From positions 1,674,001-1,738,000 of the forward strand of contig NZ_LN831029.1 in NCBI RefSeq assembly GCF_001457475.1: 64,000 nucleotides of DNA, in the 5' to 3' direction. The DNA is from Achromobacter xylosoxidans. Lineage in GTDB: Bacteria > Pseudomonadota > Gammaproteobacteria > Burkholderiales > Burkholderiaceae_B. Numbering within the stretch: the stretch's first letter is position 1; every line of letters begins with the position of its first letter. Below, piece by piece: positions 1 through 64,000 of the stretch. Under the pieces are notes generated by a model. The model was not told where the DNA came from. It ran no database searches and was given only the letters and a program-made list of their open reading frames with translations. The position numbers were made by a program, and so were the translations under genes.

Positions 1-162
1 CGCGAGGGCCTGGCCGACGTGCCCGAGGGCATGTCGGTGATGCAGACGCTGGCGGGCGAGGTCGTGGACGTGGTCAAGAACGACACGGTGGGGGTGTTTC
101 ACTTCGCCACCATCACGGTCGGTGACGACATGCCGCAGCCGACCCGCGCGCGCTGTCCCTGA
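1..162 (+). CDS. C-terminal fragment of an unidentified protein
   Basis: The first reading frame is open from base 1 to a TGA at 160-162 and encodes the last 53 residues of a protein whose start lies outside the window. The piece is acidic and valine-rich (EGMSVMQTLAGEVVDVVKND, then VGVFHFATITVGDD) with a short proline/arginine tail ending in Cys-Pro. I do not recognise the family from this fragment. It converges with the minus-strand DUF2214 gene, whose stop lies 37 bases away. Confidence 0.55.
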   Translation, partial: REGLADVPEGMSVMQTLAGEVVDVVKNDTVGVFHFATITVGDDMPQPTRARCP

Positions 163-199
163 GGCGCGCGGACCGTGTGCCTCGCTGGTGGTGCGCGCC

Positions 200-652
200 T
201 TACGCGCCGATGCCGCGCGCCATCAACACGGCGAACAGCGGCAGGAAGATGAACAGGTGCGATTCGATCATCACCCAGCGGCGGGCGCGCTTGATCTGCG
301 CGGCGTCGGGCACGAAGGCGGGCTGCTGGCGCGCCTGTTTGGCCCAGCGCAGGAAGGCCAGTGTGGGCGGGATCGAACAGAGGCCGATGATGACGAACAG
401 CGTGATCTTGGCGTGGAACCAGGGGTTGCCCATGTAGAAGGCGGCGCCCTTGATGCCCAGCATCAGGCGCAGCACGCCGGTGGCCAGCACCAGGATCGCG
501 CTGAGCAGGTACAGCCGGTCGTAGATCACCAGGCGCTTGAGCGTGGCTGGCGTCAGGTCGGGGCGCAGCAGCACCGCTTCGGCGGTCAGCACCACCACCA
601 GCACGAAGATGGCCAGGAAATGAAACCAGGCCAGGAAGGCGTCGAGCAGCAT
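200..652 (-). CDS. DUF2214 family inner-membrane protein
   Basis: A 150-residue protein with about four hydrophobic segments (roughly residues 5-27, 45-65, 80-102 and 128-147) joined by short basic loops, so a small integral inner-membrane protein. Its size, topology and the membrane-edge histidines (in WFHFLA, WFHAKI and ESHLFI) match the DUF2214 family, for which I know no established biochemical function. The ATG at 652 has a weak GGAG about 12 bases upstream. The gene is followed by the convergent end of the preceding plus-strand gene and stands alone upstream of maeB's terminator. Family assignment is by pattern recognition. Confidence 0.72.
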   Translation of the reverse strand: MLLDAFLAWFHFLAIFVLVVVLTAEAVLLRPDLTPATLKRLVIYDRLYLLSAILVLATGVLRLMLGIKGAAFYMGNPWFHAKITLFVIIGLCSIPPTLAFLRWAKQARQQPAFVPDAAQIKRARRWVMIESHLFIFLPLFAVLMARGIGA

Positions 653-748
653 AGGGTCGGGCTCCGGTAGGGAAGGGGCGAGGGGAGTCTCTGCTCCGTT
701 TTTACCATTGGCCCGTCGCCGCGCACTATCGTGGCATCAAGCAGGACA

Positions 749-777
749 GAAAAAAAGGACGCCCCGCGGGGCGTCCC
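749..777 (-). terminator. Rho-independent terminator of maeB
   Basis: A perfect 20-base palindrome at 757-776 (GGACGCCCCG and its complement) is followed, reading the minus strand, by a run of seven T (A-run at 750-756). It begins 26 bases after the maeB stop codon. Confidence 0.85.
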
Positions 778-802
778 TTGCGTGCCGATCAGCGCAATGC
801 GA

Positions 803-3100
<2,298 letters not shown>

Positions 3101-3292
3101 GGGATACAGCCTTTTCGGCGCTAACTGTAGGTAAAAAGCGGAAAGCAAAAAGCGGGCTCGCGGCCCGCCGTATTCTTTGGGAAATGCTTAGGGAACACCC
3201 GTATTTCAACAGAAAGCGGCGCGAATTGGTTGCTGCACCGCAGCGATCGTCCGATTTTGATCAAGGCGGCGCGCTTCGTGATGACGCCGGTG

Positions 3293-3331
3293 AAAAAGGA
3301 GAAAAGCCCCGGTTCGGGGCTTTTCTCCTTT
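3293..3331 (-). terminator. Terminator after the pyruvate dehydrogenase E1 gene
   Basis: Two perfectly complementary 17-base arms (3295-3311 and 3315-3331) enclose a 3-base loop. On the minus strand the stem runs into a short T tract. It starts 13 bases after the stop of the minus-strand E1 gene and separates it from maeB. Confidence 0.85.
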
Positions 3332-3343
3332 GCTTTCAGGGTG

Positions 3344-6031
3344 TTATTGCGCCCAGGGCGGCGTGGCGCGATCGGCCGCGCCCAGTTTGAGGCGCAATGC
3401 GTTGGCTTGCTCCTGTCGGCCCAGGCTGTCCAGCGCATGCAGCACGATCCAGTCGGCGCTGACTTCGAAGAAGTCACGCAGGCGGGCGCGGGTGTCGCTG
3501 CGGCCGAAGCCGTCGGTGCCCAGCGTGCGGTAGGGCGCGGGCACCCAGGCGCGGATCTGCTCGGGCACGGCGCGCACGTAGTCGGTCGCGGCCACCACCG
3601 GCGCGTCGCTGCCGCCCAGGCAGGCGCGCACCCAGTCCGCGTCCGGCGCGGCAGGCAGGCCGAGCGCGCGGGCGCGTTCGGCCTCGCGGCCGTCGCGCGC
3701 CAGTTCGGAGAAGCTGGTCACGCTCCAGACCTCGGCATCCACGCCGTATTCCGCATGCAGGCGCTCGGCGGCCATTTCCGCTTCGCGCAGCATGGGGCCG
3801 GCGCCCAGCAGGCGCACGGCCGCCTGCTGGCGGGCCGGGCGCAGGCGGTACATGCCGCGCAGAATGCCCTCGGCCGCCGCGCCGTCCCGCGGCAGGTCGG
3901 GCTGCGCCAGGTTTTCGTTGGTGACGGTCAGGTAGAAGAATTCGTCGCGCTGTTCGTCCAGCATGCGGCGCATGCCGTATTCGACGATCACCGCGACTTC
4001 ATAGGCGTAGGCCGGATCGTAGGCGCGGCAGTTGGGCACGGCCGCGGCCATGATGTGGCTGGAGCCGTCCTGGTGCTGCAAGCCTTCGCCGCCCAGCGTG
4101 GTGCGGCCGGAGGTGGCGCCGATGAGGAAGCCGCGCGTGCGCTGGTCGGCCGCGGCCCAGATCAGGTCGCCGATGCGCTGGAAACCGAACATCGAGTAAT
4201 AGATATAGAAAGGCAGCATCGGCAGGCCGTTGACCGAGTAGCTGGTGCCGGCCGCCGTCCACGACGAGATCGCGCCCGCCTCGGTGATGCCTTCTTCCAG
4301 GATCTGGCCGTCGCGCGCCTCGCGGTAGTACAGCACCGAGCCGATGTCCTCGGGTTCGTACAGCTGGCCTTGCGCCGAATAGATGCCGATCTGGCGGAAC
4401 AGGTTGGCCATGCCGAAGGTGCGCGCTTCGTCGGCCACGATGGGCACGATGCGCGGGCCGACCTGCGGGTCCTTCAACAGCGCCGTCAGCATGCGCACGA
4501 TGGCCATGGTGGACGACATTTCCTTGCCGTCGGCGTTGAGCGCGAAGCGGGCCCACTGCTCGGCCGCGGGCGGCGACAGGCGCGGCGCCTGCGTCCGGCG
4601 GCGCGGAATGTGGCCGCCCAGCGCGGCGCGGCGCGCCTGCAGGTGGCGCAGCTCGGCGCTGTCTTCGGCGGGACGGTAGAACTTGAGCGCCAGGCAGTCG
4701 GCGTCGGAGATCGGCAGGGCGAAGCGGTCGCGGAACGCCAGCAGCGCCTCGTCGTCCAGCTTCTTCTGCTGGTGGGTGGTCATCTTGCCCTGGCCGGCCG
4801 CGCCCATGCCGAAGCCCTTTTTGGTCTGCGCCAGGATCACGGTGGGCTGGCCGCGGTGATGCGCGGCGCGGTGATACGCGGCGTGGATCTTGACCATGTC
4901 GTGGCCGCCGCGATGCAACCGGTCGATGGCTTCGTCGGTCCAGTCGGCCACCAGCGCCGCCAGTTCGGGATTCTGGTTGAAGAAGTGGGCGCGGTTGAAG
5001 GCGCCGTCGTTGGCGGCGAAGGTCTGGAACTGGCCGTCCACCGTGTTGGCGAAGGCGCGCGCCAGGGCGCCGTTGCCGTCCCGGCGCAGCAGGGCGTCCC
5101 AGTCGCTGCCCCAGACCAGCTTGATGACGTTCCAGCCGGCGCCGGCGTACAGGGTTTCGAGTTCGTCGATGATGCGGCCGTTGCCGCGCACCGGGCCGTC
5201 CAGGCGCTGCAGGTTGCAGTTGACCACGAACACCAGGTTGTCGAGCTTTTCGCGCGCGGCCAGGGTCAGCGCGGCGATGGATTCGGGCTCGTCCATCTCG
5301 CCGTCGCCGAAGATGCCCCAGACCTTGCGGTCGCCCCCCGGCACCAGCGAACGGTGTTCCAGGTAGCGCATGAAGCGCGCCTGGTAGATGGCGTTGATGG
5401 GGCCGATGCCCATCGAGCCGGTCGGGAACTGCCAGAAGTCCGGCATCAACCACGGGTGCGGGTACGACGACAGCCCGCGCAGGCCGCGCGAGGTGGCGGT
5501 GATTTCCTGGCGGAAGTGGGCCAGGTCGTCCTCGCTGAGGAATCCTTCGAGGTAGGCTCGGGCGTAGACGCCGGGCGCCGAGTGCGGTTGCATGTAGACC
5601 AGGTCGCCCGGACCGTCGGCGCCGGCGGCGCGGAAGAAGTGGTTGAAGCCGACCTCGAACAGGTCGGCGGCCGAGGCGTAGCTGGCGATGTGGCCACCCA
5701 GCTCGCCATGGGCCTGGTTGGCGCGCACCACCATGGCCAGCGCGTTCCAGCGGTTGATGCGGGCGATGCGTTCCTCGACCGCCAGGTTGCCGGGAAAGGG
5801 CGGTTCCTGGTCGGCGGGAATGGTGTTCAGGTAGGCGGTGCGCGTCTGGCTGTTGGCGCGCAGTCCCAGCGTGGCGGCATGCCCCAGCAGGTTATCCAGC
5901 ACATAGCCGGCCCGCTCGGCGCCCGAGGCCTCGACCAGGGACTGCAGACCGTCGCGCCACTCGGCGGTTTCGGCCGGATCGGCGTCATGCCGGGGGTCTG
6001 GTCCGGCGGAGGAATGGCTGGCGTCGCACAT
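3344..6031 (-). CDS. Homodimeric pyruvate-dehydrogenase-type E1 (AceE/MdeB-like), stand-alone
   Basis: An 895-residue thiamine-diphosphate enzyme of the homodimeric E1 (AceE) family, which decarboxylates pyruvate or a related 2-oxoacid and reductively acylates a lipoyl E2. Visible are the substrate-side region SYPHPWLMPDFWQFPTGSMG, the ThDP motif GDGEMDEPES running to VVNCNLQRLDGPVRGN, and the C-terminal transketolase-like part. Length is typical (about 890). Two upstream ATGs are in frame (6058 and 6121), but 6031 has AAGGAGA ten bases ahead. No E2 or E3 gene adjoins it. The window's odhB and lpd belong to another complex, so this is probably an accessory paralogue like Pseudomonas MdeB rather than the main aceE. 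Substrate is therefore uncertain. Confidence 0.85.
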   Translation of the reverse strand: MCDASHSSAGPDPRHDADPAETAEWRDGLQSLVEASGAERAGYVLDNLLGHAATLGLRANSQTRTAYLNTIPADQEPPFPGNLAVEERIARINRWNALAMVVRANQAHGELGGHIASYASAADLFEVGFNHFFRAAGADGPGDLVYMQPHSAPGVYARAYLEGFLSEDDLAHFRQEITATSRGLRGLSSYPHPWLMPDFWQFPTGSMGIGPINAIYQARFMRYLEHRSLVPGGDRKVWGIFGDGEMDEPESIAALTLAAREKLDNLVFVVNCNLQRLDGPVRGNGRIIDELETLYAGAGWNVIKLVWGSDWDALLRRDGNGALARAFANTVDGQFQTFAANDGAFNRAHFFNQNPELAALVADWTDEAIDRLHRGGHDMVKIHAAYHRAAHHRGQPTVILAQTKKGFGMGAAGQGKMTTHQQKKLDDEALLAFRDRFALPISDADCLALKFYRPAEDSAELRHLQARRAALGGHIPRRRTQAPRLSPPAAEQWARFALNADGKEMSSTMAIVRMLTALLKDPQVGPRIVPIVADEARTFGMANLFRQIGIYSAQGQLYEPEDIGSVLYYREARDGQILEEGITEAGAISSWTAAGTSYSVNGLPMLPFYIYYSMFGFQRIGDLIWAAADQRTRGFLIGATSGRTTLGGEGLQHQDGSSHIMAAAVPNCRAYDPAYAYEVAVIVEYGMRRMLDEQRDEFFYLTVTNENLAQPDLPRDGAAAEGILRGMYRLRPARQQAAVRLLGAGPMLREAEMAAERLHAEYGVDAEVWSVTSFSELARDGREAERARALGLPAAPDADWVRACLGGSDAPVVAATDYVRAVPEQIRAWVPAPYRTLGTDGFGRSDTRARLRDFFEVSADWIVLHALDSLGRQEQANALRLKLGAADRATPPWAQ

Positions 6032-6142
6032 GATGGTTTTGTCTCCTTGTAGCGCCATGCTAGTCCTGTCCACGGGGCATGGGTGATCAAAATGCCGCCG
6101 TGAAAAGCAGGTTTTCAGCATAATCGTTTGCCAGGCTGGGGA

Positions 6143-6190
6143 TGGGCGGCAGGATCTGCCGCCCAGGGCCGCTTACCGGTGGTGACCACC
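6143..6190. promoter_or_regulatory. Two inverted repeats in the divergent E1/OPT intergenic region
   Basis: The 296-base gap between the divergent E1 and OPT transporter genes holds a 9-bp inverted repeat (TGGGCGGCA, 5-base spacer, complement; 6143-6165) and a compact palindrome GGTGGTGACCACC (6178-6190). The second contains half-sites TGGT/ACCA like those of GntR-family operators, but with only one central base instead of the usual three. Either could be an operator. The function is inference. Confidence 0.35.
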
Positions 6191-6327
6191 TGCTGGACGC
6201 CAAGGCGCTAGAATTCGCCCTTCATAAAAAACAAACCGGCAACCAGACAGGGCGGCAACGCCCTGATAGCCGGGGCCGTCCCGCCCCACAGGCGGGATCG
6301 CGTCCCGGCCAGTAAAGGGAGACTTCA

Positions 6328-8385
6328 ATGACTCAACCCACCAGCGTCCCGGCAGAGGTCACGCTACCGGAACTGACGTTCCGCGGCGTGCTGCTGGGCG
6401 CAGTGATCACCATCATCTTTACCGCCTCCAACGTGTTCCTGGGGCTCAAGGTCGGCCTGACCTTCTCGTCGGCGATCCCGGCGGCGGTGATTTCCATGTC
6501 GGTGTTGCGCCTGTTCAAGGACGCCAACATCCTCGAGAACAACATGGTGCAGACGCAGGCCTCGGCGGCCGGCACGCTGTCTGCCATCATCTTCATCCTG
6601 CCCGCCCTGGTCATGATGGGCCACTGGCAGGGCTTTCCGTTCTGGCAGACCCTGGGCATCTGCGCCGCTGGCGGCATGCTGGGCGTGATGTTCACGATTC
6701 CGCTGCGCCACGTGATGGTGGTGCAGAGCGACCTGCCGTACCCGGAAGGCGTGGCGGCGGCGGAGATCCTGCGGGTCGGCAGCGCCGAGCGCGCCCAGGA
6801 CGTGGCAGCGGATGCCGGGCGGGCGCCGGCCGGGCCGGCCGCCACCGGCATGGGCGACATCGTCAGCGGCGGCGTGGTGGCGGCAGCGGTCAGCTTCGCG
6901 GCCAGCGGCCTGCGGGTGCTGGGCGACGGCGTCAGCGGCTGGTTCGCGCTGGGTGGCGCGGTGTTCCGGCTGCCGATGGGGTTTTCGCTGGCGCTGCTGG
7001 GCGCCGGCTACCTGATCGGCATCGTGGCCGGCCTGGCCATGCTGACCGGCCTGGTGATTTCGTGGGGCATCGCGGTGCCGATCCTGACCTCGATGGCCGA
7101 GATCCCCGCGGACATGTCGCTGGCGAAGTTCGCCACCGGATTGTGGTCGTCGCAGGTGCGCTTCATCGGCGCCGGCGTGATCGGCGTGGGCGCCATCTGG
7201 ACGCTGGCGACGCTGTTCATGCCGATGGCGCGTGGCGTCAAGGCCTCCTTCTCGGCGTTGACCCGCGCGGGCGCGGCGCGCGCCGGCAAGGCGCCGCGCA
7301 CCGAGCGCGACCTGTCCGCGGGCTGGATCTCGGTCGTCACGCTGGTGCTGGTGGCGGTGCTGGTGATCACGTTCCAGGTGTTCCTGGCGGACGCGCCGCT
7401 GTCGGCCGCGGCGGTCTGGAAGCTGGTGGCCTACGCGGTGTTGTTCGCCTTCGTATTCGGCTTCCTGGTGGCGGCGGCCTGCGGCTACATGGCCGGCCTG
7501 GTGGGCACCTCGACCAGCCCGATCTCGGGCGTGGGCATCGTTGCCATCGTGCTGGTGTCGCTGTTGCTGCTGGTCCTGGGCGGTGAACTGCTGGCGGTGC
7601 AGAATGGCGTGCAGATGACCATCGCGCTGGCGATCTTCAGCACGTCGGCGGTGGTGGCGGTGGCCTCGATCTCCAATGACAATCTGCAGGACCTGAAGAC
7701 CGGCTGGCTGGTGGGCGCGACCCCGTGGCGCCAGCAAGTGGCGCTATTGATCGGTTGCGTCCTTGGCGCGGCGGTGATCTCGCCGGTGCTGGACCTGCTG
7801 TACAACGCCTACGGCTTCGCCGATGCGATGCCGCGCGAAGGCATGGACCCGTCCCAGGCGCTGTCGGCGCCGCAGGCCACGCTGATGCTGGCGATCGCGC
7901 GTGGCATCTTCACGCACCAGCTGAACTGGACCATGATCCTGATCGGCATGGCGGTGGGCGTCGGCCTGATCGTGGTGGACGAGATCCTCAAGCGCACCTG
8001 CAAGGTGGCCCGCATCCCGGTGCTGGCGGTGGGCATCGGCATCTACCTGCCGCCGACCGTGGCGGCGCCGATCGTGGTGGGCGCGCTGCTGGCCTGGCTG
8101 CTGGAGCGCGCGCTGCGCCGCCGCGCCGCGGCCGCCGGCAAGGACTATGTATCGTTCGCCGACGCCGCCAACCGGCGCGGCGTGCTGATCGCCTCGGGCC
8201 TGATCGTGGGCGAGAGCCTGGTGGGGGTGGTGATGGCGGCGATCATCGGCGCCTCCGGCACCGACGCGCCGCTGGCGATCGCGGGCGAGGAATTCGCGCG
8301 CACCGCCTCGTTCCTGGGATTGGCGGTGTTCGCGCTGGTGGCGGTGCTGTTCTGGCGCCGGGTGATGCGCCTGGCGCAGCCATAG
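6328..8385 (+). CDS. OPT family oligopeptide transporter
   Basis: A 685-residue polytopic inner-membrane protein with roughly 14-16 hydrophobic segments, matching the prokaryotic OPT family, whose members import oligopeptides or, in some lineages, metal chelates. Diagnostic stretches are the N-terminal TASNVFLGLKVGLTFSSAIPA, the NNMVQTQASAAGTLSA segment, DLPYPEGVAAAEIL, and SNDNLQDLKTGWLVGATP in the second half. AAAGGGAG precedes the ATG by 7 bases. It is a single-gene unit with its own terminator and lies divergently from the E1 gene, with possible shared control. The substrate cannot be read from sequence. Confidence 0.9.
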   Translation: MTQPTSVPAEVTLPELTFRGVLLGAVITIIFTASNVFLGLKVGLTFSSAIPAAVISMSVLRLFKDANILENNMVQTQASAAGTLSAIIFILPALVMMGHWQGFPFWQTLGICAAGGMLGVMFTIPLRHVMVVQSDLPYPEGVAAAEILRVGSAERAQDVAADAGRAPAGPAATGMGDIVSGGVVAAAVSFAASGLRVLGDGVSGWFALGGAVFRLPMGFSLALLGAGYLIGIVAGLAMLTGLVISWGIAVPILTSMAEIPADMSLAKFATGLWSSQVRFIGAGVIGVGAIWTLATLFMPMARGVKASFSALTRAGAARAGKAPRTERDLSAGWISVVTLVLVAVLVITFQVFLADAPLSAAAVWKLVAYAVLFAFVFGFLVAAACGYMAGLVGTSTSPISGVGIVAIVLVSLLLLVLGGELLAVQNGVQMTIALAIFSTSAVVAVASISNDNLQDLKTGWLVGATPWRQQVALLIGCVLGAAVISPVLDLLYNAYGFADAMPREGMDPSQALSAPQATLMLAIARGIFTHQLNWTMILIGMAVGVGLIVVDEILKRTCKVARIPVLAVGIGIYLPPTVAAPIVVGALLAWLLERALRRRAAAAGKDYVSFADAANRRGVLIASGLIVGESLVGVVMAAIIGASGTDAPLAIAGEEFARTASFLGLAVFALVAVLFWRRVMRLAQP

Positions 8386-8412
8386 GCCAGGCGCCGCGCC
8401 AGGCAAGGACAG

Positions 8413-8445
8413 AAAGGGCATGACGCGCGCGTCATGCCCTTTTTT
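8413..8445. terminator. Bidirectional terminator between the OPT and M20 genes
   Basis: A perfect 30-base palindrome (8413-8442) begins with AAA and ends in TTT followed by more T. It sits between convergent genes and overlaps the last base of the minus-strand gene's stop codon, so it can serve both transcripts. Confidence 0.85.
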
Positions 8446-9677
8446 CATGCCGGCTGGAGCAGGTCGGCCAGCGTGCGGGCGATGACCTTGGTGGCGCGGC
8501 GCAGGTCTTCCAGCACCACGCGTTCGTCGTTGCGCTTGGCGTGCGACTCCAGCACGGTGCGCGGCCCGGCGCCGTAGATCACGCCGGGAATGCCGGCTTC
8601 GGCATACAGGCGCACGTCGGTATAGAGCGGCGTGCCCATGGCGGGGATCGATTCGCCGAACAGCTCCTGGCCGTGCCTGCGGATGGCGTCGACCAGCGGC
8701 TGGTTGCCGGGCAGCGGCCGCATGGCGTTGGCCAGCAGCAGGCGCTTGATCTCGACGCGGATGCCGGGCGTGGCGGCCGCGGCCTCTCCGATGATGCGGC
8801 GGATGTCGGCCTCCACCTCGGCCGCGTTCTCCTCCGGAATCATGCGGCGGTCGAGCTTGAACACGACCTTGCCGGGCACCACGTTGGTGTTGGTGCCGCC
8901 CTCGATGCGGCCGATGTTCAGGTAGGGATGGCTGATGCCTTCGACCCGCGAAGTGATCTCGCGGTAGCGCGCGTTCTGCGCGTAGAGCGCGTTCATGATG
9001 GCCACCGCGCCTTGCAGCGCGTCCACGCCGGTGGCGGGGATGGCGGCGTGCGCCATCTTGCCGTGCACCGTCACTTCCATCTGCAGGCAGCCGTTGTGCG
9101 CCGTCACGACCTCATAGCTGAAGCCGGCCGCGATCAGCAGGTCGGGTTTCGTCAGGCCCTGGCGCAGCAGCCAGCCGGGACCGAGCAGGCCGCCGAATTC
9201 CTCGTCGTAGGTGAAGTGCAGTTCAACCGCGCCCTGGCTCGGACGGGCCACGGCTTCCAGCGCCCGCAGCGCGAAGGTGAAGCTGGCGAAGTCGCTCTTG
9301 CTGACCGCGGCGGCGCGGCCGTAGAGGCAGCCGTCCTCGATCTGGGCGCCGTACGGATCGTGCTCCCAGCCGTCGCCGGGCGGCACCACGTCGCCGTGGG
9401 CGTTGAGCGCGACGCGGCGGCCGCCGGCGCCATATTCGCGCCGTACGATCAGGTTGGTGATGGACTCCATGCCGTAGGCGCGCACTTCATCGGCCGGCAC
9501 GGGATGGGACTCGGCCGCCAGGCCGAAGCCCTGCAGCAGTTCGGCGGTGCGGACGGCGTGCGGGGCGTTGTTGCCCGGCGGCGTGTCGGTCGGCACGCGC
9601 ACCAGTTCCTGCAGGAAGCGCACTTCTTCGTCGAAGTGGGCGTCCACCCAGGCGTCGAGTCGGGCGTAATCGGTCAT
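8445..9677 (-). CDS. M20 family metallohydrolase (ArgE/DapE-like)
   Basis: A 410-residue cytosolic amidohydrolase of the M20 (ArgE/DapE/ACY1) family. Visible are the first metal motif NAHGDVVPPGDGW, the catalytic glutamates in TYDEEFGG, the dimerisation region from GKMAHAAIPATG, and a late histidine in ESHAKRNDE. The usual bridging-metal Asp motif (GRGAxDxKG) reads YGRAAAVSKSD here, so Val occupies the Asp position. It is the last gene of the puuE operon, starting 3 bases after the stop of the allantoate amidohydrolase fusion. A role in the ureide pathway, for example on a carbamoyl or ureido intermediate, is plausible from context only. Confidence 0.8.
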   Translation of the reverse strand: MTDYARLDAWVDAHFDEEVRFLQELVRVPTDTPPGNNAPHAVRTAELLQGFGLAAESHPVPADEVRAYGMESITNLIVRREYGAGGRRVALNAHGDVVPPGDGWEHDPYGAQIEDGCLYGRAAAVSKSDFASFTFALRALEAVARPSQGAVELHFTYDEEFGGLLGPGWLLRQGLTKPDLLIAAGFSYEVVTAHNGCLQMEVTVHGKMAHAAIPATGVDALQGAVAIMNALYAQNARYREITSRVEGISHPYLNIGRIEGGTNTNVVPGKVVFKLDRRMIPEENAAEVEADIRRIIGEAAAATPGIRVEIKRLLLANAMRPLPGNQPLVDAIRRHGQELFGESIPAMGTPLYTDVRLYAEAGIPGVIYGAGPRTVLESHAKRNDERVVLEDLRRATKVIARTLADLLQPA

Positions 9678-9680
9678 GGT

Positions 9681-11375
9681 TCAGCTCGTTGCGTCGTTGG
9701 CGAGATCGTCGAGCAGCCGCTGCATCGCCTGTGCGGCCAGCTGCATGTCGTGGTTGGTGGTGGATTCGAGCGGGTTGTGGCTGATGCCGGCGTTCTGGCC
9801 GCGCACGAACAGCATGGCCTGCGGCATGATCTCGTGCAGCTTCATGGCGTCGTGGCCGGCGCCGCTGGGCATGCAATGCACCGGCACGCCCAGCGCTTGC
9901 ACCGCGCGTTCCCAGCGCTGCTGCCAGGCCGGCGCGCTGGGCGCGGCGGCGGCGCGCATGGTTTCCTCGAGCGTGTAGCGCAGGCCGCGGCGCAGGCAGA
10001 TCGCTTCCAGTTCGGCCAGCACGTCGCTGGCCAGCGCATCGCGCTGCGGGTCGCTGGGGGCGCGCAGGTCGAGGCTGAAGCGGCATTCGCCGGGCACCAC
10101 GTTGATCGAGCCGTTGGGCACTTCCAGCATGCCGACGGTGCCGACCGAGTCGCCGTCGCGCGCGGCGCGGCCTTCGACGAACACGATCAGTTCGGCCGCG
10201 GCCACGGCGGCGTCGCGGCGTCGATCCATCGGCGTGGTGCCGGCGTGGCAGGCGGTGCCGTGGATCCGCACGCGGTAGCGCACGCAGCCGTTGATGGAGG
10301 TGACCACGCCCAGCGGCAGGCCCATTTCGTTCAGCACGGGACCCTGTTCGATGTGCACTTCGACGAAGCCCAGGTAACGGGCCGGGTCGCGCTTGAGCTT
10401 GGGAATGTCATCGACGCACAGTCCCGCGCGCGCCATGGCCTCGCGCATGCTGATGCCGTCGGCGTCCCGTTGTTCGAGCCAGCGCGGCTGGAAGTCGCCG
10501 ATCAGCGCGCCGGAACCGAGGAAGGTGGCCGGATAGCGCTGGCCTTCTTCTTCGGAAAAGGCGATCACTTCGATGGCGTAGGGCAGGCGCCGGCCCTGGC
10601 GCTGCAGCGCGCGCACGCAGGCCATCGGCACGAAGATGCCGAGACGGCCGTCGTATTTGCCGGCATTGCGCACCGTGTCGTAATGGCTGCCGCTCATCAG
10701 GATGGGCGCATCGGCGCGGGCCGCGTGATAGCGGCCGACCACGTTGCCGACCGCGTCGATGCCGACTTCGTCGAAGCCGCAGTCGCGCATCCAGTGCGAG
10801 ATGCGCTGCGCGCAGGCGCGGTGCGCGTCGGTGAGGTAGGTGACGGTGAGCTGGCCGTTCTCGGCGTAGCCCGGGTCGCTGTGCGCGCTGAGCTTTTCCT
10901 GCCAGTCCCAGATGTCGTTGCCCAGCTCCGGTTCGACGCCGAAGCGTTCATACAGCCGCACTTCAGCGTCGCGGTGCAACTGGCGCAGGGCCTCGCGGCG
11001 TTCGTCATCCGGCGCGTTGTGCCGGCGGCGCTCCAGCGCCTGGACCAACTGGGTGCCTTGCAGGCTGGCGCCGCGCGGGCTGTATCGGGAAAGCACGAAG
11101 GGAAAGCCGAAACGCGCGGCATGGTCGGCGATCAGCGCGGCGGCGTCGGTTCCCGCATCGGGCGCAGGCTTGGCGCGCAGCAGCGCCAGTTGCGTGGCGG
11201 CATCGGCGTCGTCCACCGCGCGTTGCAGCGCCAGCTGCAACTGGGCCACGCTGTGCATCGGTCGCGCGCGCACCGCCTGCTCCGCGGCCCAGGGCGCGTG
11301 CGGATACAGGTCGGCCAGCATGGCGGCCGCGCCTTGCGGCGTGGCGTCGTTGAATTGGGCGAGGGTGTGGGCCAT
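9681..11375 (-). CDS. Fusion of an OHCU-decarboxylase-like domain and allantoate amidohydrolase
   Basis: A 564-residue protein in two parts. Residues 1-165 resemble OHCU decarboxylase (DLYPHAPWAAEQAVRARP, a long helical stretch, ARFGFPFVLSRYS), the enzyme yielding S-allantoin from urate. However, the active-site AHPDL reads AKPAP and the following S/T-x-x-E-Q segment is absent, so this half may be inactive. Residues from about 180 form an M20/AllC-type allantoate amidohydrolase or carbamoylase: GSHYDTVRNAGKYDG, FSEEEGQRYPATFLGS, HIEQGPVLNEMGLPLG, GAGHDAMKLHEIMP and ISHNPLE. It starts 11 bases after puuE, so allantoate is the likely substrate. The frame is open further upstream, but that extension overlaps puuE and is rejected. 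Confidence 0.87.
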   Translation of the reverse strand: MAHTLAQFNDATPQGAAAMLADLYPHAPWAAEQAVRARPMHSVAQLQLALQRAVDDADAATQLALLRAKPAPDAGTDAAALIADHAARFGFPFVLSRYSPRGASLQGTQLVQALERRRHNAPDDERREALRQLHRDAEVRLYERFGVEPELGNDIWDWQEKLSAHSDPGYAENGQLTVTYLTDAHRACAQRISHWMRDCGFDEVGIDAVGNVVGRYHAARADAPILMSGSHYDTVRNAGKYDGRLGIFVPMACVRALQRQGRRLPYAIEVIAFSEEEGQRYPATFLGSGALIGDFQPRWLEQRDADGISMREAMARAGLCVDDIPKLKRDPARYLGFVEVHIEQGPVLNEMGLPLGVVTSINGCVRYRVRIHGTACHAGTTPMDRRRDAAVAAAELIVFVEGRAARDGDSVGTVGMLEVPNGSINVVPGECRFSLDLRAPSDPQRDALASDVLAELEAICLRRGLRYTLEETMRAAAAPSAPAWQQRWERAVQALGVPVHCMPSGAGHDAMKLHEIMPQAMLFVRGQNAGISHNPLESTTNHDMQLAAQAMQRLLDDLANDATS

Positions 11376-11386
11376 GGTTGCGCCGT

Positions 11387-12331
11387 TCAGGGAGCGGGTT
11401 GATAGGGATGGCACGCCTGCCAGTGCCGGGCGATGTCCAGCCGCCGGCAGACCCAGACGCGGTCGTGGCGCGCGATGTGGTCCAGGAAGCGTTGCAGGGC
11501 GACGATGCGGCCCGGCCGGCCCAGCAGGCGGCAATGCATGCCGATGCTGAGCATCTTGGGCGCTTCGTCGCCTTCGGCGTAGAGCGCGTCGAAGCTGTCC
11601 TTCAAGTACTGGAAGAACGGATCGGCGTGCGAATAGCCCTGCGGCAGCGCGAAGCGCATGTCGTTGCAGTCCAGCGTATAGGGCACGATCAACTGCGGCG
11701 CCACGCTGCCGTCGCTCTTTTGCACCCGCATCCAGAACGGCAGGTCGTCGCCGTAGTAGTCGCTGTCGTACTCGAAGCCGCCGTAGTCCGCCACCAGGCG
11801 GCGGGTGCGCGGACTGTCGCGGCCGGTGTACCAGCCGAGCGGGCGCGCGCCGGTTAGTTGCGCGATGGCGTCCATGCCCAGGCGCATGTGCTCGCGTTCG
11901 GTGGCTTCGTCCACGTTCTGGTAGTGCACCCAGCGCCAGCCGTGGCAGGCGATCTCGTGGTTCAGTTCGACCAGCGCCGCGGCCAGCTCGGGGTGGCGTT
12001 GCAGCGCCATGCCGACGGCGAACACCGTCAGCGGCAGGCCGCGCTTTTCGAATTCGCGCAGGATGCGCCAGACGCCCACGCGCGAGCCATACTCGTAGAT
12101 GCCTTCCATGCTCAGGTGGCGTTCCGGGTAGCTGGCCGGGTTGAACATCTCGGACAGGAACTGTTCGGAGCCGGCGTCGCCGTGCAAGACGCAGTTCTCG
12201 CCGCCTTCCTCGTAATTGAGCACGAACTGCACCGCGATGCGGGCGTTGCCGGGCCATTGCGCATGCGGCGGGTTGCGGCCGTAGCCGATCAGGTCGCGCG
12301 GATAGGAGTCAGTGGCGTCGTAGGTGCTCAT
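11387..12331 (-). CDS. puuE: Allantoinase PuuE
   Basis: A 314-residue protein of the PuuE family, the metal-independent allantoinase with a polysaccharide-deacetylase fold that hydrolyses allantoin to allantoate. Family signatures are YPRDLIGYGRNPPHAQWPG at the N-terminus, NYEEGGENCVLHGD, the MEGIYEYGSRVGVWRI segment, HEIACHGWRWVHYQ and MHCRLLGRPGR. It is the first gene of a three-gene minus-strand operon, followed by the allantoate amidohydrolase fusion and the M20 hydrolase. The first two steps are in line with allantoin to allantoate to ureidoglycine. Urate oxidase and HIU hydrolase genes are not in the window. The upstream region holds two palindromes that could be operators. Confidence 0.92.
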   Translation of the reverse strand: MSTYDATDSYPRDLIGYGRNPPHAQWPGNARIAVQFVLNYEEGGENCVLHGDAGSEQFLSEMFNPASYPERHLSMEGIYEYGSRVGVWRILREFEKRGLPLTVFAVGMALQRHPELAAALVELNHEIACHGWRWVHYQNVDEATEREHMRLGMDAIAQLTGARPLGWYTGRDSPRTRRLVADYGGFEYDSDYYGDDLPFWMRVQKSDGSVAPQLIVPYTLDCNDMRFALPQGYSHADPFFQYLKDSFDALYAEGDEAPKMLSIGMHCRLLGRPGRIVALQRFLDHIARHDRVWVCRRLDIARHWQACHPYQPAP

Positions 12332-12350
12332 GGCTGGGCAAGCGTGGACA

Positions 12351-12403
12351 TCGTGTTCGACACGATAAGGTAAACCGCATTGTCTGTATACAATTTATGT
12401 ACA
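12351..12403. promoter_or_regulatory. Palindromes upstream of puuE, probable operator region
   Basis: Two palindromic elements precede puuE. One is TCGTGT-TCG-ACACGA at 12351-12365, 20 bases before the start codon. The other is a pair of TGTATACA (12385-12392) and TGTACA (12398-12403). TGTATACA-type sites are typical of GntR-family repressors. The AT-rich 12385-12412 stretch could carry the promoter. No regulator gene is adjacent. The identity of the binding protein is inference. Confidence 0.45.
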
Positions 12404-12452
12404 TCATTAGTGATGACCCTAATACGGCACGCAAGGCCGGCCGCCATGAAGC

Positions 12453-12489
12453 GAACAACCCGCCGGCATGCGCTGCCGGCGGGTTGTTC
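12453..12489 (-). terminator. Long hairpin downstream of acdS, without a T tract
   Basis: Perfect 16-base arms (12453-12468 and 12474-12489) around a 5-base loop lie 69 bases beyond the acdS stop, on its transcript. There is no T run on either side, so it may be a 3' stabilising stem or a Rho-dependent end rather than a classical intrinsic terminator. Confidence 0.5.
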
Positions 12490-12557
12490 GGGGACATCGA
12501 AAAACGGACGTTCAGCGCAGATCGCCGCAAGGCCAGCCGCTGGCGCCGTAGCCGCCG

Positions 12558-13574
12558 TCAGCCGTTGCGGTAGAGAAAGCTGTAGGCGTTGATCGCCGGC
12601 ACCCCCCCGAGATGCGCGTACAGCACCCGCGAGCCGGCCGGGATTTCCCCGCGCCGCACGATGTCCATCATGCCCTGCATCGATTTGCCCTCGTAGACCG
12701 GGTCGGTCATCATCCCTTCGAGCCGCGCGCACAGGCGGATGGCTTCGTTGGTCTCGGCCGACGGCAGGCCGTAGGCCGGGTAGGCGTAGCGCGTATCCAG
12801 CACCACGTCGCTGTCGGTGATGGGGCGCTGCAAGCCCACCAGGTCCGCGGTGCGGCGCGCGATGCGCAGGATCTGGGCGCGGGTCTGGTCGGGCGTGGCC
12901 GAGGCGTCGATGCCGATGACGCGGTTGGCGCGGCCGTCGGCGGCAAAGCCCACCACCATGCCGGCCTGCGTGCTGCCGGTGACGGCGCAGACCACGATGT
13001 AGTCGAACTTGAAACCCAGCTCGGCCTCCTGCCGCCGCACTTCCTCGGCGAAGCCCACGTAGCCCAGCCCGCCCAGTTCATGATCGGAGGCGCCGGCGGG
13101 AATGGCATAGGGCTTGCCGCCGCGCTTGCGCACGTCTTCCAGCGCCTCTTCCCAGCTGCGGCGGAAGCCGATGTCGAAGCCTTGGTCCACCAGGCGCACG
13201 TCGGCGCCCATCAGGCGGCTCATCATGATGTTGCCGACCCGGTCGTAGACCGCGTCGGAATAGTCCACCCAGTTTTCCTGCACCAGCACGCAGGCCAGCC
13301 CGAGCTTGGCGGCCACGGCCGCCACCATGCGGGTGTGGTTGGACTGGATGCCGCCGATGGTCACGAGGGTATCGCAACCCTGTTCCAGCGCCTGCGGAAT
13401 CAGGTATTCCAGCTTGCGCAGCTTGTTGCCGCCGAACGCCAGACCGCTATTGCAGTCCTCGCGCTTGGCGTAGATCTCGACCTTGCCGCCGAGGTGGGCG
13501 GACAGGCGCTCGAGCTTCTCGATGGGAGTGTCGCCGAAGGTCAGGCGATGGCGGGGAAAGCGTTGCAGATCCAT
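12558..13574 (-). CDS. acdS: 1-aminocyclopropane-1-carboxylate (ACC) deaminase
   Basis: A PLP enzyme that converts ACC, the plant ethylene precursor, to 2-oxobutyrate and ammonia. The 338 residues equal the Pseudomonas AcdS length and resemble it along their whole length ([50 protein letters not shown]). PLP lysine is K51. The two residues that separate true ACC deaminases from D-cysteine desulfhydrases are both present: E295 (DPVYEGKS) and L322 (AHLGG). AGGAG lies 6 bases before the ATG. It is divergent from an Lrp-type gene, the classic acdS-acdR layout. It suggests a plant-associated lifestyle or ability to use ACC as a nitrogen source. Confidence 0.94.
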
Positions 13575-13696
13575 GCTGGCTCCTGGGAGTGTCGGTCCGG
13601 GCGGACGGCGCCGCGGATGGAAAAATCATAGGAACCGGTCGGATTGTTGGTCAATTGCGTATTTTTTGAATTTGTCCGGTTTAAATTTTCCAAGAA

Positions 13697-13736
13697 ATTT
13701 ATTTTTCGATCTAATATTTATGAATAAAAAATAAAT
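13697..13736. promoter_or_regulatory. AT-rich inverted repeat in the acdS-acdR gap, candidate AcdR site
   Basis: The 192-base divergent spacer is strongly AT-rich compared with its flanks and holds perfect 10-base arms (ATTTATTTTT at 13697-13706 and its complement at 13727-13736), 20 bases apart. Lrp-family proteins bind AT-rich imperfect palindromes, and AcdR controls acdS in characterised strains. Assigning this repeat as the site is inference. Confidence 0.45.
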
Positions 13737-13766
13737 ACCAAATTAAATTTTATAGGGACATATTAA

Positions 13767-14237
13767 ATGGCCGCCATCGCCGGGCTGGATCGCATCGACC
13801 GCCAGATCCTGCGCCTGCTGCAGCAGGACGCCCAGATCACGAACCTGGACCTGAGCGCGCGCGTCCATCTCAGCCCCGCGGCCTGCCTGCGGCGGGTGGA
13901 AAAACTGCGCGCCGAGGGCATCATCCGCAAGACGGTGGCGTTGCTGGAACCGGCCGAGGTCGAGATGGCCACGCTGGTCATCGTCGGAGTGGTGCTGGAC
14001 CGCTCCACGCCCGAGTCCTTCACCGATTTCGAGGCGGCCGCGCGCGGCATCAGCGGTTGCCTCGAATGCCATCTGGTGGCCGGTGAGTTCGACTACTTCC
14101 TGATGCTGCGCATCCGCGACCTGGAACGCTTCAACAAGCTGCACGCGGGCGAGATCATCAAGCTGCCCGGCGTGCGCCAGATCCGCACTTTTTTCGTGCT
14201 CAAGGAGATCCTGTCGACCACCGAATTGCCGCTCTGA
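13767..14237 (+). CDS. acdR: Lrp/AsnC-type regulator, probable AcdR
   Basis: A 156-residue Lrp/AsnC family transcription regulator. It has an N-terminal winged helix (LDRIDRQILRLLQQDAQIT, then LSPAACLRRVEKLRAEGIIRK, residues 6-55) and a C-terminal RAM ligand-binding domain (VECH-like ISGCLECHLVAGEFDYFLMLRIRD). Its position, divergent from acdS with a shared AT-rich spacer, matches acdR, the leucine-responsive activator of ACC deaminase. AGGGA lies 10 bases before the ATG. A strong terminator follows. The regulatory target is inferred from arrangement. Confidence 0.85.
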   Translation: MAAIAGLDRIDRQILRLLQQDAQITNLDLSARVHLSPAACLRRVEKLRAEGIIRKTVALLEPAEVEMATLVIVGVVLDRSTPESFTDFEAAARGISGCLECHLVAGEFDYFLMLRIRDLERFNKLHAGEIIKLPGVRQIRTFFVLKEILSTTELPL

Positions 14238-14271
14238 CGAGGCAATTGCGCAACATCCGGCGCGGATGCCG

Positions 14272-14299
14272 AAAAAAATGCCGCAATGCGGCATTTTTC
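14272..14299 (+). terminator. Terminator of acdR
   Basis: An 11-base-pair stem built on TGCCGC/GCGGCA, preceded by seven A and followed by five T, about 35 bases after the acdR stop. Confidence 0.85.
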
Positions 14300-14566
14300 G
14301 TTGGCGGAATTTGCTGGCGCGTAGACGGCGTAATTGCAGGGGTTGCGCGGACATTCCAACACCGCATGAAGCCATTCCGCATGCGCTTTTGCGTCACGCA
14401 ATCGCAAGAAGACGCCCATAAACTCAAAGGGTTATACTTTCATCCATACGGCTTTCAAGGCTTGTACGCGCCTTCTGCCCCTGCTATCCGCTAAACGGGA
14501 AGCCCGTGTCGCGGAAGGTTTTCCTGCATCGTAATCGAGTGAAGCACTCGTAAAGGTGAAGCGATT
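14300..14566 (+). promoter_or_regulatory. odhA upstream region
   Basis: Together with the acdR terminator this makes a 329-base gene-free stretch. It is the only space for the odh operon promoter. A TATACT (14433-14438) is a candidate -10, without a convincing -35. A small stem CGAGTG-AAG-CACTCG (14536-14550) lies just before the ribosome-binding site AAAGGTGA. I see no other conserved element. Confidence 0.35.
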
Positions 14567-17434
14567 ATGTCTTCGGAAATAGAATCCCTATCCACGTCTT
14601 ACTTGTTTGGGGGGAATGCCCCCTACGTTGAGGAGCTTTACGAAGCCTACCTCGACAACCCCGGTTCGGTACCTGACAACTGGCGCGAATACTTCGACCA
14701 GCTGCAGCACGCTCCCGCCACCGACGGCCAGGAATCCACCCGCGACCAGGCCCACGCTCCCATCGTCGAATCGTTCGCCCAGCGCGCCAAGGCCAATGCC
14801 TTCGTGCAACGCGCCGCCGAACCCGACCTGAGCGTCGCCTCCAAGCAAGTCTCGGTGCAATCGCTCATCGCCGCCTACCGTTCGCTCGGTTCGCGCTGGG
14901 CCGACCTGGATCCGCTCAAGCGCCAGGAACGTCCGCCGATCCCGGAACTCGATCCGGCCTTCTACGGCCTGACCGAAGCCGACCTGGACCAGACCTACTC
15001 GGCCACCAACACCTACTTCACGACCGCCAGCACCATGACGCTGCGCGACATCCTGAAGGCGCTGCGCGACACGTACTGCCGCAGCATCGGTGCCGAATTC
15101 ACGCACATCTCCGACCCCGCCGCCAAGCGCTGGATCCAGGAACGCCTGGAAACCACGCTGGGCGCGCCGAGCTACACGGCCGAGGAAAAGCGCCACATCC
15201 TGCAGCAGCTGACCGAATCCGAAGGCCTCGAGCGTTTCCTGCACACCAAGTACGTCGGCCAGAAGCGCTTCTCGCTGGAAGGCGGCGAAAGCTTCATCGC
15301 CTCGATGGACGAAGTGGTGAACCACGCCGGTGAAAACGGCGTCCAGGAAATCGTGGTCGGCATGGCCCACCGCGGCCGCCTGAACCTGCTCGTGAACATC
15401 ATGGGCAAGATGCCCGGCGACCTGTTCGCCGAGTTCGAAGGCAAGCACGCCGAAGGCCTGACCGACGGCGACGTGAAGTACCACAACGGCTTCTCGAGCG
15501 ACCTGTCGACCCGTGGCGGTCCGGTGCACCTGTCGCTGGCGTTCAACCCGTCCCACCTGGAAATCGTCAACCCCGTGGTCGAAGGCAGCGCGCGCGCCCG
15601 CCAGGAACGCCGCGGCGACGCCGAAGGCAAGCAGGTGCTGCCGGTGCTGGTGCACGGCGACGCGGCCTTCGCCGGCCAGGGCGTGGTGATGGAAACCCTG
15701 AACCTGGCCCAGACCCGCGGCTATGGCACGGGCGGCACGATGCACATCGTCATCAACAACCAGATCGGCTTCACCACGTCGGATCCGCGCGACTCGCGCT
15801 CGACGCTGTATTGCACCGACGTGGCCAAGATGATCGAAGCGCCGGTGTTCCACGTCAACGGCGACGATCCCGAAGCCGTCGTGTTCGTCACCAAGCTGGC
15901 CCTGGATTACCGCCTGCAGTTCCGCCACGACGTCGTCGTCGACATCGTCTGCTTCCGCAAGCTGGGCCACAACGAGCAGGACACCCCGTCGCTGACGCAG
16001 CCCCTGATGTACAAGCGCATCGGCCACCATCCCGGCACGCGCAAGCTGTACGCCGACAAGCTGACCACGCAGGGCGTGCTGGCCGAAGGCGAAGCCGACC
16101 AGTTGGTCAAGGACTACCGCCAGCTGATGGAAGACGGCCAGCGCACCATCGAACCGGTGCTGACCGACTACAAGAGCAAGTACGCCATCGACTGGTCGCC
16201 GTTCCTGGGCGCCAAGTGGACCGACCAGGCCGACACCGCCGTGCCGCTGGCCGAGCTCAAGCGCATCGGCGAACGCATCACCACCGTGCCGGAAGGCTTC
16301 ACGGTGCACCCGCTGGTCGCCAAGCTGCTGAACGACCGCCGCACCATGGCCAAGGGCGAGATGAACCTGGACTGGGGCATGGGCGAACACCTCGCCTTCG
16401 CCACGCTGGTGTCCTCGGGCTACGCCATCCGCATCACCGGCCAGGACTCGGGCCGCGGCACGTTCACGCACCGCCACGCCGTGCTGCACGACCAGAACCG
16501 CGAACGCTGGAACGACGGCACCTACATTCCGCTGCAGAACGTCTCGGAAGGCCAGGCCCCGTTCACCGTGATCGACTCGGTGCTGTCCGAAGAGGCCGTG
16601 CTGGGCTTCGAATACGGCTACTCCAGCGCCGAACCCAACACGCTGACCATCTGGGAAGGCCAGTTCGGTGACTTCGTCAACGGCGCCCAGGTCGTGATCG
16701 ACCAGTTCATCAGCTCCGGCGAAGCCAAGTGGGGCCGCCAGTCGGGCCTGACCCTGATGCTGCCGCATGGCTACGAAGGCCAGGGTCCCGAGCACTCGTC
16801 GGGCCGCATCGAGCGCTTCCTGCAGCTGTGCGCCGACAACAACATGCAGGTGATCCAGCCGACCTCGGCTTCGCAGATCTTCCACGTGCTGCGCCGCCAG
16901 ATGATCCGTCCGTTCCGCAAGCCGCTGGTGCTGTTCACGCCCAAGTCGCTGTTGCGCAACAAGGACGCCGGCTCGCCCCTGACCGAACTGGCCGGCGGCA
17001 GCTTCCGCCCGGTGATCGGCGAGGTCGACGAGGCCATCGACGCCGCCAAGGTCAAGCGCGTGCTGGCTTGCTCGGGCAAGGTCTACTACGATCTGGTCAA
17101 TGCCCGCCGTGAACGTGGCGCCGACAACGTCGCCATCATCCGCGTCGAGCAACTGTACCCGTTCGCGCACAAGTCGTTCGAGGCCGAACTGCGCAAGTAC
17201 CCGAAGGCAACCGAAGTGATCTGGGTCCAGGACGAACCGCAGAACCAGGGCCCGTGGTTCTACGTTCAGCATCACGTGTACGAGAACATGGTCGAAGGCC
17301 AGAAGCTGGGCTACGCCGGTCGCGCCGCGTCGGCTTCGCCGGCGGTGGGCTACCTGGCCAAGCACCAGGAGCAGCAAAAGGCGCTGATCGAAGCGGCTTT
17401 CGCGCCCAAGTTCAAGGCCATGCTGACCAAGTAA
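14567..17434 (+). CDS. odhA: 2-oxoglutarate dehydrogenase E1 component
   Basis: A 955-residue thiamine-diphosphate E1 of the 2-oxoglutarate dehydrogenase complex, which decarboxylates 2-oxoglutarate and hands the succinyl group to the lipoyl E2 in the TCA cycle. The N-terminus has the characteristic 2-oxogluDH segment ([19 protein letters not shown]). Further motifs are [19 protein letters not shown], the [20 protein letters not shown] loop, [38 protein letters not shown] and [20 protein letters not shown]. Length is as in E. coli SucA (933). It is the first gene of odhA-odhB-lpd, with odhB 103 bases downstream. The gene is also called sucA. Confidence 0.97.
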
Positions 17435-17537
17435 CCCAACCCGATGCACGCGCGGCGCGCGGCAAGGTGCAGAAACCTGGTTTCGAACTTTGTCCGTGTC
17501 GCGCGGTCCAGAACACACACTCTACGGAATAAACAAA

Positions 17538-18770
17538 ATGGCTATCACCGACGTCGTCGTCCCCCAACTCTCCGAATCCGTTTCCGAAGCGACCCTGCTG
17601 ACCTGGAAGAAGCAGCCCGGCGCTGCCGTCGAAGCGGACGAAATCCTGATCGAAGTCGAAACCGACAAGGTCGTGCTGGAAGTGCCGGCCCCCGCCTCGG
17701 GCGTGCTGGCTGAAATCGTCAAGGGCGATGGCAGCACCGTGACCTCGGGCGAAGTCCTGGCCCGTATCGACACCGCCGGCAAGGCCGCCGCCACCCCGGC
17801 CACCGCCCCCGCCGCCGAAGCGCCCAAGGCCGCCGTGCAAGCCGCCGCTGCCCCGGCCGCTCCCGCCTCCACCGCCGCCGCCGGCGTGGCTTCGCCCGCC
17901 GCCGCCAAGATCCTCGCCGAAAAGGGCGTGGACGCCGCCAGCGTGGCCGGCACCGGCCGTGACGGCCGCGTCACCAAGGGCGACGCCCTGAACGCCAGCG
18001 CCCCCGCCGCCAAGGCCGCTCCGGCCAAGGCCCCGGCCGCTCCGGCCCCGACCACGCTGTCGCTGGACGGCCGTCCGGAACAGCGCGTGCCGATGAGCCG
18101 CCTGCGCGCCCGCATTGCCGAGCGCCTGCTGCAGTCGCAACAGGAAAACGCGATCCTGACCACGTTCAACGAAGTGAACATGCAAGCGGTCATCGATCTG
18201 CGCAACAAGTACAAGGACAAGTTCGAGAAGGAACACGGCATCAAGCTGGGCTTCATGTCGTTCTTCGTCAAGGCCGCCGTTGCCGCGCTCAAGAAGTTCC
18301 CGCTGATCAACGCCTCGATCGACGGCAAGGACATCATCTACCACGGCTACTTCGACATCGGTATCGCTGTCGGCAGCCCGCGTGGCCTGGTGGTGCCGAT
18401 CCTGCGCAACGCCGACCAGCTGTCCATCGCTGAAATCGAAAAGACCATCGCCGACTTCGGCCGCCGCGCCGCCGACGGCAAGCTGGGCATCGAAGAGATG
18501 ACCGGCGGCACGTTCTCGATCTCCAACGGTGGCGTGTTCGGCTCGATGCTGTCGACCCCGATCATCAACCCGCCGCAATCGGCCATCCTGGGCGTGCACG
18601 CCACCAAGGAACGCGCCGTGGTGGAGAACGGCCAGATCGTCATCCGCCCGATGAACTACCTGGCCCTGTCCTACGACCACCGCATCATCGACGGCCGCGA
18701 AGCCGTGCTGGGCCTGGTCGCCATGAAGGACGCCCTGGAAGATCCGCAGCGCCTGTTGCTGGACCTGTAA
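17538..18770 (+). CDS. odhB: Dihydrolipoyl succinyltransferase (E2) of 2-oxoglutarate dehydrogenase
   Basis: A 410-residue E2 core enzyme carrying one lipoyl domain (residues 1-76, lipoyl lysine in ETDKVVLEV), an Ala/Pro-rich linker (about 77-115), the E3/E1-binding domain ([29 protein letters not shown]), a second Ala/Pro linker, and the catalytic acyltransferase domain ending with the active-site motif [13 protein letters not shown] (His and Asp). It transfers succinyl to CoA. The frame opens 16 codons earlier, but [11 protein letters not shown] is the standard E2 start. It lies between odhA and lpd in the same operon. The gene is also called sucB. Confidence 0.96.
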
Positions 18771-18890
18771 TCTCGGCGCCCTGAGCCCGGCGTCCGCGCG
18801 ACCCTCGTGTCGGCGGCGCCCGGCCGGCCCCAGGGGCCGGCCAGCGCGGGCCGGGGCGAGTTTCACTCCCTCCTCATTCGCGAGAACACT

Positions 18891-20318
<1,428 letters not shown>

Positions 20319-20343
20319 TCCGCCACGCTGCGGCTCTGCCAAA

Positions 20344-20375
20344 GGGGGCGGGTTTTCGGACCCGCCCTTTTTTTC
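20344..20375 (+). terminator. Terminator of the odhA-odhB-lpd operon
   Basis: An 8-base stem (GGGCGGGT at 20346-20353 with its complement at 20360-20367) and a 6-base loop are followed by seven T, then CTTTT. It lies 27 bases after the lpd stop. Confidence 0.9.
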
Positions 20376-20394
20376 TTTTGCCTGTGCCATCTCC

Positions 20395-21486
20395 ATGAAC
20401 GTCCGCGAATACTACGAACACGCCCTGGCCGAACGCGGCTACAAGCCCGACGAAGCCCAGAAGAAGGCGATCGACCGGCTGCAGCGCTATTACGACGAGT
20501 GGGTCAAGTTCAAGGCGATGCGCTCGAACGCCCTGAAGAAGCTGCTGAACCGCCCCGATGTGCCGCGTGGCGTGTATCTGTGGGGCGGGGTGGGGCGCGG
20601 CAAGAGCTTCCTGATGGACGCCTTCTACGCCACCGTGCCGGTGGTGCGCAAGACGCGCCTGCACTTCCACGAGTTCATGCGCGGCGTGCATCGCGAACTG
20701 GAAGAAGTGAAGGGCATGCAGGACCCGCTGGACGAGGTCGCCAAGCGCGTCGCCAAGCGCTATCGCCTGATCTGCTTTGACGAGTTCCACGTGTCGGACG
20801 TGGCGGACGCGATGATCCTGCACCGCCTGCTGTTCAAGCTGTTCGAATACGGCACCTCGTTTGTCATGACGTCCAACTACGAACCGTCCACGCTGTATCC
20901 CGACGGCCTGCACCGCGACCGCGTGCTGCCCGCGATCGAGCTGATCCAGGCGCGCATGGATGTGATGAACGTGGATGCCGGCGTCGACTATCGCCGCCGC
21001 TCGCTGGAGCAGGTGCAGTGCTACCACACGCCGCTGGACGAGCATGCGCAGCAGGCGCTCCAGCAGGCCTTCGACAGCCTGGCCGATACGCCGCCGCAGG
21101 AGCCGCTGCTGCATATCGAGCATCGCGAAATCCGCGCGCTGGCGCTGGCCGGTTCGGTGGTGTGGTTCGACTTCGCCACGCTTTGCGGCGGCCCGCGTTC
21201 GCAGAACGACTACCTGGAACTGGCCAACCGCTTCCATGCGGTGATCCTGTCCGGCGTGCCGCGCATGGGTCCGCGCCAGGCTTCCGAGGCGCGCCGTTTC
21301 ACCTGGCTGATCGACGTCTTCTACGACCATCGCGTCAAGTTGATCATGTCGGCCGAATGCGAGCCGGAAGAGATCTACACCGAGGGCGCGCTCGCCAACG
21401 AGTTCCATCGCACGGTATCGCGCATCCTGGAAATGCAGTCGCGCGAATACCTCGAGTCGGAACGCCGCCTGACCGCAACGTTGTAG
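20395..21486 (+). CDS. zapE: AFG1-like ATPase / cell division protein ZapE
   Basis: A 363-residue AAA-type ATPase of the AFG1/ZapE family. The Walker A motif GGVGRGKS is at residues 64-71, followed by the family's RLHFHEFMRGVH segment, Walker B ICFDEFHVSDVADAM and sensor-like MTSNYEPSTLYPDGL. ZapE associates with the Z ring in E. coli during late or stressed division. The mitochondrial homologue is linked to protein turnover. Its start lies 19 bases after the odh terminator's T tract. Position right after lpd is common in betaproteobacteria. There is no transmembrane segment. Length matches the family. Confidence 0.92.
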   Translation: MNVREYYEHALAERGYKPDEAQKKAIDRLQRYYDEWVKFKAMRSNALKKLLNRPDVPRGVYLWGGVGRGKSFLMDAFYATVPVVRKTRLHFHEFMRGVHRELEEVKGMQDPLDEVAKRVAKRYRLICFDEFHVSDVADAMILHRLLFKLFEYGTSFVMTSNYEPSTLYPDGLHRDRVLPAIELIQARMDVMNVDAGVDYRRRSLEQVQCYHTPLDEHAQQALQQAFDSLADTPPQEPLLHIEHREIRALALAGSVVWFDFATLCGGPRSQNDYLELANRFHAVILSGVPRMGPRQASEARRFTWLIDVFYDHRVKLIMSAECEPEEIYTEGALANEFHRTVSRILEMQSREYLESERRLTATL

Positions 21487-21599
21487 TTATGCCGCAAGCG
21501 CCGGAGAGAGGGCGGCGCATTCGCACGACAGTTAATGCCGGTGAAAGTCGTTGTTGACTACGGTCTGCAAGTGACAAGTTTCATGCCGCATCCTCGCTC

Positions 21600-22133
21600 G
21601 TGTCTTCATCGCCTCTTTCTTCTTCAAGTCATTGTGACGGTGGCGCCACCTCTCAGGCGGAGAGCCTTTATCGAGAACATCGGTCGTGGTTGCTTGGCTG
21701 GCTGCGTCGCAAGCTGCGGTGCGCGCATCATTCCGAAGACCTCGCGCAGGATGTGTTTGTTCGTGTCATCCAGCGCCGCAAGGCGGTGCGTGTTGGCGAT
21801 GCCCGGGCTTTGTTGACCGTCATCGCCAAGGGGCTGGTGATCGATCATCAACGCCACGCGGCGCTGGAACACGCCTATCAGGCCTATCTGGCCACGATTC
21901 CCGAATCCTATGCGCCGTCGCCCGTGGTTCAGGCCGAGCAGATGCAGGCCCTGACGCAATTGGACGGATTGCTCGACAGCCTGCCGCCGAAGGCGCGTTC
22001 TGCCTTCCTGTTGTCGCAACTGGACGGACTGACGTATCCCGAAATCGCGCGGCGGCTGGGCGTCTCTCCCAGTTCCGTGCAGCAATACATGGTGCGCGCC
22101 ATGTCGGCTTGCTATGCAGCGCTCTATGGTTAG
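21600..22133 (+). CDS. FecI-like ECF sigma factor for iron uptake
   Basis: A 177-residue ECF sigma-70 factor. Region 2 (SLYREHRSWLLGWLRRKL, then SEDLAQDVFVRVIQRR) spans about residues 20-80. Region 4 (LPPKARSAFLLSQLDGLTYPEIARRLGVSPSSVQQYMVRAM) spans about 127-170. With the following FecR-like gene and TonB receptor it forms the usual surface-signalling triad that turns on the receptor when its siderophore binds. The start appears to be GTG at 21600, since no in-frame ATG lies near the N-terminus. Its stop overlaps the start of the anti-sigma gene. I found no clear Fur box in the 113-base upstream gap. Confidence 0.9.
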   Translation: MSSSPLSSSSHCDGGATSQAESLYREHRSWLLGWLRRKLRCAHHSEDLAQDVFVRVIQRRKAVRVGDARALLTVIAKGLVIDHQRHAALEHAYQAYLATIPESYAPSPVVQAEQMQALTQLDGLLDSLPPKARSAFLLSQLDGLTYPEIARRLGVSPSSVQQYMVRAMSACYAALYG

Positions 22134-23088
22134 CAGGGAGATGCATATCCCCTCGTCGGATCCGGTTGTGCGTGAGGCTATCGCCTGGTGGGTCCGATTG
22201 CAGTCGGGCGTAGCCGTTGCACATGAGCGCGAGACCTGGCGTGTCTGGGTGGAACGGGATCCTGCCCATCGCGAGGCCTGGGAACGCATGGAATCGATCG
22301 GCCGGGATGTGAGGCGCATACCGGCCGGGCTGGCTCATGCCGCGCTGGTCGATCCATGTCGTCCGACCCGTCGCGCTGCGCTGCGGGCCGTGCTGGCCGT
22401 GGCGAGCACCTGCATGACGGGATGGGCGGGCTACCGGTATGCGCCCTGGCAGCGCCTGGCTGCGGATCTGAGTACGAGCCTCGGGGAGCGGCGCAGATTG
22501 ACCGTCGGGGATGGCCTGCACCTCACGTTGAACAGCGATAGTGCTATGCGCGTCCGCCGTGGCAGCGGGATGTATGACGTGCGGCTGCTGCGCGGCGAGA
22601 TCCTGGTGCTCATGCGGTCCAGTCCCTTATGCAGAGGGCTTCGGGTCGATACTGGTTACGGCACGCTGCGGGTCGAGAACGCCCATTTCGACGCAAGCCG
22701 GAGCCACGGCGGCGCGCAGGTCGGTGTGTACGACGGCAGCGTGGTGCTATGGAGGGAGCTTGAATCGCTGCGGGTCGATACGGGTGAACGTCTGATTTAC
22801 CGGGAGCGAGGCGAGGTCGAACGGCAGCGGACGGATCCCGACGATCTTGCCTGGGCAGATGGCCTGGTGGTGGCCAAGGACTGGCGGCTGGACGATTTCG
22901 CCGAGTATCTGGGCCGGCAGCGGCGCGGGCTGATTCGGGTTGATCCTGCTGTGGCGGGCTTGCGGCTGTCAGGCGTTTTTCCGCTGGATGACGCTGAACG
23001 CGCGCTCCGGGCCCTGGAACCGGTATTGCCTGTCGTGGTCACGCGACATACGCAGTTCTGGCTGCATGTGGGCCCGCGCGGCGCCTGA
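22114..23088 (+). CDS. FecR-like anti-sigma factor / sigma regulator
   Basis: A 324-residue FecR-family protein. The N-terminal cytoplasmic DUF4880-type part (VREAIAWWVRLQSG, WRVWVERDPAHREAWERM) binds the sigma factor. A hydrophobic segment (about residues 88-107) crosses the inner membrane. The periplasmic FecR domain (GERRRLTVGDGLHLTLNSDSAMRV, GEILVLM, YGTLRVENAHFDA, VGVYDGSVVLW) and a C-terminal STN-contacting region follow. It would relay receptor occupancy to the sigma factor. It overlaps the sigma gene by 20 bases. Alternative in-frame ATGs are at 22126 and 22141, the latter having AGGGAG directly adjacent, so the exact start is uncertain. Confidence 0.88.
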   Translation: MQRSMVSREMHIPSSDPVVREAIAWWVRLQSGVAVAHERETWRVWVERDPAHREAWERMESIGRDVRRIPAGLAHAALVDPCRPTRRAALRAVLAVASTCMTGWAGYRYAPWQRLAADLSTSLGERRRLTVGDGLHLTLNSDSAMRVRRGSGMYDVRLLRGEILVLMRSSPLCRGLRVDTGYGTLRVENAHFDASRSHGGAQVGVYDGSVVLWRELESLRVDTGERLIYRERGEVERQRTDPDDLAWADGLVVAKDWRLDDFAEYLGRQRRGLIRVDPAVAGLRLSGVFPLDDAERALRALEPVLPVVVTRHTQFWLHVGPRGA

Positions 23089-23167
23089 GTCCTACATTGC
23101 CGAGAGGACCCTGCAGGTTTTTCATCGTGGTACGGAAAGACAGAGAGACCTACGTAAAGGAGCTCTT

Positions 23168-25657
23168 GTGTCTGTTTCCTCTCTTTTCCATTCCCGGGCC
23201 ATGTTCACGGCTGGCCGTGTGGCTGTATTCGCCGCCACCGCGGTCGGCACAGCATTGACGGCCACGCCTGCCAACGTCTTGGCGCAACAGCGCGTCGAGG
23301 CGGTCTCGGACTTGCGTTCCTACCAGATCGCACCCGGCTCGCTGGAAGACGTGCTGACCCGGTTTGCGCGCAGCGCTGGCGTGGTGTTGTCGTTCGATCC
23401 GGTTCAGGTGCGCGGCCGGCGATCCGCTGGCCTGGTGGGCACGCATTCCGTTGAAGCCGGCTTTGTGCAATTGCTGTCGGACAGCGGATTGGTGGCACGG
23501 CCGCACGGTGACAACAGCTGGGTGCTGGTGCAAGCGTCTGCCTTCCCGACACTGGGCCCTGTAGAGGTCCACGGCAGTACCTTGGACGGATCGGGGCCCA
23601 CGGCGGGATATGTCGCAGGTTCGAGCATTAGCGCCACCAGGACCGACACTCCGCTGACCGAGATACCTCAGTCGGTTTCCGTCGTCACCCGCAGGCAGAT
23701 CTCCGAACAGGGCGCCCATACGTTGAACCAGATCCTGCGTTACACGCCCGGAGTCGCGCCTGAAATGCGGGGCGCGACTGGAACGCGCACGGATTCGCTG
23801 CACCTGCGCAGCTTCTCGTCGTCGACCTATCTGGACGGCTTGCGGATTTACGGCGGGCCGCAGGTGGACGCCTGGCGCCTGGAACGTGTGGATGTCTTGA
23901 AGGGGCCCGCCTCGGTGATGTATGGGCGAGGCGATCCGGGCGGGCTGGTGAACATGATCAGCAAACGGCCGACGGTCCTGGTCAGGCGCGAGATCGAATT
24001 GCAGTGGGGCAATTACGATTACGGGCGCGCGAGTTTCGATTTTGGCGGGCCGGTCGACCAGAATGGCAGACGGCAATATCGGCTGGTGGGTTCGGGATAC
24101 ATTTCCGACGGCCAGGTCAAGGATACCCGCGAGCGCCGCTACTATGTGTCGCCAGCCGTCGCCTGGGCCGGGGAAGATACATCGCTGACGCTATTGACCA
24201 ATTTCCAGCACGACCCCGCGATGGGGTCCAACGGCAGCGTGTCGCCCATGCGCACGCTGTTGCCGGCGCCCGATGGCATCCGATTGCCCGTCAACTTCTA
24301 TGATGGCGACGCCAATTTCGAGAAAAGCGACCGCAGAAGCTATTCGCTCGGCTACCTGTTTGATCACCGCTTCAACGATACCTTGAAAGCCACGCAGAGC
24401 TTGCGCTGGACCGACTCCCGCAACTTTACCCGCAGTGTCACCAGCGCATTCGGGGGCGACTGGGGGTATACCGATTCGAGTTATCTCTACAGGCGTCGCA
24501 CCGCGAGCGTGTCGCAAGAGCGCGTCGGCGCTCTCACGCTCGACACCAATCTGCAAGCGCGCTTCAGGACCGGGGCGTTGAGTCACACGCTGTTGGTAGG
24601 CTTGGATTATCAGCACATCAGGACAGACACCCGCTCGGGCTCCGGCAGCGCGCCGCTGCTGAACGTATTGCATCCGGACAACCGCCAGGATATCGCCGTG
24701 CCGGTATTTTCCAAAGATGCCGTCCAGGCGCGATACCAGAGCGGCTTGTACTTCCAGGATCAGGTCAAGCTCAATCGACTCTCGGTGTTGCTAAGCGGTC
24801 GCTACGATTGGTCGCGTGAATTGAATCAAAGTCAAAGCGCCGCGGTCGCCACGGGCCGTCGAATTTCTTCTTCGGCGTTGCGGGCACAGGCATTCACCGG
24901 CCGTGTCGGTGCGATATATCGCATTGACAATGGCTTGGCGCCCTACCTGAACTATGCGGAGTCTTTTGAACCGCTCGGAATGGCTGGTTGGAACGATGTG
25001 CCTTTCAAACCCGTGCGGGGCAACCAGTACGAGGTGGGCGTCAAATACCAGCCTGCGGGCGCCAATACCATGCTGTCAGTGGCGGCGTTCGACATCCGGC
25101 TGGCGAACATGCCGACCACCGATCTCGATCCGACCCATCTGTGCGGGCGGGGCGCTTGCTCGGTTCAGAGCAGTGAAATACGTACCCGCGGCCTGGAGTT
25201 CGAAGCGAACACCGAGCCGTTGCGCGGACTGACGCTCCAGGCGGGATATTCGCTGGAGAACAGTATCTATTCGAAAGCCAACCCCGACAGCAGCGGTTTC
25301 AACCAGAAGGGTAAATCCTCTACGGTCACGCCGACCCATCAGGCGTCGCTGTGGGCGCGCTATCTGTTGCAGAAAGGCGCGCTGGCCGGTCTCGGGGTGG
25401 GCGGCGGCGTGCGCTATCTGGGCACCTCGTACGCTGACGAGGCCAATACGCTCAAGGTGCCGGCGACTACGCTGTTCGACCTGCGCTTTGACTATGACCT
25501 GGGCCGGGCTACTCCCTCGCTCAAGGGCTTGCAGGTCGCCTTGAACGTGCAGAATCTGTTCGATAGAACGTACATCGCTTCGTGCCTGAGCGGTATTTCC
25601 TGGTGCTGGTACGGCTATCAGAGATCGATCGACCTGAGCCTGCGCTATCGCTGGTAG
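23168..25657 (+). CDS. TonB-dependent siderophore receptor with signalling (STN) domain
   Basis: An 829-residue outer-membrane ferric-siderophore receptor. A signal peptide (about residues 1-40, ending NVLAQ) is followed by a secretin/TonB short N-terminal domain (50-125, SYQIAPGSLEDVLTRFARSAGVVLSFD), a plug starting around TPLTEIPQSVSVVTRRQI, and a 22-strand-type barrel ending in an aromatic residue (LSLRYRW). The STN domain fits a receptor that signals through the preceding FecR/FecI pair. I place the start at GTG 23168: AAAGGAG lies 5 bases ahead and a signal peptide follows at once. The frame opens much earlier inside fecR. The ligand is not predictable. A TonB-box candidate lies near VEVHGS. 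Confidence 0.9.
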   Translation: MSVSSLFHSRAMFTAGRVAVFAATAVGTALTATPANVLAQQRVEAVSDLRSYQIAPGSLEDVLTRFARSAGVVLSFDPVQVRGRRSAGLVGTHSVEAGFVQLLSDSGLVARPHGDNSWVLVQASAFPTLGPVEVHGSTLDGSGPTAGYVAGSSISATRTDTPLTEIPQSVSVVTRRQISEQGAHTLNQILRYTPGVAPEMRGATGTRTDSLHLRSFSSSTYLDGLRIYGGPQVDAWRLERVDVLKGPASVMYGRGDPGGLVNMISKRPTVLVRREIELQWGNYDYGRASFDFGGPVDQNGRRQYRLVGSGYISDGQVKDTRERRYYVSPAVAWAGEDTSLTLLTNFQHDPAMGSNGSVSPMRTLLPAPDGIRLPVNFYDGDANFEKSDRRSYSLGYLFDHRFNDTLKATQSLRWTDSRNFTRSVTSAFGGDWGYTDSSYLYRRRTASVSQERVGALTLDTNLQARFRTGALSHTLLVGLDYQHIRTDTRSGSGSAPLLNVLHPDNRQDIAVPVFSKDAVQARYQSGLYFQDQVKLNRLSVLLSGRYDWSRELNQSQSAAVATGRRISSSALRAQAFTGRVGAIYRIDNGLAPYLNYAESFEPLGMAGWNDVPFKPVRGNQYEVGVKYQPAGANTMLSVAAFDIRLANMPTTDLDPTHLCGRGACSVQSSEIRTRGLEFEANTEPLRGLTLQAGYSLENSIYSKANPDSSGFNQKGKSSTVTPTHQASLWARYLLQKGALAGLGVGGGVRYLGTSYADEANTLKVPATTLFDLRFDYDLGRATPSLKGLQVALNVQNLFDRTYIASCLSGISWCWYGYQRSIDLSLRYRW

Positions 25658-25717
25658 GCGGTGTCGGTCTGCCTGCGGCGGAGCCCCGCTCGTTCCATCA
25701 GAGGTTTGTATGGTAGT

Positions 25718-25736
25718 GAGAATGGTTATAATTCAT
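25718..25736 (+). promoter_or_regulatory. Fur-box-like sequence
   Basis: GAGAATGGTTATAATTCAT matches the classical 19-base Fur consensus at 12 of 19 positions by my count and sits 67 bases before the DUF4198 start codon, at promoter distance. It predicts iron repression of the DUF4198-DUF3649-PepSY-DUF3325 unit. Confidence 0.5.
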
Positions 25737-25802
25737 ATCCTTGCCGATAGGAGGCCGTCGCGGGGCGGTTCCAGGCCGGCATTCACAACAGGAAAATCGA
25801 CA

Positions 25803-26435
25803 ATGAAATTCGCAAGGACTTTGGCAGCCGTGGCGCTGCTGGGCAGCGCCGGCGCGGCGCAGGCGCACTTCGTCTGGCTCGAGCGGGCCGACCAGGGGCC
25901 GGCAAAGGCGTACTTCGGCGAATGGGCGGACGACCTGCGCGAAAAGCGCGACGGCCTGCTGGGCAAGGTCCTGGTGGCGCCGGTGGTCACCGGCGCCGAC
26001 GGCAAGGCGCTCAAGGCGTCGGCCCAGGGGGCGGATTTCGTCGAGTTTGCCGCCAGCGGCAAGGGCGATGTGCGCCTGTCGCAGCCGATCCAGTTCAAGG
26101 ACACGCTGATGCAGTACGGCGCCAAGGCCGGCCGCGAAGATACCCAGGGCAAGCTCGACCTGGAACTGGTGCCGGCCGCGGCGGGCAGCAATACCTTCGT
26201 GCTGCAGTTCAAGGGCAAGCCGCTGGCCAAGACCGAAGTCACCGTGTTCGGCCCGCCCAAGTGGGAAAAGCGCTTGCGCAGCGACGAGAACGGCCGCATC
26301 GAGATCACCACGCCGTGGCCGGGCCAGTACGTGCTGGAAGCCGCCCACGTCGAGGACAAGGCCGGCGAGGCCGACGGCAAGGCCTACGCCAAGATCCGCT
26401 ACGTTTCCACCCTGACCTTCAACGTGACCAAGTGA
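25803..26435 (+). CDS. DUF4198 domain periplasmic protein
   Basis: A 210-residue exported protein: signal peptide about 1-21 (KFARTLAAVALLGSAGAAQA) followed directly by HFVWLE, the typical mature start of DUF4198/NikM-like proteins. The His at the new N-terminus is a likely metal ligand. The rest is beta-rich, with a C-terminal Ig-like part (GKPLAKTEVTVFGPPKWEKRL, DENGRIEITTPWPGQYVLEA). Members of this family often sit beside metal-uptake genes. It opens a four-gene unit downstream of a Fur-box-like site and just after the TonB receptor, so a periplasmic role in iron or other metal uptake is likely. The exact role is unknown. Confidence 0.82.
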   Translation: MKFARTLAAVALLGSAGAAQAHFVWLERADQGPAKAYFGEWADDLREKRDGLLGKVLVAPVVTGADGKALKASAQGADFVEFAASGKGDVRLSQPIQFKDTLMQYGAKAGREDTQGKLDLELVPAAAGSNTFVLQFKGKPLAKTEVTVFGPPKWEKRLRSDENGRIEITTPWPGQYVLEAAHVEDKAGEADGKAYAKIRYVSTLTFNVTK

Positions 26436-26740
26436 AAGCTCCCGCAGCCGGCGCAGGCATGATGCGCTACCGTCTGGCCGTGGCCTCGCGGGCCCTGGCC
26501 GCCATCCTCGGCGGCTACGGCCTGGCCTCGGCGGCCGCGGCCTGCCTGGCCGTCTGGCTGCCCATGCAGCGCGCCGACGCCGTCGTCACGGCGCAGATGT
26601 CGGCCTTCGTGGTCTACACCTGTGGCGTCATCTGGGTGTTCGCCACCCGCAACGCCTGGCGCGCCTGGGCCGGCATCCTGTTGCCGGCGGCGCTGTTCGG
26701 CGGCCTGTTCCTGATCGGCCGCATGGTGGGGGGCGCATGA
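26432..26740 (+). CDS. DUF3649 small membrane protein
   Basis: A 102-residue protein with three hydrophobic segments (about residues 17-41, 49-67, 73-95). The size and the ASRALAAILGGYGLASA opening match DUF3649 proteins that accompany PepSY iron-uptake proteins. GTG at 26432 overlaps the upstream stop as GTGA, suggesting translational coupling. ATGs at 26459 and 26462 are alternatives, and none has a strong ribosome-binding site. Its stop overlaps the next start as ATGA. It probably forms a membrane complex with the PepSY and DUF3325 proteins. The function is unknown. Confidence 0.78.
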   Translation: MKAPAAGAGMMRYRLAVASRALAAILGGYGLASAAAACLAVWLPMQRADAVVTAQMSAFVVYTCGVIWVFATRNAWRAWAGILLPAALFGGLFLIGRMVGGA

Positions 26741-28449
26741 AACCCAGTATCGGAAAAGCGCAAGGCGAAGAGGGCCTGCGCCAATCCATGTCGTGGCTGC
26801 ACACCTGGTCGGGCTTGATCTTCGGCTGGGTGCTGTTCGCCATGTTCCTGACCGGCACGCTGTCATTCTTCCGCCCCGAAATCACCCGCTGGATGCAGCC
26901 GGAGATCCAGGCGCAGGCCGCGCCCACGCTCGAATCCGTGACCATGGCGCAGCGTTACCTGACCGAGCATGCGCCCGACGCCAAGCGCTGGTTCATCACG
27001 CCGCCGACCGACCGCGAGCCACTGATCCAGCTGCTGTACCAGGTGCCCAAGCCCAAGCCGGGCGAGCGCGGTTTCGTGCGCGTCAAGCTCGATCCGCGGA
27101 CCGGCCAGGCCGTCCAAGGGCGCGAGACGCGCGGCGGGGATTTCTTCTACCGCTTCCACTTCGAACTCGAAACGGCGTTCCCTTGGGGGCGCTGGCTCGC
27201 CAGCATTGCCGGCATGTTCATGCTGGTGGCGATCATCAGCGGCATCATCACCCACAAGAAGATCTTTGCCGATTTCTTCACTTTCCGCCCGAAGAAGGGC
27301 GGCCAGCGGGCCTGGATGGACGGCCACAACGCGTTGTCGGTGCTGGGGCTGCCATTCCACCTGATGATCACATTCAGCGGCCTGGTGCTGTTTGCGACCA
27401 TGCTGATGCCGGCAGGCATCCTGGCGGTCTACGAAAACCCGCGTCAGTATTCCGACGATGTATTCCCCGGGTTCAAGGTCACGCCACCGCGTAACGAACC
27501 TGCGCCGCTGGTCGCGCTGGCGCCGCTGGTGGAGCAGGTCGAGCAGCGTTGGCAGGGCCGGGTCGGCCGCGTCACGGTCAACAACCCCGGCGACGCCGGC
27601 GCCACCGTCACCTTGACGCGCGATGCGGCCGATGGCGTGTCCTATGGCCGGCTCGCGCCCTACGCGCGCTTTGATGGCGTCACCGGCGCCTTCCAGGAAG
27701 GGCAGGACGAGCTCAGTCCCACCGTGCGCACCGCTGGCGTGATCGTCGGGCTGCACCTGGGCCTGTTTGCCGAACCGCTGTTGCGCTGGTTCTATTTCCT
27801 GGTCAGTCTGGCGGGCACCGGCATGGTCGGTTCCGGCCTGGTGCTGTGGATCGCCAAACGGCGCCAGAAGGCGCGCCCCGGCGCGCGCGAGGCCTTCTCG
27901 CTGCGCCTGGTCGATGGCTTGAACGCCGGCACCATCGCTGGCCTGTTCATCGCGGTCGCCGCGTTCTTCTGGGCCAACCGCCTGGTGCCGGCCGACCTGC
28001 CGGGCCGTCCGCTATGGGAAGTGCGGGCGTTCTTCGCGGCCTGGGGCCTGTCGCTGGTGTACGCCTTTGTGTTCCACAAGCGCAAATGGGTGGACCTGCT
28101 CTCGGCCGCCGCCGCGTCGCTGGCGCTGGTGCCGGTGATCAACGCCGTGACCACCTCGCGCCACCTGGGCGTGTCCCTGCCGACCGGTGACTGGGTGATG
28201 GCCGGTTTCGACCTGACCTGCCTGGCGGGCGCGCTGCTGCTGGGCTGGATGGCGCGCAAGGCCGCCCGCGCGCGCAAGGCGCCGGCCAAGGCCGGCGGCA
28301 AGGCCGCGGCCCGGACGGCGGCGCCGGCGCAAGTCCAGGCCCGACCCCAACCCGACACGCAAGCCCAATCCGTCGCCCGGCCGCGCGCGCCGGTCGCGTC
28401 CGCGATGGCGCAAGCCACGCCTTCCGAAGCCGCCTATGAACCGAGGTGA
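26737..28449 (+). CDS. PepSY-associated TM domain protein (PiuB-like, iron uptake)
   Basis: A 570-residue inner-membrane protein of the PepSY_TM (PiuB) family: first membrane helix around residues 20-45 (SMSWLHTWSGLIFGWVLFAMFLTG with the conserved LHTWSG), a large periplasmic loop with PepSY-like segments, further helices near 150-170, 205-225, 350-372, 395-415 and 430-490, and an Ala/Lys/Pro-rich cytoplasmic tail after about 515. Relatives such as P. aeruginosa FoxB/FpvG-type proteins reduce iron from siderophores at the periplasmic face. It is cotranscribed with DUF4198, DUF3649 and DUF3325 genes (ATGA overlap). A role in ferrisiderophore reduction is a reasonable inference. Confidence 0.85.
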   Translation: MKPSIGKAQGEEGLRQSMSWLHTWSGLIFGWVLFAMFLTGTLSFFRPEITRWMQPEIQAQAAPTLESVTMAQRYLTEHAPDAKRWFITPPTDREPLIQLLYQVPKPKPGERGFVRVKLDPRTGQAVQGRETRGGDFFYRFHFELETAFPWGRWLASIAGMFMLVAIISGIITHKKIFADFFTFRPKKGGQRAWMDGHNALSVLGLPFHLMITFSGLVLFATMLMPAGILAVYENPRQYSDDVFPGFKVTPPRNEPAPLVALAPLVEQVEQRWQGRVGRVTVNNPGDAGATVTLTRDAADGVSYGRLAPYARFDGVTGAFQEGQDELSPTVRTAGVIVGLHLGLFAEPLLRWFYFLVSLAGTGMVGSGLVLWIAKRRQKARPGAREAFSLRLVDGLNAGTIAGLFIAVAAFFWANRLVPADLPGRPLWEVRAFFAAWGLSLVYAFVFHKRKWVDLLSAAAASLALVPVINAVTTSRHLGVSLPTGDWVMAGFDLTCLAGALLLGWMARKAARARKAPAKAGGKAAARTAAPAQVQARPQPDTQAQSVARPRAPVASAMAQATPSEAAYEPR

Positions 28450-28455
28450 TACGCC

Positions 28456-28779
28456 ATGACGCTCGCCGCCTTCTGCCTGGCCTACGCGGGGTTCTCCGCC
28501 CTGTGCCTGGGCATGGACCGTCACTACGAAGACCTGTTCGACCGCGCCTTGCCGCGCCGCCATCGCGTGCCGCTGCGCACCTTCGGCTGGCTGGCGCTGG
28601 CGCTGTCCCTGTGCGCCTCGGCCGCGGTCTGGGGCTGGAGCTACGGCACCGTCGAATGGATCGGCATCCTCAGCATCGCGGGCCTGCTGCTGATCTGGTT
28701 CCTGACCTTCCGGCCACGCGCCGCGTTGACGGCCGGCGGGCTGTGCGCGGTGGCTGCGCCCTTGCTGGCCGTCCTGTAG
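28456..28779 (+). CDS. DUF3325 small membrane protein
   Basis: A 107-residue protein with three hydrophobic helices (about residues 2-20, 42-63, 67-105) and the conserved [12 protein letters not shown] motif of DUF3325. It starts 6 bases after the PepSY gene and closes the unit. DUF3325 and DUF3649 genes regularly flank PepSY_TM iron proteins in beta- and gammaproteobacteria, so they probably form one membrane assembly. The function of the family is not established. Confidence 0.82.
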
Positions 28780-28921
28780 GCGCACCGTCGGCCTGGTGTC
28801 CGCGTCCGCGCGCGCACCCGCCGCGCAGGGGCGGCGTCGCGCCCGGGCGGCGCCGGTCATTCAGGCGCCCCGCGCGGCACGTTACACTGGGCGTTTCACC
28901 AAGCAAACGCCTTCATCGTCC

Positions 28922-30274
28922 ATGAACACCCGCGTCCTCACTGGCATCACCACCTCCGGAACCCCTCACCTCGGCAACTACGCTGGCGCGATCCGCCCGG
29001 CGGTCCAGGCCAGCACGCAACCGGGTGTCGACGCGTTTTTCTTCCTGGCCGACTACCACGCGCTGATCAAGTGCGACGACCCGGCCCGCGTGGCCCGCTC
29101 GCGGCTTGAGATCGCCGCCACCTGGCTGGCGGTGGGGCTCGACCCGGACCGCGTGACCTTCTATCGCCAGTCGGACATCCCCGAGATCCCCGAACTGAGC
29201 TGGCTGCTGACCTGCGTCACGGCCAAGGGCCTGATGAACCGCGCGCATGCCTACAAGGCCTCGGTCGACCAGAACGTGGCCAAGGGCGTGGACCCCGACG
29301 ATGGCGTGACCATGGGCCTGTTCTCGTATCCGGTGCTGATGGCCGCGGACATCGTCATGTTCAACGCCAACAAGGTGCCGGTGGGCCGCGACCAGATCCA
29401 GCACCTGGAAATGGCGCGCGACATCGCCCAGCGCTTCAACCACCTGTACGGCCGCGAGTACTTCACGCTGCCCGAGGTTGCCATCGAAGAAGACGTGGCC
29501 ACCTTGCCGGGCCTGGACGGTCGCAAGATGTCCAAGAGCTACAACAACACCATCCCGTTGTTCGAGGGCGGCGCCAAGGCCCTGCGCGCCTCGATCATGC
29601 GCATCGTCACCGACTCGCGCGAACCAGGCGAACCCAAGGACGCCGAAGGCTCGCACCTGTACACCATCTATCGCGCCTTCGCCACGCATGAACAGGCTAC
29701 GGCGTTCCGCCAGCAGCTCGAGCAAGGCCTGGGTTGGGGCGAGGCCAAGCAAGCGCTCTACGACCATCTGGAGAACCTGCTGGCGCCCATGCGCGAGCGC
29801 TACTTCGACCTGATGGCCAACCCCGGCCGCATCGAAGACGTGTTGCAGGCGGGCGCCGCCAAGGCGCGCAAGCTGGCGGTGCCGATGATGCGCGAGCTGC
29901 GCGAGGCCGTGGGCCTGCGCAACCTGAATGCGCAGGCGCCGGGCAAGCAGGCGCAGGCCAAGAAGGAAAAGGGCAAGGGCGCGCGCTTCGTCAGCTTCCG
30001 CGATGAAGACGGCGGCTTCCGCTTCCGCCTGCTGGCCGCGGATGGCGAGGAACTGCTGCTGTCGCAACGTTTTGCCGACCCCAAGGAGGCCGGCGCGCTG
30101 ATGCGACGCCTGCAGTCGGAATCGCCAGAAGCGCTGTTGCAAGCCACCGCCGATGGCCTGGCCGCGGTACTGGACGGCGCGGTCGTGGCGGCGGCGCCCG
30201 CGGGCGCCGCCGGTGATGCGCAGGCGCAGTTGGCGAAAGCGCGCGACGCGTTGCTGTCGATGGCGCAGGAATAA
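28922..30274 (+). CDS. trpS: Tryptophanyl-tRNA synthetase with DUF1508-like C-terminal extension
   Basis: A class I aminoacyl-tRNA synthetase charging tRNA-Trp. The catalytic core shows the HIGH-equivalent TPHLGNY (residues 14-20), [28 protein letters not shown] and KMSKS at 202-206. The core ends near residue 335, the usual TrpRS size. Another 115 residues follow: a Lys/Ala linker (about 338-353), a compact segment at 354-400 ([20 protein letters not shown], then [10 protein letters not shown] and ALMRRLQSE) resembling DUF1508/YegP units, and an Ala-rich tail. The frame opens 42 codons upstream, but [13 protein letters not shown] is the proper start. It is a single gene with its own terminator. 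Confidence 0.94.
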
Positions 30275-30286
30275 CGCCGCGAGCGC

Positions 30287-30325
30287 AACGACAAGGGCGG
30301 CGCGATTGCGCCGCCCTTGTCGTTT
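30287..30325 (+). terminator. Terminator of trpS
   Basis: Perfect 17-base arms (30287-30303 and 30308-30324) around a GATT loop, ending in TTT, start 13 bases after the trpS stop. The downstream gene is convergent and ends 22 bases beyond, so the stem may serve both strands. Confidence 0.8.
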
Positions 30326-30346
30326 GTAATCCGAAACCGATACCGC

Positions 30347-30850
30347 TTAACGCGCGCCGGCGGAGACGATGCGGCCGTCGCGCACCTGGAAGCGCTGCGC
30401 ATTGCCCTGGCCGGCGATCTCGAGCATGTCGCCTTCCGAATAGCCGGTGACCGTCGGGCAATCAAGCCATTCCGGGTTGATGAACGGAAAGTACTTCAGC
30501 GTTCCGCTGCCCTGGCTGGCGAAATCGAAGGTGGTGTTGGCCACGACTTCCGGATCCCACTGGCTGGCGTCGAAGGTCAGGACACAGCCGGCGCCGATAC
30601 GGTAGATGATGCTTACGCCCATGCTGGCAAAGCCGAGCGCGCCGACATGCAATTGCGCGCCGTTGGTCAGTTCGATGATGCGGCTGCCCAGGCGTTCCAG
30701 CGTGATGTGCTTGAAGGTGACCTCGGCGCCGTCCACCTTCAGGTGAGCGTATTGGCCCAGGGTGACTTCGTTGTAGGCGCCGCTCAGGCTGGCTTCCTTT
30801 TCGGTAATGGTTGCCGTTTCGTTGGCGGCAAGCGTAATGGTATTGCGCAT
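30347..30850 (-). CDS. Hypothetical beta-rich protein
   Basis: A 167-residue soluble protein that I do not recognise. It has no signal peptide or membrane segment. Alternating hydrophobic and polar residues with many Thr, Gly and Asn suggest beta structure. The first half has strand-turn rungs (ITLAANETATITEKEASLSG, YNEVTLGQYAHLKVDGAEVT, ITLERLGSRIIELTNGAQL) that look like a short solenoid, as in phage tail-fibre or pectate-lyase-type proteins. It is convergent with trpS and monocistronic. GGAGA lies about 10 bases before the ATG. Codon use resembles the neighbours, so recent transfer is not obvious. Confidence 0.65.
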   Translation of the reverse strand: MRNTITLAANETATITEKEASLSGAYNEVTLGQYAHLKVDGAEVTFKHITLERLGSRIIELTNGAQLHVGALGFASMGVSIIYRIGAGCVLTFDASQWDPEVVANTTFDFASQGSGTLKYFPFINPEWLDCPTVTGYSEGDMLEIAGQGNAQRFQVRDGRIVSAGAR

Positions 30851-31163
30851 GGCGGGCGGATCTCCGGTCTCTCAGGTATGGCGCTATTTTTCTTGTGCTT
30901 CTACCCGATAGGCGCTTGCGCCGCAGCTCGCCTGATCATGGGTGTGCCACGGCCGTGCGGACCCGACTTCGCCGGCTTTTATTATTTGGACACAATTAGA
31001 TATTTTCGCTTATTTTTGTTGAATCCGGCTTGAGAGAACGCAAGGAAAGGTAGCAACCGCGGGAAAGTCCTAGGTTGAACGACAACCGGCGCCTGGGCGC
31101 CGGTCGGAAGGTGCTGCGACGCCGCCTGGCCGGCTCCCGGAGGGGGAGCCGGCCAGGCGCGAT
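30851..31163. other. Gene-free spacer upstream of the orphan gene and downstream of tex
   Basis: A 313-base stretch between the 5' end of the orphan minus-strand gene and the 3' end of tex. It holds an AT-rich patch at about 30978-31025 and two GC-rich stems, one around GGCGCC repeats (31087-31104) and the tex 3' hairpin. The AT-rich patch could hold the orphan gene's promoter, although it is over 120 bases from its start. I see no coding potential. Confidence 0.4.
31123..31159 (-). terminator. 3' hairpin of tex
   Basis: Perfect 16-base arms (31123-31138 and 31144-31159) with a 5-base loop begin 4 bases after the tex stop on the minus strand. There is no T tract after it, so it is a weak intrinsic terminator at best. 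Confidence 0.55.
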
Positions 31164-33539
31164 TCAACGCTTGAGCTTGGCGAATGCGTCGGCCATGGCA
31201 CTGTTCATGCCGGCGCCGCCGGCGTTGCCGCGGCCATTGTCGCCCTGGGGACGGCGTCCGGGACGATCGCCGCCCTTGGGGGCATCAGCGCCTCGGCGCG
31301 CCGGGGCGGCGGTGTCGTTCAGGCGCATGGTCAGGGCCACGCGCTTGCGCGCCACGTCCACTTCCAGCACCTTCACGCTGACCGTCTGGCCGACGCGCAC
31401 GACGTCGCGCGGATCCTTCACGAACTTCTCGGCCAATGCCGAGATGTGGACCAGGCCGTCCTGGTGCACGCCGATGTCGACGAACGCGCCGAAGTTGGCG
31501 ACGTTGGTCACGACGCCTTCGAGCACCATGCCGGGATACAGGTCGTTGAGCGTCTCGACGCCTTCCTTGAACTGCGCGGTCTTGAACTCGGGACGCGGAT
31601 CGCGGCCGGGCTTTTCCAGTTCGGCGAAGATGTCGCGCACCGTCGGCAGGCCGAAGCGTTCGTCCGTGAAATCGGACGGCGACACGCCCTTGAGCGCGTC
31701 GCGCTGGCCGATGATCTGTTTCACTTCCGCCTTGATCTTGGCGACGATGCGCTCGACCACCGGATAGGCTTCCGGGTGCACCGACGAGGCGTCCAGCGGG
31801 TTGTCGCCGTTGGGGATGCGCAGGAAGCCGGCGGCCTGTTCGAACGCCTTGTCGCCAAAGCGCGGCACCTTGCGCAGTTGCTCGCGGGTGGGGAAGGCGC
31901 CGTTCTCGTCGCGCCACGCCACGATGTTCTTGGCCAGCAGCGAGTTCAGGCCCGACACGCGCGCCAACAGCGCCGCGGATGCCGTGTTGACGTCGACGCC
32001 GACCGCGTTCACGCAATCCTCGACCACCGCGTCCAGCGAACGCGCCAGCTCGCGCTGGTTGACGTCGTGCTGGTATTGGCCCACGCCGATGGCCTTGGGA
32101 TCGATCTTGACCAGTTCCGCCAGCGGATCCTGCAGGCGGCGCGCGATCGACACGGCGCCGCGCAGCGTCACGTCCAGGTCGGGGAATTCCTGGGCGGCGG
32201 TCTCGGAGGCCGAATAGACCGAGGCGCCGGCCTCGGACACGACCACCCGCGTCACCTTCAGGTCGGGGAAGCGTTCCTGCATGTCGCCCACCAGCTTCTC
32301 GCTTTCGCGCGAGGCGGTGCCGTTGCCGATGGCGATCAGGTCAACCTTGTGGCGCGCGACCAGCGCGGCCAGGGTGTTGATGGTGCCCTCCCGGTCGCGG
32401 CGCGGCTCGAACGGGTAGACCGTGGTGGTGTCGACCACCTTGCCGGTGCGGTCGATCACCGCCACCTTGCAGCCCGTGCGGATGCCGGGATCCAGGCCCA
32501 GCACGGCCTTGGGGCCGGCCGGCGCGGCCAGCAGCAGATCCTTCAGGTTGGCGGCGAACACGCGGATGGCTTCGGCCTCGGCGGTCTCGCGCAGGCGGCC
32601 GATCAGTTCGCTTTCGAAGGCCGTCACCAGCTTGACGCGCCAGGTCCAGCGGCAGACTTCGCCCAGCCAGCGCGCGCGCGGCGAGGCGTCCAGCGCGAAC
32701 AGGCCGTTGCCCAGCTTGAGGAAGCTGGCGATCCGCGCCACGCAGGGATGCGGCAGTTGCGCTTCGAGTTCGGCTTCCAGGCCCAGGCGGATTTCCAACA
32801 CGCCTTGCTGGCGGCCGCGCAACAGCGCCAGGATGCGGTGCGACGGCAGCGTGCGCAGCGGCTCGTTGAAGTCGAACCAGTCGCGGAAGTTAGCGCCTTC
32901 GGTTTCCTTGCCGTCGACCATCTTGGAATACAGATAGCCGGTGGACCAGAGGTGCTCGCGCATGTCGGCCAGCAGGTCGGCGTTCTCGGCGTAGCGCTCG
33001 GCCAGGATGTCGCGGGCGCCGTCCAGCGCCGCCTTGGCATCGTTGATCGAGGCTTCGGGATTCAGGTATTGGGCGGCCAGCGCGGCCGGATCGCACGCGG
33101 TGTCGGCCAGGATGGCGTCGGCCAGCGGTTCCAGGCCGGCCTCACGCGCGATCTGGGCGCGGGTGCGGCGCTTGGGCTTGTACGGCGCGTACAGGTCTTC
33201 CAGGCGCTGCTTGGTATCGGCGGTGGCGATTTCCTGCTGCAGTTCGGGCGTGAGCTTGCCTTGCTGCGAGATCGATTCGAGGATCGCGCCACGGCGCTCT
33301 TCGAGTTCGCGCAGGTAGCCCAGGCGCACTTCCAGGTTGCGCAGGACGGTGTCGTCCAGGCCGCCGGTGGCTTCCTTGCGGTAGCGTGCGATGAACGGCA
33401 CGGTGGCGCCGTCATCCAGCAGTTCCACTGCCGAGGCGATCTGGGAGGCGCGCGCGCCAAGCTCGGTGGCCAGCTGGGCCACGATACGGGCATTGTCGAC
33501 GCCGGCGGCGACGTTCGTGATAACGGAAGTTTCAGACAT
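31164..33539 (-). CDS. tex: Tex RNA-binding transcription accessory protein
   Basis: A 791-residue cytoplasmic protein of the Tex family, first described in Bordetella pertussis as a transcription accessory factor. Domains in order: N-terminal helical Tex_N (residues 10-200, [23 protein letters not shown]), a YqgF/RNase H-like domain (from about 330, [19 protein letters not shown]), helix-hairpin-helix motifs (about 495-560, [19 protein letters not shown]) and a C-terminal S1 RNA-binding domain (about 650-720, [20 protein letters not shown]). A basic Gly/Arg-rich tail (about 735-770) follows. Length is slightly above the usual 770-780 because of that tail. It is divergent from the helicase gene. 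Confidence 0.95.
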
Positions 33540-33766
33540 CTCGATACGACGGCAAAAAGGAAAAACAAGGGGCGGATTGTGCCATAAGCCGCTGTTACAG
33601 AAAGTGCCAGGCGGGATGCATCCGTCCCCCTCAGGTGCATCGTTTGCGACGCTTGCGGCGGAAAAGGGCGGCGCCAGCGGGTATCATTTGATCCTTTCCC
33701 ACCCACTCAGTGTCTGGCGCCCCGACCGTCCCCCGGCACGGTCGCTTGCGACGCTAGGCTGTTTCC

Positions 33767-35854
33767 ATGCTGGACCTGGACATCTCCGAATTCTTCGCCG
33801 AGGACGGCCCGCTCGCGTCGGCCTTGCCCGGCTACAAGCCGCGCCCGTCCCAAGTGGAACTGGCCCAGGCGATTGGCGAGGCCATCCGGGACCGCGCCAC
33901 CCTGGTGGCCGAGGCTGGCACCGGCATCGGCAAGACCTGGGCCTATCTTGTACCCGCCTTCATCCAGGGCGGCAAGGTGCTGATTTCGACCGGCACCCGC
34001 ACACTGCAGGACCAACTGTTCGCCCGCGACCTGCCGCGCGTGCGCGCCGCGCTGGCCGCGCCCGTCACGGCCGCGCTGCTCAAGGGCCGCGGCAACTATG
34101 TCTGTCATTACCACCTGGATCGCCTGCAGGGAGACGACCGGGCGCTGAAATCGCGTTCCGAGATCCAGCAATTGCGCCAGATCCAGGTATTCGCCGGCAT
34201 TTCCAAGACGGGCGACCGCAGCGACCTGGCGCAGGTGCCCGAAGATGCGGATATCTGGCAGCGCGTTACCTCGACCCGCGAGAACTGCCTGGGCCAGGAA
34301 TGCCCGCGCATCCGCGACTGCTTCGTGGTGAAGGCCCGCCGCCAGGCCCAGGAGGCCGACGTGGTGGTGGTGAACCATGCGCTGTTCATGGCCGACCTGG
34401 TGCTGCGCGAAGAGGGCGTCACCGATCTGCTGCCCGAGGCCGACACCGTCATCTTCGACGAAGCCCATCAACTGCCCGACACCGCCACCCGTTTCCTGGG
34501 CAGCAGCGTGTCGACCCACCAGTTGCTGGACTTTGGCCGCGCGCTGGAGGCCGCGGGCCTGGCCTATGCGCGCGAAGCCACCAAATGGAGCGACGTGGCG
34601 CGCCACGTCGAGACGGCGGCGCGCGAGTTGCGCCTGGCCTGTGCGCCACTGGACCGGATGCCGGGCCGCAAGGCCACGTTCGAGGCCATTCCCAATGCCG
34701 AGGAGTTCGACACCGCGCTGGCGGTGCTGCGCGAAGCCATCGACGTCGCCACCAACGCGCTGGGCTCGGTCGCCGAGCGGCATCCCGACCTGGTGGCGGC
34801 CGCGCGCAGCGGCGCCGAGATCGCGGTGCGCCTGAAACGCTGGGCCACGCCCGGGCGCGATGCGGGGGGCTCCGGTTTCGATGATGAAGGCTGGGGCCGC
34901 GACGACCAGGCGCCCGCGCCCGTGGCGGCGCTGGCGGACGGCCTGTCCACGCCGACGGCCATTCTCGAAGGCGCGGCGGCGGCAGGTGAATGGACTGGCC
35001 CGGCGGTGCGCTGGGTCGAGCATGGCCAGCATCACGTGCGGCTGCATTCCGCGCCGCTGTCGGTGGCGCAGGCTTTTTCCAAATACCGCAAGCCCGGGCA
35101 GGCCTGGATCATGACCTCGGCCACGCTGTCGGTGAACGGCGAGTTCACCCACTTCACCAGCCAGCTGGGGCTGGAGCGAGCGCGCACCGGCAAGTGGGAA
35201 TCGCCTTTCGACTATCCCGAGCAGGCGCTGCTGTTCGTGCCGCGTGGCATGCCTGAACCGCAGTCGCCGCAGTTCCTCGACCGTTTCGTGCAGACGTTGC
35301 TGCCGTTGCTGCAGGCCAGCCCGGGCGGCACGCTGGTGCTGTGCACCACCTTGCGCGCGGTCGACAAGGTCGCCAACCTGTTGGCCGACGCTTTCGACGA
35401 TGCCGGCCACGATTGGCCGTTGCTCAAGCAGGGCGAGGGCACCCGCCGCGATCTGTTGGACAGGTTCTGCAAGCTGACCCATCCGGTGCTGGTCGGCAGC
35501 GCCAGTTTCTGGGAAGGCATCGACCTGCCGGGCGACGTGCTGACGCTGGTGGCGATCGACAAGCTGCCGTTCGCGCCGCCGGACGACCCGGTGATCGAGG
35601 CGCGGCTGCGAGCCTGCCGCGCCCACGGCGGCAATCCCTTCTCGGAATACCAATTGCCCGAGGCGGCCATCTCGCTCAAGCAGGGGGCCGGCCGCCTGAT
35701 TCGGACGGAATCCGACTGGGGGGTGTTGATGGTGGGCGATGCCCGACTGGTCGAGAAGCCCTACGGCAAGCGACTGTGGCGCGGCCTGCCGCCCTTCGCG
35801 CGGACGCGCGAACTGGAGGAAGTGCTGGCCTTCTACCGGCGCAAGCAGGAATAG
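33767..35854 (+). CDS. DinG/YoaA-type ATP-dependent DNA helicase (XPD-like, Fe-S)
   Basis: A 695-residue superfamily 2 helicase of the XPD/DinG group, unwinding DNA 5' to 3' in repair or R-loop removal. Motif I is AGTGIGKT (residues 50-57), motif II is DEAH in TVIFDEAHQLPD, and the last motif is QGAGRLIRTESDWGV. Four cysteines (C113, C174, C179, C185) lie between motifs I and II in the positions of the XPD-family 4Fe-4S cluster. There is no exonuclease domain. Length and layout are closest to E. coli YoaA (636) and DinG (716). It has its own terminator shared with bamD. Confidence 0.9.
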   Translation: MLDLDISEFFAEDGPLASALPGYKPRPSQVELAQAIGEAIRDRATLVAEAGTGIGKTWAYLVPAFIQGGKVLISTGTRTLQDQLFARDLPRVRAALAAPVTAALLKGRGNYVCHYHLDRLQGDDRALKSRSEIQQLRQIQVFAGISKTGDRSDLAQVPEDADIWQRVTSTRENCLGQECPRIRDCFVVKARRQAQEADVVVVNHALFMADLVLREEGVTDLLPEADTVIFDEAHQLPDTATRFLGSSVSTHQLLDFGRALEAAGLAYAREATKWSDVARHVETAARELRLACAPLDRMPGRKATFEAIPNAEEFDTALAVLREAIDVATNALGSVAERHPDLVAAARSGAEIAVRLKRWATPGRDAGGSGFDDEGWGRDDQAPAPVAALADGLSTPTAILEGAAAAGEWTGPAVRWVEHGQHHVRLHSAPLSVAQAFSKYRKPGQAWIMTSATLSVNGEFTHFTSQLGLERARTGKWESPFDYPEQALLFVPRGMPEPQSPQFLDRFVQTLLPLLQASPGGTLVLCTTLRAVDKVANLLADAFDDAGHDWPLLKQGEGTRRDLLDRFCKLTHPVLVGSASFWEGIDLPGDVLTLVAIDKLPFAPPDDPVIEARLRACRAHGGNPFSEYQLPEAAISLKQGAGRLIRTESDWGVLMVGDARLVEKPYGKRLWRGLPPFARTRELEEVLAFYRRKQE

Positions 35855-35882
35855 GACCACAAGAGGACGACACGGACCCAAA

Positions 35883-35914
35883 AAAAAGCCCTTCGACGAA
35901 TCGAAGGGCTTTTT
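35883..35914. terminator. Bidirectional terminator between helicase and bamD
   Basis: Perfect 14-base arms (35883-35896 and 35901-35914) with a CGAA loop, A-rich on the left and T-rich on the right, lie between convergent genes and can serve both transcripts. Confidence 0.9.
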
Positions 35915-35934
35915 CCCATGCGGCGGTGTTCAGT

Positions 35935-36777
35935 TCAGTTGAACGGATTCCACCAGCTCTTGTCAGCCTTCAGGCCCTTGTCCTTGAACGTGCTGTTGGG
36001 GAAGTTCTTGTCGAACACGCGCTGCGAGTCGTTCTTGAGTTCGGTCATGCCGAGCTTGTCGTAGGACTGCACCATCAGGTAGAGCGCTTCTTCGGTGGCG
36101 GGGGCGCCCTCGAAGTCGGTGATGACGGTCTGCGCGCGGTTCGCCGCGGCGATGTAGGCGCCGCGCTCGTAGTAGTAGCGGGCCACGTGGACTTCGTTCA
36201 TGGCGATGGTGTTGACCAGCCACGCAACGCGCTTTTCGGCGTCCGGGGTGTACTTGCTTTCCGGGTAGCGCTTGATCAGGTCGTTGAACGCGTCGTAGGA
36301 AGCGCGCAGGCCCTTCGGGTCGCGCTCGGCCGGATCCTGGCCGGTGATGCTGCTCATGAAGGCGCTGGCGGGCGTGAAGTTGATCAGGCCTTTCAGATAC
36401 AGCGCGTAGTCGGTGCCGGGGTGGTTCGGGTAGAGCTGCTGGAAGCGGTCGATCGCGGCCAGGGCCTGTTCGTTTTCACCGTCCTTCCAGTTGACGTAGG
36501 CCAGTTCAAGCAGGGCCTGCTGGGCGTAGACGCCGAACGGGTAGCGGCTTTCGATGGCGGTCAGTCGCTCGCGGGCTTCCTTCCAGCCGCCCGACGAGAT
36601 TTCGGCCTTGGCGTCGGCGTAGAGCTGTTCAGCGCTCCAGTTGGTGGTCTTGTCGTACTTGCTGTTGGTCGAACCGCAACCGGCGATCGCGATGACGGCA
36701 AATAGCGCGATAACCACGCGCAAAACCGACCCGCTTCGGGAGGCGGGGTTCAAGGGAGCTGCGGAGTGGTGAATCAC
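35935..36777 (-). CDS. bamD: Outer membrane assembly lipoprotein BamD
   Basis: A 280-residue lipoprotein subunit of the BAM complex that inserts beta-barrel proteins into the outer membrane. The signal peptide ends in lipobox IAGC with the lipidated Cys at residue 34. The mature part is five TPR-like helical repeats (WSAEQLYADAKAEISSGGWKEA, YPFGVYAQQALLELAYVNWK, YPNHPGTDYALYLKGLINF, YPESKYTPDAEKRVAWL, FEGAPATEEALYLMVQSYDKLG). Length is slightly above E. coli BamD (245). It is divergent from rluD with a 53-base gap, an arrangement conserved in beta- and gammaproteobacteria. Confidence 0.95.
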   Translation of the reverse strand: MIHHSAAPLNPASRSGSVLRVVIALFAVIAIAGCGSTNSKYDKTTNWSAEQLYADAKAEISSGGWKEARERLTAIESRYPFGVYAQQALLELAYVNWKDGENEQALAAIDRFQQLYPNHPGTDYALYLKGLINFTPASAFMSSITGQDPAERDPKGLRASYDAFNDLIKRYPESKYTPDAEKRVAWLVNTIAMNEVHVARYYYERGAYIAAANRAQTVITDFEGAPATEEALYLMVQSYDKLGMTELKNDSQRVFDKNFPNSTFKDKGLKADKSWWNPFN

Positions 36778-36830
36778 GAGAATCGTATCCTTGGTGTTAG
36801 CATGGCAGGCTGATTATATGATTTGTCTCC

Positions 36831-37841
36831 ATGTCTGATACAGCCACCCCCGCAGATCTCGTTTCCGACGATGAACTCCTGGGCTTTCCCGGCGAATCCT
36901 CCGGTGAAAACCAGCGGGGCGAGCCGCAACTTGTAACGGTGCCGTCGGGCACGCGCGCCGATAGGCTCGACAAGGTGCTGGCGGGGTTGTTGCCGGATCA
37001 TTCCCGCAGCCGCCTGCAAGGCTGGATCGAGGCTGGCAACGTACAGGTGAATGGCGCGCCTGGCAAGGTCCGCCAGACCGTCGGCCCGGGCGACGAGATC
37101 GCCGTCTGGGCCCAGCCCGCGCCGGAAGCCCTGGCGTTCGCGCCGGAGGCGATCGATTTTCCCGTGGTGGATGAAAGCCCCGACTGGATCGTGGTGAACA
37201 AACCGGCCGGCCTGGTGGTGCACCCTGGCGCCGGCAACTGGAGCGGCACGCTGCTCAACGGCCTGCTGCACCGGTATCCGGAACTGGCCCAGGTGGCGCG
37301 CGCCGGCATCGTTCACCGGCTGGACAAGGATACGTCCGGCCTGATGGTGGTGGCGCGCAACGAAATCGCCCAGACGCACCTGGTGCGCCAGCTGCAGGCG
37401 CGCAGCATGGGCCGCGAGTACGTGGCGCTGGCGCATGGCTGGCTGGCCGCCGCCGGCAAGGTCGACCGCCCGATCGGGCGCGATCCGCGGGTGCCGGTGC
37501 GCATGAGCGTCGAGCGGCCGGTGGCGCCCAAGCCGGCCGTCACCCACTACGCGCCCGCGCGACGCGGCCAGATCGATCCCGGCGGCCGCGCCACCGAAGT
37601 GGTCTGTCGCCTGGAGACCGGCCGCACCCACCAGATCCGCGTGCACCTGGCCAGCCTCGGCCATCCGCTGCTGGCGGATACGATCTACGGTGGCAAGAAC
37701 ATCGCGGGCGCGCAGCGGCAGATGCTGCATGCCCGCGCCCTGCATTTCGACGATCCGGGCGGGCGTGGCGAGGTCCAGTTCGCCGCCCCCGTGCCGGCGG
37801 ACATGACCCTGGTCCAGGAAGCGATCGCATGGAACGCGTGA
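36831..37841 (+). CDS. rluD: 23S rRNA pseudouridine synthase RluD
   Basis: A 336-residue enzyme of the RluA family that makes the pseudouridines of 23S rRNA helix 69. An S4 RNA-binding domain (about residues 42-100, RADRLDKVLAGLLPDHSRSRLQGWIEAGNVQVNG) is followed by the catalytic domain with HRLDKDTSGLMVVARN (catalytic Asp in RLD) and ETGRTHQIRVHLASLGHPLLAD. It is divergent from bamD and overlaps pgeF by 13 bases, the common bamD/rluD/pgeF arrangement. The first 35 residues are a non-conserved acidic extension. Confidence 0.95.
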   Translation: MSDTATPADLVSDDELLGFPGESSGENQRGEPQLVTVPSGTRADRLDKVLAGLLPDHSRSRLQGWIEAGNVQVNGAPGKVRQTVGPGDEIAVWAQPAPEALAFAPEAIDFPVVDESPDWIVVNKPAGLVVHPGAGNWSGTLLNGLLHRYPELAQVARAGIVHRLDKDTSGLMVVARNEIAQTHLVRQLQARSMGREYVALAHGWLAAAGKVDRPIGRDPRVPVRMSVERPVAPKPAVTHYAPARRGQIDPGGRATEVVCRLETGRTHQIRVHLASLGHPLLADTIYGGKNIAGAQRQMLHARALHFDDPGGRGEVQFAAPVPADMTLVQEAIAWNA

Positions 37842-38593
37842 TTGAAGGCTTGCCCGTCGTGACCGGCCCCGCCTGGGCCGGCGTCAACTATTTCTGCACC
37901 ACCCGGGCCGGCGGCGTGGGCGTTGCCCCGCATGACACCCTCAACCTGGGGCGCCGTGCCGGCGATGATCCCGACACCGTGGCAGAGAACCGCCGCCGCT
38001 TGCGGGCCGCGCTGCCGGCCGAACCCTTATGGCTGCGCCAGGTGCATGGCAGCGAGGTGGTCGATGCCGACGCGGCCGGCCTGCCCGACGAACCCGCGCT
38101 GGACGCCAGCGTCACCGCGCAACCGGGCCGCGTGCTGGCCGTGATGGTGGCGGACTGCCTGCCGGTGGTCATTGCCGACGCGGGCGGGCGGGTCCTGGGC
38201 ACGGCGCATGCCGGCTGGCGCGGCCTGTCTGGCGGCGTGCTGGAGCACACCCTGGCGGCAATGCGCGCCAAGGCACCGCATGCCACCGCGTGGCGCGCCT
38301 GGATCGGCCCCGGTATCGGGCCGGACGCCTTCGAGGTCGGGCGTGACGTGCTGGACGCCTTCATGGCCGATGACCCCGCCGCCGAACGTTATTTCCGGCC
38401 GCGCCCGGGCGTGCCTGGCAAATGGCTGGCCGACCTGGCCGGACTGGCGCAATTCCGTCTGCGCCGCGCCGGCGTGCAGGACATCAGCCTGAGCGGGCTG
38501 TGCACGGTGGCGGACGCGGAGCGGTTCTTTTCCTACCGGCGCGACGGCGAGACCGGCAGGATGGCCTTGCTGGCCTGGCTCGATCCGGTTTGA
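37829..38593 (+). CDS. pgeF: Peptidoglycan editing factor PgeF (YfiH, multicopper/laccase domain)
   Basis: A 254-residue protein of the DUF152/YfiH family. Zinc/copper-binding residues characteristic of the family are visible: WLRQVHGSEVV (His), VMVADCLPVVIAD (Cys) and GTAHAGWRGLSGGVLEHTL (His). The C-terminal part (LSGLCTVADAERFFSYRRDGETGRM) is also typical. In E. coli PgeF removes wrongly incorporated L-Ser from cell-wall precursors, and other members have been reported as purine-nucleoside or polyphenol enzymes. It overlaps the 3' end of rluD and is therefore probably translationally coupled to it. Confidence 0.93.
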   Translation: MERVIEGLPVVTGPAWAGVNYFCTTRAGGVGVAPHDTLNLGRRAGDDPDTVAENRRRLRAALPAEPLWLRQVHGSEVVDADAAGLPDEPALDASVTAQPGRVLAVMVADCLPVVIADAGGRVLGTAHAGWRGLSGGVLEHTLAAMRAKAPHATAWRAWIGPGIGPDAFEVGRDVLDAFMADDPAAERYFRPRPGVPGKWLADLAGLAQFRLRRAGVQDISLSGLCTVADAERFFSYRRDGETGRMALLAWLDPV

Positions 38594-38716
38594 TCCCGCG
38601 CAAAGCGGCCGCACGCGCGGGCGGGCGGCCCTGGCTGCCTCATTGAATACCCGCATTGACAGCCCCGGACCCGACATGCAACATCAATCGGGAAGTCTCG
38701 ATAACAAGGTGTCGAA

Positions 38717-40354
38717 GTGAATGCCAATCTCTCCGCTTCAGGGCCTCTTCCGGTGAGCGTGGCTCCGGACGTCCTGGCCGATATCCAGGCTGAATTCTCG
38801 CGCGAATGGCAGCGGCTGTGTGATGACGCCCGCCGCGGCGCGCTGGCCCCGCCGGCCGACCGCCGTTTCGGCGGCGAGGCCTGGGCGGCCAGTGGCCAGC
38901 ATCTGCTGATGGCGCACACCTATCTGCTGTCGGCCCGGGCCATGTCGCGCATGGTCGATGCGGCCCAGGTCAGCGAACCGATGCGCGATCGCCTGCGTTT
39001 CTCGATCATGCAGTGGGTCGACGCGTTGTCGCCGTCGAACTTCCTGGCCTTGAATCCGGATGCCCAGCAGTCCATCGTCGAAAGCGCCGGCCGCGCCCTG
39101 AACGAAGGCCTGGCGAACCTGCTCGGCGACGTCAAGAAAGGCCGCATCACCCAGACCGACGAAACCCAGTTCGAGATCGGCCGCAACGTGGCCGTGACGC
39201 CCGGCGACGTGGTGTTCGAAAATGCGCTGTTCCAGCTGATCCAGTACAAGCCCGCCACCGCCACGGTGCACGAGCGGCCGCTGGTGATCGTGCCGCCGAA
39301 CATCAACAAGTTCTATATCCTCGACCTGCAACCCGACAACTCGTTCGTGCGCCACGCGGTCGAGCAGGGCTTCACGGTGTTCCTGATCTCCTGGCGCAAC
39401 CCGCTGGCCAGTGATACCGACGGCATCGATCGCGCGACCTGGTCCGACTACCTCGACGACGCGGTGCTGCAGGCCCTGCGCGTGGCCAGCGACATCTCCG
39501 GCCAGCCGCAGGTCAACGCGCTCGGCTTCTGTGTCGGCGGCACCATGCTGGCTTCGGCGCTGGCGCTGGCCGAAGCGCGCGGCGAACATCCGGTCGCGGC
39601 GCTGACCTTGCTGACCTCGCTGCTCGATTTCCACGACACCGGCATCCTGAATGTCTTCGTCGACGAAGCGCACGCGTTGCTGCGCGACCATCAACTGGGC
39701 AACGGCGGGCTGATGCCCGGGCGCGACCTGGCCACCACCTTCTCGTTCCTGCGCCCCAACGAACTGGTCTGGAACTACGTCGTCGGCAACTACCTGAAAG
39801 GCCAGAAGCCGCCGGCCTTCGACCTGCTTTTCTGGAACGGGGACAGCACCAACCTGCCCGGGCCGTTCTTTTCCTGGTACTTCCGCAACACCTATCTCGA
39901 AAACAATCTCAAGGTGCCGGGACGGGCCCAGGCCGCCGGGCTGCCGCTGGACCTGACGCGCCTGTCGATGCCGGCGTATATTTTCGGTTCGCGCGAAGAC
40001 CATATCGTGCCGTGGGTGTCGGCCTATGCCTCCACCCAGGTGCTGCGCGGGCCGCAACGCTTCGTGCTGGGCGCCTCGGGCCATATCGCCGGGGTGGTGA
40101 ACCCGCCCGCCAAAAAGCGCCGCAGCTATTGGGTGGCGGACAATATGGGTGGCGCAGGCCAGCCATTGCCGGGCGATCCCAACGCCTGGCTGGCCCAGGC
40201 GCAGGAAAAGCCGGGCAGTTGGTGGCCCGATTGGGCCGCCTGGCTGGCCGGGCATTCCGGCAAGCAGGTCAAGGCGCGTGCAAAATCAGGTAACGCCCGG
40301 TACCGGCCGATAGAACCGGCGCCGGGCAGGTATGTGAAGGTCAGGGCTGCCTGA
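38717..40354 (+). CDS. phaC: Class I poly(3-hydroxyalkanoate) synthase PhaC
   Basis: A 545-residue polymerase that joins (R)-3-hydroxyacyl-CoA units into polyhydroxybutyrate granules. It has the N-terminal PhaC_N domain (AMSRMVDAAQVSEPMRDRLRF, ALNEGLANLLGDVKKG), and the lipase-like box GFCVGG with nucleophile C272. The catalytic Asp is in SREDHIVPW and the His in GASGHIAGVVNPPAKK. Length is near Cupriavidus PhaC (589) with a shorter N-terminus. The start is GTG at 38717. An ATG 4 bases later is out of frame. phaB follows 75 bases downstream and phaR after that. There is no phaA in the cluster. Confidence 0.95.
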   Translation: MNANLSASGPLPVSVAPDVLADIQAEFSREWQRLCDDARRGALAPPADRRFGGEAWAASGQHLLMAHTYLLSARAMSRMVDAAQVSEPMRDRLRFSIMQWVDALSPSNFLALNPDAQQSIVESAGRALNEGLANLLGDVKKGRITQTDETQFEIGRNVAVTPGDVVFENALFQLIQYKPATATVHERPLVIVPPNINKFYILDLQPDNSFVRHAVEQGFTVFLISWRNPLASDTDGIDRATWSDYLDDAVLQALRVASDISGQPQVNALGFCVGGTMLASALALAEARGEHPVAALTLLTSLLDFHDTGILNVFVDEAHALLRDHQLGNGGLMPGRDLATTFSFLRPNELVWNYVVGNYLKGQKPPAFDLLFWNGDSTNLPGPFFSWYFRNTYLENNLKVPGRAQAAGLPLDLTRLSMPAYIFGSREDHIVPWVSAYASTQVLRGPQRFVLGASGHIAGVVNPPAKKRRSYWVADNMGGAGQPLPGDPNAWLAQAQEKPGSWWPDWAAWLAGHSGKQVKARAKSGNARYRPIEPAPGRYVKVRAA

Positions 40355-40429
40355 AGCCGCGCATGCGGTGGGCCCAGGCCAATAAGAAGTCAATCAACGA
40401 GGCGTCCGTCGCACACAGGAGGAAGTCCA

Positions 40430-41167
40430 ATGAGCGGAAAACTGGCTTACGTTACAGGCGGGATGGGCGGGATCGGCACCTCTATTTGCCAACGCCTGGC
40501 CAAAGAGGGCTTTCGCGTCGTGGCAGGCTGCGGCCCGAGCCGCAATTACCAGCAATGGCTGGATGAACAGGCGGCGCAGGGATATACCTTCCATGCTTCC
40601 GTCGGCAATGTGTCCGACTGGGATTCCACCGTGGCCGCTTTCGAGCGTGTCACCGCGGAACTCGGCCCGGTCGACGTGCTGGTCAACAACGCGGGCATCA
40701 CCCGCGACGGGCTGTTCCGCAAGATGACCGCCGATGATTGGCGCGCGGTCATCGACACCAACCTGAACAGCCTGTTCAACGTGACCAAGCAGGTCATCGA
40801 CGGCATGGTCGAGCGCCAATGGGGGCGCATCATCAACATCAGCTCGGTGAACGGGCAGAAGGGCCAGTTCGGCCAGACCAACTACTCCACCGCCAAGGCG
40901 GGCATCCACGGCTTCACCATGGCGCTGGCGCAGGAAGTCGCCAGCAAGGGCGTCACCGTCAACACCATTTCGCCCGGCTACATCGGGACCGATATGGTGC
41001 GCGCCATTCGTCCCGACGTGCTGGAAAAGATCGTCGCCACCATCCCGGTGCGGCGCCTGGGCACGCCCGAGGAAATCGCCTCGATGACGGCGTGGCTGGC
41101 TTCGGACGAATCCGGCTTTTCCACCGGCGCGGACTTCTCGCTCAACGGCGGCCTGCACATGGGCTGA
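40430..41167 (+). CDS. phaB: Acetoacetyl-CoA reductase PhaB
   Basis: A 245-residue short-chain dehydrogenase that reduces acetoacetyl-CoA to (R)-3-hydroxybutyryl-CoA with NADPH, feeding PhaC. The nucleotide motif is TGGMGGIGTSICQRLAKEG. NNAGITRDGLFRKM, the SSVNGQKGQFGQTNYSTAKAG segment with catalytic Ser, Tyr and Lys, and NTISPGYIGTDMV follow, all typical of PhaB. AGGAGG lies 8 bases before the ATG. It sits between phaC and phaR. Confidence 0.95.
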   Translation: MSGKLAYVTGGMGGIGTSICQRLAKEGFRVVAGCGPSRNYQQWLDEQAAQGYTFHASVGNVSDWDSTVAAFERVTAELGPVDVLVNNAGITRDGLFRKMTADDWRAVIDTNLNSLFNVTKQVIDGMVERQWGRIINISSVNGQKGQFGQTNYSTAKAGIHGFTMALAQEVASKGVTVNTISPGYIGTDMVRAIRPDVLEKIVATIPVRRLGTPEEIASMTAWLASDESGFSTGADFSLNGGLHMG

Positions 41168-41287
41168 CGCATCGCGGGTCGCCCGGCGGGCGGCCCTTTC
41201 GCGCCGCGGTGTCTCGGGGAGACGGCGCCGCGGCATTACACTTCACCCTATTCGAAGTCTTAGAGATCGCCCGATCCGGGGACAACC

Positions 41288-41857
41288 ATGACGCAAGCAC
41301 AAACCGGCGCCAGCCTGCGCCTGATTAAAAAGTACCCCAACCGTCGCCTGTACGACACTCGGACCAGTACCTACATCACCCTGGCGGATGTCAAGCAACT
41401 GGTCCTGGCCAACGAGGAATTCCAGGTCGTCGACGCCAAGAGCGCCGAAGACCTCACGCGCAGCATCCTGCTGCAGATCATTCTCGAAGAAGAAAGCGGC
41501 GGCATGCCCATGTTCTCGTCGAACATGCTGTCGCAGATCATCCGTTTCTACGGCCACGCGATGCAGGGCATCATGGGTTCCTACCTGGAAAAGAACATCC
41601 AGGCCTTCATGGAAATCCAGCAGCGCATGGCCGAACAGTCCAAGGGCCTGTATGGCAGCCAGTTCGGTCCCGAGGCCTGGACCCAGTTCATGAACGTGCA
41701 GACGCCGATGCTGCAGAACATGATGAACAACTACATCGACCAGAGCAAAAACCTGTTCGTGCAGATGCAGGACCAGATGCAGGACCAGACCCGCGCCATG
41801 TTCTCGAACTTCCCGTTCACCCCCGGGGGCTCGCAGGGCGGCGGACGCAAGTCCTAA
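41288..41857 (+). CDS. phaR: Polyhydroxyalkanoate synthesis repressor PhaR
   Basis: A 189-residue DNA- and granule-binding regulator. The N-terminal PHB/PHA accumulation regulator domain IKKYPNRRLYDTRTSTYITL (residues 13-32), followed by two PhaR helical domains (TRSILLQIILEEESGGMPMF, FMEIQQRMAEQSKGLYGSQF), is diagnostic. PhaR represses phasin genes and its own gene until PHB granules titrate it. It is third in phaC-phaB-phaR, 120 bases after phaB, so it may have its own promoter. The C-terminus is Gln/Met-rich, as usual. Confidence 0.94.
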   Translation: MTQAQTGASLRLIKKYPNRRLYDTRTSTYITLADVKQLVLANEEFQVVDAKSAEDLTRSILLQIILEEESGGMPMFSSNMLSQIIRFYGHAMQGIMGSYLEKNIQAFMEIQQRMAEQSKGLYGSQFGPEAWTQFMNVQTPMLQNMMNNYIDQSKNLFVQMQDQMQDQTRAMFSNFPFTPGGSQGGGRKS

Positions 41858-41904
41858 CCGCAACGTCCGACCGCGGCGGTGCCGCGGATCCGACTGTCGA
41901 CCGG

Positions 41905-41935
41905 CCGGCGTGGCGTTGCCCGCCGGTTTTGTTTT
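41905..41935 (+). terminator. Terminator of phaR
   Basis: CCGGCG and CGCCGG arms (41905-41910, 41921-41926), with an inner GGC/GCC pairing, are followed by TTTTGTTTTG. It lies about 50 bases after the phaR stop. Confidence 0.75.
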
Positions 41936-42077
41936 GCTTGATTGGACGCAACAATCCGCGGATTTCGGACTTATCTGATTCAGGGAGGTGTCAGATTTTT
42001 CCGTTACATTAATGCAAACGGTTCTTGTTTATGTTTTTAGGATCCGTCGTTTCAATCGAGCTTCGAGGATGACCCAC

Positions 42078-42614
42078 ATGATGAAGAAAGCCTTGGCCCT
42101 GGCCATTGTCGCTTTGAGCGTGTCCGCCGCCCAAGCGGCTGAATACCCCATCGGCAAGCCCGTGGAAAAGGGCGGCATGGAAATCGGTGCGGTCTACCTG
42201 CAGCCGATCGAAATGGACCCCCCGGGCATGATGCGCCCCGCCAAGGATTCCGACATCCACCTCGAGGCCGACATCCACGCCACGGCCGGCAATCCCACCG
42301 GCTTTCCCGAAGGCGAATGGATGCCCTACCTGGTCGTCAAATACGAAATCCAGAAGGTCGGCAGCCAGAACGTGCAGAAGGGCACCTTCATGCCCATGGT
42401 CGCCAATGACGGCCCGCACTACGGCGAGAACATCAAGCTGGAAGGCCCGGGCAAGTACAAGCTGAAGTACACCATCCTGCCGCCGACCGCCGACAAGATG
42501 AGCCACTTCGGCCGCCACATCGACAAGGAAACCGGCGTGGGCGACTGGTTCCAGCCGTTCGACCTGGAATACGAATTCGTCTATGCCGGCACCGGCAAGA
42601 AGGGCGGCTACTGA
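42078..42614 (+). CDS. ftrA: Periplasmic iron-binding protein FtrA (P19/Tpd family)
   Basis: A 178-residue exported protein: signal peptide MMKKALALAIVALSVSAAQA, then an Ig-like P19-type domain with metal-ligand residues in MEIGAVYLQPIEMDPPGMM and DIHLEADIHAT. In Bordetella, FtrA is the periplasmic receptor of the FtrABCD ferrous-iron transporter. Homologues are Campylobacter P19 and Treponema Tpd. An in-frame ATG lies 3 codons earlier, but GAGG sits 9 bases before 42078, which gives a standard signal peptide. It is the first gene of an intact ftrABCD operon. The 220-base upstream gap is partly AT-rich and I could not identify a convincing Fur box there. Confidence 0.92.
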   Translation: MMKKALALAIVALSVSAAQAAEYPIGKPVEKGGMEIGAVYLQPIEMDPPGMMRPAKDSDIHLEADIHATAGNPTGFPEGEWMPYLVVKYEIQKVGSQNVQKGTFMPMVANDGPHYGENIKLEGPGKYKLKYTILPPTADKMSHFGRHIDKETGVGDWFQPFDLEYEFVYAGTGKKGGY

Positions 42615-42616
42615 TC

Positions 42617-42979
42617 GTGCGAATCGCGCGCCCTCTGCTCCGCATCTGCGCCGCGCTGTCGATCGGCCTGGCGTGCCTGGCCGGCATGGCGCCCGCGCAA
42701 GCGGACGAACTGCCCACGTTCACGCTGACGTTCAAGCCCAACGGCACCTTTGAACCGGCCACGCTGGAAGTCCCTGCCGGCCGTTTCAAGATTGAACTGA
42801 TCAACGAAAGCAACGAGCCGGTCGAGTTCGAAAGCATCCCGCTGCGCAAGGAAAAGGTGCTGGGTCCCGGCGTGAAGTCGTTCGTGGTCATCACCATCTC
42901 GCGTCCCGGCGAGTATCCCTTCTTCGATGACTTCCACCAGGCGGTGAAAGGCACGCTGGTCGTCAAGCCCAAGGAATAG
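42617..42979 (+). CDS. ftrB: Cupredoxin-like periplasmic protein FtrB
   Basis: A 120-residue exported cupredoxin-fold protein (signal peptide about residues 1-29, ending APAQA). The mature domain has FTLTFKPNGTFEPATLEVPA and the strand ISRPGEYPFFDDFHQAVKGTL, typical of the cupredoxin_1 domain in FTR-type iron operons. FtrB is thought to act with copper in oxidising or handling ferrous iron before FtrC transport. It uses GTG at 42617, 2 bases after the ftrA stop. Twelve intergenic bases separate it from ftrC. Confidence 0.9.
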   Translation: MRIARPLLRICAALSIGLACLAGMAPAQADELPTFTLTFKPNGTFEPATLEVPAGRFKIELINESNEPVEFESIPLRKEKVLGPGVKSFVVITISRPGEYPFFDDFHQAVKGTLVVKPKE

Positions 42980-42992
42980 GCAGCCGCAATAC

Positions 42993-43838
42993 ATGGAACA
43001 GGTTCTTTTCATCGTCTGGCGCGAAAGCGTCGAAGCCATGCTGGTGGTGGGCATCCTGTACACCTGGCTGCGCTCGACGCCCGAAGGCAAACGCGGACTG
43101 AAATATCTGTGGGGCGGCGTGGGCGCCGGGCTGGCGCTGGCCGTGGCGCTGGCGTTGGTGCTGCTGGGCGTATCCTCGTGGCTCAGCGACGAAGGCCAGG
43201 AATGGTTCCAGGCCATCATGTCGCTGGCGGCGTGCGCGCTGGTGGTGCAGATGGTCGTGTGGATGAAAAAGCACGGTCGCACGCTCAAGGGCGAGCTTGA
43301 AAGCGGCGCCCGCTCGTCGATGGCCAATGACAACTGGTGGGGCCTGTTCGTGCTGGTGGCCATCGCCGTGGCCCGCGAGGGCAGCGAAACCGTGGTGTTC
43401 CTGTACGGCACCGTGGCGGCCGGCGAAGGCGGCGGCAACATGCTGATGCTGGCGCTGGCCGGCGTGGCCGGCTTCGTGGTGGCGCTGCTGACCTTCTGGC
43501 TGCTGCAGCTGGGCGGCAAGCTCATCACCTGGCGCCGTTTCTTCCGCGTGACCGAAATCCTGTTGCTGCTGCTGGCGGGGGCGCTGCTGGTGGGCGGCCT
43601 GGATCACCTGATTTCGCTGGACGTGCTGCCGACCATCATCGATCCGGTCTGGGACAGCTCGTGGCTGCTCAGCGACAGCACCGGTTTCGGCAAGGTTCTG
43701 GCTGATTTTGCCGGCTATCGTGCGCTGCCGGCCCTGATTTCGGTATTGTTGTGGGTTGCTTACTGGATCGTGGTGTGGGCGCTGCTGCGCTGGGTGGGCG
43801 GCAAGCCCGCGCCGGTGGCGGCGCGCGCCGCCTCTTGA
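42993..43838 (+). CDS. ftrC: FTR1-family iron permease FtrC
   Basis: A 281-residue inner-membrane permease with seven hydrophobic segments and the two REXXE iron-binding motifs of the FTR1 family: RESVE near residue 10 in helix 1 and REGSE around residue 129 in helix 4. In Bordetella FtrABCD it is the translocation channel. Third gene of the operon, 13 bases after ftrB and 48 bases before ftrD. Length matches bacterial Ftr1 permeases. Confidence 0.94.
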   Translation: MEQVLFIVWRESVEAMLVVGILYTWLRSTPEGKRGLKYLWGGVGAGLALAVALALVLLGVSSWLSDEGQEWFQAIMSLAACALVVQMVVWMKKHGRTLKGELESGARSSMANDNWWGLFVLVAIAVAREGSETVVFLYGTVAAGEGGGNMLMLALAGVAGFVVALLTFWLLQLGGKLITWRRFFRVTEILLLLLAGALLVGGLDHLISLDVLPTIIDPVWDSSWLLSDSTGFGKVLADFAGYRALPALISVLLWVAYWIVVWALLRWVGGKPAPVAARAAS

Positions 43839-43886
43839 GCACGGACTCCGACGTATTGATCGGACTGAATTAATGAAGGTTTGACC

Positions 43887-45284
43887 ATGGCAGCTGCACT
43901 CGGGAGGGCGACCTCCCGTATCGCCGACTTTCTCCGAGACCATGCCCCTCTGTTGCGCAAGCTGCAGTGGGGCATTGTTGCGATATACGCTTTCCTCCTG
44001 ATCGTTCCGGCCATCATGCCCCTGCCGGACAACTCGGCGTCGGTATTCAACAACCTGACCATCGTGGCCCAGTTCGCCTTCTGGGGCGTATGGTGGCCGT
44101 TCGTGCTGATTTCCATGCCGATCCTGGGACGCGCCTGGTGCGGCTGGTTCTGTCCGGAGGGCATGCTCACCGAATGGGCCAGCGAACGCGGCCAGGGGCA
44201 TGCCATTCCCAAGTGGATGCGCTGGGGGGGCTGGCCGTTCGTGGCCTTCGCCCTGACCACCATCTACGGACAATTGGTCAGCGTCTACCAGTATCCGCTG
44301 GCGGTGCTGGCGGTGCTCGGCGGCTCCACCGCGGCGGCCATGGTCGTCGGCTGGCGCTACGGCCGCAGCAAGCGGGTCTGGTGCAAATACCTCTGTCCGG
44401 TCAACGGCGTCTTCAATCTGCTGGCCAAGCTGGCGCCGTGGCACTTCAAGGTCGACGAGGAAAAGTGGCGCCATCCGGTTATCCGCATCGAGCCCATCAA
44501 CTGTGCGCCGCTGGTGCCGTTGCGGCACATGAAGGGCGCCGGCGACTGCCATGTATGCGGCCGTTGCAGCGGTTATCGCGGCGCCATCGCACTGACGCCG
44601 CGCTCGCCCGAGGAAGAGGTCGTCAGCGTCACCGATGGCGAACCGTGGCAGACCGCGCTGCTGTGCTTCGGCCTGATGGGCATCGCCATGGGCGCCTTCC
44701 TCTGGAGCGCCAGCCCCTGGTACGTGACCGCCAAGCAGTGGGCCGCGACCTGGCTGGTCGAGCACGACATCATGTGGCCGCTGCTGGACAACGCGCCGTG
44801 GTTCATCCTGACGCACTATCCGGAAGTGAACGACAGCTTCTCGTGGCTGGATGGCGCGGGCATCCTGATGTTCGTGGTCGGCGCCACCGTGTGCGTGGGC
44901 GGCGCCACCTTCCTGTCATTGTGGATCGCCGACCGGTTGGCGCCGGCCGCTCCGGTCGCCGGTCAGGAAGCGAACCGCTGGTTCCGTCCGGGCCTGCACA
45001 AGCTGGCCCAGGGGTTGATTCCTTCGGCCGGCATCGGCGTGTTCCTGGGCCTGTCCGCCACCACCATCAACCTGCTCAAGCACGAAGGCGTGCGCGCCGC
45101 CTGGGCGGCGCCGGTGCGCTTCACGCTGCTGACGCTGGCGGTGCTGTGGACCTTGCGCCTGTTCGCGCGCCTGTTGAACCAGCGTCCGGTCGGCGTGTTC
45201 AGGAAGACCGCGGCATGGCTGGTGCTGGCCGCCGGGCTGGCGCCTTTCTGTTGGTCCTGGGTGCTGTTCTTCGCCATCTGGTAA
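43887..45284 (+). CDS. ftrD: Polyferredoxin-like membrane protein FtrD
   Basis: A 465-residue inner-membrane iron-sulfur protein with about nine membrane helices and cysteine motifs CGWFCPEG and CKYLCPVNG, plus the loop INCAPLV and GDCHVCGRCSG. This matches the NapH/CcoG-like membrane polyferredoxin of ftr operons, which is thought to move electrons so that the iron transporter can recycle or reduce its ferroxidase partner. GAAGGT lies 7 bases before ATG 43887. A TTG two codons earlier is an unlikely alternative. Last gene of ftrABCD. Confidence 0.92.
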   Translation: MAAALGRATSRIADFLRDHAPLLRKLQWGIVAIYAFLLIVPAIMPLPDNSASVFNNLTIVAQFAFWGVWWPFVLISMPILGRAWCGWFCPEGMLTEWASERGQGHAIPKWMRWGGWPFVAFALTTIYGQLVSVYQYPLAVLAVLGGSTAAAMVVGWRYGRSKRVWCKYLCPVNGVFNLLAKLAPWHFKVDEEKWRHPVIRIEPINCAPLVPLRHMKGAGDCHVCGRCSGYRGAIALTPRSPEEEVVSVTDGEPWQTALLCFGLMGIAMGAFLWSASPWYVTAKQWAATWLVEHDIMWPLLDNAPWFILTHYPEVNDSFSWLDGAGILMFVVGATVCVGGATFLSLWIADRLAPAAPVAGQEANRWFRPGLHKLAQGLIPSAGIGVFLGLSATTINLLKHEGVRAAWAAPVRFTLLTLAVLWTLRLFARLLNQRPVGVFRKTAAWLVLAAGLAPFCWSWVLFFAIW

Positions 45285-45333
45285 AGCCCGCAAGATAACA
45301 AGCAAGCAGGCGAAGAAACCGCGGCGTCACGCG

Positions 45334-45361
45334 CGGGAAATATCGCGCGCCATTTCCCGCA
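45334..45361 (+). terminator. Hairpin after ftrD, possible terminator
   Basis: Perfect 9-base arms GCGGGAAAT (45334-45342) and complement (45353-45361) with a 10-base loop lie 49 bases after the ftrD stop and before cdiB. There is no T tract, so termination here is uncertain. Confidence 0.4.
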
Positions 45362-45454
45362 TCCGCGGTGGCGCTTGAATTTGTACGACCATTTAACAAT
45401 TACGTACGCTGGTAATTCGTTGCTACTCTGGCTCCGCGCAATCAAGGAGCAGAG

Positions 45455-47176
45455 ATGCGGTGCGGTCGTCGCGGTGAGCTGTTGTTTTTCCTGGGGCCAG
45501 GGTTTCTGGTTCTCGCCGCCGTCGTTTCACCGGTTTTCGGCGCCTCGGTGCCAGAGGCGCCGACACCGCCAGCACTCTCCATCGATGCCCGCGAGCAGTT
45601 GCGCCAGCAAGAGCGTGAACGTGTCCTGCAACAGCAGAATACCCCGCGGGTCGACGAGCGCCTCCCTCGCCCTGAAGCCTCCCCATCCGATTATCCCGCC
45701 GATGAAAGCCCTTGCTTCGTCATCGATACCCTGCGGCTGAGCGGCGATTCCGCCGCCAGCTTTCAATGGGCGCTCGATGCCGCCGCCGACACAATAGGCC
45801 ACTGCCTGGGCGGCCAGGGCATCACGGCGGCCATCAACCGGGTGCAGAACGCCATTCTGGCCAAAGGTTACGTCACGACACGCGTGATGGCGCACGAGCA
45901 GGACCTCACCCGCGGCCTTCTGACATTGACGCTGCTGCCCGGTCGCGTTGGCGATATCCGCTTCGACCAGCCAGTGTCGTGGCGCGGCCGGTTATGGAAT
46001 GCCATCCCGGCATCGTCCGGCGATATTCTCAATCTGCGCGATATCGAGCAGGGCCTGGAGAATCTCAAGCGAGTCCCCAGCGCGGCCGCCGATATCCGGA
46101 TCACGCCAGGGCAGCGCGAGGCCACCAGCGACCTGTTGGTGAGTTGGCAGGAAAGCCGACCCATCCGGCTGAGCCTCGGCCTGGACGATAGCGGTTCGGA
46201 TAGCACCGGGCGTTACCTGGGCTCGGCCACCCTGGCCGTGGATGCTCCCTTCGCGCACAACGATCTGTTCTACGCCAACGTCGGCAGGGATCTGTTCCAG
46301 CATGCGCCGCTCGGCAACCGTTCACATGCCTTGAACTACGTATTCCCGGTCGGTTATTGGGCCTACTCCGTCAATTACAACAACTACGCCTATCACCAGA
46401 ACATCCCCAGCGCCAACGAAGTACTCCGGTACAGCGGAAAAAGCGCGAGCCTTCAGGCCGCCGTGTCACGGCTGGCATATCGCGACCAGTCCCACAAGAC
46501 CACGCTCAACCTGCGTGTGTATCGCAAATACTCCACCAATGCCGTCAATGACATCGCCATCGAGCAGCAGCGGCGCCGCACGGCCGGATGGGAGTTCGGC
46601 GTCAACCAGCACAGCTATCTCGGAAGCGCCACGCTGGATGCGAACCTCGGCTGGCGCCACGGCACCGGCGCATTCGGCGCCCTCGCGGCGCCCGAGGAAG
46701 CGTCGCGTAGCGGCAGTGCCCGCGGCGGTGTGCTGTCGGGCGACGTAAGCCTCAATCAACCCTTCGCCTGGGGCAAGCAGCCTTGGCGATATCTGGCGAT
46801 CGTCAGGGGCCAATGGAGCCCGGACGCGCTGACGCCACAGGAACGCATGGCCATTGCCGGCCGTTATACGGTGCGCGGCTTTGACGGCGAGCAGACACTG
46901 TCCGGCGAGAACGGCCTGCTCTGGCGCAATGAACTGGCCTGGAACGGGCTTTCATCCAGCGATGCGCTGTATGTGGCTTTGGACTATGGGTGGGTAGGCG
47001 GCCAGGGCGCCCGATATCTGGTCGGACGCCAGTTGGCGGGCGCAGCCTTGGGCGTGCGGGGCGCGCTCTGGAAAAAACTTGGCTATGACCTGTTTGCCGG
47101 CGTGCCCCTCTACAAGCCGCGTGATTTCCACACCGCGGCAATGACGATCGGATTCAGCATGAATCTGGAAATCTGA
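45455..47176 (+). CDS. cdiB: Two-partner secretion outer-membrane transporter CdiB (FhaC/ShlB family)
   Basis: A 573-residue TpsB protein that exports CdiA across the outer membrane. It has a signal peptide (about residues 1-29), a Gln/Arg-rich periplasmic helix (REQLRQQERERVLQQQ), two POTRA domains (about 85-235) and a 16-strand barrel whose conserved loop-6 motif is VRGFDGEQTLSGENG. AAGGAG precedes the ATG. cdiA begins 25 bases after its stop, so the two are one operon. The CDI name rests on the toxin-bearing partner. By sequence alone, FhaC or ShlB would be equally apt. Confidence 0.93.
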   Translation: MRCGRRGELLFFLGPGFLVLAAVVSPVFGASVPEAPTPPALSIDAREQLRQQERERVLQQQNTPRVDERLPRPEASPSDYPADESPCFVIDTLRLSGDSAASFQWALDAAADTIGHCLGGQGITAAINRVQNAILAKGYVTTRVMAHEQDLTRGLLTLTLLPGRVGDIRFDQPVSWRGRLWNAIPASSGDILNLRDIEQGLENLKRVPSAAADIRITPGQREATSDLLVSWQESRPIRLSLGLDDSGSDSTGRYLGSATLAVDAPFAHNDLFYANVGRDLFQHAPLGNRSHALNYVFPVGYWAYSVNYNNYAYHQNIPSANEVLRYSGKSASLQAAVSRLAYRDQSHKTTLNLRVYRKYSTNAVNDIAIEQQRRRTAGWEFGVNQHSYLGSATLDANLGWRHGTGAFGALAAPEEASRSGSARGGVLSGDVSLNQPFAWGKQPWRYLAIVRGQWSPDALTPQERMAIAGRYTVRGFDGEQTLSGENGLLWRNELAWNGLSSSDALYVALDYGWVGGQGARYLVGRQLAGAALGVRGALWKKLGYDLFAGVPLYKPRDFHTAAMTIGFSMNLEI

Positions 47177-47201
47177 TCCCGCTTTTTCAAAGACCTGGCT
47201 C

Positions 47202-50200
47202 ATGCAATACCGCTACCGCTTCGCTTTCATCCTGTGGACCGTCTGGCTGGCGGGTTTGGTCATGCCTGGCAGGCCGGCGGCCGCGGACGGAATCGTTGCC
47301 GACGGCGCGGCGCCAACCGGGCAGCGCCCGCATGTGGTGACCACGCAGAATGGTCTGCCGCAAGTCAACATTGCCGCGCCCGATCAGGGCGGGTTGTCGC
47401 ACAACCGGTACCTGCGGTTCGACGTGGATCGGCGTGGCGCGATTCTGAACAACTCGGCCACGATGACCTCCACCGGGTTGGCCGGGATGATCCAGGGCAA
47501 TCCCAACTTCGGTCCGAACGGCGCCACGGCGCGTGTCATTCTCAATGAGATCAACAGCAGCAATCCCAGCATGCTGCGCGGCTTCATGGAGGTGGCGGGC
47601 GACAAGGCGCAGGTCATCGTGGCCAATCCGTCGGGCATTGTGTGCGATGGCTGCGGCACGATCAATGCGGGGCGCATGACGCTAAGCACCGGCAGTCCGC
47701 AGCGCAACGCCGACGGCAGCCTGGCGGGATTCCAGGTCGAGCGGGGCGTCGTGCGCATCGAAGGCGGCGGCCTGAACGGCGATGCGCGCCATGACACCGC
47801 CTATGTGGACATCCTGGCGCGCGCGGTCGAAATAAACGCCGGCGTCTGGGCCAGGGAGGCCGTGTCGGTGATAGCGGGGCGCAACCGCGTCAGCGCCGAT
47901 GCGAAAACGGTCGCGCCGCTGGGCGCTGAAGCCATGACGCCGCAACTGGCGATAGACATGGGCCAGCTGGGCGGCATGTACAGCGGCCACATCCGCATGA
48001 TTGGCACTGAGGCCGGAGTGGGAGTGCGCAATCAGGGCGGGCATCTGCAGGCGGCGGGAACGCTGACGGTCAGCAGCGAAGGCAGGCTCAGCTGGCTATC
48101 CGGTTCCACCGAGGCAGTGACCCAGGCGGGCGGTGATATTTCCCTGGCGGCGCGGGACGGCCTCGAGCATCACGGCAAGCTGTATGGCGGCGGCGCGCTG
48201 TCGGTCGCAAGCCGGACCGGGAACATCGAACAATCCGGCACGCTGGCGGCCGCGGGTGACGTCCGGCTGACGGCCGGGCAGGGCATCCAGAGCCGCGGCA
48301 ACCTGCTGGCCGGCAGCGACATCAACAGCTCGCTGACTCGGATGGCGGACCTGGTATTGACCAGCCAGCAGGACGTGCGGGCCAGCGGCAATCTGCTGAG
48401 CCGGAAATCAATCGATATAAAGGGCAACCGCATCGACCTGAGCCAGGGCACGCTTGCGGCAGACCAATTGCGTATCCACGCGCAAGACGGCGAGATCGCG
48501 CTGCGGCAAACCACGATCGACAGCCGCCGGTTGGCGTTGGGCACCACCGGGGCCATCGATGCGCAACAGGCCAAGGTCCGAGCCGGCAGCTGGCGGGTCG
48601 GTGGCAACAGCCTGCTCAACCAGGCCGCCGTCTGGACCCAGGTGGAAGACGGAGAAAGCCGCTTCGCCTTGACGGGGGTGTTGGACAACAGCGGCGGCGT
48701 GATCGAAGCCCGCCAATTGGAGCTGGATGCCGGCTCCCTGGACAACCGACAGGGACGCCTGGTGATGCTCGGCGGTGGCGCATCACATGGGCGCATCGCT
48801 GGCCTGCTGGATAACCGCGGCGGCGAACTGGGCGGCAATGGTGACCTGGCGCTGAGCGCCGCAAGCATGGATAACCGGTCCGGCATGATCTCCAGCGCGG
48901 AGTCGCTGGACGTTGTGTCAGGTGGTGATTTCCACAACAGCGAAGGCACGCTGCGGGTTGGCAAGGGGCTGAAATTGAATGCCCAGGGCGTGCTCGACAA
49001 TGCCAGCGGAATGATTGCCGCCGCGCAGGTCGATGTGACGGCGCAGCGCGTCCGCAATAGGCAAGGGCAACTCATTGGCCAGGGCGACCTGCGCCTGACG
49101 GCGCGGCAGGCGCTGGATAACGCGCAGGGCTGGCTCGAAGCCGGGCGGACACTGTCGGTCCAGGCAGGCGGCCATTGGGATAACCGCGACGCGACCGCCC
49201 TGGGAGGCGAGCAGGTCCGGGTGACGGTGGACGGGCTCGATAACACCGCCGGAAGGCTGCAATCGGGCGGCGACCTGCGCCTCGGCACCTTCCACGATCT
49301 CGTCAACCGGCAGGGCATCCTGACGGCCGGGCAAGCGCTGACCTGGCAGGGCGGCGCGGCAAGCCTGCTCGACAACGGCGCGGGCTCGCTGCAAAGCGGC
49401 GGCGCCATGTCGTTGACGGGAGGAGCGCTGCGCAATCTCCACCAAGGCGTCGTCCTGAGCCAGCAGGCGTTGGCGTTGACGCTGGACGGAACGCTGGACA
49501 ACCAGGGCGGCATGCTGACCGGCCACGGCCAGATGGCGGTTCGTGCCGGGCAGTTGCGCAACGCGCAAGGCAGCATCCAGTCGCTCGCCAGCCTGGATCT
49601 CTGGTTCGCGGGCGCGTTGGACAACGGCGATGGCCGTATTTTCAGCCGCGAAAGCCAGCGGTTGCATGCGCAGGACATCCTCAATACGCAAGGGTGGATG
49701 GGCAGCCAGGGGGAGTGGTCCGCCGTCGGTGGCGCGTTCAGCAATCGGGACGGGTCGATACAGACGCTGGGCGACGCCACGCTTGCCGCGAATGCCCTGG
49801 ACAACGGCAAGGGCGCGCTGCGGTCGGCCGCAAATCTGACGCTGCGCGTTGCGCAGGACATCGATAACCAGGCCGGCGACATCAGCGTCGGGGGGCGGCT
49901 GGACGTGCAAGGCGCCGAGGCGGGCGCCCGCGCCGGCGCCCTCAACAACGCCGCGGGGCGGATATCGACCGGCGCGGGATTGGCGCTGGCCGCGCAAGGC
50001 CTGGACAACACGCGGCAGGGCCTGATTCACAGCGAGCGCCAACTGCGGCTCGACCTGGGCGAATCGCTGGACAACCGCGACGGCCACGTGCAAAGCGGCG
50101 AGGCCTTGCAACTCGATGCGCGACAGGTGCTGAACGAAGGCGGCGCAATCGACAGCCAGCGCGAGCTCGATCTACGCATTGTCGGACGATTGGGCAATGA

Positions 50201-53200
50201 CCGTGGAGCCGTGCGCAGCAATGGTGATCAGCGGATCGTTGCTGCCCGGGTCGGCAATCGGGCTGGCGTTTTCAGCAGCCGGGGCGGGCTGGCCGTGGTC
50301 GCCGATCACCTGAACAACGCCGATGGCATGTTCATCAGCCAGGGGGCGGGCGACTACCGCGTTGCCATGCTGGATAACCGGCAAGGCAAGATGCACAGCG
50401 GCGATGCCCTGACGCTGAACAGCGAGCAACTGGACAATCAGGCCGGCCAGCTGGTTGCCACCAGGACATTCCTGCTGGATGCGGCGCGGCTGGACAACAG
50501 CGGGCGCGGCAATATCACCAGCCAGGAGCGGCTGAACATCACGGCAGATTGGTTGAACAATAGCGATGGCGGCCTGTTGCTGGGGGCAATCCATACCGGC
50601 GTGGCGGCCCGCTCGGTGGACAACACGTCGGGACGTTTGCAGAGCGTCGGCAGCCTCACGCTGTCGGGACTGGCGAGCCTGGACAATCGACAGGGCAGCA
50701 TCCAGGCCAACGGGGCGCTGCGGATCCAGGCGGACGAAGCGGATTCGCCTTCCGCGCTGTTCCTGTTCAACCAGGGCGGGTTGGTGGAAAGCGCTGGCAC
50801 GCTGGCCATCGATGCCCATGCCCTGGACAACCGGGCGGGCACCCTGCGCAGCCAGGACGCGCTGTCCCTTTCGATCGGGCAGGACTACACCCACCAGGCC
50901 GGTGACACGATCAGCAGTAATGCCCAGGCCACGCTTGCCGTGGATGGCGCGTTGACCAACCAGGCCGAATGGCTGTTGCCGGGCGATCTTGTCGTGCACT
51001 CCACGCACTTGACCAACCAGGGATCCCTGGCGGCCAGGCACTTGCAAGTGACGACGGGCGCCTTGCGCAACCAGGGGCGGCTGGAAGCCGACCGCATGGC
51101 GCTCGATGTCGATACGCTGGACAACGCCGCGAGCGTGATGGGCGATGACGTCGCCGTGCGTGGCCGCGTGATCGACAACCATGGCCGCGATGGCGTGGTC
51201 GCCGCGACGCAGCAGCTGTCGTTGCAGGCCCGGGAACGGTTGAGCAACCGGGACGGCAGCCTGCTGTATAGCGGCGGCGCGCTGAACCTGGGCAGTGGCG
51301 ACCTGCTGGAGAACCGTGCAAGCGTCATTGAAGCCGATGGCGACGTGGCGATCGAAGCCAAGCGCCTGGAGAACCTGCGCGAAGGCCTGGTGATCGCCCG
51401 GGACGCGCAGACAGATCCCGCCACCAAGTGGCAACGCTACAACTACTACTGGCGTTCCTACGGCTCCAAGGTCAACCCCGACCTGAGCAGCGTGGCGCCC
51501 ACCACGCAACGCCTGACCTTCCAGGACGAGGATGCCGCCAAAAGCAACCCGTACGGCACCCTGTTGGCGATCGATGCGCCGGCCAAACGCGCACAGCTGC
51601 GGGTCCGCAACCGATGGGGGAAGCTGACCGACCTATGGGTCAACTATCTGGCGTTGGTGCCTGGCGCGGATGGCAGCTATGCCATGACCTTCTACGAAAC
51701 GCGCGGGCATCGGCAGGGCCTCGTGCCGACGCCGTATCAAAACACCGTCTGGCGCGAGTTCGACTGGGGGCGCCTGGAACAGTGGGATCCGGAAAGGCAC
51801 GTCGATATTGCCGCCGCGCCTTTCGTGACCGATTACAGCAATTTCCGCGAGCGCACCGTCACCAGCACCGTCACGCGCGACAGCCTGGTATCCGAAGGCA
51901 CGGGCGCCCGCATCCTGGCGGGCGGCGACATGGCGTTGCGCATCTCCGGCAGCCTGTTGAACGACGCCAGCGTCATCACCGCAAACGGCAACCTCGATAT
52001 CCCTGATGACGGCGTGGTCGACAACCGCGGGTATTCGGTGAATGAGCGGCGCCAGGAAATCATTGTCGACCACTACGACAAGGATACGGTGCACTGGTAT
52101 CCGACCTTCAATCGCGACGTCACCACGGCGCTGAGTACCGTCGATGGAATCATCAGCGGCAATGGCAACGTCACCATCCGCGGCGCCAGCATCACCAACA
52201 CCACAGTCGCGCAGGCGCAGATCAGCGACGTGGCCGCCGCATTCGAGGCGGTGCAGGCCGAACGCGCCGAATGGGAGCGCAACCCGCTGGCGGTCACGGT
52301 GCCGGACGCGGACCGCATCGACGGCGATACACAATTGGCGAGCGACCGTCCGCTCCTGCCCGCCGAACAGGCGTTGACGCAGAAGCGGCATTTGCGCCGC
52401 GTGGCGACCTCGATCCCGGACAACGGCCTGTTCCGCCAGCCCGCGGCCCAGGACAGCCCATACCTGGTCGTGACCGATGCCCGCTTCACCAGCCGCAGCG
52501 GATTCATCAGCAGTGATTATCTGCTGAAGCAGGTCGGGTTTGATCCGGCGCGGGCGCACAAGCGCCTGGGGGATGGCTTCTACGAACAGCGCCTGGTGCG
52601 GGAACAGTTGCTGCAATTGACCGGGCGGCCGTCCGTGCGCGGTGAAAGCGCGATGGACCAGTACCAGGCGTTGATGGCCAATGGCGCAAAAACGGCGCAA
52701 GACCTGCAACTGGTGCCAGGCGTGGCCTTGACGCCTGCCCAGATCGCGGCGCTGCAGCAGGATATCGTGTGGATGGTGAGCGAATCGGTCGATACCGCTA
52801 CCGGTCCGCAGACCGTATGGGTGCCCAAAGTCTACCTTGCCGCATCCACGCTGCGCCTTACTGGCGATGGCGCGCTGGTTGGCGGCGGCGCCCTTCAGCT
52901 GTCGGCAGGCAGCGTCGATAACGCGGGCAATCTCTTCGCCGACCGGGCGCTCGGGATCGATGCGGACCAGTTCCTGCATCGAGGCGGTGATATCAAGGCC
53001 GACCGCATCGATATACAGGCGGATCACCTGGCAATCAGCAGCAATCTGCAGGACGCGTTGCGCCAGGCCAGCATGAGCGCCACCGACATTGCCTTGAGCG
53101 GCGGTGACATCCGTTTGCGGGGCGCCAGGCTGGACGCCACGCACGACTTGAACCTGAGCGCGCGTGACAGCCTGGACATCGGCGTCGCGCAGAGCCGCCA

Positions 53201-56200
53201 CACTGCCAGCGTCGACGTGATTTCCGGCGCCATGGGCAACCGCACCCGTTCGGGCATGGAAACCGCCGGCCAGCGGATGGCGCAAGTCAGCGGCGAATGG
53301 CAGCAGTCGCAGGGCAGCGGCCTGAAGGCGGGCAACAACGTCAGCGTGACGGCGGGGCGGGATCTGGTCCTGCAGGGCAGCCAGGTCGCCGCGGGCGGTT
53401 CGGCGCACTTGCAGGCCGAGGGCGATGTGCGGTTGTCGGCGGCCTCCACCACCAACACGACCCGGCTCAAGGCCGGCAGCAGCACGTCTTCGGTCGACAA
53501 CCAGCGGGAAGAGCAGCGCTTGAGCCTGGCGAGCGTGAGCGGTGATAAAGGCGTCACAGTACTGGCGGGCAACGCCGCCGTGCTGGAAGGCGCGCAGGTC
53601 GACAGTCGGCAGGGACACATAAGCCTGGAGGCCAACGACGTCTCCGTCGGCAGCGCGCGTCGGCGCGTGACCGATCAGGACGTCGAGCATACGCGTGACG
53701 GCAAGACCAAGGGCTGGCGCGAGATGGAATCGTCGCGCAATGAAGCCACCGGCAGCACGCTCAGTGGCCAGGATGGCATAACGATCGTCGCCCGCACTGG
53801 CGATATCGCCGTGACGGCCAGCACGCTGCACAGCGAGCAGGGGGATCTCGCCCTGCAGGCGCGGCAGGATGTGCGGATCGCCAGCAGCACCGAGAGCGAG
53901 ACGCGGCAGTCGCGGGAACACGCCGAGAAAAAAGGCTTCCTGCGCAAAAGCGGCAGCGATACGGTCAAGGACGACCGCATGACGCGCGAGGCGGGCAGCG
54001 TGCTGAGCGGAGATCGGGTCAGCATCGTGGCGGGCAATGACCTGACGGTGACCGGTTCGGCCATTGTCGGCGACCGCGACGTCAATCTGCGCGCGGGGCG
54101 CGACGTCGATATTTCAGCGGCCACCGAAACCGAATCCCACTACCTGCTGGAAAAGAAGAAAAAGAGCGGATTGCTGGACAGCGGCGGCATCGGCTTCACC
54201 CTCGGCAACCAGTCCTCGCGTCACGAAGCGGACGAGCACGGCGTCATCCAGAGCCAGAGCGCCAGCACCATAGGCAGTACCCAGGGCAACGTGACCATCA
54301 CTGCGGAAAACCGCGTGCATGTCCGCGGCGCCGACCTGGTGGCGGGGACGGACCTGGACATCACTGGCGACAGCGTGCGTATCGACCCGGGCTATGACGA
54401 GCGTACCCGCCACGAGACCTTTGAATCGAAACAACGCGGCCTGACCATCGCGCTGTCGGGAACGGTGGGCAGCGCGCTCAACACCGCGGTCAGCGCGGCT
54501 CGGCAGGCCGGGCAAGAGAGCGACGGGCGGTTGCGGGCGCTGCAGGGCGCCAAGGCGGCGCTGTCCGGCGTCCAGGCCGCGCAGGCGCTGGAGCGGGACG
54601 ATCTGCTGACGCAAGCCGCCGATGCAAAAAACACCGCGGCAGGCCTGAGCGCCGGCGACAAGGATGCGGCGCAGGGGGCGACCAACACGATCGGCGTCAA
54701 CATTTCCTATGGCAGCCAGTCGTCCAAAACCGAAACGCGCAGCGAGAGCCGGCGCGCGCAGGGCAGCACGCTGAATGCGGGGCGGGATATCTCGATCACC
54801 GCCACCGGCGCGGGCAGGGGGGCCGACAGCGGCGATGTCGTGTTGGCCGGCACCCGGGTCAAGGCCGGCGGTGACGTGCTGCTTTCGGCCGACCGCGATA
54901 TTGAATTGCTGTCGGCGCGGAACGTCGAGCGCATCGACGGCACAAGCAGCAGCCACGGCGGCAATGTCGGCATTGGCATCGGCGCGGGCGCCGGGGGCTA
55001 CGGCATCAATGTATCGGCCGGCGTCAATGCGGGCAAAGGCCGCGAAAAAGGACGTGGGCTGACCCATACCGAGACCTCGCTGGACGCGGGCGGCACGGTG
55101 ATGTTGGCCAGCGGTCGGGACACGCTGCTCAAGGGCGCGCAGGTCGGCGGTGAATACATCGAGGTCAACGCCGACCGCAATCTGACGTTGCAGAGCGAGC
55201 AAGACAGTGACCATTATTCCGCGCGCCAGCGCGACATCAGCGCGGGAGGCAGCTTCAGCTTCGGCTCGATGAGCGGCACGGCGAACATCAGCGCCAGCCA
55301 GGACAAACTGCGCAGCGACTTCGATTCGGTCAAGGAGCAGACGGGCCTGTTCGCGGGCCGGGGCGGCTACGACATCAACGTGGGCCATCACACCCAGCTG
55401 GATGGCGCGGTGATCGCAAGCACGGCCGGCCCGGACCAGAACCTGTTGGATACCGGCACGCTGGGTTGGCGCGACATCGACAACCGGGCGGACTTCCAGG
55501 CGCGGCACAGCGGCGGTTCGATGGGAACCGGCGGGCCGGTGGGCAAGGACCTGTTGACCAATGCGGCCGGCGGCATGTTGTCCGGCGCCAATCACGGGGG
55601 GCATGCGTCGGGCACCACCCGGGCGGCGGTGAGCGAAGGCGGTTTACGCGTGCGCGACCAGGACAACCAGCGCCAGGACGTGGCGGAACTGAACCATGAC
55701 GCGGCGCACGCGAACGACGGCAGCATCAGCCCGATCTTCAACAAGGAGAAAGAGCAGAACCGCCTCAGGCAGGTGCAGCTGATCGGCGAGATCGGCAGCC
55801 AGTCGATGGACGTCATCCGCACGCAGGGCGATATCGCGGGCCTGAAGGCGCAGACGGACCCGAAGGCGCTGGCCGAGGCGAGGGCACAGCTGGGCAAGGA
55901 GGGCCGGCTCTACACCGATGCGGACGTGATGGACAGGGCGTATGCCAATGCCATGAAGCACTACGGCACCGGCAGCGACCTGCAGAAAGCGGCGCAGGCG
56001 GTGACCGGCGCGCTGACGGCACTGGCGGGCGACAACCTGGCCGGCGCATTGGGCAGCGCCGCCGCGCCCTACCTGGCGACCGAAATCAAGCGGCGGATCG
56101 GCGAGGACAATCCCGCGGCCAACGCCATGGCGCACGCGGTGCTGGGCGCGGTGACGGCGCAGTTGAACGGCCAATCGCCGCTGGCTGGCGGCCTGGGCGC

Positions 56201-57191
56201 GGGCGGCGGCGAACTGGCGGCGCGGGTGATCGCGCGGCAGCTGTTTCCAGGTAAAGACCCCGACGCGCTGAGCGAAACCGAGAAGCAGCAGGTAAGCGCG
56301 CTGAGCCAGTTGGCGGCGGGAATTGCGGGTGGCCTCGCCACGGGGGATGCGGCCGGCGGCGTGACTGGCGCGCAGGCGGGCAGGAATGCGGTCGAGAATA
56401 ACAATCTGAACGCACCTCAGTTGGACGAGTTCGCGGAGCGCGCACGAGGTTGCGGCGCTCGCGGCGATTGCCATCAAGTCATCGAGGAGATGGAGCGGCT
56501 GAGTGTTGCGCAGCAGGACCGGTTGATCTCGGTCTGCGCCACCGATCCAAATGCGTGCCGGAAGGAGTATGGCGATATCCCGGCAAACAGCATGCTGATC
56601 CGCGATGCGATAGATCGTGTGCTGGGAGACAGCGATATCCCATGGCAGATGAAGGCGGATATGGGGCCTTTGCTGTCGCAGCAGATAGACGCCGAAGGTG
56701 TTGTATCTAGTACCGAGTTTGCAGAACGGCTAGCGCGCACTTATGGCATCGACAAAGAGCGGGCCGAGTTGCTGTCGGGGGCGGTGCTGGGGGCAATTAC
56801 CGGCGGAGCGGGGAAGGGGGGGAAGTCACCGGCAAAGAGCCATTCGGTACATGGCAAAGCAGGTGAGGATCACAAAGAAAATGTCCGATACCAGCCGAAT
56901 AAGGACGCAGTTGGAAAGGCGGCGGAATTTCTAGAGCGGCCTGGGTTCGGTAGTGAAATAAAAGACGCCTCCCGGAAAACGAGCCAGCACTACCACGGAC
57001 AGACTGTTTATCAAGCGGATCGTCGTATTGGTAATAATATTAGAAAAGGCGACAAATTCTATTTGGATGGGACGCATATGGATCATATTGAGGTTTTTGA
57101 TAAGCACGGAAATTTTCGGTATGTTTTAAACCTGGATGGTTCTGTTAATGATCGTAAGACGAGAGCGGCGCGTGGGAGGAATTTGAAATGA
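47202..57191 (+). CDS. cdiA: CdiA: giant contact-dependent growth inhibition toxin (FHA-type, VENN)
   Basis: A 3329-residue secreted filament. Order: signal peptide (about residues 1-28); TPS secretion domain (about 36-290; NPNFG, NPSGIVCDGC); many LDNxxG-type hemagglutinin repeats (about 490-1390); a non-repeat region with aromatic residues (about 1405-1890), the position of the receptor-binding region; a second repeat region (about 1900-2820); pre-toxin domain (about 2826-3063); VENN at 3064-3067; then a 262-residue variable C-terminus. Its entry part carries several cysteines. The final 100 residues hold DGTHMDHIEVFDKHGN, close to the D-x-x-H...E active site of colicin-E3-type 16S rRNA nucleases but with one extra residue. 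Base composition drops to AT-rich in the toxin end. The stop overlaps the immunity gene (ATGA). Confidence 0.93.
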   Translation: MQYRYRFAFILWTVWLAGLVMPGRPAAADGIVADGAAPTGQRPHVVTTQNGLPQVNIAAPDQGGLSHNRYLRFDVDRRGAILNNSATMTSTGLAGMIQGNPNFGPNGATARVILNEINSSNPSMLRGFMEVAGDKAQVIVANPSGIVCDGCGTINAGRMTLSTGSPQRNADGSLAGFQVERGVVRIEGGGLNGDARHDTAYVDILARAVEINAGVWAREAVSVIAGRNRVSADAKTVAPLGAEAMTPQLAIDMGQLGGMYSGHIRMIGTEAGVGVRNQGGHLQAAGTLTVSSEGRLSWLSGSTEAVTQAGGDISLAARDGLEHHGKLYGGGALSVASRTGNIEQSGTLAAAGDVRLTAGQGIQSRGNLLAGSDINSSLTRMADLVLTSQQDVRASGNLLSRKSIDIKGNRIDLSQGTLAADQLRIHAQDGEIALRQTTIDSRRLALGTTGAIDAQQAKVRAGSWRVGGNSLLNQAAVWTQVEDGESRFALTGVLDNSGGVIEARQLELDAGSLDNRQGRLVMLGGGASHGRIAGLLDNRGGELGGNGDLALSAASMDNRSGMISSAESLDVVSGGDFHNSEGTLRVGKGLKLNAQGVLDNASGMIAAAQVDVTAQRVRNRQGQLIGQGDLRLTARQALDNAQGWLEAGRTLSVQAGGHWDNRDATALGGEQVRVTVDGLDNTAGRLQSGGDLRLGTFHDLVNRQGILTAGQALTWQGGAASLLDNGAGSLQSGGAMSLTGGALRNLHQGVVLSQQALALTLDGTLDNQGGMLTGHGQMAVRAGQLRNAQGSIQSLASLDLWFAGALDNGDGRIFSRESQRLHAQDILNTQGWMGSQGEWSAVGGAFSNRDGSIQTLGDATLAANALDNGKGALRSAANLTLRVAQDIDNQAGDISVGGRLDVQGAEAGARAGALNNAAGRISTGAGLALAAQGLDNTRQGLIHSERQLRLDLGESLDNRDGHVQSGEALQLDARQVLNEGGAIDSQRELDLRIVGRLGNDRGAVRSNGDQRIVAARVGNRAGVFSSRGGLAVVADHLNNADGMFISQGAGDYRVAMLDNRQGKMHSGDALTLNSEQLDNQAGQLVATRTFLLDAARLDNSGRGNITSQERLNITADWLNNSDGGLLLGAIHTGVAARSVDNTSGRLQSVGSLTLSGLASLDNRQGSIQANGALRIQADEADSPSALFLFNQGGLVESAGTLAIDAHALDNRAGTLRSQDALSLSIGQDYTHQAGDTISSNAQATLAVDGALTNQAEWLLPGDLVVHSTHLTNQGSLAARHLQVTTGALRNQGRLEADRMALDVDTLDNAASVMGDDVAVRGRVIDNHGRDGVVAATQQLSLQARERLSNRDGSLLYSGGALNLGSGDLLENRASVIEADGDVAIEAKRLENLREGLVIARDAQTDPATKWQRYNYYWRSYGSKVNPDLSSVAPTTQRLTFQDEDAAKSNPYGTLLAIDAPAKRAQLRVRNRWGKLTDLWVNYLALVPGADGSYAMTFYETRGHRQGLVPTPYQNTVWREFDWGRLEQWDPERHVDIAAAPFVTDYSNFRERTVTSTVTRDSLVSEGTGARILAGGDMALRISGSLLNDASVITANGNLDIPDDGVVDNRGYSVNERRQEIIVDHYDKDTVHWYPTFNRDVTTALSTVDGIISGNGNVTIRGASITNTTVAQAQISDVAAAFEAVQAERAEWERNPLAVTVPDADRIDGDTQLASDRPLLPAEQALTQKRHLRRVATSIPDNGLFRQPAAQDSPYLVVTDARFTSRSGFISSDYLLKQVGFDPARAHKRLGDGFYEQRLVREQLLQLTGRPSVRGESAMDQYQALMANGAKTAQDLQLVPGVALTPAQIAALQQDIVWMVSESVDTATGPQTVWVPKVYLAASTLRLTGDGALVGGGALQLSAGSVDNAGNLFADRALGIDADQFLHRGGDIKADRIDIQADHLAISSNLQDALRQASMSATDIALSGGDIRLRGARLDATHDLNLSARDSLDIGVAQSRHTASVDVISGAMGNRTRSGMETAGQRMAQVSGEWQQSQGSGLKAGNNVSVTAGRDLVLQGSQVAAGGSAHLQAEGDVRLSAASTTNTTRLKAGSSTSSVDNQREEQRLSLASVSGDKGVTVLAGNAAVLEGAQVDSRQGHISLEANDVSVGSARRRVTDQDVEHTRDGKTKGWREMESSRNEATGSTLSGQDGITIVARTGDIAVTASTLHSEQGDLALQARQDVRIASSTESETRQSREHAEKKGFLRKSGSDTVKDDRMTREAGSVLSGDRVSIVAGNDLTVTGSAIVGDRDVNLRAGRDVDISAATETESHYLLEKKKKSGLLDSGGIGFTLGNQSSRHEADEHGVIQSQSASTIGSTQGNVTITAENRVHVRGADLVAGTDLDITGDSVRIDPGYDERTRHETFESKQRGLTIALSGTVGSALNTAVSAARQAGQESDGRLRALQGAKAALSGVQAAQALERDDLLTQAADAKNTAAGLSAGDKDAAQGATNTIGVNISYGSQSSKTETRSESRRAQGSTLNAGRDISITATGAGRGADSGDVVLAGTRVKAGGDVLLSADRDIELLSARNVERIDGTSSSHGGNVGIGIGAGAGGYGINVSAGVNAGKGREKGRGLTHTETSLDAGGTVMLASGRDTLLKGAQVGGEYIEVNADRNLTLQSEQDSDHYSARQRDISAGGSFSFGSMSGTANISASQDKLRSDFDSVKEQTGLFAGRGGYDINVGHHTQLDGAVIASTAGPDQNLLDTGTLGWRDIDNRADFQARHSGGSMGTGGPVGKDLLTNAAGGMLSGANHGGHASGTTRAAVSEGGLRVRDQDNQRQDVAELNHDAAHANDGSISPIFNKEKEQNRLRQVQLIGEIGSQSMDVIRTQGDIAGLKAQTDPKALAEARAQLGKEGRLYTDADVMDRAYANAMKHYGTGSDLQKAAQAVTGALTALAGDNLAGALGSAAAPYLATEIKRRIGEDNPAANAMAHAVLGAVTAQLNGQSPLAGGLGAGGGELAARVIARQLFPGKDPDALSETEKQQVSALSQLAAGIAGGLATGDAAGGVTGAQAGRNAVENNNLNAPQLDEFAERARGCGARGDCHQVIEEMERLSVAQQDRLISVCATDPNACRKEYGDIPANSMLIRDAIDRVLGDSDIPWQMKADMGPLLSQQIDAEGVVSSTEFAERLARTYGIDKERAELLSGAVLGAITGGAGKGGKSPAKSHSVHGKAGEDHKENVRYQPNKDAVGKAAEFLERPGFGSEIKDASRKTSQHYHGQTVYQADRRIGNNIRKGDKFYLDGTHMDHIEVFDKHGNFRYVLNLDGSVNDRKTRAARGRNLK

Positions 57192-57928
57192 TTAATATAA
57201 ATAAAATAAAATTAATGTTGCCGAAATTGCATGTTATGTTCGGAATTGGTGGCGATTTTGTGGGCGCTGATTGGAGCATTGACTATAGTTTAAATTTGGA
57301 TGATGAGTTTAATGAGGATGTTGCAGAGCTTGGTTTGGCGATAAATTTCCTGAGCGCGGCTGTGCGGAAGTCTGATCTCCCTGCGATCATGTGTGCATTG
57401 GTGAGGGTGAGGGGGCGCTCAAATATTGCCGAGGGATTCTTTGCGAATATCGTGGAAGACCTCGACCGGGTTGGTTGGTCCGAGGGAGGGAGGCTGCGCG
57501 ATGTGCCAAAAACATCTGCTGTTCCTGAGATTTATGAGTTATGCAAAAGTTACATGTTTGATTTTAAAGGATTCAACGAGCTTAAATTTGTAATGCCCTG
57601 CCTGTATGAGTTGTCAGGTTTAAAAAAAGGGTTTTTCAGTGAAAATTGGAAGATTGATTACACGTCGAATCTAGATGGTGAATTTAGTGGTGAAGTGGCG
57701 GACTTTCAGATGCATTTGGATGCCCTGGACGAGGCTGTAAGAATTAATGACTTGGTGGCGGTTAAGTACGCACTAGCGATGGCTCGATCTTCCTCGAGGG
57801 CGCTTTCGGACTTCTTTGAGCGTATTTGTGATGACATTGAAAATATCGGGTGGGCTGACGACAGGCCATGGGCCGACATTCCAGAGGACTATGAATTGCC
57901 GGCGTCCTACAACTATTCCGGTAAGTAG
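57188..57928 (+). CDS. cdiI: Probable CdiI immunity protein, tandem-duplicated domain
   Basis: A 246-residue cytoplasmic protein whose ATG overlaps the cdiA stop, the standard place for the cognate immunity gene. I recognise no known family. It consists of two copies of one domain: residues 5-108 and 130-233 align without gaps at an offset of 125 (WSIDYSLNLDDEF with WKIDYTSNLDGEF; EDLDRVGW with DDIENIGW), by eye about one third identical. Both copies are acidic, as expected for a partner of a basic nuclease. The gene is AT-rich with codon use unlike the flanking chromosome, a sign of horizontal acquisition. It bears no likeness to the 85-residue colicin E3 immunity protein. Confidence 0.8.
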   Translation: MININKIKLMLPKLHVMFGIGGDFVGADWSIDYSLNLDDEFNEDVAELGLAINFLSAAVRKSDLPAIMCALVRVRGRSNIAEGFFANIVEDLDRVGWSEGGRLRDVPKTSAVPEIYELCKSYMFDFKGFNELKFVMPCLYELSGLKKGFFSENWKIDYTSNLDGEFSGEVADFQMHLDALDEAVRINDLVAVKYALAMARSSSRALSDFFERICDDIENIGWADDRPWADIPEDYELPASYNYSGK

Positions 57929-58000
57929 CGAGAAAGGCATGGGTTGTCAATATCATCTGCCCTGGCTACAGGCTGCGTGCTGAAGCTGGCATGTAGGTGA

Positions 58001-58165
58001 CCGTGACGCGGCGCACGCGAACGACGGCAGCATCAACCCGATCTTCAATAACGAGGTAGTCAGGAGAATTTGTTGGATGATCTGCTGGAGTTGGATAAGG
58101 TTGCCTATGAGAAATTTATAGCCATTCTGAAATCGGAAGGGATGTTGGATGATGATTTTTATTAA
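58001..58165 (+). pseudogene. Displaced cdiA fragment plus remnant ORF
   Basis: Bases 58001-58055 repeat cdiA bases 55694-55748 with 4 mismatches, encoding the pre-toxin motif DAAHANDGSINPIFNNE in the same sense. After this the match stops and the frame closes at once. A different frame (58052-58165) then encodes a short acidic tail ending KSEGMLDDDFY, perhaps from a TTG at 58070 or 58073 behind AGGAGA, perhaps the end of a lost gene. This is what a displaced, decayed cdiA C-terminal module would leave behind. Confidence 0.65.
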
Positions 58166-58224
58166 GTGAAAATCTTTATCTAGGCTGTGTTGGGCGTGAA
58201 ATTACGGTAACCCGGGAGAGATGG

Positions 58225-58563
58225 GTGAGGCTGAGAGGAACTCGTACGGAATTGACGATCAGGAATCAACTGATAGCGTCCGATTTGTCGATAAAGAAAA
58301 ATGAATTGATCATGAGGTTCTTGCGAGAAAATTATGGAAAAATTGATTCAGCACAAGTTTTTGTGTGTACACCTGGTGAGGATGAGGATATATATCATAT
58401 TTTAATTAATGGCCGTTTTATTGTGCGTTTTGAGGTTGAGAGAATCTCGGGAATTATTTGTGGGGTGGAGAATAGTTCGGTTTTTGAGTATTCAAAGAAA
58501 TTAAGGGGTAGGTTAAGAAATTTAGAGATGTTGATTGCACTTGATTTGGCCAATAATCATTAA
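58225..58563 (+). CDS. Orphan small protein, candidate immunity gene of a displaced module
   Basis: A 112-residue soluble protein from a GTG start at 58225 behind GGGAGAG. ATG 58312 is an internal alternative. I do not recognise the family. The core (FLRENYGKIDSAQVFVCTPG, EDIYHILINGRFIVRFEVER) looks like a small alpha/beta protein without signal peptide or membrane segment. It is AT-rich like the toxin/immunity DNA upstream and lies just after the displaced cdiA fragment. Orphan immunity genes are typically found there. The role is inferred from position only. Confidence 0.55.
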   Translation: MRLRGTRTELTIRNQLIASDLSIKKNELIMRFLRENYGKIDSAQVFVCTPGEDEDIYHILINGRFIVRFEVERISGIICGVENSSVFEYSKKLRGRLRNLEMLIALDLANNH

Positions 58564-58674
58564 TTTTTATTGATTCGGGGTGAGGGCGGACCCGGCAGCA
58601 CTGGGAGCGTCTCTTGGCCGGCCCGTTGCGATAAAGTAATGGCCTTCCTCCTCACGGCAACCTCCCTCCAGCCC

Positions 58675-59547
58675 ATGGCCACCTACGCATTCCGTCTTCT
58701 CAACGTCTTCGCCTCCAGCACCTTCACCGGCAATCCCCTCTGTGTATTCGAAGACGCGCGTGGCATGGACGATGCCACCATGCGCGAGCTGGCGGCGCAG
58801 TTCAATCTTTCCGAAACCACTTTCATCCTGCCGTCCGACGTGGCCGATGCGCGGGTGCGCATCTTCACGCCCGGCTTCGAGATGGGTTTCGCGGGCCATC
58901 CGACCATCGGCACGTCGCAGGTGGTGCGCGACCTGCTCAAGCGTGGCGATGCATTGACATTGGAATTCAAGGCCGGCGTCGTGCCGGTCACCGCGCAGGG
59001 TGACGCCTGGACTTTCACCGCGCCTTGCCCGAATGGCGTGCGCACGGCGGCGCCGACGCTGCCGGCCGCTGATATTGCCGGGCTGATGGGGCTGGACCTG
59101 GACGACCTGGCGGATGATCCCATCTGGGTGGATACGGGCGCGGACCAGCTACTGGTGCCGCTCAAGAACGTCGACGCGTTGCGGCGCGCGCATCCGGATG
59201 CTTCGCAGCTGGAGCGCTGGCAGGCCAACAGCCTGGGGCGCAAGGTCTGCTATCTGTTCGCCTTCGACCCGAACCGCCGGCAGGACGGGCGCGACGTCGT
59301 GGTGACGCGTTATTTCTACGCCAAGCCCGGCGGCGGGGTGCAGGAAGATGCCGGCACCGGCTCGGCCTGCGCCAACCTGGGGGGCTGGCTGCGGCATCGG
59401 CAGCACGCGCTGCCCGCCAGTTTCCTGGTGGAGCAGGGCGACCAGATGGGCCGTCCTTGCCGGTTGCTGCTGGACGTGCAGGCCGATGGCCGCATCCAGG
59501 TGGGCGGCCGCGCGTTGGAGATCGGGCGCGGCACGGTGGACGTCTGA
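58675..59547 (+). CDS. PhzF family isomerase/epimerase
   Basis: A 290-residue enzyme of the PhzF family (two-domain diaminopimelate-epimerase-like fold). Family motifs are FRLLNVFASSTFTGNPLCVF at the start, the catalytic Glu in LSETTFIL, FAGHPTIGTSQVV and EDAGTGSACANLGGWL. It is not part of a phenazine cluster, so this is one of the common PhzF-like proteins of unknown substrate. I chose ATG 58675 because MATYAFRLLNVFA is the usual start, although ATG 58639 is in frame. Its base composition is GC-rich again, marking the end of the AT-rich CDI tail. Confidence 0.88.
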   Translation: MATYAFRLLNVFASSTFTGNPLCVFEDARGMDDATMRELAAQFNLSETTFILPSDVADARVRIFTPGFEMGFAGHPTIGTSQVVRDLLKRGDALTLEFKAGVVPVTAQGDAWTFTAPCPNGVRTAAPTLPAADIAGLMGLDLDDLADDPIWVDTGADQLLVPLKNVDALRRAHPDASQLERWQANSLGRKVCYLFAFDPNRRQDGRDVVVTRYFYAKPGGGVQEDAGTGSACANLGGWLRHRQHALPASFLVEQGDQMGRPCRLLLDVQADGRIQVGGRALEIGRGTVDV

Positions 59548-59654
59548 GTGTTCGCGCGGGTCCGGCATGACCGGACTGTGCCTGTCAGGCGGGCCGCGGT
59601 AGCGCTGGCGGCAAAACGGTCTGGCGCGCGCTTCGGGCTGCCGCGATCCCGCGC

Positions 59655-59706
59655 CCAATGAAAAACCGGCGCCTGTGTGTGAGCACAGGCGCCGGTTTTT
59701 CATTGG
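59655..59706. terminator. Very long bidirectional terminator
   Basis: Perfect 23-base arms (59655-59677 and 59684-59706) around a 6-base loop, with an A5 run on one side and T5 on the other, lie between the convergent phzF-like and BON genes. Confidence 0.9.
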
Positions 59707-59728
59707 ATGGCCATCAAGGCCCGGCGGG

Positions 59729-60067
59729 TTACTTCTTGTTCTTGGCCGGGTCGACCTTGATGTTGTTCATCACCTGCTTCACGCCCTCGACACCGCGGGC
59801 GACGGTGGCGGCGTGGTCGGCTTCGGCGGCGGTGCCGACGGTGCCGGTCAGCTTGGCCACGCCATCGGTGGTTTCAACGGCGATGTCCAGCGCGCTCAGT
59901 TGCTTGTCGGCCACAAAGGCGGCCTTGACCTTGGTGGTCACGGTCGCGTCGGAGGCGTATTCGCCCACGGATTGCTTGGGCTTGCCGTCATTGGCGGCAA
60001 AGGCCATGGAAGTGAAGACAGCGCCCGTACCCAGTGCGGCGGCGGCGATCAGCTTGCGGAATTCCAT
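59729..60067 (-). CDS. BON domain periplasmic protein (OsmY-like)
   Basis: A 112-residue exported protein: signal peptide about residues 1-24 (ending SMAFA) and one BON domain (about 40-108, DATVTTKVKAAFVADKQLSALDIAVETTDG, GVKQVMNNIKV). BON proteins such as OsmY bind phospholipid or act as periplasmic stress chaperones. AAGGAG lies 7 bases before the ATG. Together with the DUF1328 and CsbD genes just upstream on the same strand it looks like a general-stress group. Confidence 0.88.
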   Translation of the reverse strand: MEFRKLIAAAALGTGAVFTSMAFAANDGKPKQSVGEYASDATVTTKVKAAFVADKQLSALDIAVETTDGVAKLTGTVGTAAEADHAATVARGVEGVKQVMNNIKVDPAKNKK

Positions 60068-60148
60068 AGTTGTGCTCCTTGTGTATGTGGTTTTCAGCGC
60101 GTTCAGGACGCAACGGCTAAGCGAAAATTCTCGGGGTGCGATGTTCTT

Positions 60149-60313
60149 CTATTTCTTGCGGAATGCGCCGCCCAGGATGGACAGCAGCGCCAGAACCAGG
60201 AAGACGAAGAACAGGATCTTGGCGATGCCCGCGGCGCCGGCGGCAATGCCGCCGAAGCCCAGGACAGCCGCGATGATCGCAATAACGAAAAAAACTACGG
60301 CGTAGTGCAACAT
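60149..60313 (-). CDS. DUF1328 small membrane protein
   Basis: A 54-residue protein beginning [20 protein letters not shown] and containing [21 protein letters not shown], the hallmark of the DUF1328 (YtjA) family: two membrane helices and a short basic tail (FRKK). The function is unknown. Members are often stress- or stationary-phase-induced and commonly sit beside csbD and BON genes, as here. The start lies 26 bases after the CsbD stop, so cotranscription is likely, and GGAGA lies a few bases upstream. Confidence 0.88.
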
Positions 60314-60339
60314 GTCAGCTTCTCCTGGTGGCGTGGGGA

Positions 60340-60540
60340 TCAGGGGTTGCGATCAAAGAAATCGCGCACTTCCTTTTCCGCCTGTTCCTTGGTCTTGCCG
60401 TAGCGCTCCTGGATCAGGCCAGCGAGGCGCTCGGCGTTGCCTTCCGTACGGGTCAACTCGTCGTCGGTGAGTTCACCCCAGGCCGCTTTGGCCTTACCGG
60501 TAAGTTGCTTCCACTTGCCAGCGATGATGTCGTTATTCAT
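60340..60540 (-). CDS. CsbD family stress protein
   Basis: A 66-residue hydrophilic cytoplasmic protein of the CsbD family: [22 protein letters not shown] and the [21 protein letters not shown] stretch are diagnostic. The family is general-stress induced (sigma-B in Bacillus), with no known biochemical activity. GAGAGGT precedes the ATG at 60540. The frame is open 19 codons further upstream but that part is not conserved. First gene of the small stress cluster with DUF1328 and BON genes. Confidence 0.9.
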
Positions 60541-60976
60541 GGTGACCTCTCTTCGTTGTGGCGGATGCGGCGGCTTATGGCCGATAAGCTTGTGCATTCG
60601 CGGTTGAGTTGGACACTGATCAGCTTGAGTTCAAGGTACAGGCCGTCCGCGAGCCCTGTCAAAGGACGCTGTGGGCAAATGTAACGGCGGGGGACGGGGC
60701 AAAGCGCGCGTCTTTCGACGGCAGGTAGCGCAGGCGCACCAGGAGGGGAAGTTACATCTGAGCAACGTCTTGAGCCGTTTTGAGCGGGGCAGGTAACGGA
60801 CCCCTACCCGACGAAGGCCTGCCCGACCCGCGCCTCGGGCGGGACGGCAATTGAGGCCGGCAGGCGGGCCATCCGAGGCTGGCCGGGTGGCCGGGGCACC
60901 GGTATATTTGGGGCAGGTTCCACGCACGGGTTTGCTGCCCGCGTGGCCGGGCCCCCTTCACACAGAGAGGACATGC
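60541..60976. other. Divergent intergenic region between CsbD and the small lipoprotein
   Basis: A 436-base region without a convincing gene. It must hold the promoters of the CsbD cluster (minus) and of the 39-residue lipoprotein (plus). An inverted repeat GCCCGA...TCGGGC lies at 60821-60840. No other conserved structure was recognised. Confidence 0.4.
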
Positions 60977-61096
60977 ATGACGCAACGATTCCTTGGCACG
61001 ATCCTGCTGGCGCTGGCCGCGATGGCGGCGCTCGGTTGCACCCACGTGACGGACCGGTACCAGGCGGCGGCACCCGACCTATCGGCCCGCGGCTGA
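60977..61096 (+). CDS. Small lipoprotein, 39 residues
   Basis: A very short gene. A basic start (MTQR) and hydrophobic stretch FLGTILLALAAMAALGC form a lipoprotein signal with the Cys at residue 21, leaving an 18-residue mature peptide ending APDLSARG. GAGAGG lies about 9 bases before the ATG, and a strong terminator follows directly. An ATG 4 bases earlier is out of frame. Similar tiny lipoproteins (entericidin-like or LPS-assembly-like LptM proteins) are common in proteobacteria, but I cannot assign this one. Confidence 0.65.
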   Translation: MTQRFLGTILLALAAMAALGCTHVTDRYQAAAPDLSARG

Positions 61097-61106
61097 AGGG
61101 CCGGGC

Positions 61107-61143
61107 AATGAAAACGGGGCGCACAAGGCGCCCCGTTTTCATT
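61107..61143. terminator. Bidirectional terminator before cphA
   Basis: Perfect 16-base arms (61107-61122 and 61128-61143) around a 5-base loop, with AATGAAAA on the left and TTTTCATT on the right, lie between the convergent small lipoprotein and cphA genes. Confidence 0.88.
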
Positions 61144-61160
61144 CGGTCCCGCGACCGGGA

Positions 61161-63731
61161 TCAGGCTTCGCGGATGCGTTGGGCGATGTGCGCCAGCGCT
61201 TCTTCCACCTGGTCCACCAGGATCAGGCACAGGTCGCCGGCGTTCAGGCGCGCCAACGCCGTGTCGATGGCCAGGAACTCGCCGTGGATCTCCTCGATGT
61301 GGCGAGTACGGCTGGCGTTGACCAGGCCTTGCTGCAACAGGGCCAGCACCTCGCCGTCGGCGCGGCCGCGCTGGCATTGATCCTGGTACAGCAGCACGTC
61401 GTCGAAGGCTTCGCCCAGGATCTCGGTCTGCATGCGGATGTCTTCGTCGCGGCGGTCGCCGGCGCCGCTGATGACCACCGAGCGGCGCTTGGCCGGCATG
61501 GCGTCGACGGCGCGCACCAGCGCCAGGATGGCATCCGGGTTGTGGCCGTAGTCCGCGATCACGGTGGCGCCGCGATAGTCGAACACGTTGAAGCGGCCGG
61601 GCGCGGTCTGGGCGTCGTTGACGAAAGTCGCCAGGCCGCGGCGCACGATGCTCCAGTCCAGGCCCAGCGCCCAGGCCGCGGCGATCGAGGCCATGGCGTT
61701 TTCGACCTGGAACACGATGGTGCCGTTGCGCGTGAGCGGAATCTCGGCCAGCGGGAAGCGGGTTTCCTCGCCGCCCTGGGCCGCGACGATGGCGTCGCCG
61801 TCGCGGTAGACCACGCGCAGGCCCTGGGCGCGGTGCGTGGCCATCACCGGGTGGTTGCGGTCCTCGGCGAAGTAGGTGATCGAGCCGGGGCAGCTGGAGG
61901 CCATTTCCGCGACGATGGGATCGGCGGCGTTGAGCACGGCGGTGCCGCTCGGATGTACGTGCTGCACGATCACGCGCTTGACCACGGCCAGGTCTTCGAC
62001 GGTGCTGATGTAGCCCAGCCCGAGGTGATCGCCCATGCCGATGTTGGTGACGATGGCGACGTTGCAGCGGTCGAAGGCCAGGCCTTCGCGCAGGATGCCG
62101 CCGCGCGCGGTCTCGAATACGGCGGCGTCGACGTCCGGGTGCATCAGCACGCTGCGGGCGCTGCGCGGACCGCTGCAGTCGCCGGTGTCGATGCGCAGGT
62201 TGTCGACGTAGACGCCGTCGGAGTTGGTCATGCCGACGCGGTTGCCGGCCGTGCCCAGGATGTGGGCGGTCAGGCGCACCGTGGTGGTCTTGCCGTTGGT
62301 GCCGGCCACCGCCACCACCGGGATGCGGCCGTCGTCGCCATCGGCGTACATGTTGGCGATGATGGCTTCGCCCACGGCGCGGCCCTTGCCGAAGGAGGGG
62401 TTCAGGTGCATGCGCAGGCCGGGCGCGGCGTTCACTTCCACCACGCCGCCGTTCTGGTCTTCGAGCGGGTAGTGCACGCTTTCGGCCACCACGTCGACGC
62501 CGCAGATGTCCAGGCCGATCATGCGGGCCGCGGAGACCGCGCGCGCCGCCATCTCGGGGTGCACTTCGTCGGTCACGTCGGTGGCCGAGCCGCCGGTGCT
62601 GAGGTTGGCGTTGTTGCGCAGGAAGATCAGGGTGCCCGGGGCGGGCACCGAATCGGCGTCGAAGCCCTGCTTTTTCAGCGTGGCCAGCGCGATGTCGTCG
62701 AAGCGGATCTTGGTGAGCGACGTGGCGTGGCCGTCGCCGCGCAGCGGGTCGGCGTTGACCTGGTCGACCAGTTGGCGGATGGTGTGCACGCCGTCGCCGG
62801 TCACCTGCGGCGGATCGCGGCGCGAGGCCGCGACCAGCGCGCCGCCCACCACCAGCAGGCGGAAGTCGTGGCCGGGGATGTAGCGCTCGACGATGACTTC
62901 GGAGCTGATCTCCTCGGCCACTTCGAAAGCCTGGATCACGCGCTCGCGCGTCTCGATGTTGACCGCCACGCCGCGGCCCTGGCTGCCGTCGCGCGGCTTG
63001 ACCACCACCGGGCCGCCCAGCTCCTGGGCCGCGGCCCAGGCGTCTTCGGCCGTGGTGACCGAGCGGCCCAGCGGCACGGGCACGCCGGCCGCGTCCAGCA
63101 GCATCTTGGTCAGGTCCTTGTCCTGCGCGATCGATTCGGAGATGGCGCTGGTCAGGTCGGTTTCGGCGGCCTGGATGCGGCGCTGCTTGCTGCCCCAGCC
63201 GAACTGCACCATGCTGCCTTGCGTCAGGCGGCGGTAGGGAATGTTGCGGGCGGTGGCGGCGTTGACGATGGAGCCGGTGCTGGGGCCCAGGCGCACGTCC
63301 TCGTCCAGCTCGCGCAGGCGCTTGAGGGCGTCGGCCAGGTCGAACGGCGCATCGTCCAGCGCCGCCTGCACCAGCTGCTGCGCCAGGTCCATGGCCAGGC
63401 GGCCGACTTCTTCCTCGCTGTATTCCACCACCACCTGGAACACGCCGGGCTCGATGGTGGATGAGGTGCGGCCGAAGGTGACGGGGCAGCCGGCGTAGGC
63501 CTGCAGCGTCAGGGCGACGATCTGCAGCACGTGCGCGATCGAGACGGCGCCCTGGTGGCCCTCGGGACGCAGCAGGCCGGTCTGCGGTAGCCGCGCGCGC
63601 AGGCGCGCTTCGAAATCGGGCAGGTTGTCGATGGAGCATTCGGCGTCGGCGCACGACACGATGGCTTCGATCGCCGTGTTCTTGCTCCACAGGTTGGGGC
63701 CGCGCAGCGCTCGGATACGGGAAACTTCCAT
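61161..63731 (-). CDS. cphA: Cyanophycin synthetase CphA
   Basis: An 856-residue enzyme that polymerises aspartate and arginine into cyanophycin, a nitrogen reserve. An N-terminal domain (1-160) is followed by an ATP-grasp domain (about 205-480; PVVVKPRDGSQGRGVAVNI, GLDICGVDVVAES, GGVVEVNAAPGLRMHL) that adds aspartate, and a Mur-ligase-like domain (about 490-856; P-loop VAVAGTNGKTTTVRLTAHIL, FETARGGILREGLAFDRC, VIADYGHNPDAI) that adds arginine. Length is close to characterised CphA1 (about 870). It lies 62 bases downstream of what appears to be a second cyanophycin synthetase gene on the same strand. Confidence 0.94.
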   Translation of the reverse strand: MEVSRIRALRGPNLWSKNTAIEAIVSCADAECSIDNLPDFEARLRARLPQTGLLRPEGHQGAVSIAHVLQIVALTLQAYAGCPVTFGRTSSTIEPGVFQVVVEYSEEEVGRLAMDLAQQLVQAALDDAPFDLADALKRLRELDEDVRLGPSTGSIVNAATARNIPYRRLTQGSMVQFGWGSKQRRIQAAETDLTSAISESIAQDKDLTKMLLDAAGVPVPLGRSVTTAEDAWAAAQELGGPVVVKPRDGSQGRGVAVNIETRERVIQAFEVAEEISSEVIVERYIPGHDFRLLVVGGALVAASRRDPPQVTGDGVHTIRQLVDQVNADPLRGDGHATSLTKIRFDDIALATLKKQGFDADSVPAPGTLIFLRNNANLSTGGSATDVTDEVHPEMAARAVSAARMIGLDICGVDVVAESVHYPLEDQNGGVVEVNAAPGLRMHLNPSFGKGRAVGEAIIANMYADGDDGRIPVVAVAGTNGKTTTVRLTAHILGTAGNRVGMTNSDGVYVDNLRIDTGDCSGPRSARSVLMHPDVDAAVFETARGGILREGLAFDRCNVAIVTNIGMGDHLGLGYISTVEDLAVVKRVIVQHVHPSGTAVLNAADPIVAEMASSCPGSITYFAEDRNHPVMATHRAQGLRVVYRDGDAIVAAQGGEETRFPLAEIPLTRNGTIVFQVENAMASIAAAWALGLDWSIVRRGLATFVNDAQTAPGRFNVFDYRGATVIADYGHNPDAILALVRAVDAMPAKRRSVVISGAGDRRDEDIRMQTEILGEAFDDVLLYQDQCQRGRADGEVLALLQQGLVNASRTRHIEEIHGEFLAIDTALARLNAGDLCLILVDQVEEALAHIAQRIREA

Positions 63732-63793
63732 GGCAGGTATTCCTGTCTAGCTTGCGCGCGCCGGCGGCGATGGCCGTGGCGCGCGCGATGATG

Positions 63794-64000
63794 TCAGTGT
63801 TGCTGGATCCAGCGGCGGACGAGATCGATGGTGGGGCCGGAGAAGGCTTCGTCGGATTGCAGCAGCACGAAGTCGCCCGCGGCGATGCCGGACAGCTGGC
63901 TCTCGATGGCCTTGCCGTGGTCCGGCTCGTCGATGATCTGCTTTACGCGGCTGCCTTGTTCCAGTCCCTGGCGCAGCAGCGCGCGCGCCTGGCCGGCGGG
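63794..64000 (-). CDS. 3' end of a probable second cyanophycin synthetase
   Basis: The frame is open from the window edge to a TGA at 63794-63796 and gives the last 68 residues (KQIIDEPDHGKAIESQLSGI, then AAGDFVLLQSDEAFSGPTID and RRWIQQH). The pattern of an acidic helix, a GD-hydrophobic strand and a final helix is what the end of a CphA Mur-ligase domain looks like, and tandem cphA genes are common in Burkholderiales. The assignment rests on weak similarity and position, since the start is outside the window. Confidence 0.5.
   Translation of the reverse strand, partial: PAGQARALLRQGLEQGSRVKQIIDEPDHGKAIESQLSGIAAGDFVLLQSDEAFSGPTIDLVRRWIQQH

Follow-up and report, generated by a model that had tools for sequence, protein, structure and literature searches.

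Two fused copies of one domain make up the very probable CdiI immunity protein of an Achromobacter xylosoxidans CDI locus

The DNA analysed here, referred to as the window, is a stretch of 64,000 nucleotides from Achromobacter xylosoxidans (contig NZ_LN831029.1, positions 1,674,001 to 1,738,000) and contains a complete CDI locus in the order cdiB-cdiA-cdiI (Table 1). The transporter encoded upstream (45455-47176) combines POTRA domains with a ShlB-type barrel, CdiA is a large exoprotein with a TPS domain, haemagglutinin repeats, a pre-toxin domain, and a variable tip, and the immunity gene lies directly 3' of cdiA, its ATG (57188) overlapping the cdiA stop codon TGA (57189-57191) as ATGA. Because this gene comes after cdiB and cdiA and overlaps the stop codon of the latter, its 246-residue product very likely serves as the CdiI immunity protein of the locus, and from the genomic context we infer that the domain duplicated within it is an immunity domain.

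Table 1 Features of the CDI locus, with positions counted from the first letter of the window
Feature	Position	Strand	Evidence
cdiB, two-partner secretion transporter of the outer membrane, 573 aa	45455..47176	+	Pfam ShlB (1.2e-96), POTRA_3, POTRA_2
cdiA, two-partner secretion exoprotein with C-terminal toxin, 3329 aa	47202..57191	+	Pfam TPS, Fil_haemagg, Fil_haemagg_2, PT-VENN
PT-VENN pre-toxin domain, CdiA residues 3020-3070	56259..56411	+	Pfam PF04829, 2.2e-16
CdiA toxin tip, residues 3227-3329, predicted colicin E3-like RNase fold	56880..57188	+	
Shine-Dalgarno-like GGGAGGAA within cdiA, 6 bases upstream of the immunity-gene start codon	57174..57181	+	Read from the sequence
cdiI, fused two-domain immunity protein, 246 aa	57188..57928	+	
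Copy 1 of CdiI, residues 1-118	57188..57541	+	Profile of 13 single-domain homologues, 94.0 bits
Copy 1 tail, partly degraded, residues 103-116	57494..57535	+	4/9 tail positions conserved in singles retained
Inter-copy linker, residues 119-127	57542..57568	+	Gap between the two profile matches; model pLDDT <50 over 98-128
Copy 2 of CdiI, residues 128-244	57569..57919	+	13-homologue profile, 104.1 bits; DUF6853 E 4.6e-4, under cut-off
Copy 2 conserved C-terminal tail, residues 229-246	57872..57925	+	6/9 tail positions conserved in singles retained

The CdiA tip is probably a ribonuclease, to judge from its predicted structure, which shows the colicin E3 ribonuclease fold. Among 35 aligned tips, D63 was conserved in 34, H66 and E71 in all 35, and R100 in 34 with one gap, and these residues were compared with the motif R, Dxx[HK], E, H. 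The tip had no Pfam match up to an E value of 5, and neither the window tip nor its relatives had an NCBIfam match up to an E value of 1; since no toxin model of either collection matched, we speak of an E3-like fold and not of a Tox-ColE3 member. One relative is named YxiD, an identity that was considered for the toxin and set aside, the YxiD described in the cited part of PMC12700104 being an Ntox50 protein of BECR fold. Net charges are -6 and -11 on the immunity side, versus +7 for the toxin tip.

Our comparison of the two halves of the immunity protein confirms what a first-pass annotation had proposed, namely two tandem copies of one domain, aligned gap-free at an offset of 125 residues with W29/W154 and the NLD, EF, FF, and GW motifs in register. 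Residues 5-108 and 130-233 share 36 of 104 positions, and the likeness extends slightly beyond the earlier claim, to residues 116/241; the best ungapped stretch (residues 5-116) scores 200, and the runner-up among the offsets scanned (20-219) scores 38. Alignment statistics, which had been named as a possible refutation, demonstrate instead that the halves are homologous: gapped local alignment scored 200 when the protein was cut at 120 and 201 when it was cut at 125, and none of 5000 shuffles reached the real score at either cut (maxima 60 and 59). Independently, the profile built from 13 single-domain homologues detects two domains in the chain and no more. Judging by sequence divergence, the duplication within cdiI is not recent, because the copies are 51% identical at the DNA level.

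A survey of 268 genomes of the bacterial family located the window's toxin tip at nine loci, where the partner is a fused two-domain protein in four cases, a single-domain protein in four, and a pair of adjacent separate genes in one. A related immunity gene adjoins the tip at all nine, and at eight of them the toxin and immunity genes overlap by 4 or 8 bases, the ninth having a broken toxin frame; this placement fits the immunity role assigned in the first-pass annotation. Its statement that such proteins are normally single-domain holds for many members, since this toxin family also has single-domain partners, but fused proteins are not rare in this bacterial family. With a fused partner at four of the nine tip loci and single or paired genes at the others, the fusion is old and recurrent. 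A comparison of separate and single origins of the fusion in the Achromobacter-like genus and Oligella rejected neither (AU p 0.247), and the fused state may have arisen repeatedly.

Six distinct fused alleles were identified (P0001/P0002, P0003, P0004, L006, L020, and L024), each with exactly two profile matches and thus with more than one immunity domain per chain, as in polyimmunity proteins. L003 carries a pair of distinct, adjacent immunity genes that share 44% identity; the second has its tail in another frame and was excluded from the 13 singles and scored as a motif miss. P0017, a 90-residue fragment of a protein nearly the same as the window protein but with a different end, was omitted from the counts; L002, an aminotransferase-like gene, was dropped as a false match, and a weak NCBIfam match of P0001 to alanine aminotransferase (E 0.02) was set aside. 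On Duffyella plasmids, too, a related immunity gene follows a toxin of this family, and further toxins of the family with a member of the immunity family behind them occur in distant bacteria and among orphan toxin-module arrays. A search of 5.8 billion proteins with P0001 yielded three matches among 767 candidates, and the source genome was the only match both in an order-level genome sample (1/399) and in a class-level one (1/369). There was no match in plasmids for the P0001 or L020 immunity protein, in phages for the toxin tip or P0012, or in E. coli genomes for a Duffyella stretch.

The tail IPExYxxP is conserved at the C-terminus of single-domain members, and its motif is present in 17 of 18 singles; this tail and its uneven retention between fused copies are new here. 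Conservation was scored over 48 core and 9 tail positions, with counts given in the order window protein, P0003, P0004, L006, L020, and L024. Core positions retained are 30, 32, 29, 32, 15, and 21 in copy 1 and 28, 29, 25, 26, 17, and 19 in copy 2, and tail positions retained are 4, 5, 0, 0, 3, and 0 in copy 1 and 6, 5, 7, 8, 8, and 7 in copy 2. The tail of copy 1 is thus reduced to 0-3 of 9 positions in four of the six fused proteins, and that of copy 2 retains 5-8 in all six. When core and tail column labels were shuffled, the contrast was reached in 0 of 20000 permutations for the six proteins and in 11 of 20000 for the first four, a test over columns that overstates independence because the fused proteins are related. 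The exceptions are the window protein and its closest relative P0003, with 4 and 5 of 9 positions held in copy 1, which in P0003 is no fewer than in copy 2 (5); the asymmetry is therefore weak in the window protein itself. If the last proline is not required, the tail motif is also matched in copy 1 of these two proteins (2/6), a partial retention. In L006, copy 2 lacks the equivalents of W29 and Y33 and copy 1 has lost all nine tail positions, so neither copy amounts to a complete single-domain protein. As core positions are retained in both copies of all six proteins, neither copy appears to be a relic, and the equal conservation of copy 1 and copy 2 counts against the earlier suggestion that one copy is active and the other a decoy.

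No named family had been recognised in the first-pass annotation, which is not wholly accurate, since P0003, 77% identical to the window protein, exceeds the cut-off of DUF6853 (PF21593) with 33.8 bits. The window protein itself scores 21 bits, under the Pfam gathering cut-off of 27 bits, and P0004 (23 bits), the L003 proteins (26.1 and 22.4 bits), and L005 (21.9 bits) also remain under it; by these scores it appears distantly related to DUF6853 and was not assigned as a member. A search of 200 genomes of the bacterial family with the DUF6853 profile gave one match, below the cut-off, and did not return the source genome itself at E<=0.01. In the literature searched, no paper was found that mentions DUF6853 or NMB0488, and the papers found on 3NYM, judged by title, concern structure-prediction methods. 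The structural model of the immunity protein is poor (pLDDT 59.6, below 50 for residues 98-128), with an unreliable arrangement of the copies. Because Foldseek returned nothing for it at E<=0.001 and the VIA list held mainly helical bundles, both designed and natural, with the same Z, its fold was not used as standalone evidence.

We tentatively propose, with slightly less than even confidence, that CdiI acts as a covalent pseudo-dimer with a single main site for one toxin, and not as two independent immunities. A single-domain immunity gene present in two adjacent copies would have given rise to it by fusion, and the product would shield the producer and its kin from killing by the CdiA tip. 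Its acidic helical domains would rest on the basic toxin, the tail of copy 2, where IPExYxxP is best retained, would form the toxin contact common to all alleles, and copy 1, with its helical core retained, would stabilise the protein or contribute to its toxin-specific surface. In a more far-reaching version, which we consider somewhat unlikely, the copies would have split the work of the single-domain ancestor, the better-retained helical core of copy 1 providing specificity and the tail of copy 2 reaching the toxin's invariant site. The complete binding site would then need both copies, and neither half would protect alone; in that case single genes could no longer reverse the fusion.

Each copy might instead bind one toxin molecule independently, two per chain, as would agree with their similar profile scores, with the partial tail in copy 1 of the window protein and P0003, and with the homodimeric CdiI proteins of NC101 and Kp342, which take one toxin per subunit in the account given by PMC9086364. 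We regard this as unlikely, given the copy 1 tails of only 0-3 of 9 positions in four of the six proteins and an L006 protein with no complete single-domain copy. The copies could also recognise different toxin alleles, the current one and a former or neighbouring one, and so broaden protection, a breadth that Zhang et al. 2012 propose for polyimmunity proteins (PMC3482391). Copies 1 and 2 do separate on a tree of four fused proteins (91/89), L003 presents a pair of different neighbouring genes, and between the window and L006 alleles the toxin end was swapped along with the immunity gene. However, that exchange moved the toxin end and the whole immunity gene as one cassette, suggesting that the two copies go with a single toxin, and polyimmunity proteins usually lie in toxin-less operons according to the cited part of PMC3482391, whereas the window gene stands directly behind its toxin; the probability of such bispecificity therefore seems rather low. 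Both ideas, moreover, meet copies that are non-equivalent in four of six fused proteins, with the tail intact only in copy 2.

It is very unlikely that copy 2 does all the work and copy 1 persists as a neutral remnant of the fusion, even though the copy 1 tail is reduced in four of six proteins and single-domain relatives cope on their own with the same toxin family. A relic should have decayed, yet copy 1 cores match copy 2 cores in conservation in six of six proteins despite allele divergence to <=40% identity, and copy 1 has been lost at none of the four fused loci of the family scan. We see hardly any chance that the gene encodes a small protein of other function merely located after cdiA: DUF6853 is without known function, and its name appears in no paper of the literature searched, but the recurrence of this toxin family followed by an immunity-family member in distant bacteria and orphan arrays, and the acidic charge of the protein against a basic toxin, speak for immunity.

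Returning to the pseudo-dimer, the conserved tail predicts the site of a toxin contact common to all alleles, and the helical DUF6853-related family, without recorded function, would gain a likely role in immunity to E3-like CDI toxins. One gene, two neighbours, and a fused gene behind one toxin tip form a natural series suited to asking why the domain was doubled, with stability, two binding sites, breadth, and division of labour as candidate reasons.

Among the closest known systems are DUF6853 (PF21593) with the solved N. meningitidis MC58 protein 3nym, and the single-domain relatives from Bordetella sp. LUAb4 (L005), a Bordetella petrii-named contig (L021/L023), Duffyella plasmids (L011/L012/L014), and P0005-P0016. 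These relatives share the domain and tail with the window protein but have one copy versus two, and those at L005, L011-L014, and L021-L023 also sit behind the same toxin tip. The colicin E3-type systems compared were Imm-Cloacin, Imm45, and the CdiA-CT/CdiI of Enterobacter cloacae (4ntq); PMC3482391 classes the first two as alpha+beta, unlike the all-helical window protein. Tandem polyimmunity proteins have already been described (Zhang et al. 2012, PMC3482391), with several immunity domains per chain, including tandem SUKH domains and Imm73 "in 2-3 tandem copies", and the window protein is therefore a variant of a described kind. It resembles them in having tandem copies of one immunity domain in one chain and, set against those in the cited part of that article, differs in that its gene overlaps its toxin gene, its domain is another, all-helical one, and its copies differ in the tail. 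Among the papers listed, none deals with a two-domain CdiI, judged by title, and one may still be in print; neither the NC101 nor the Kp342 CdiI was among the matches of the PDB sequence searches. These two are known as homodimers in which two immunity subunits act together, as proposed for the window protein, and the NC101 protein is likewise all-helical; as described in PMC9086364, their dimers are non-covalent and bind one BECR-class toxin per subunit, whereas the window copies are covalently fused.

The window carries a complete CDI locus with a fused immunity gene, and the features of the locus are collected in the table below. The start codon of the immunity gene overlaps the stop codon of cdiA in the sequence ATGA, GGGAGGAA sits six bases ahead of this start codon, and the gene is present in single copy in its own genome. 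From about 65-70% in cdiA, the GC content drops to 41-45% across positions 57000-58499, and such a drop is usual for exchanged toxin-immunity cassettes.

Features of the CDI locus and of the region behind it
Feature	Coordinates	Location or strand	Description
cdiB	45455-47176	upstream	ShlB and POTRA domains
cdiA	47202-57191	upstream	TPS domain, haemagglutinin repeats, PT-VENN at residues 3020-3070
Toxin tip	56880-57188	C-terminus of CdiA	predicted colicin E3-like RNase fold
Immunity gene	57188-57928	+	open frame, 246 residues
Older cdiA remnant	58005-58055	behind immunity gene	DAAHANDGSI.PIFN.E, matching CdiA at 15 of 17 residues
Short frame	58052-58165		ends KSEGMLDDDFY; probable tail of a displaced module
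Low-GC frame	58225-58563		112 residues; perhaps an orphan immunity gene

The first-pass annotation had described the immunity protein as two tandem copies of one domain, and this was confirmed. Residues 5-108 and 130-233 align without a gap at an offset of 125, with 36 identities in 104 positions, and the alignment of one half against the other scores 200-201, as compared with a shuffle maximum of 60 (cut at 120) or 59 (cut at 125; n = 5000). A profile built from 13 single-domain homologues recognizes exactly two domains, at residues 1-118 and 128-244. At the DNA level the copies are 51% identical, and the duplication is therefore old.

The fused form recurs. Searching 268 genomes of the window's family with a toxin profile yielded nine loci in six genomes, and the architecture was read from the gene downstream of each locus. 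Four of the nine encode a fused protein (window, 246 aa; genome G208, 245 aa; genome G125, 251 and 244 aa), four a single-domain protein (G077, 120 aa; G123, two of 114 aa; G183, 114 aa), and one (L003, in G077) has separate neighbouring genes for 119 and 97 aa; its toxin frame is broken, as is the second immunity gene at its end. Within the genus, the tip was found in 2 of 43 genomes, both of which encode the fused protein. One G125 tip is identical to the Oligella ureolytica protein P0108.

The toxin tip family is widespread, with 173 matches in Gram-negative and Gram-positive carriers, and scans of Pfam and NCBIfam returned no model for it. Transposase genes, IS3 type by appearance, lie directly upstream of a G125 toxin module on the opposite strand (L024, 1522-2624). 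In the Duffyella plasmid loci L011, L012 and L014, orphan toxin-immunity modules and VENN pieces form arrays, and L012 has the single-domain immunity gene a second time, away from the toxin (3310-3645).

A column counted as conserved if at least 11 of 13 single-domain relatives keep it; this gave 57 columns, of which the helical core holds 48 and the C-terminal tail (LP..PE.Y.IP..Y.Y) 9. The core is kept in both copies of the fused proteins, and the tail is best kept in copy 2.

Conserved columns kept in each copy of six fused proteins
Protein	Core of 48, copy 1	Core of 48, copy 2	Tail of 9, copy 1	Tail of 9, copy 2
Window	30	28	4	6
P0003	32	29	5	5
P0004	29	25	0	7
L006	32	26	0	8
L020	15	17	3	8
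L024	21	19	0	7

Shuffling of column labels matched the core/tail contrast in 0/20000 trials for the six proteins, 11/20000 for the first four and 3/20000 for L020 and L024 alone, counts that are not true probabilities because the fused proteins are related. The motif [IVL][PS][ED].Y..P is present in 17 of 18 single-domain relatives, the exception being a broken gene, in 5 of 6 second copies and in 0 of 6 first copies; minus its final proline, it also occurs in two first copies, those of the window and P0003. In L006, the tryptophan and tyrosine of W.I.Y are lost in copy 2 and kept in copy 1. The copies are thus clearly non-equivalent in four of the six proteins, and the tendency is weak in the window's own.

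The immunity protein is acidic (-6 and -11) and the tip basic (+7), and on the basis of these net charges the former would bind the latter. In the favoured reading, each chain would be a pseudo-dimer with one main binding site. Homodimeric CdiI proteins are known from NC101 and Kp342, where each subunit binds one toxin (PMC9086364), and the fused protein may be a covalently joined pair of this kind with one site given up. A bivalent protein is less likely but possible, as is a bispecific one.

A tree built from four fused proteins and single-domain relatives has a branch that parts first copies from second copies (support 91/89), a pattern as after one duplication and fusion predating the split of these four alleles. 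Once the very divergent G125 proteins were included, a single origin was neither demonstrated nor rejected (AU p 0.247). Compared with L006 in 60-base windows, the window has a DNA identity of 0.88-0.98 that begins at about 56648 and holds up to 57127, falls to 0.65 at 57128 and is 0.37-0.65 through the immunity gene; the toxin end and the whole immunity gene were therefore exchanged as one cassette. Identity is back to 88.7% from 58621 onward.

Where the window has the older cdiA remnant, L006 has larger ones, and a remnant behind its immunity gene ends KSQGKLDDDFY, which resembles the end of the window's short frame. The low-GC frame occurs in 2 of 43 genus genomes, its own and G181, where the counterpart is 41% identical and lies beside a haemagglutinin-like fragment; its sole domain match, to NERD, was sub-threshold.

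A literature search of limited coverage found no title on DUF6853 (PF21593), a distantly related Pfam family, or on fused or tandem CdiI. For colicin E3-type toxins, Imm-Cloacin and Imm45 are listed as immunity proteins (Zhang et al. 2012, PMC3482391); the pairing of an E3-like tip with a helical domain related to DUF6853 is new, as are the series from single through neighbouring to fused genes and the unequal tail between copies. The same work describes polyimmunity proteins, among them some with one domain repeated in tandem. Tandem copies are common to both systems, but those proteins are usually found in toxin-less operons, whereas the tandem form described here is placed directly behind its own toxin, which is new.
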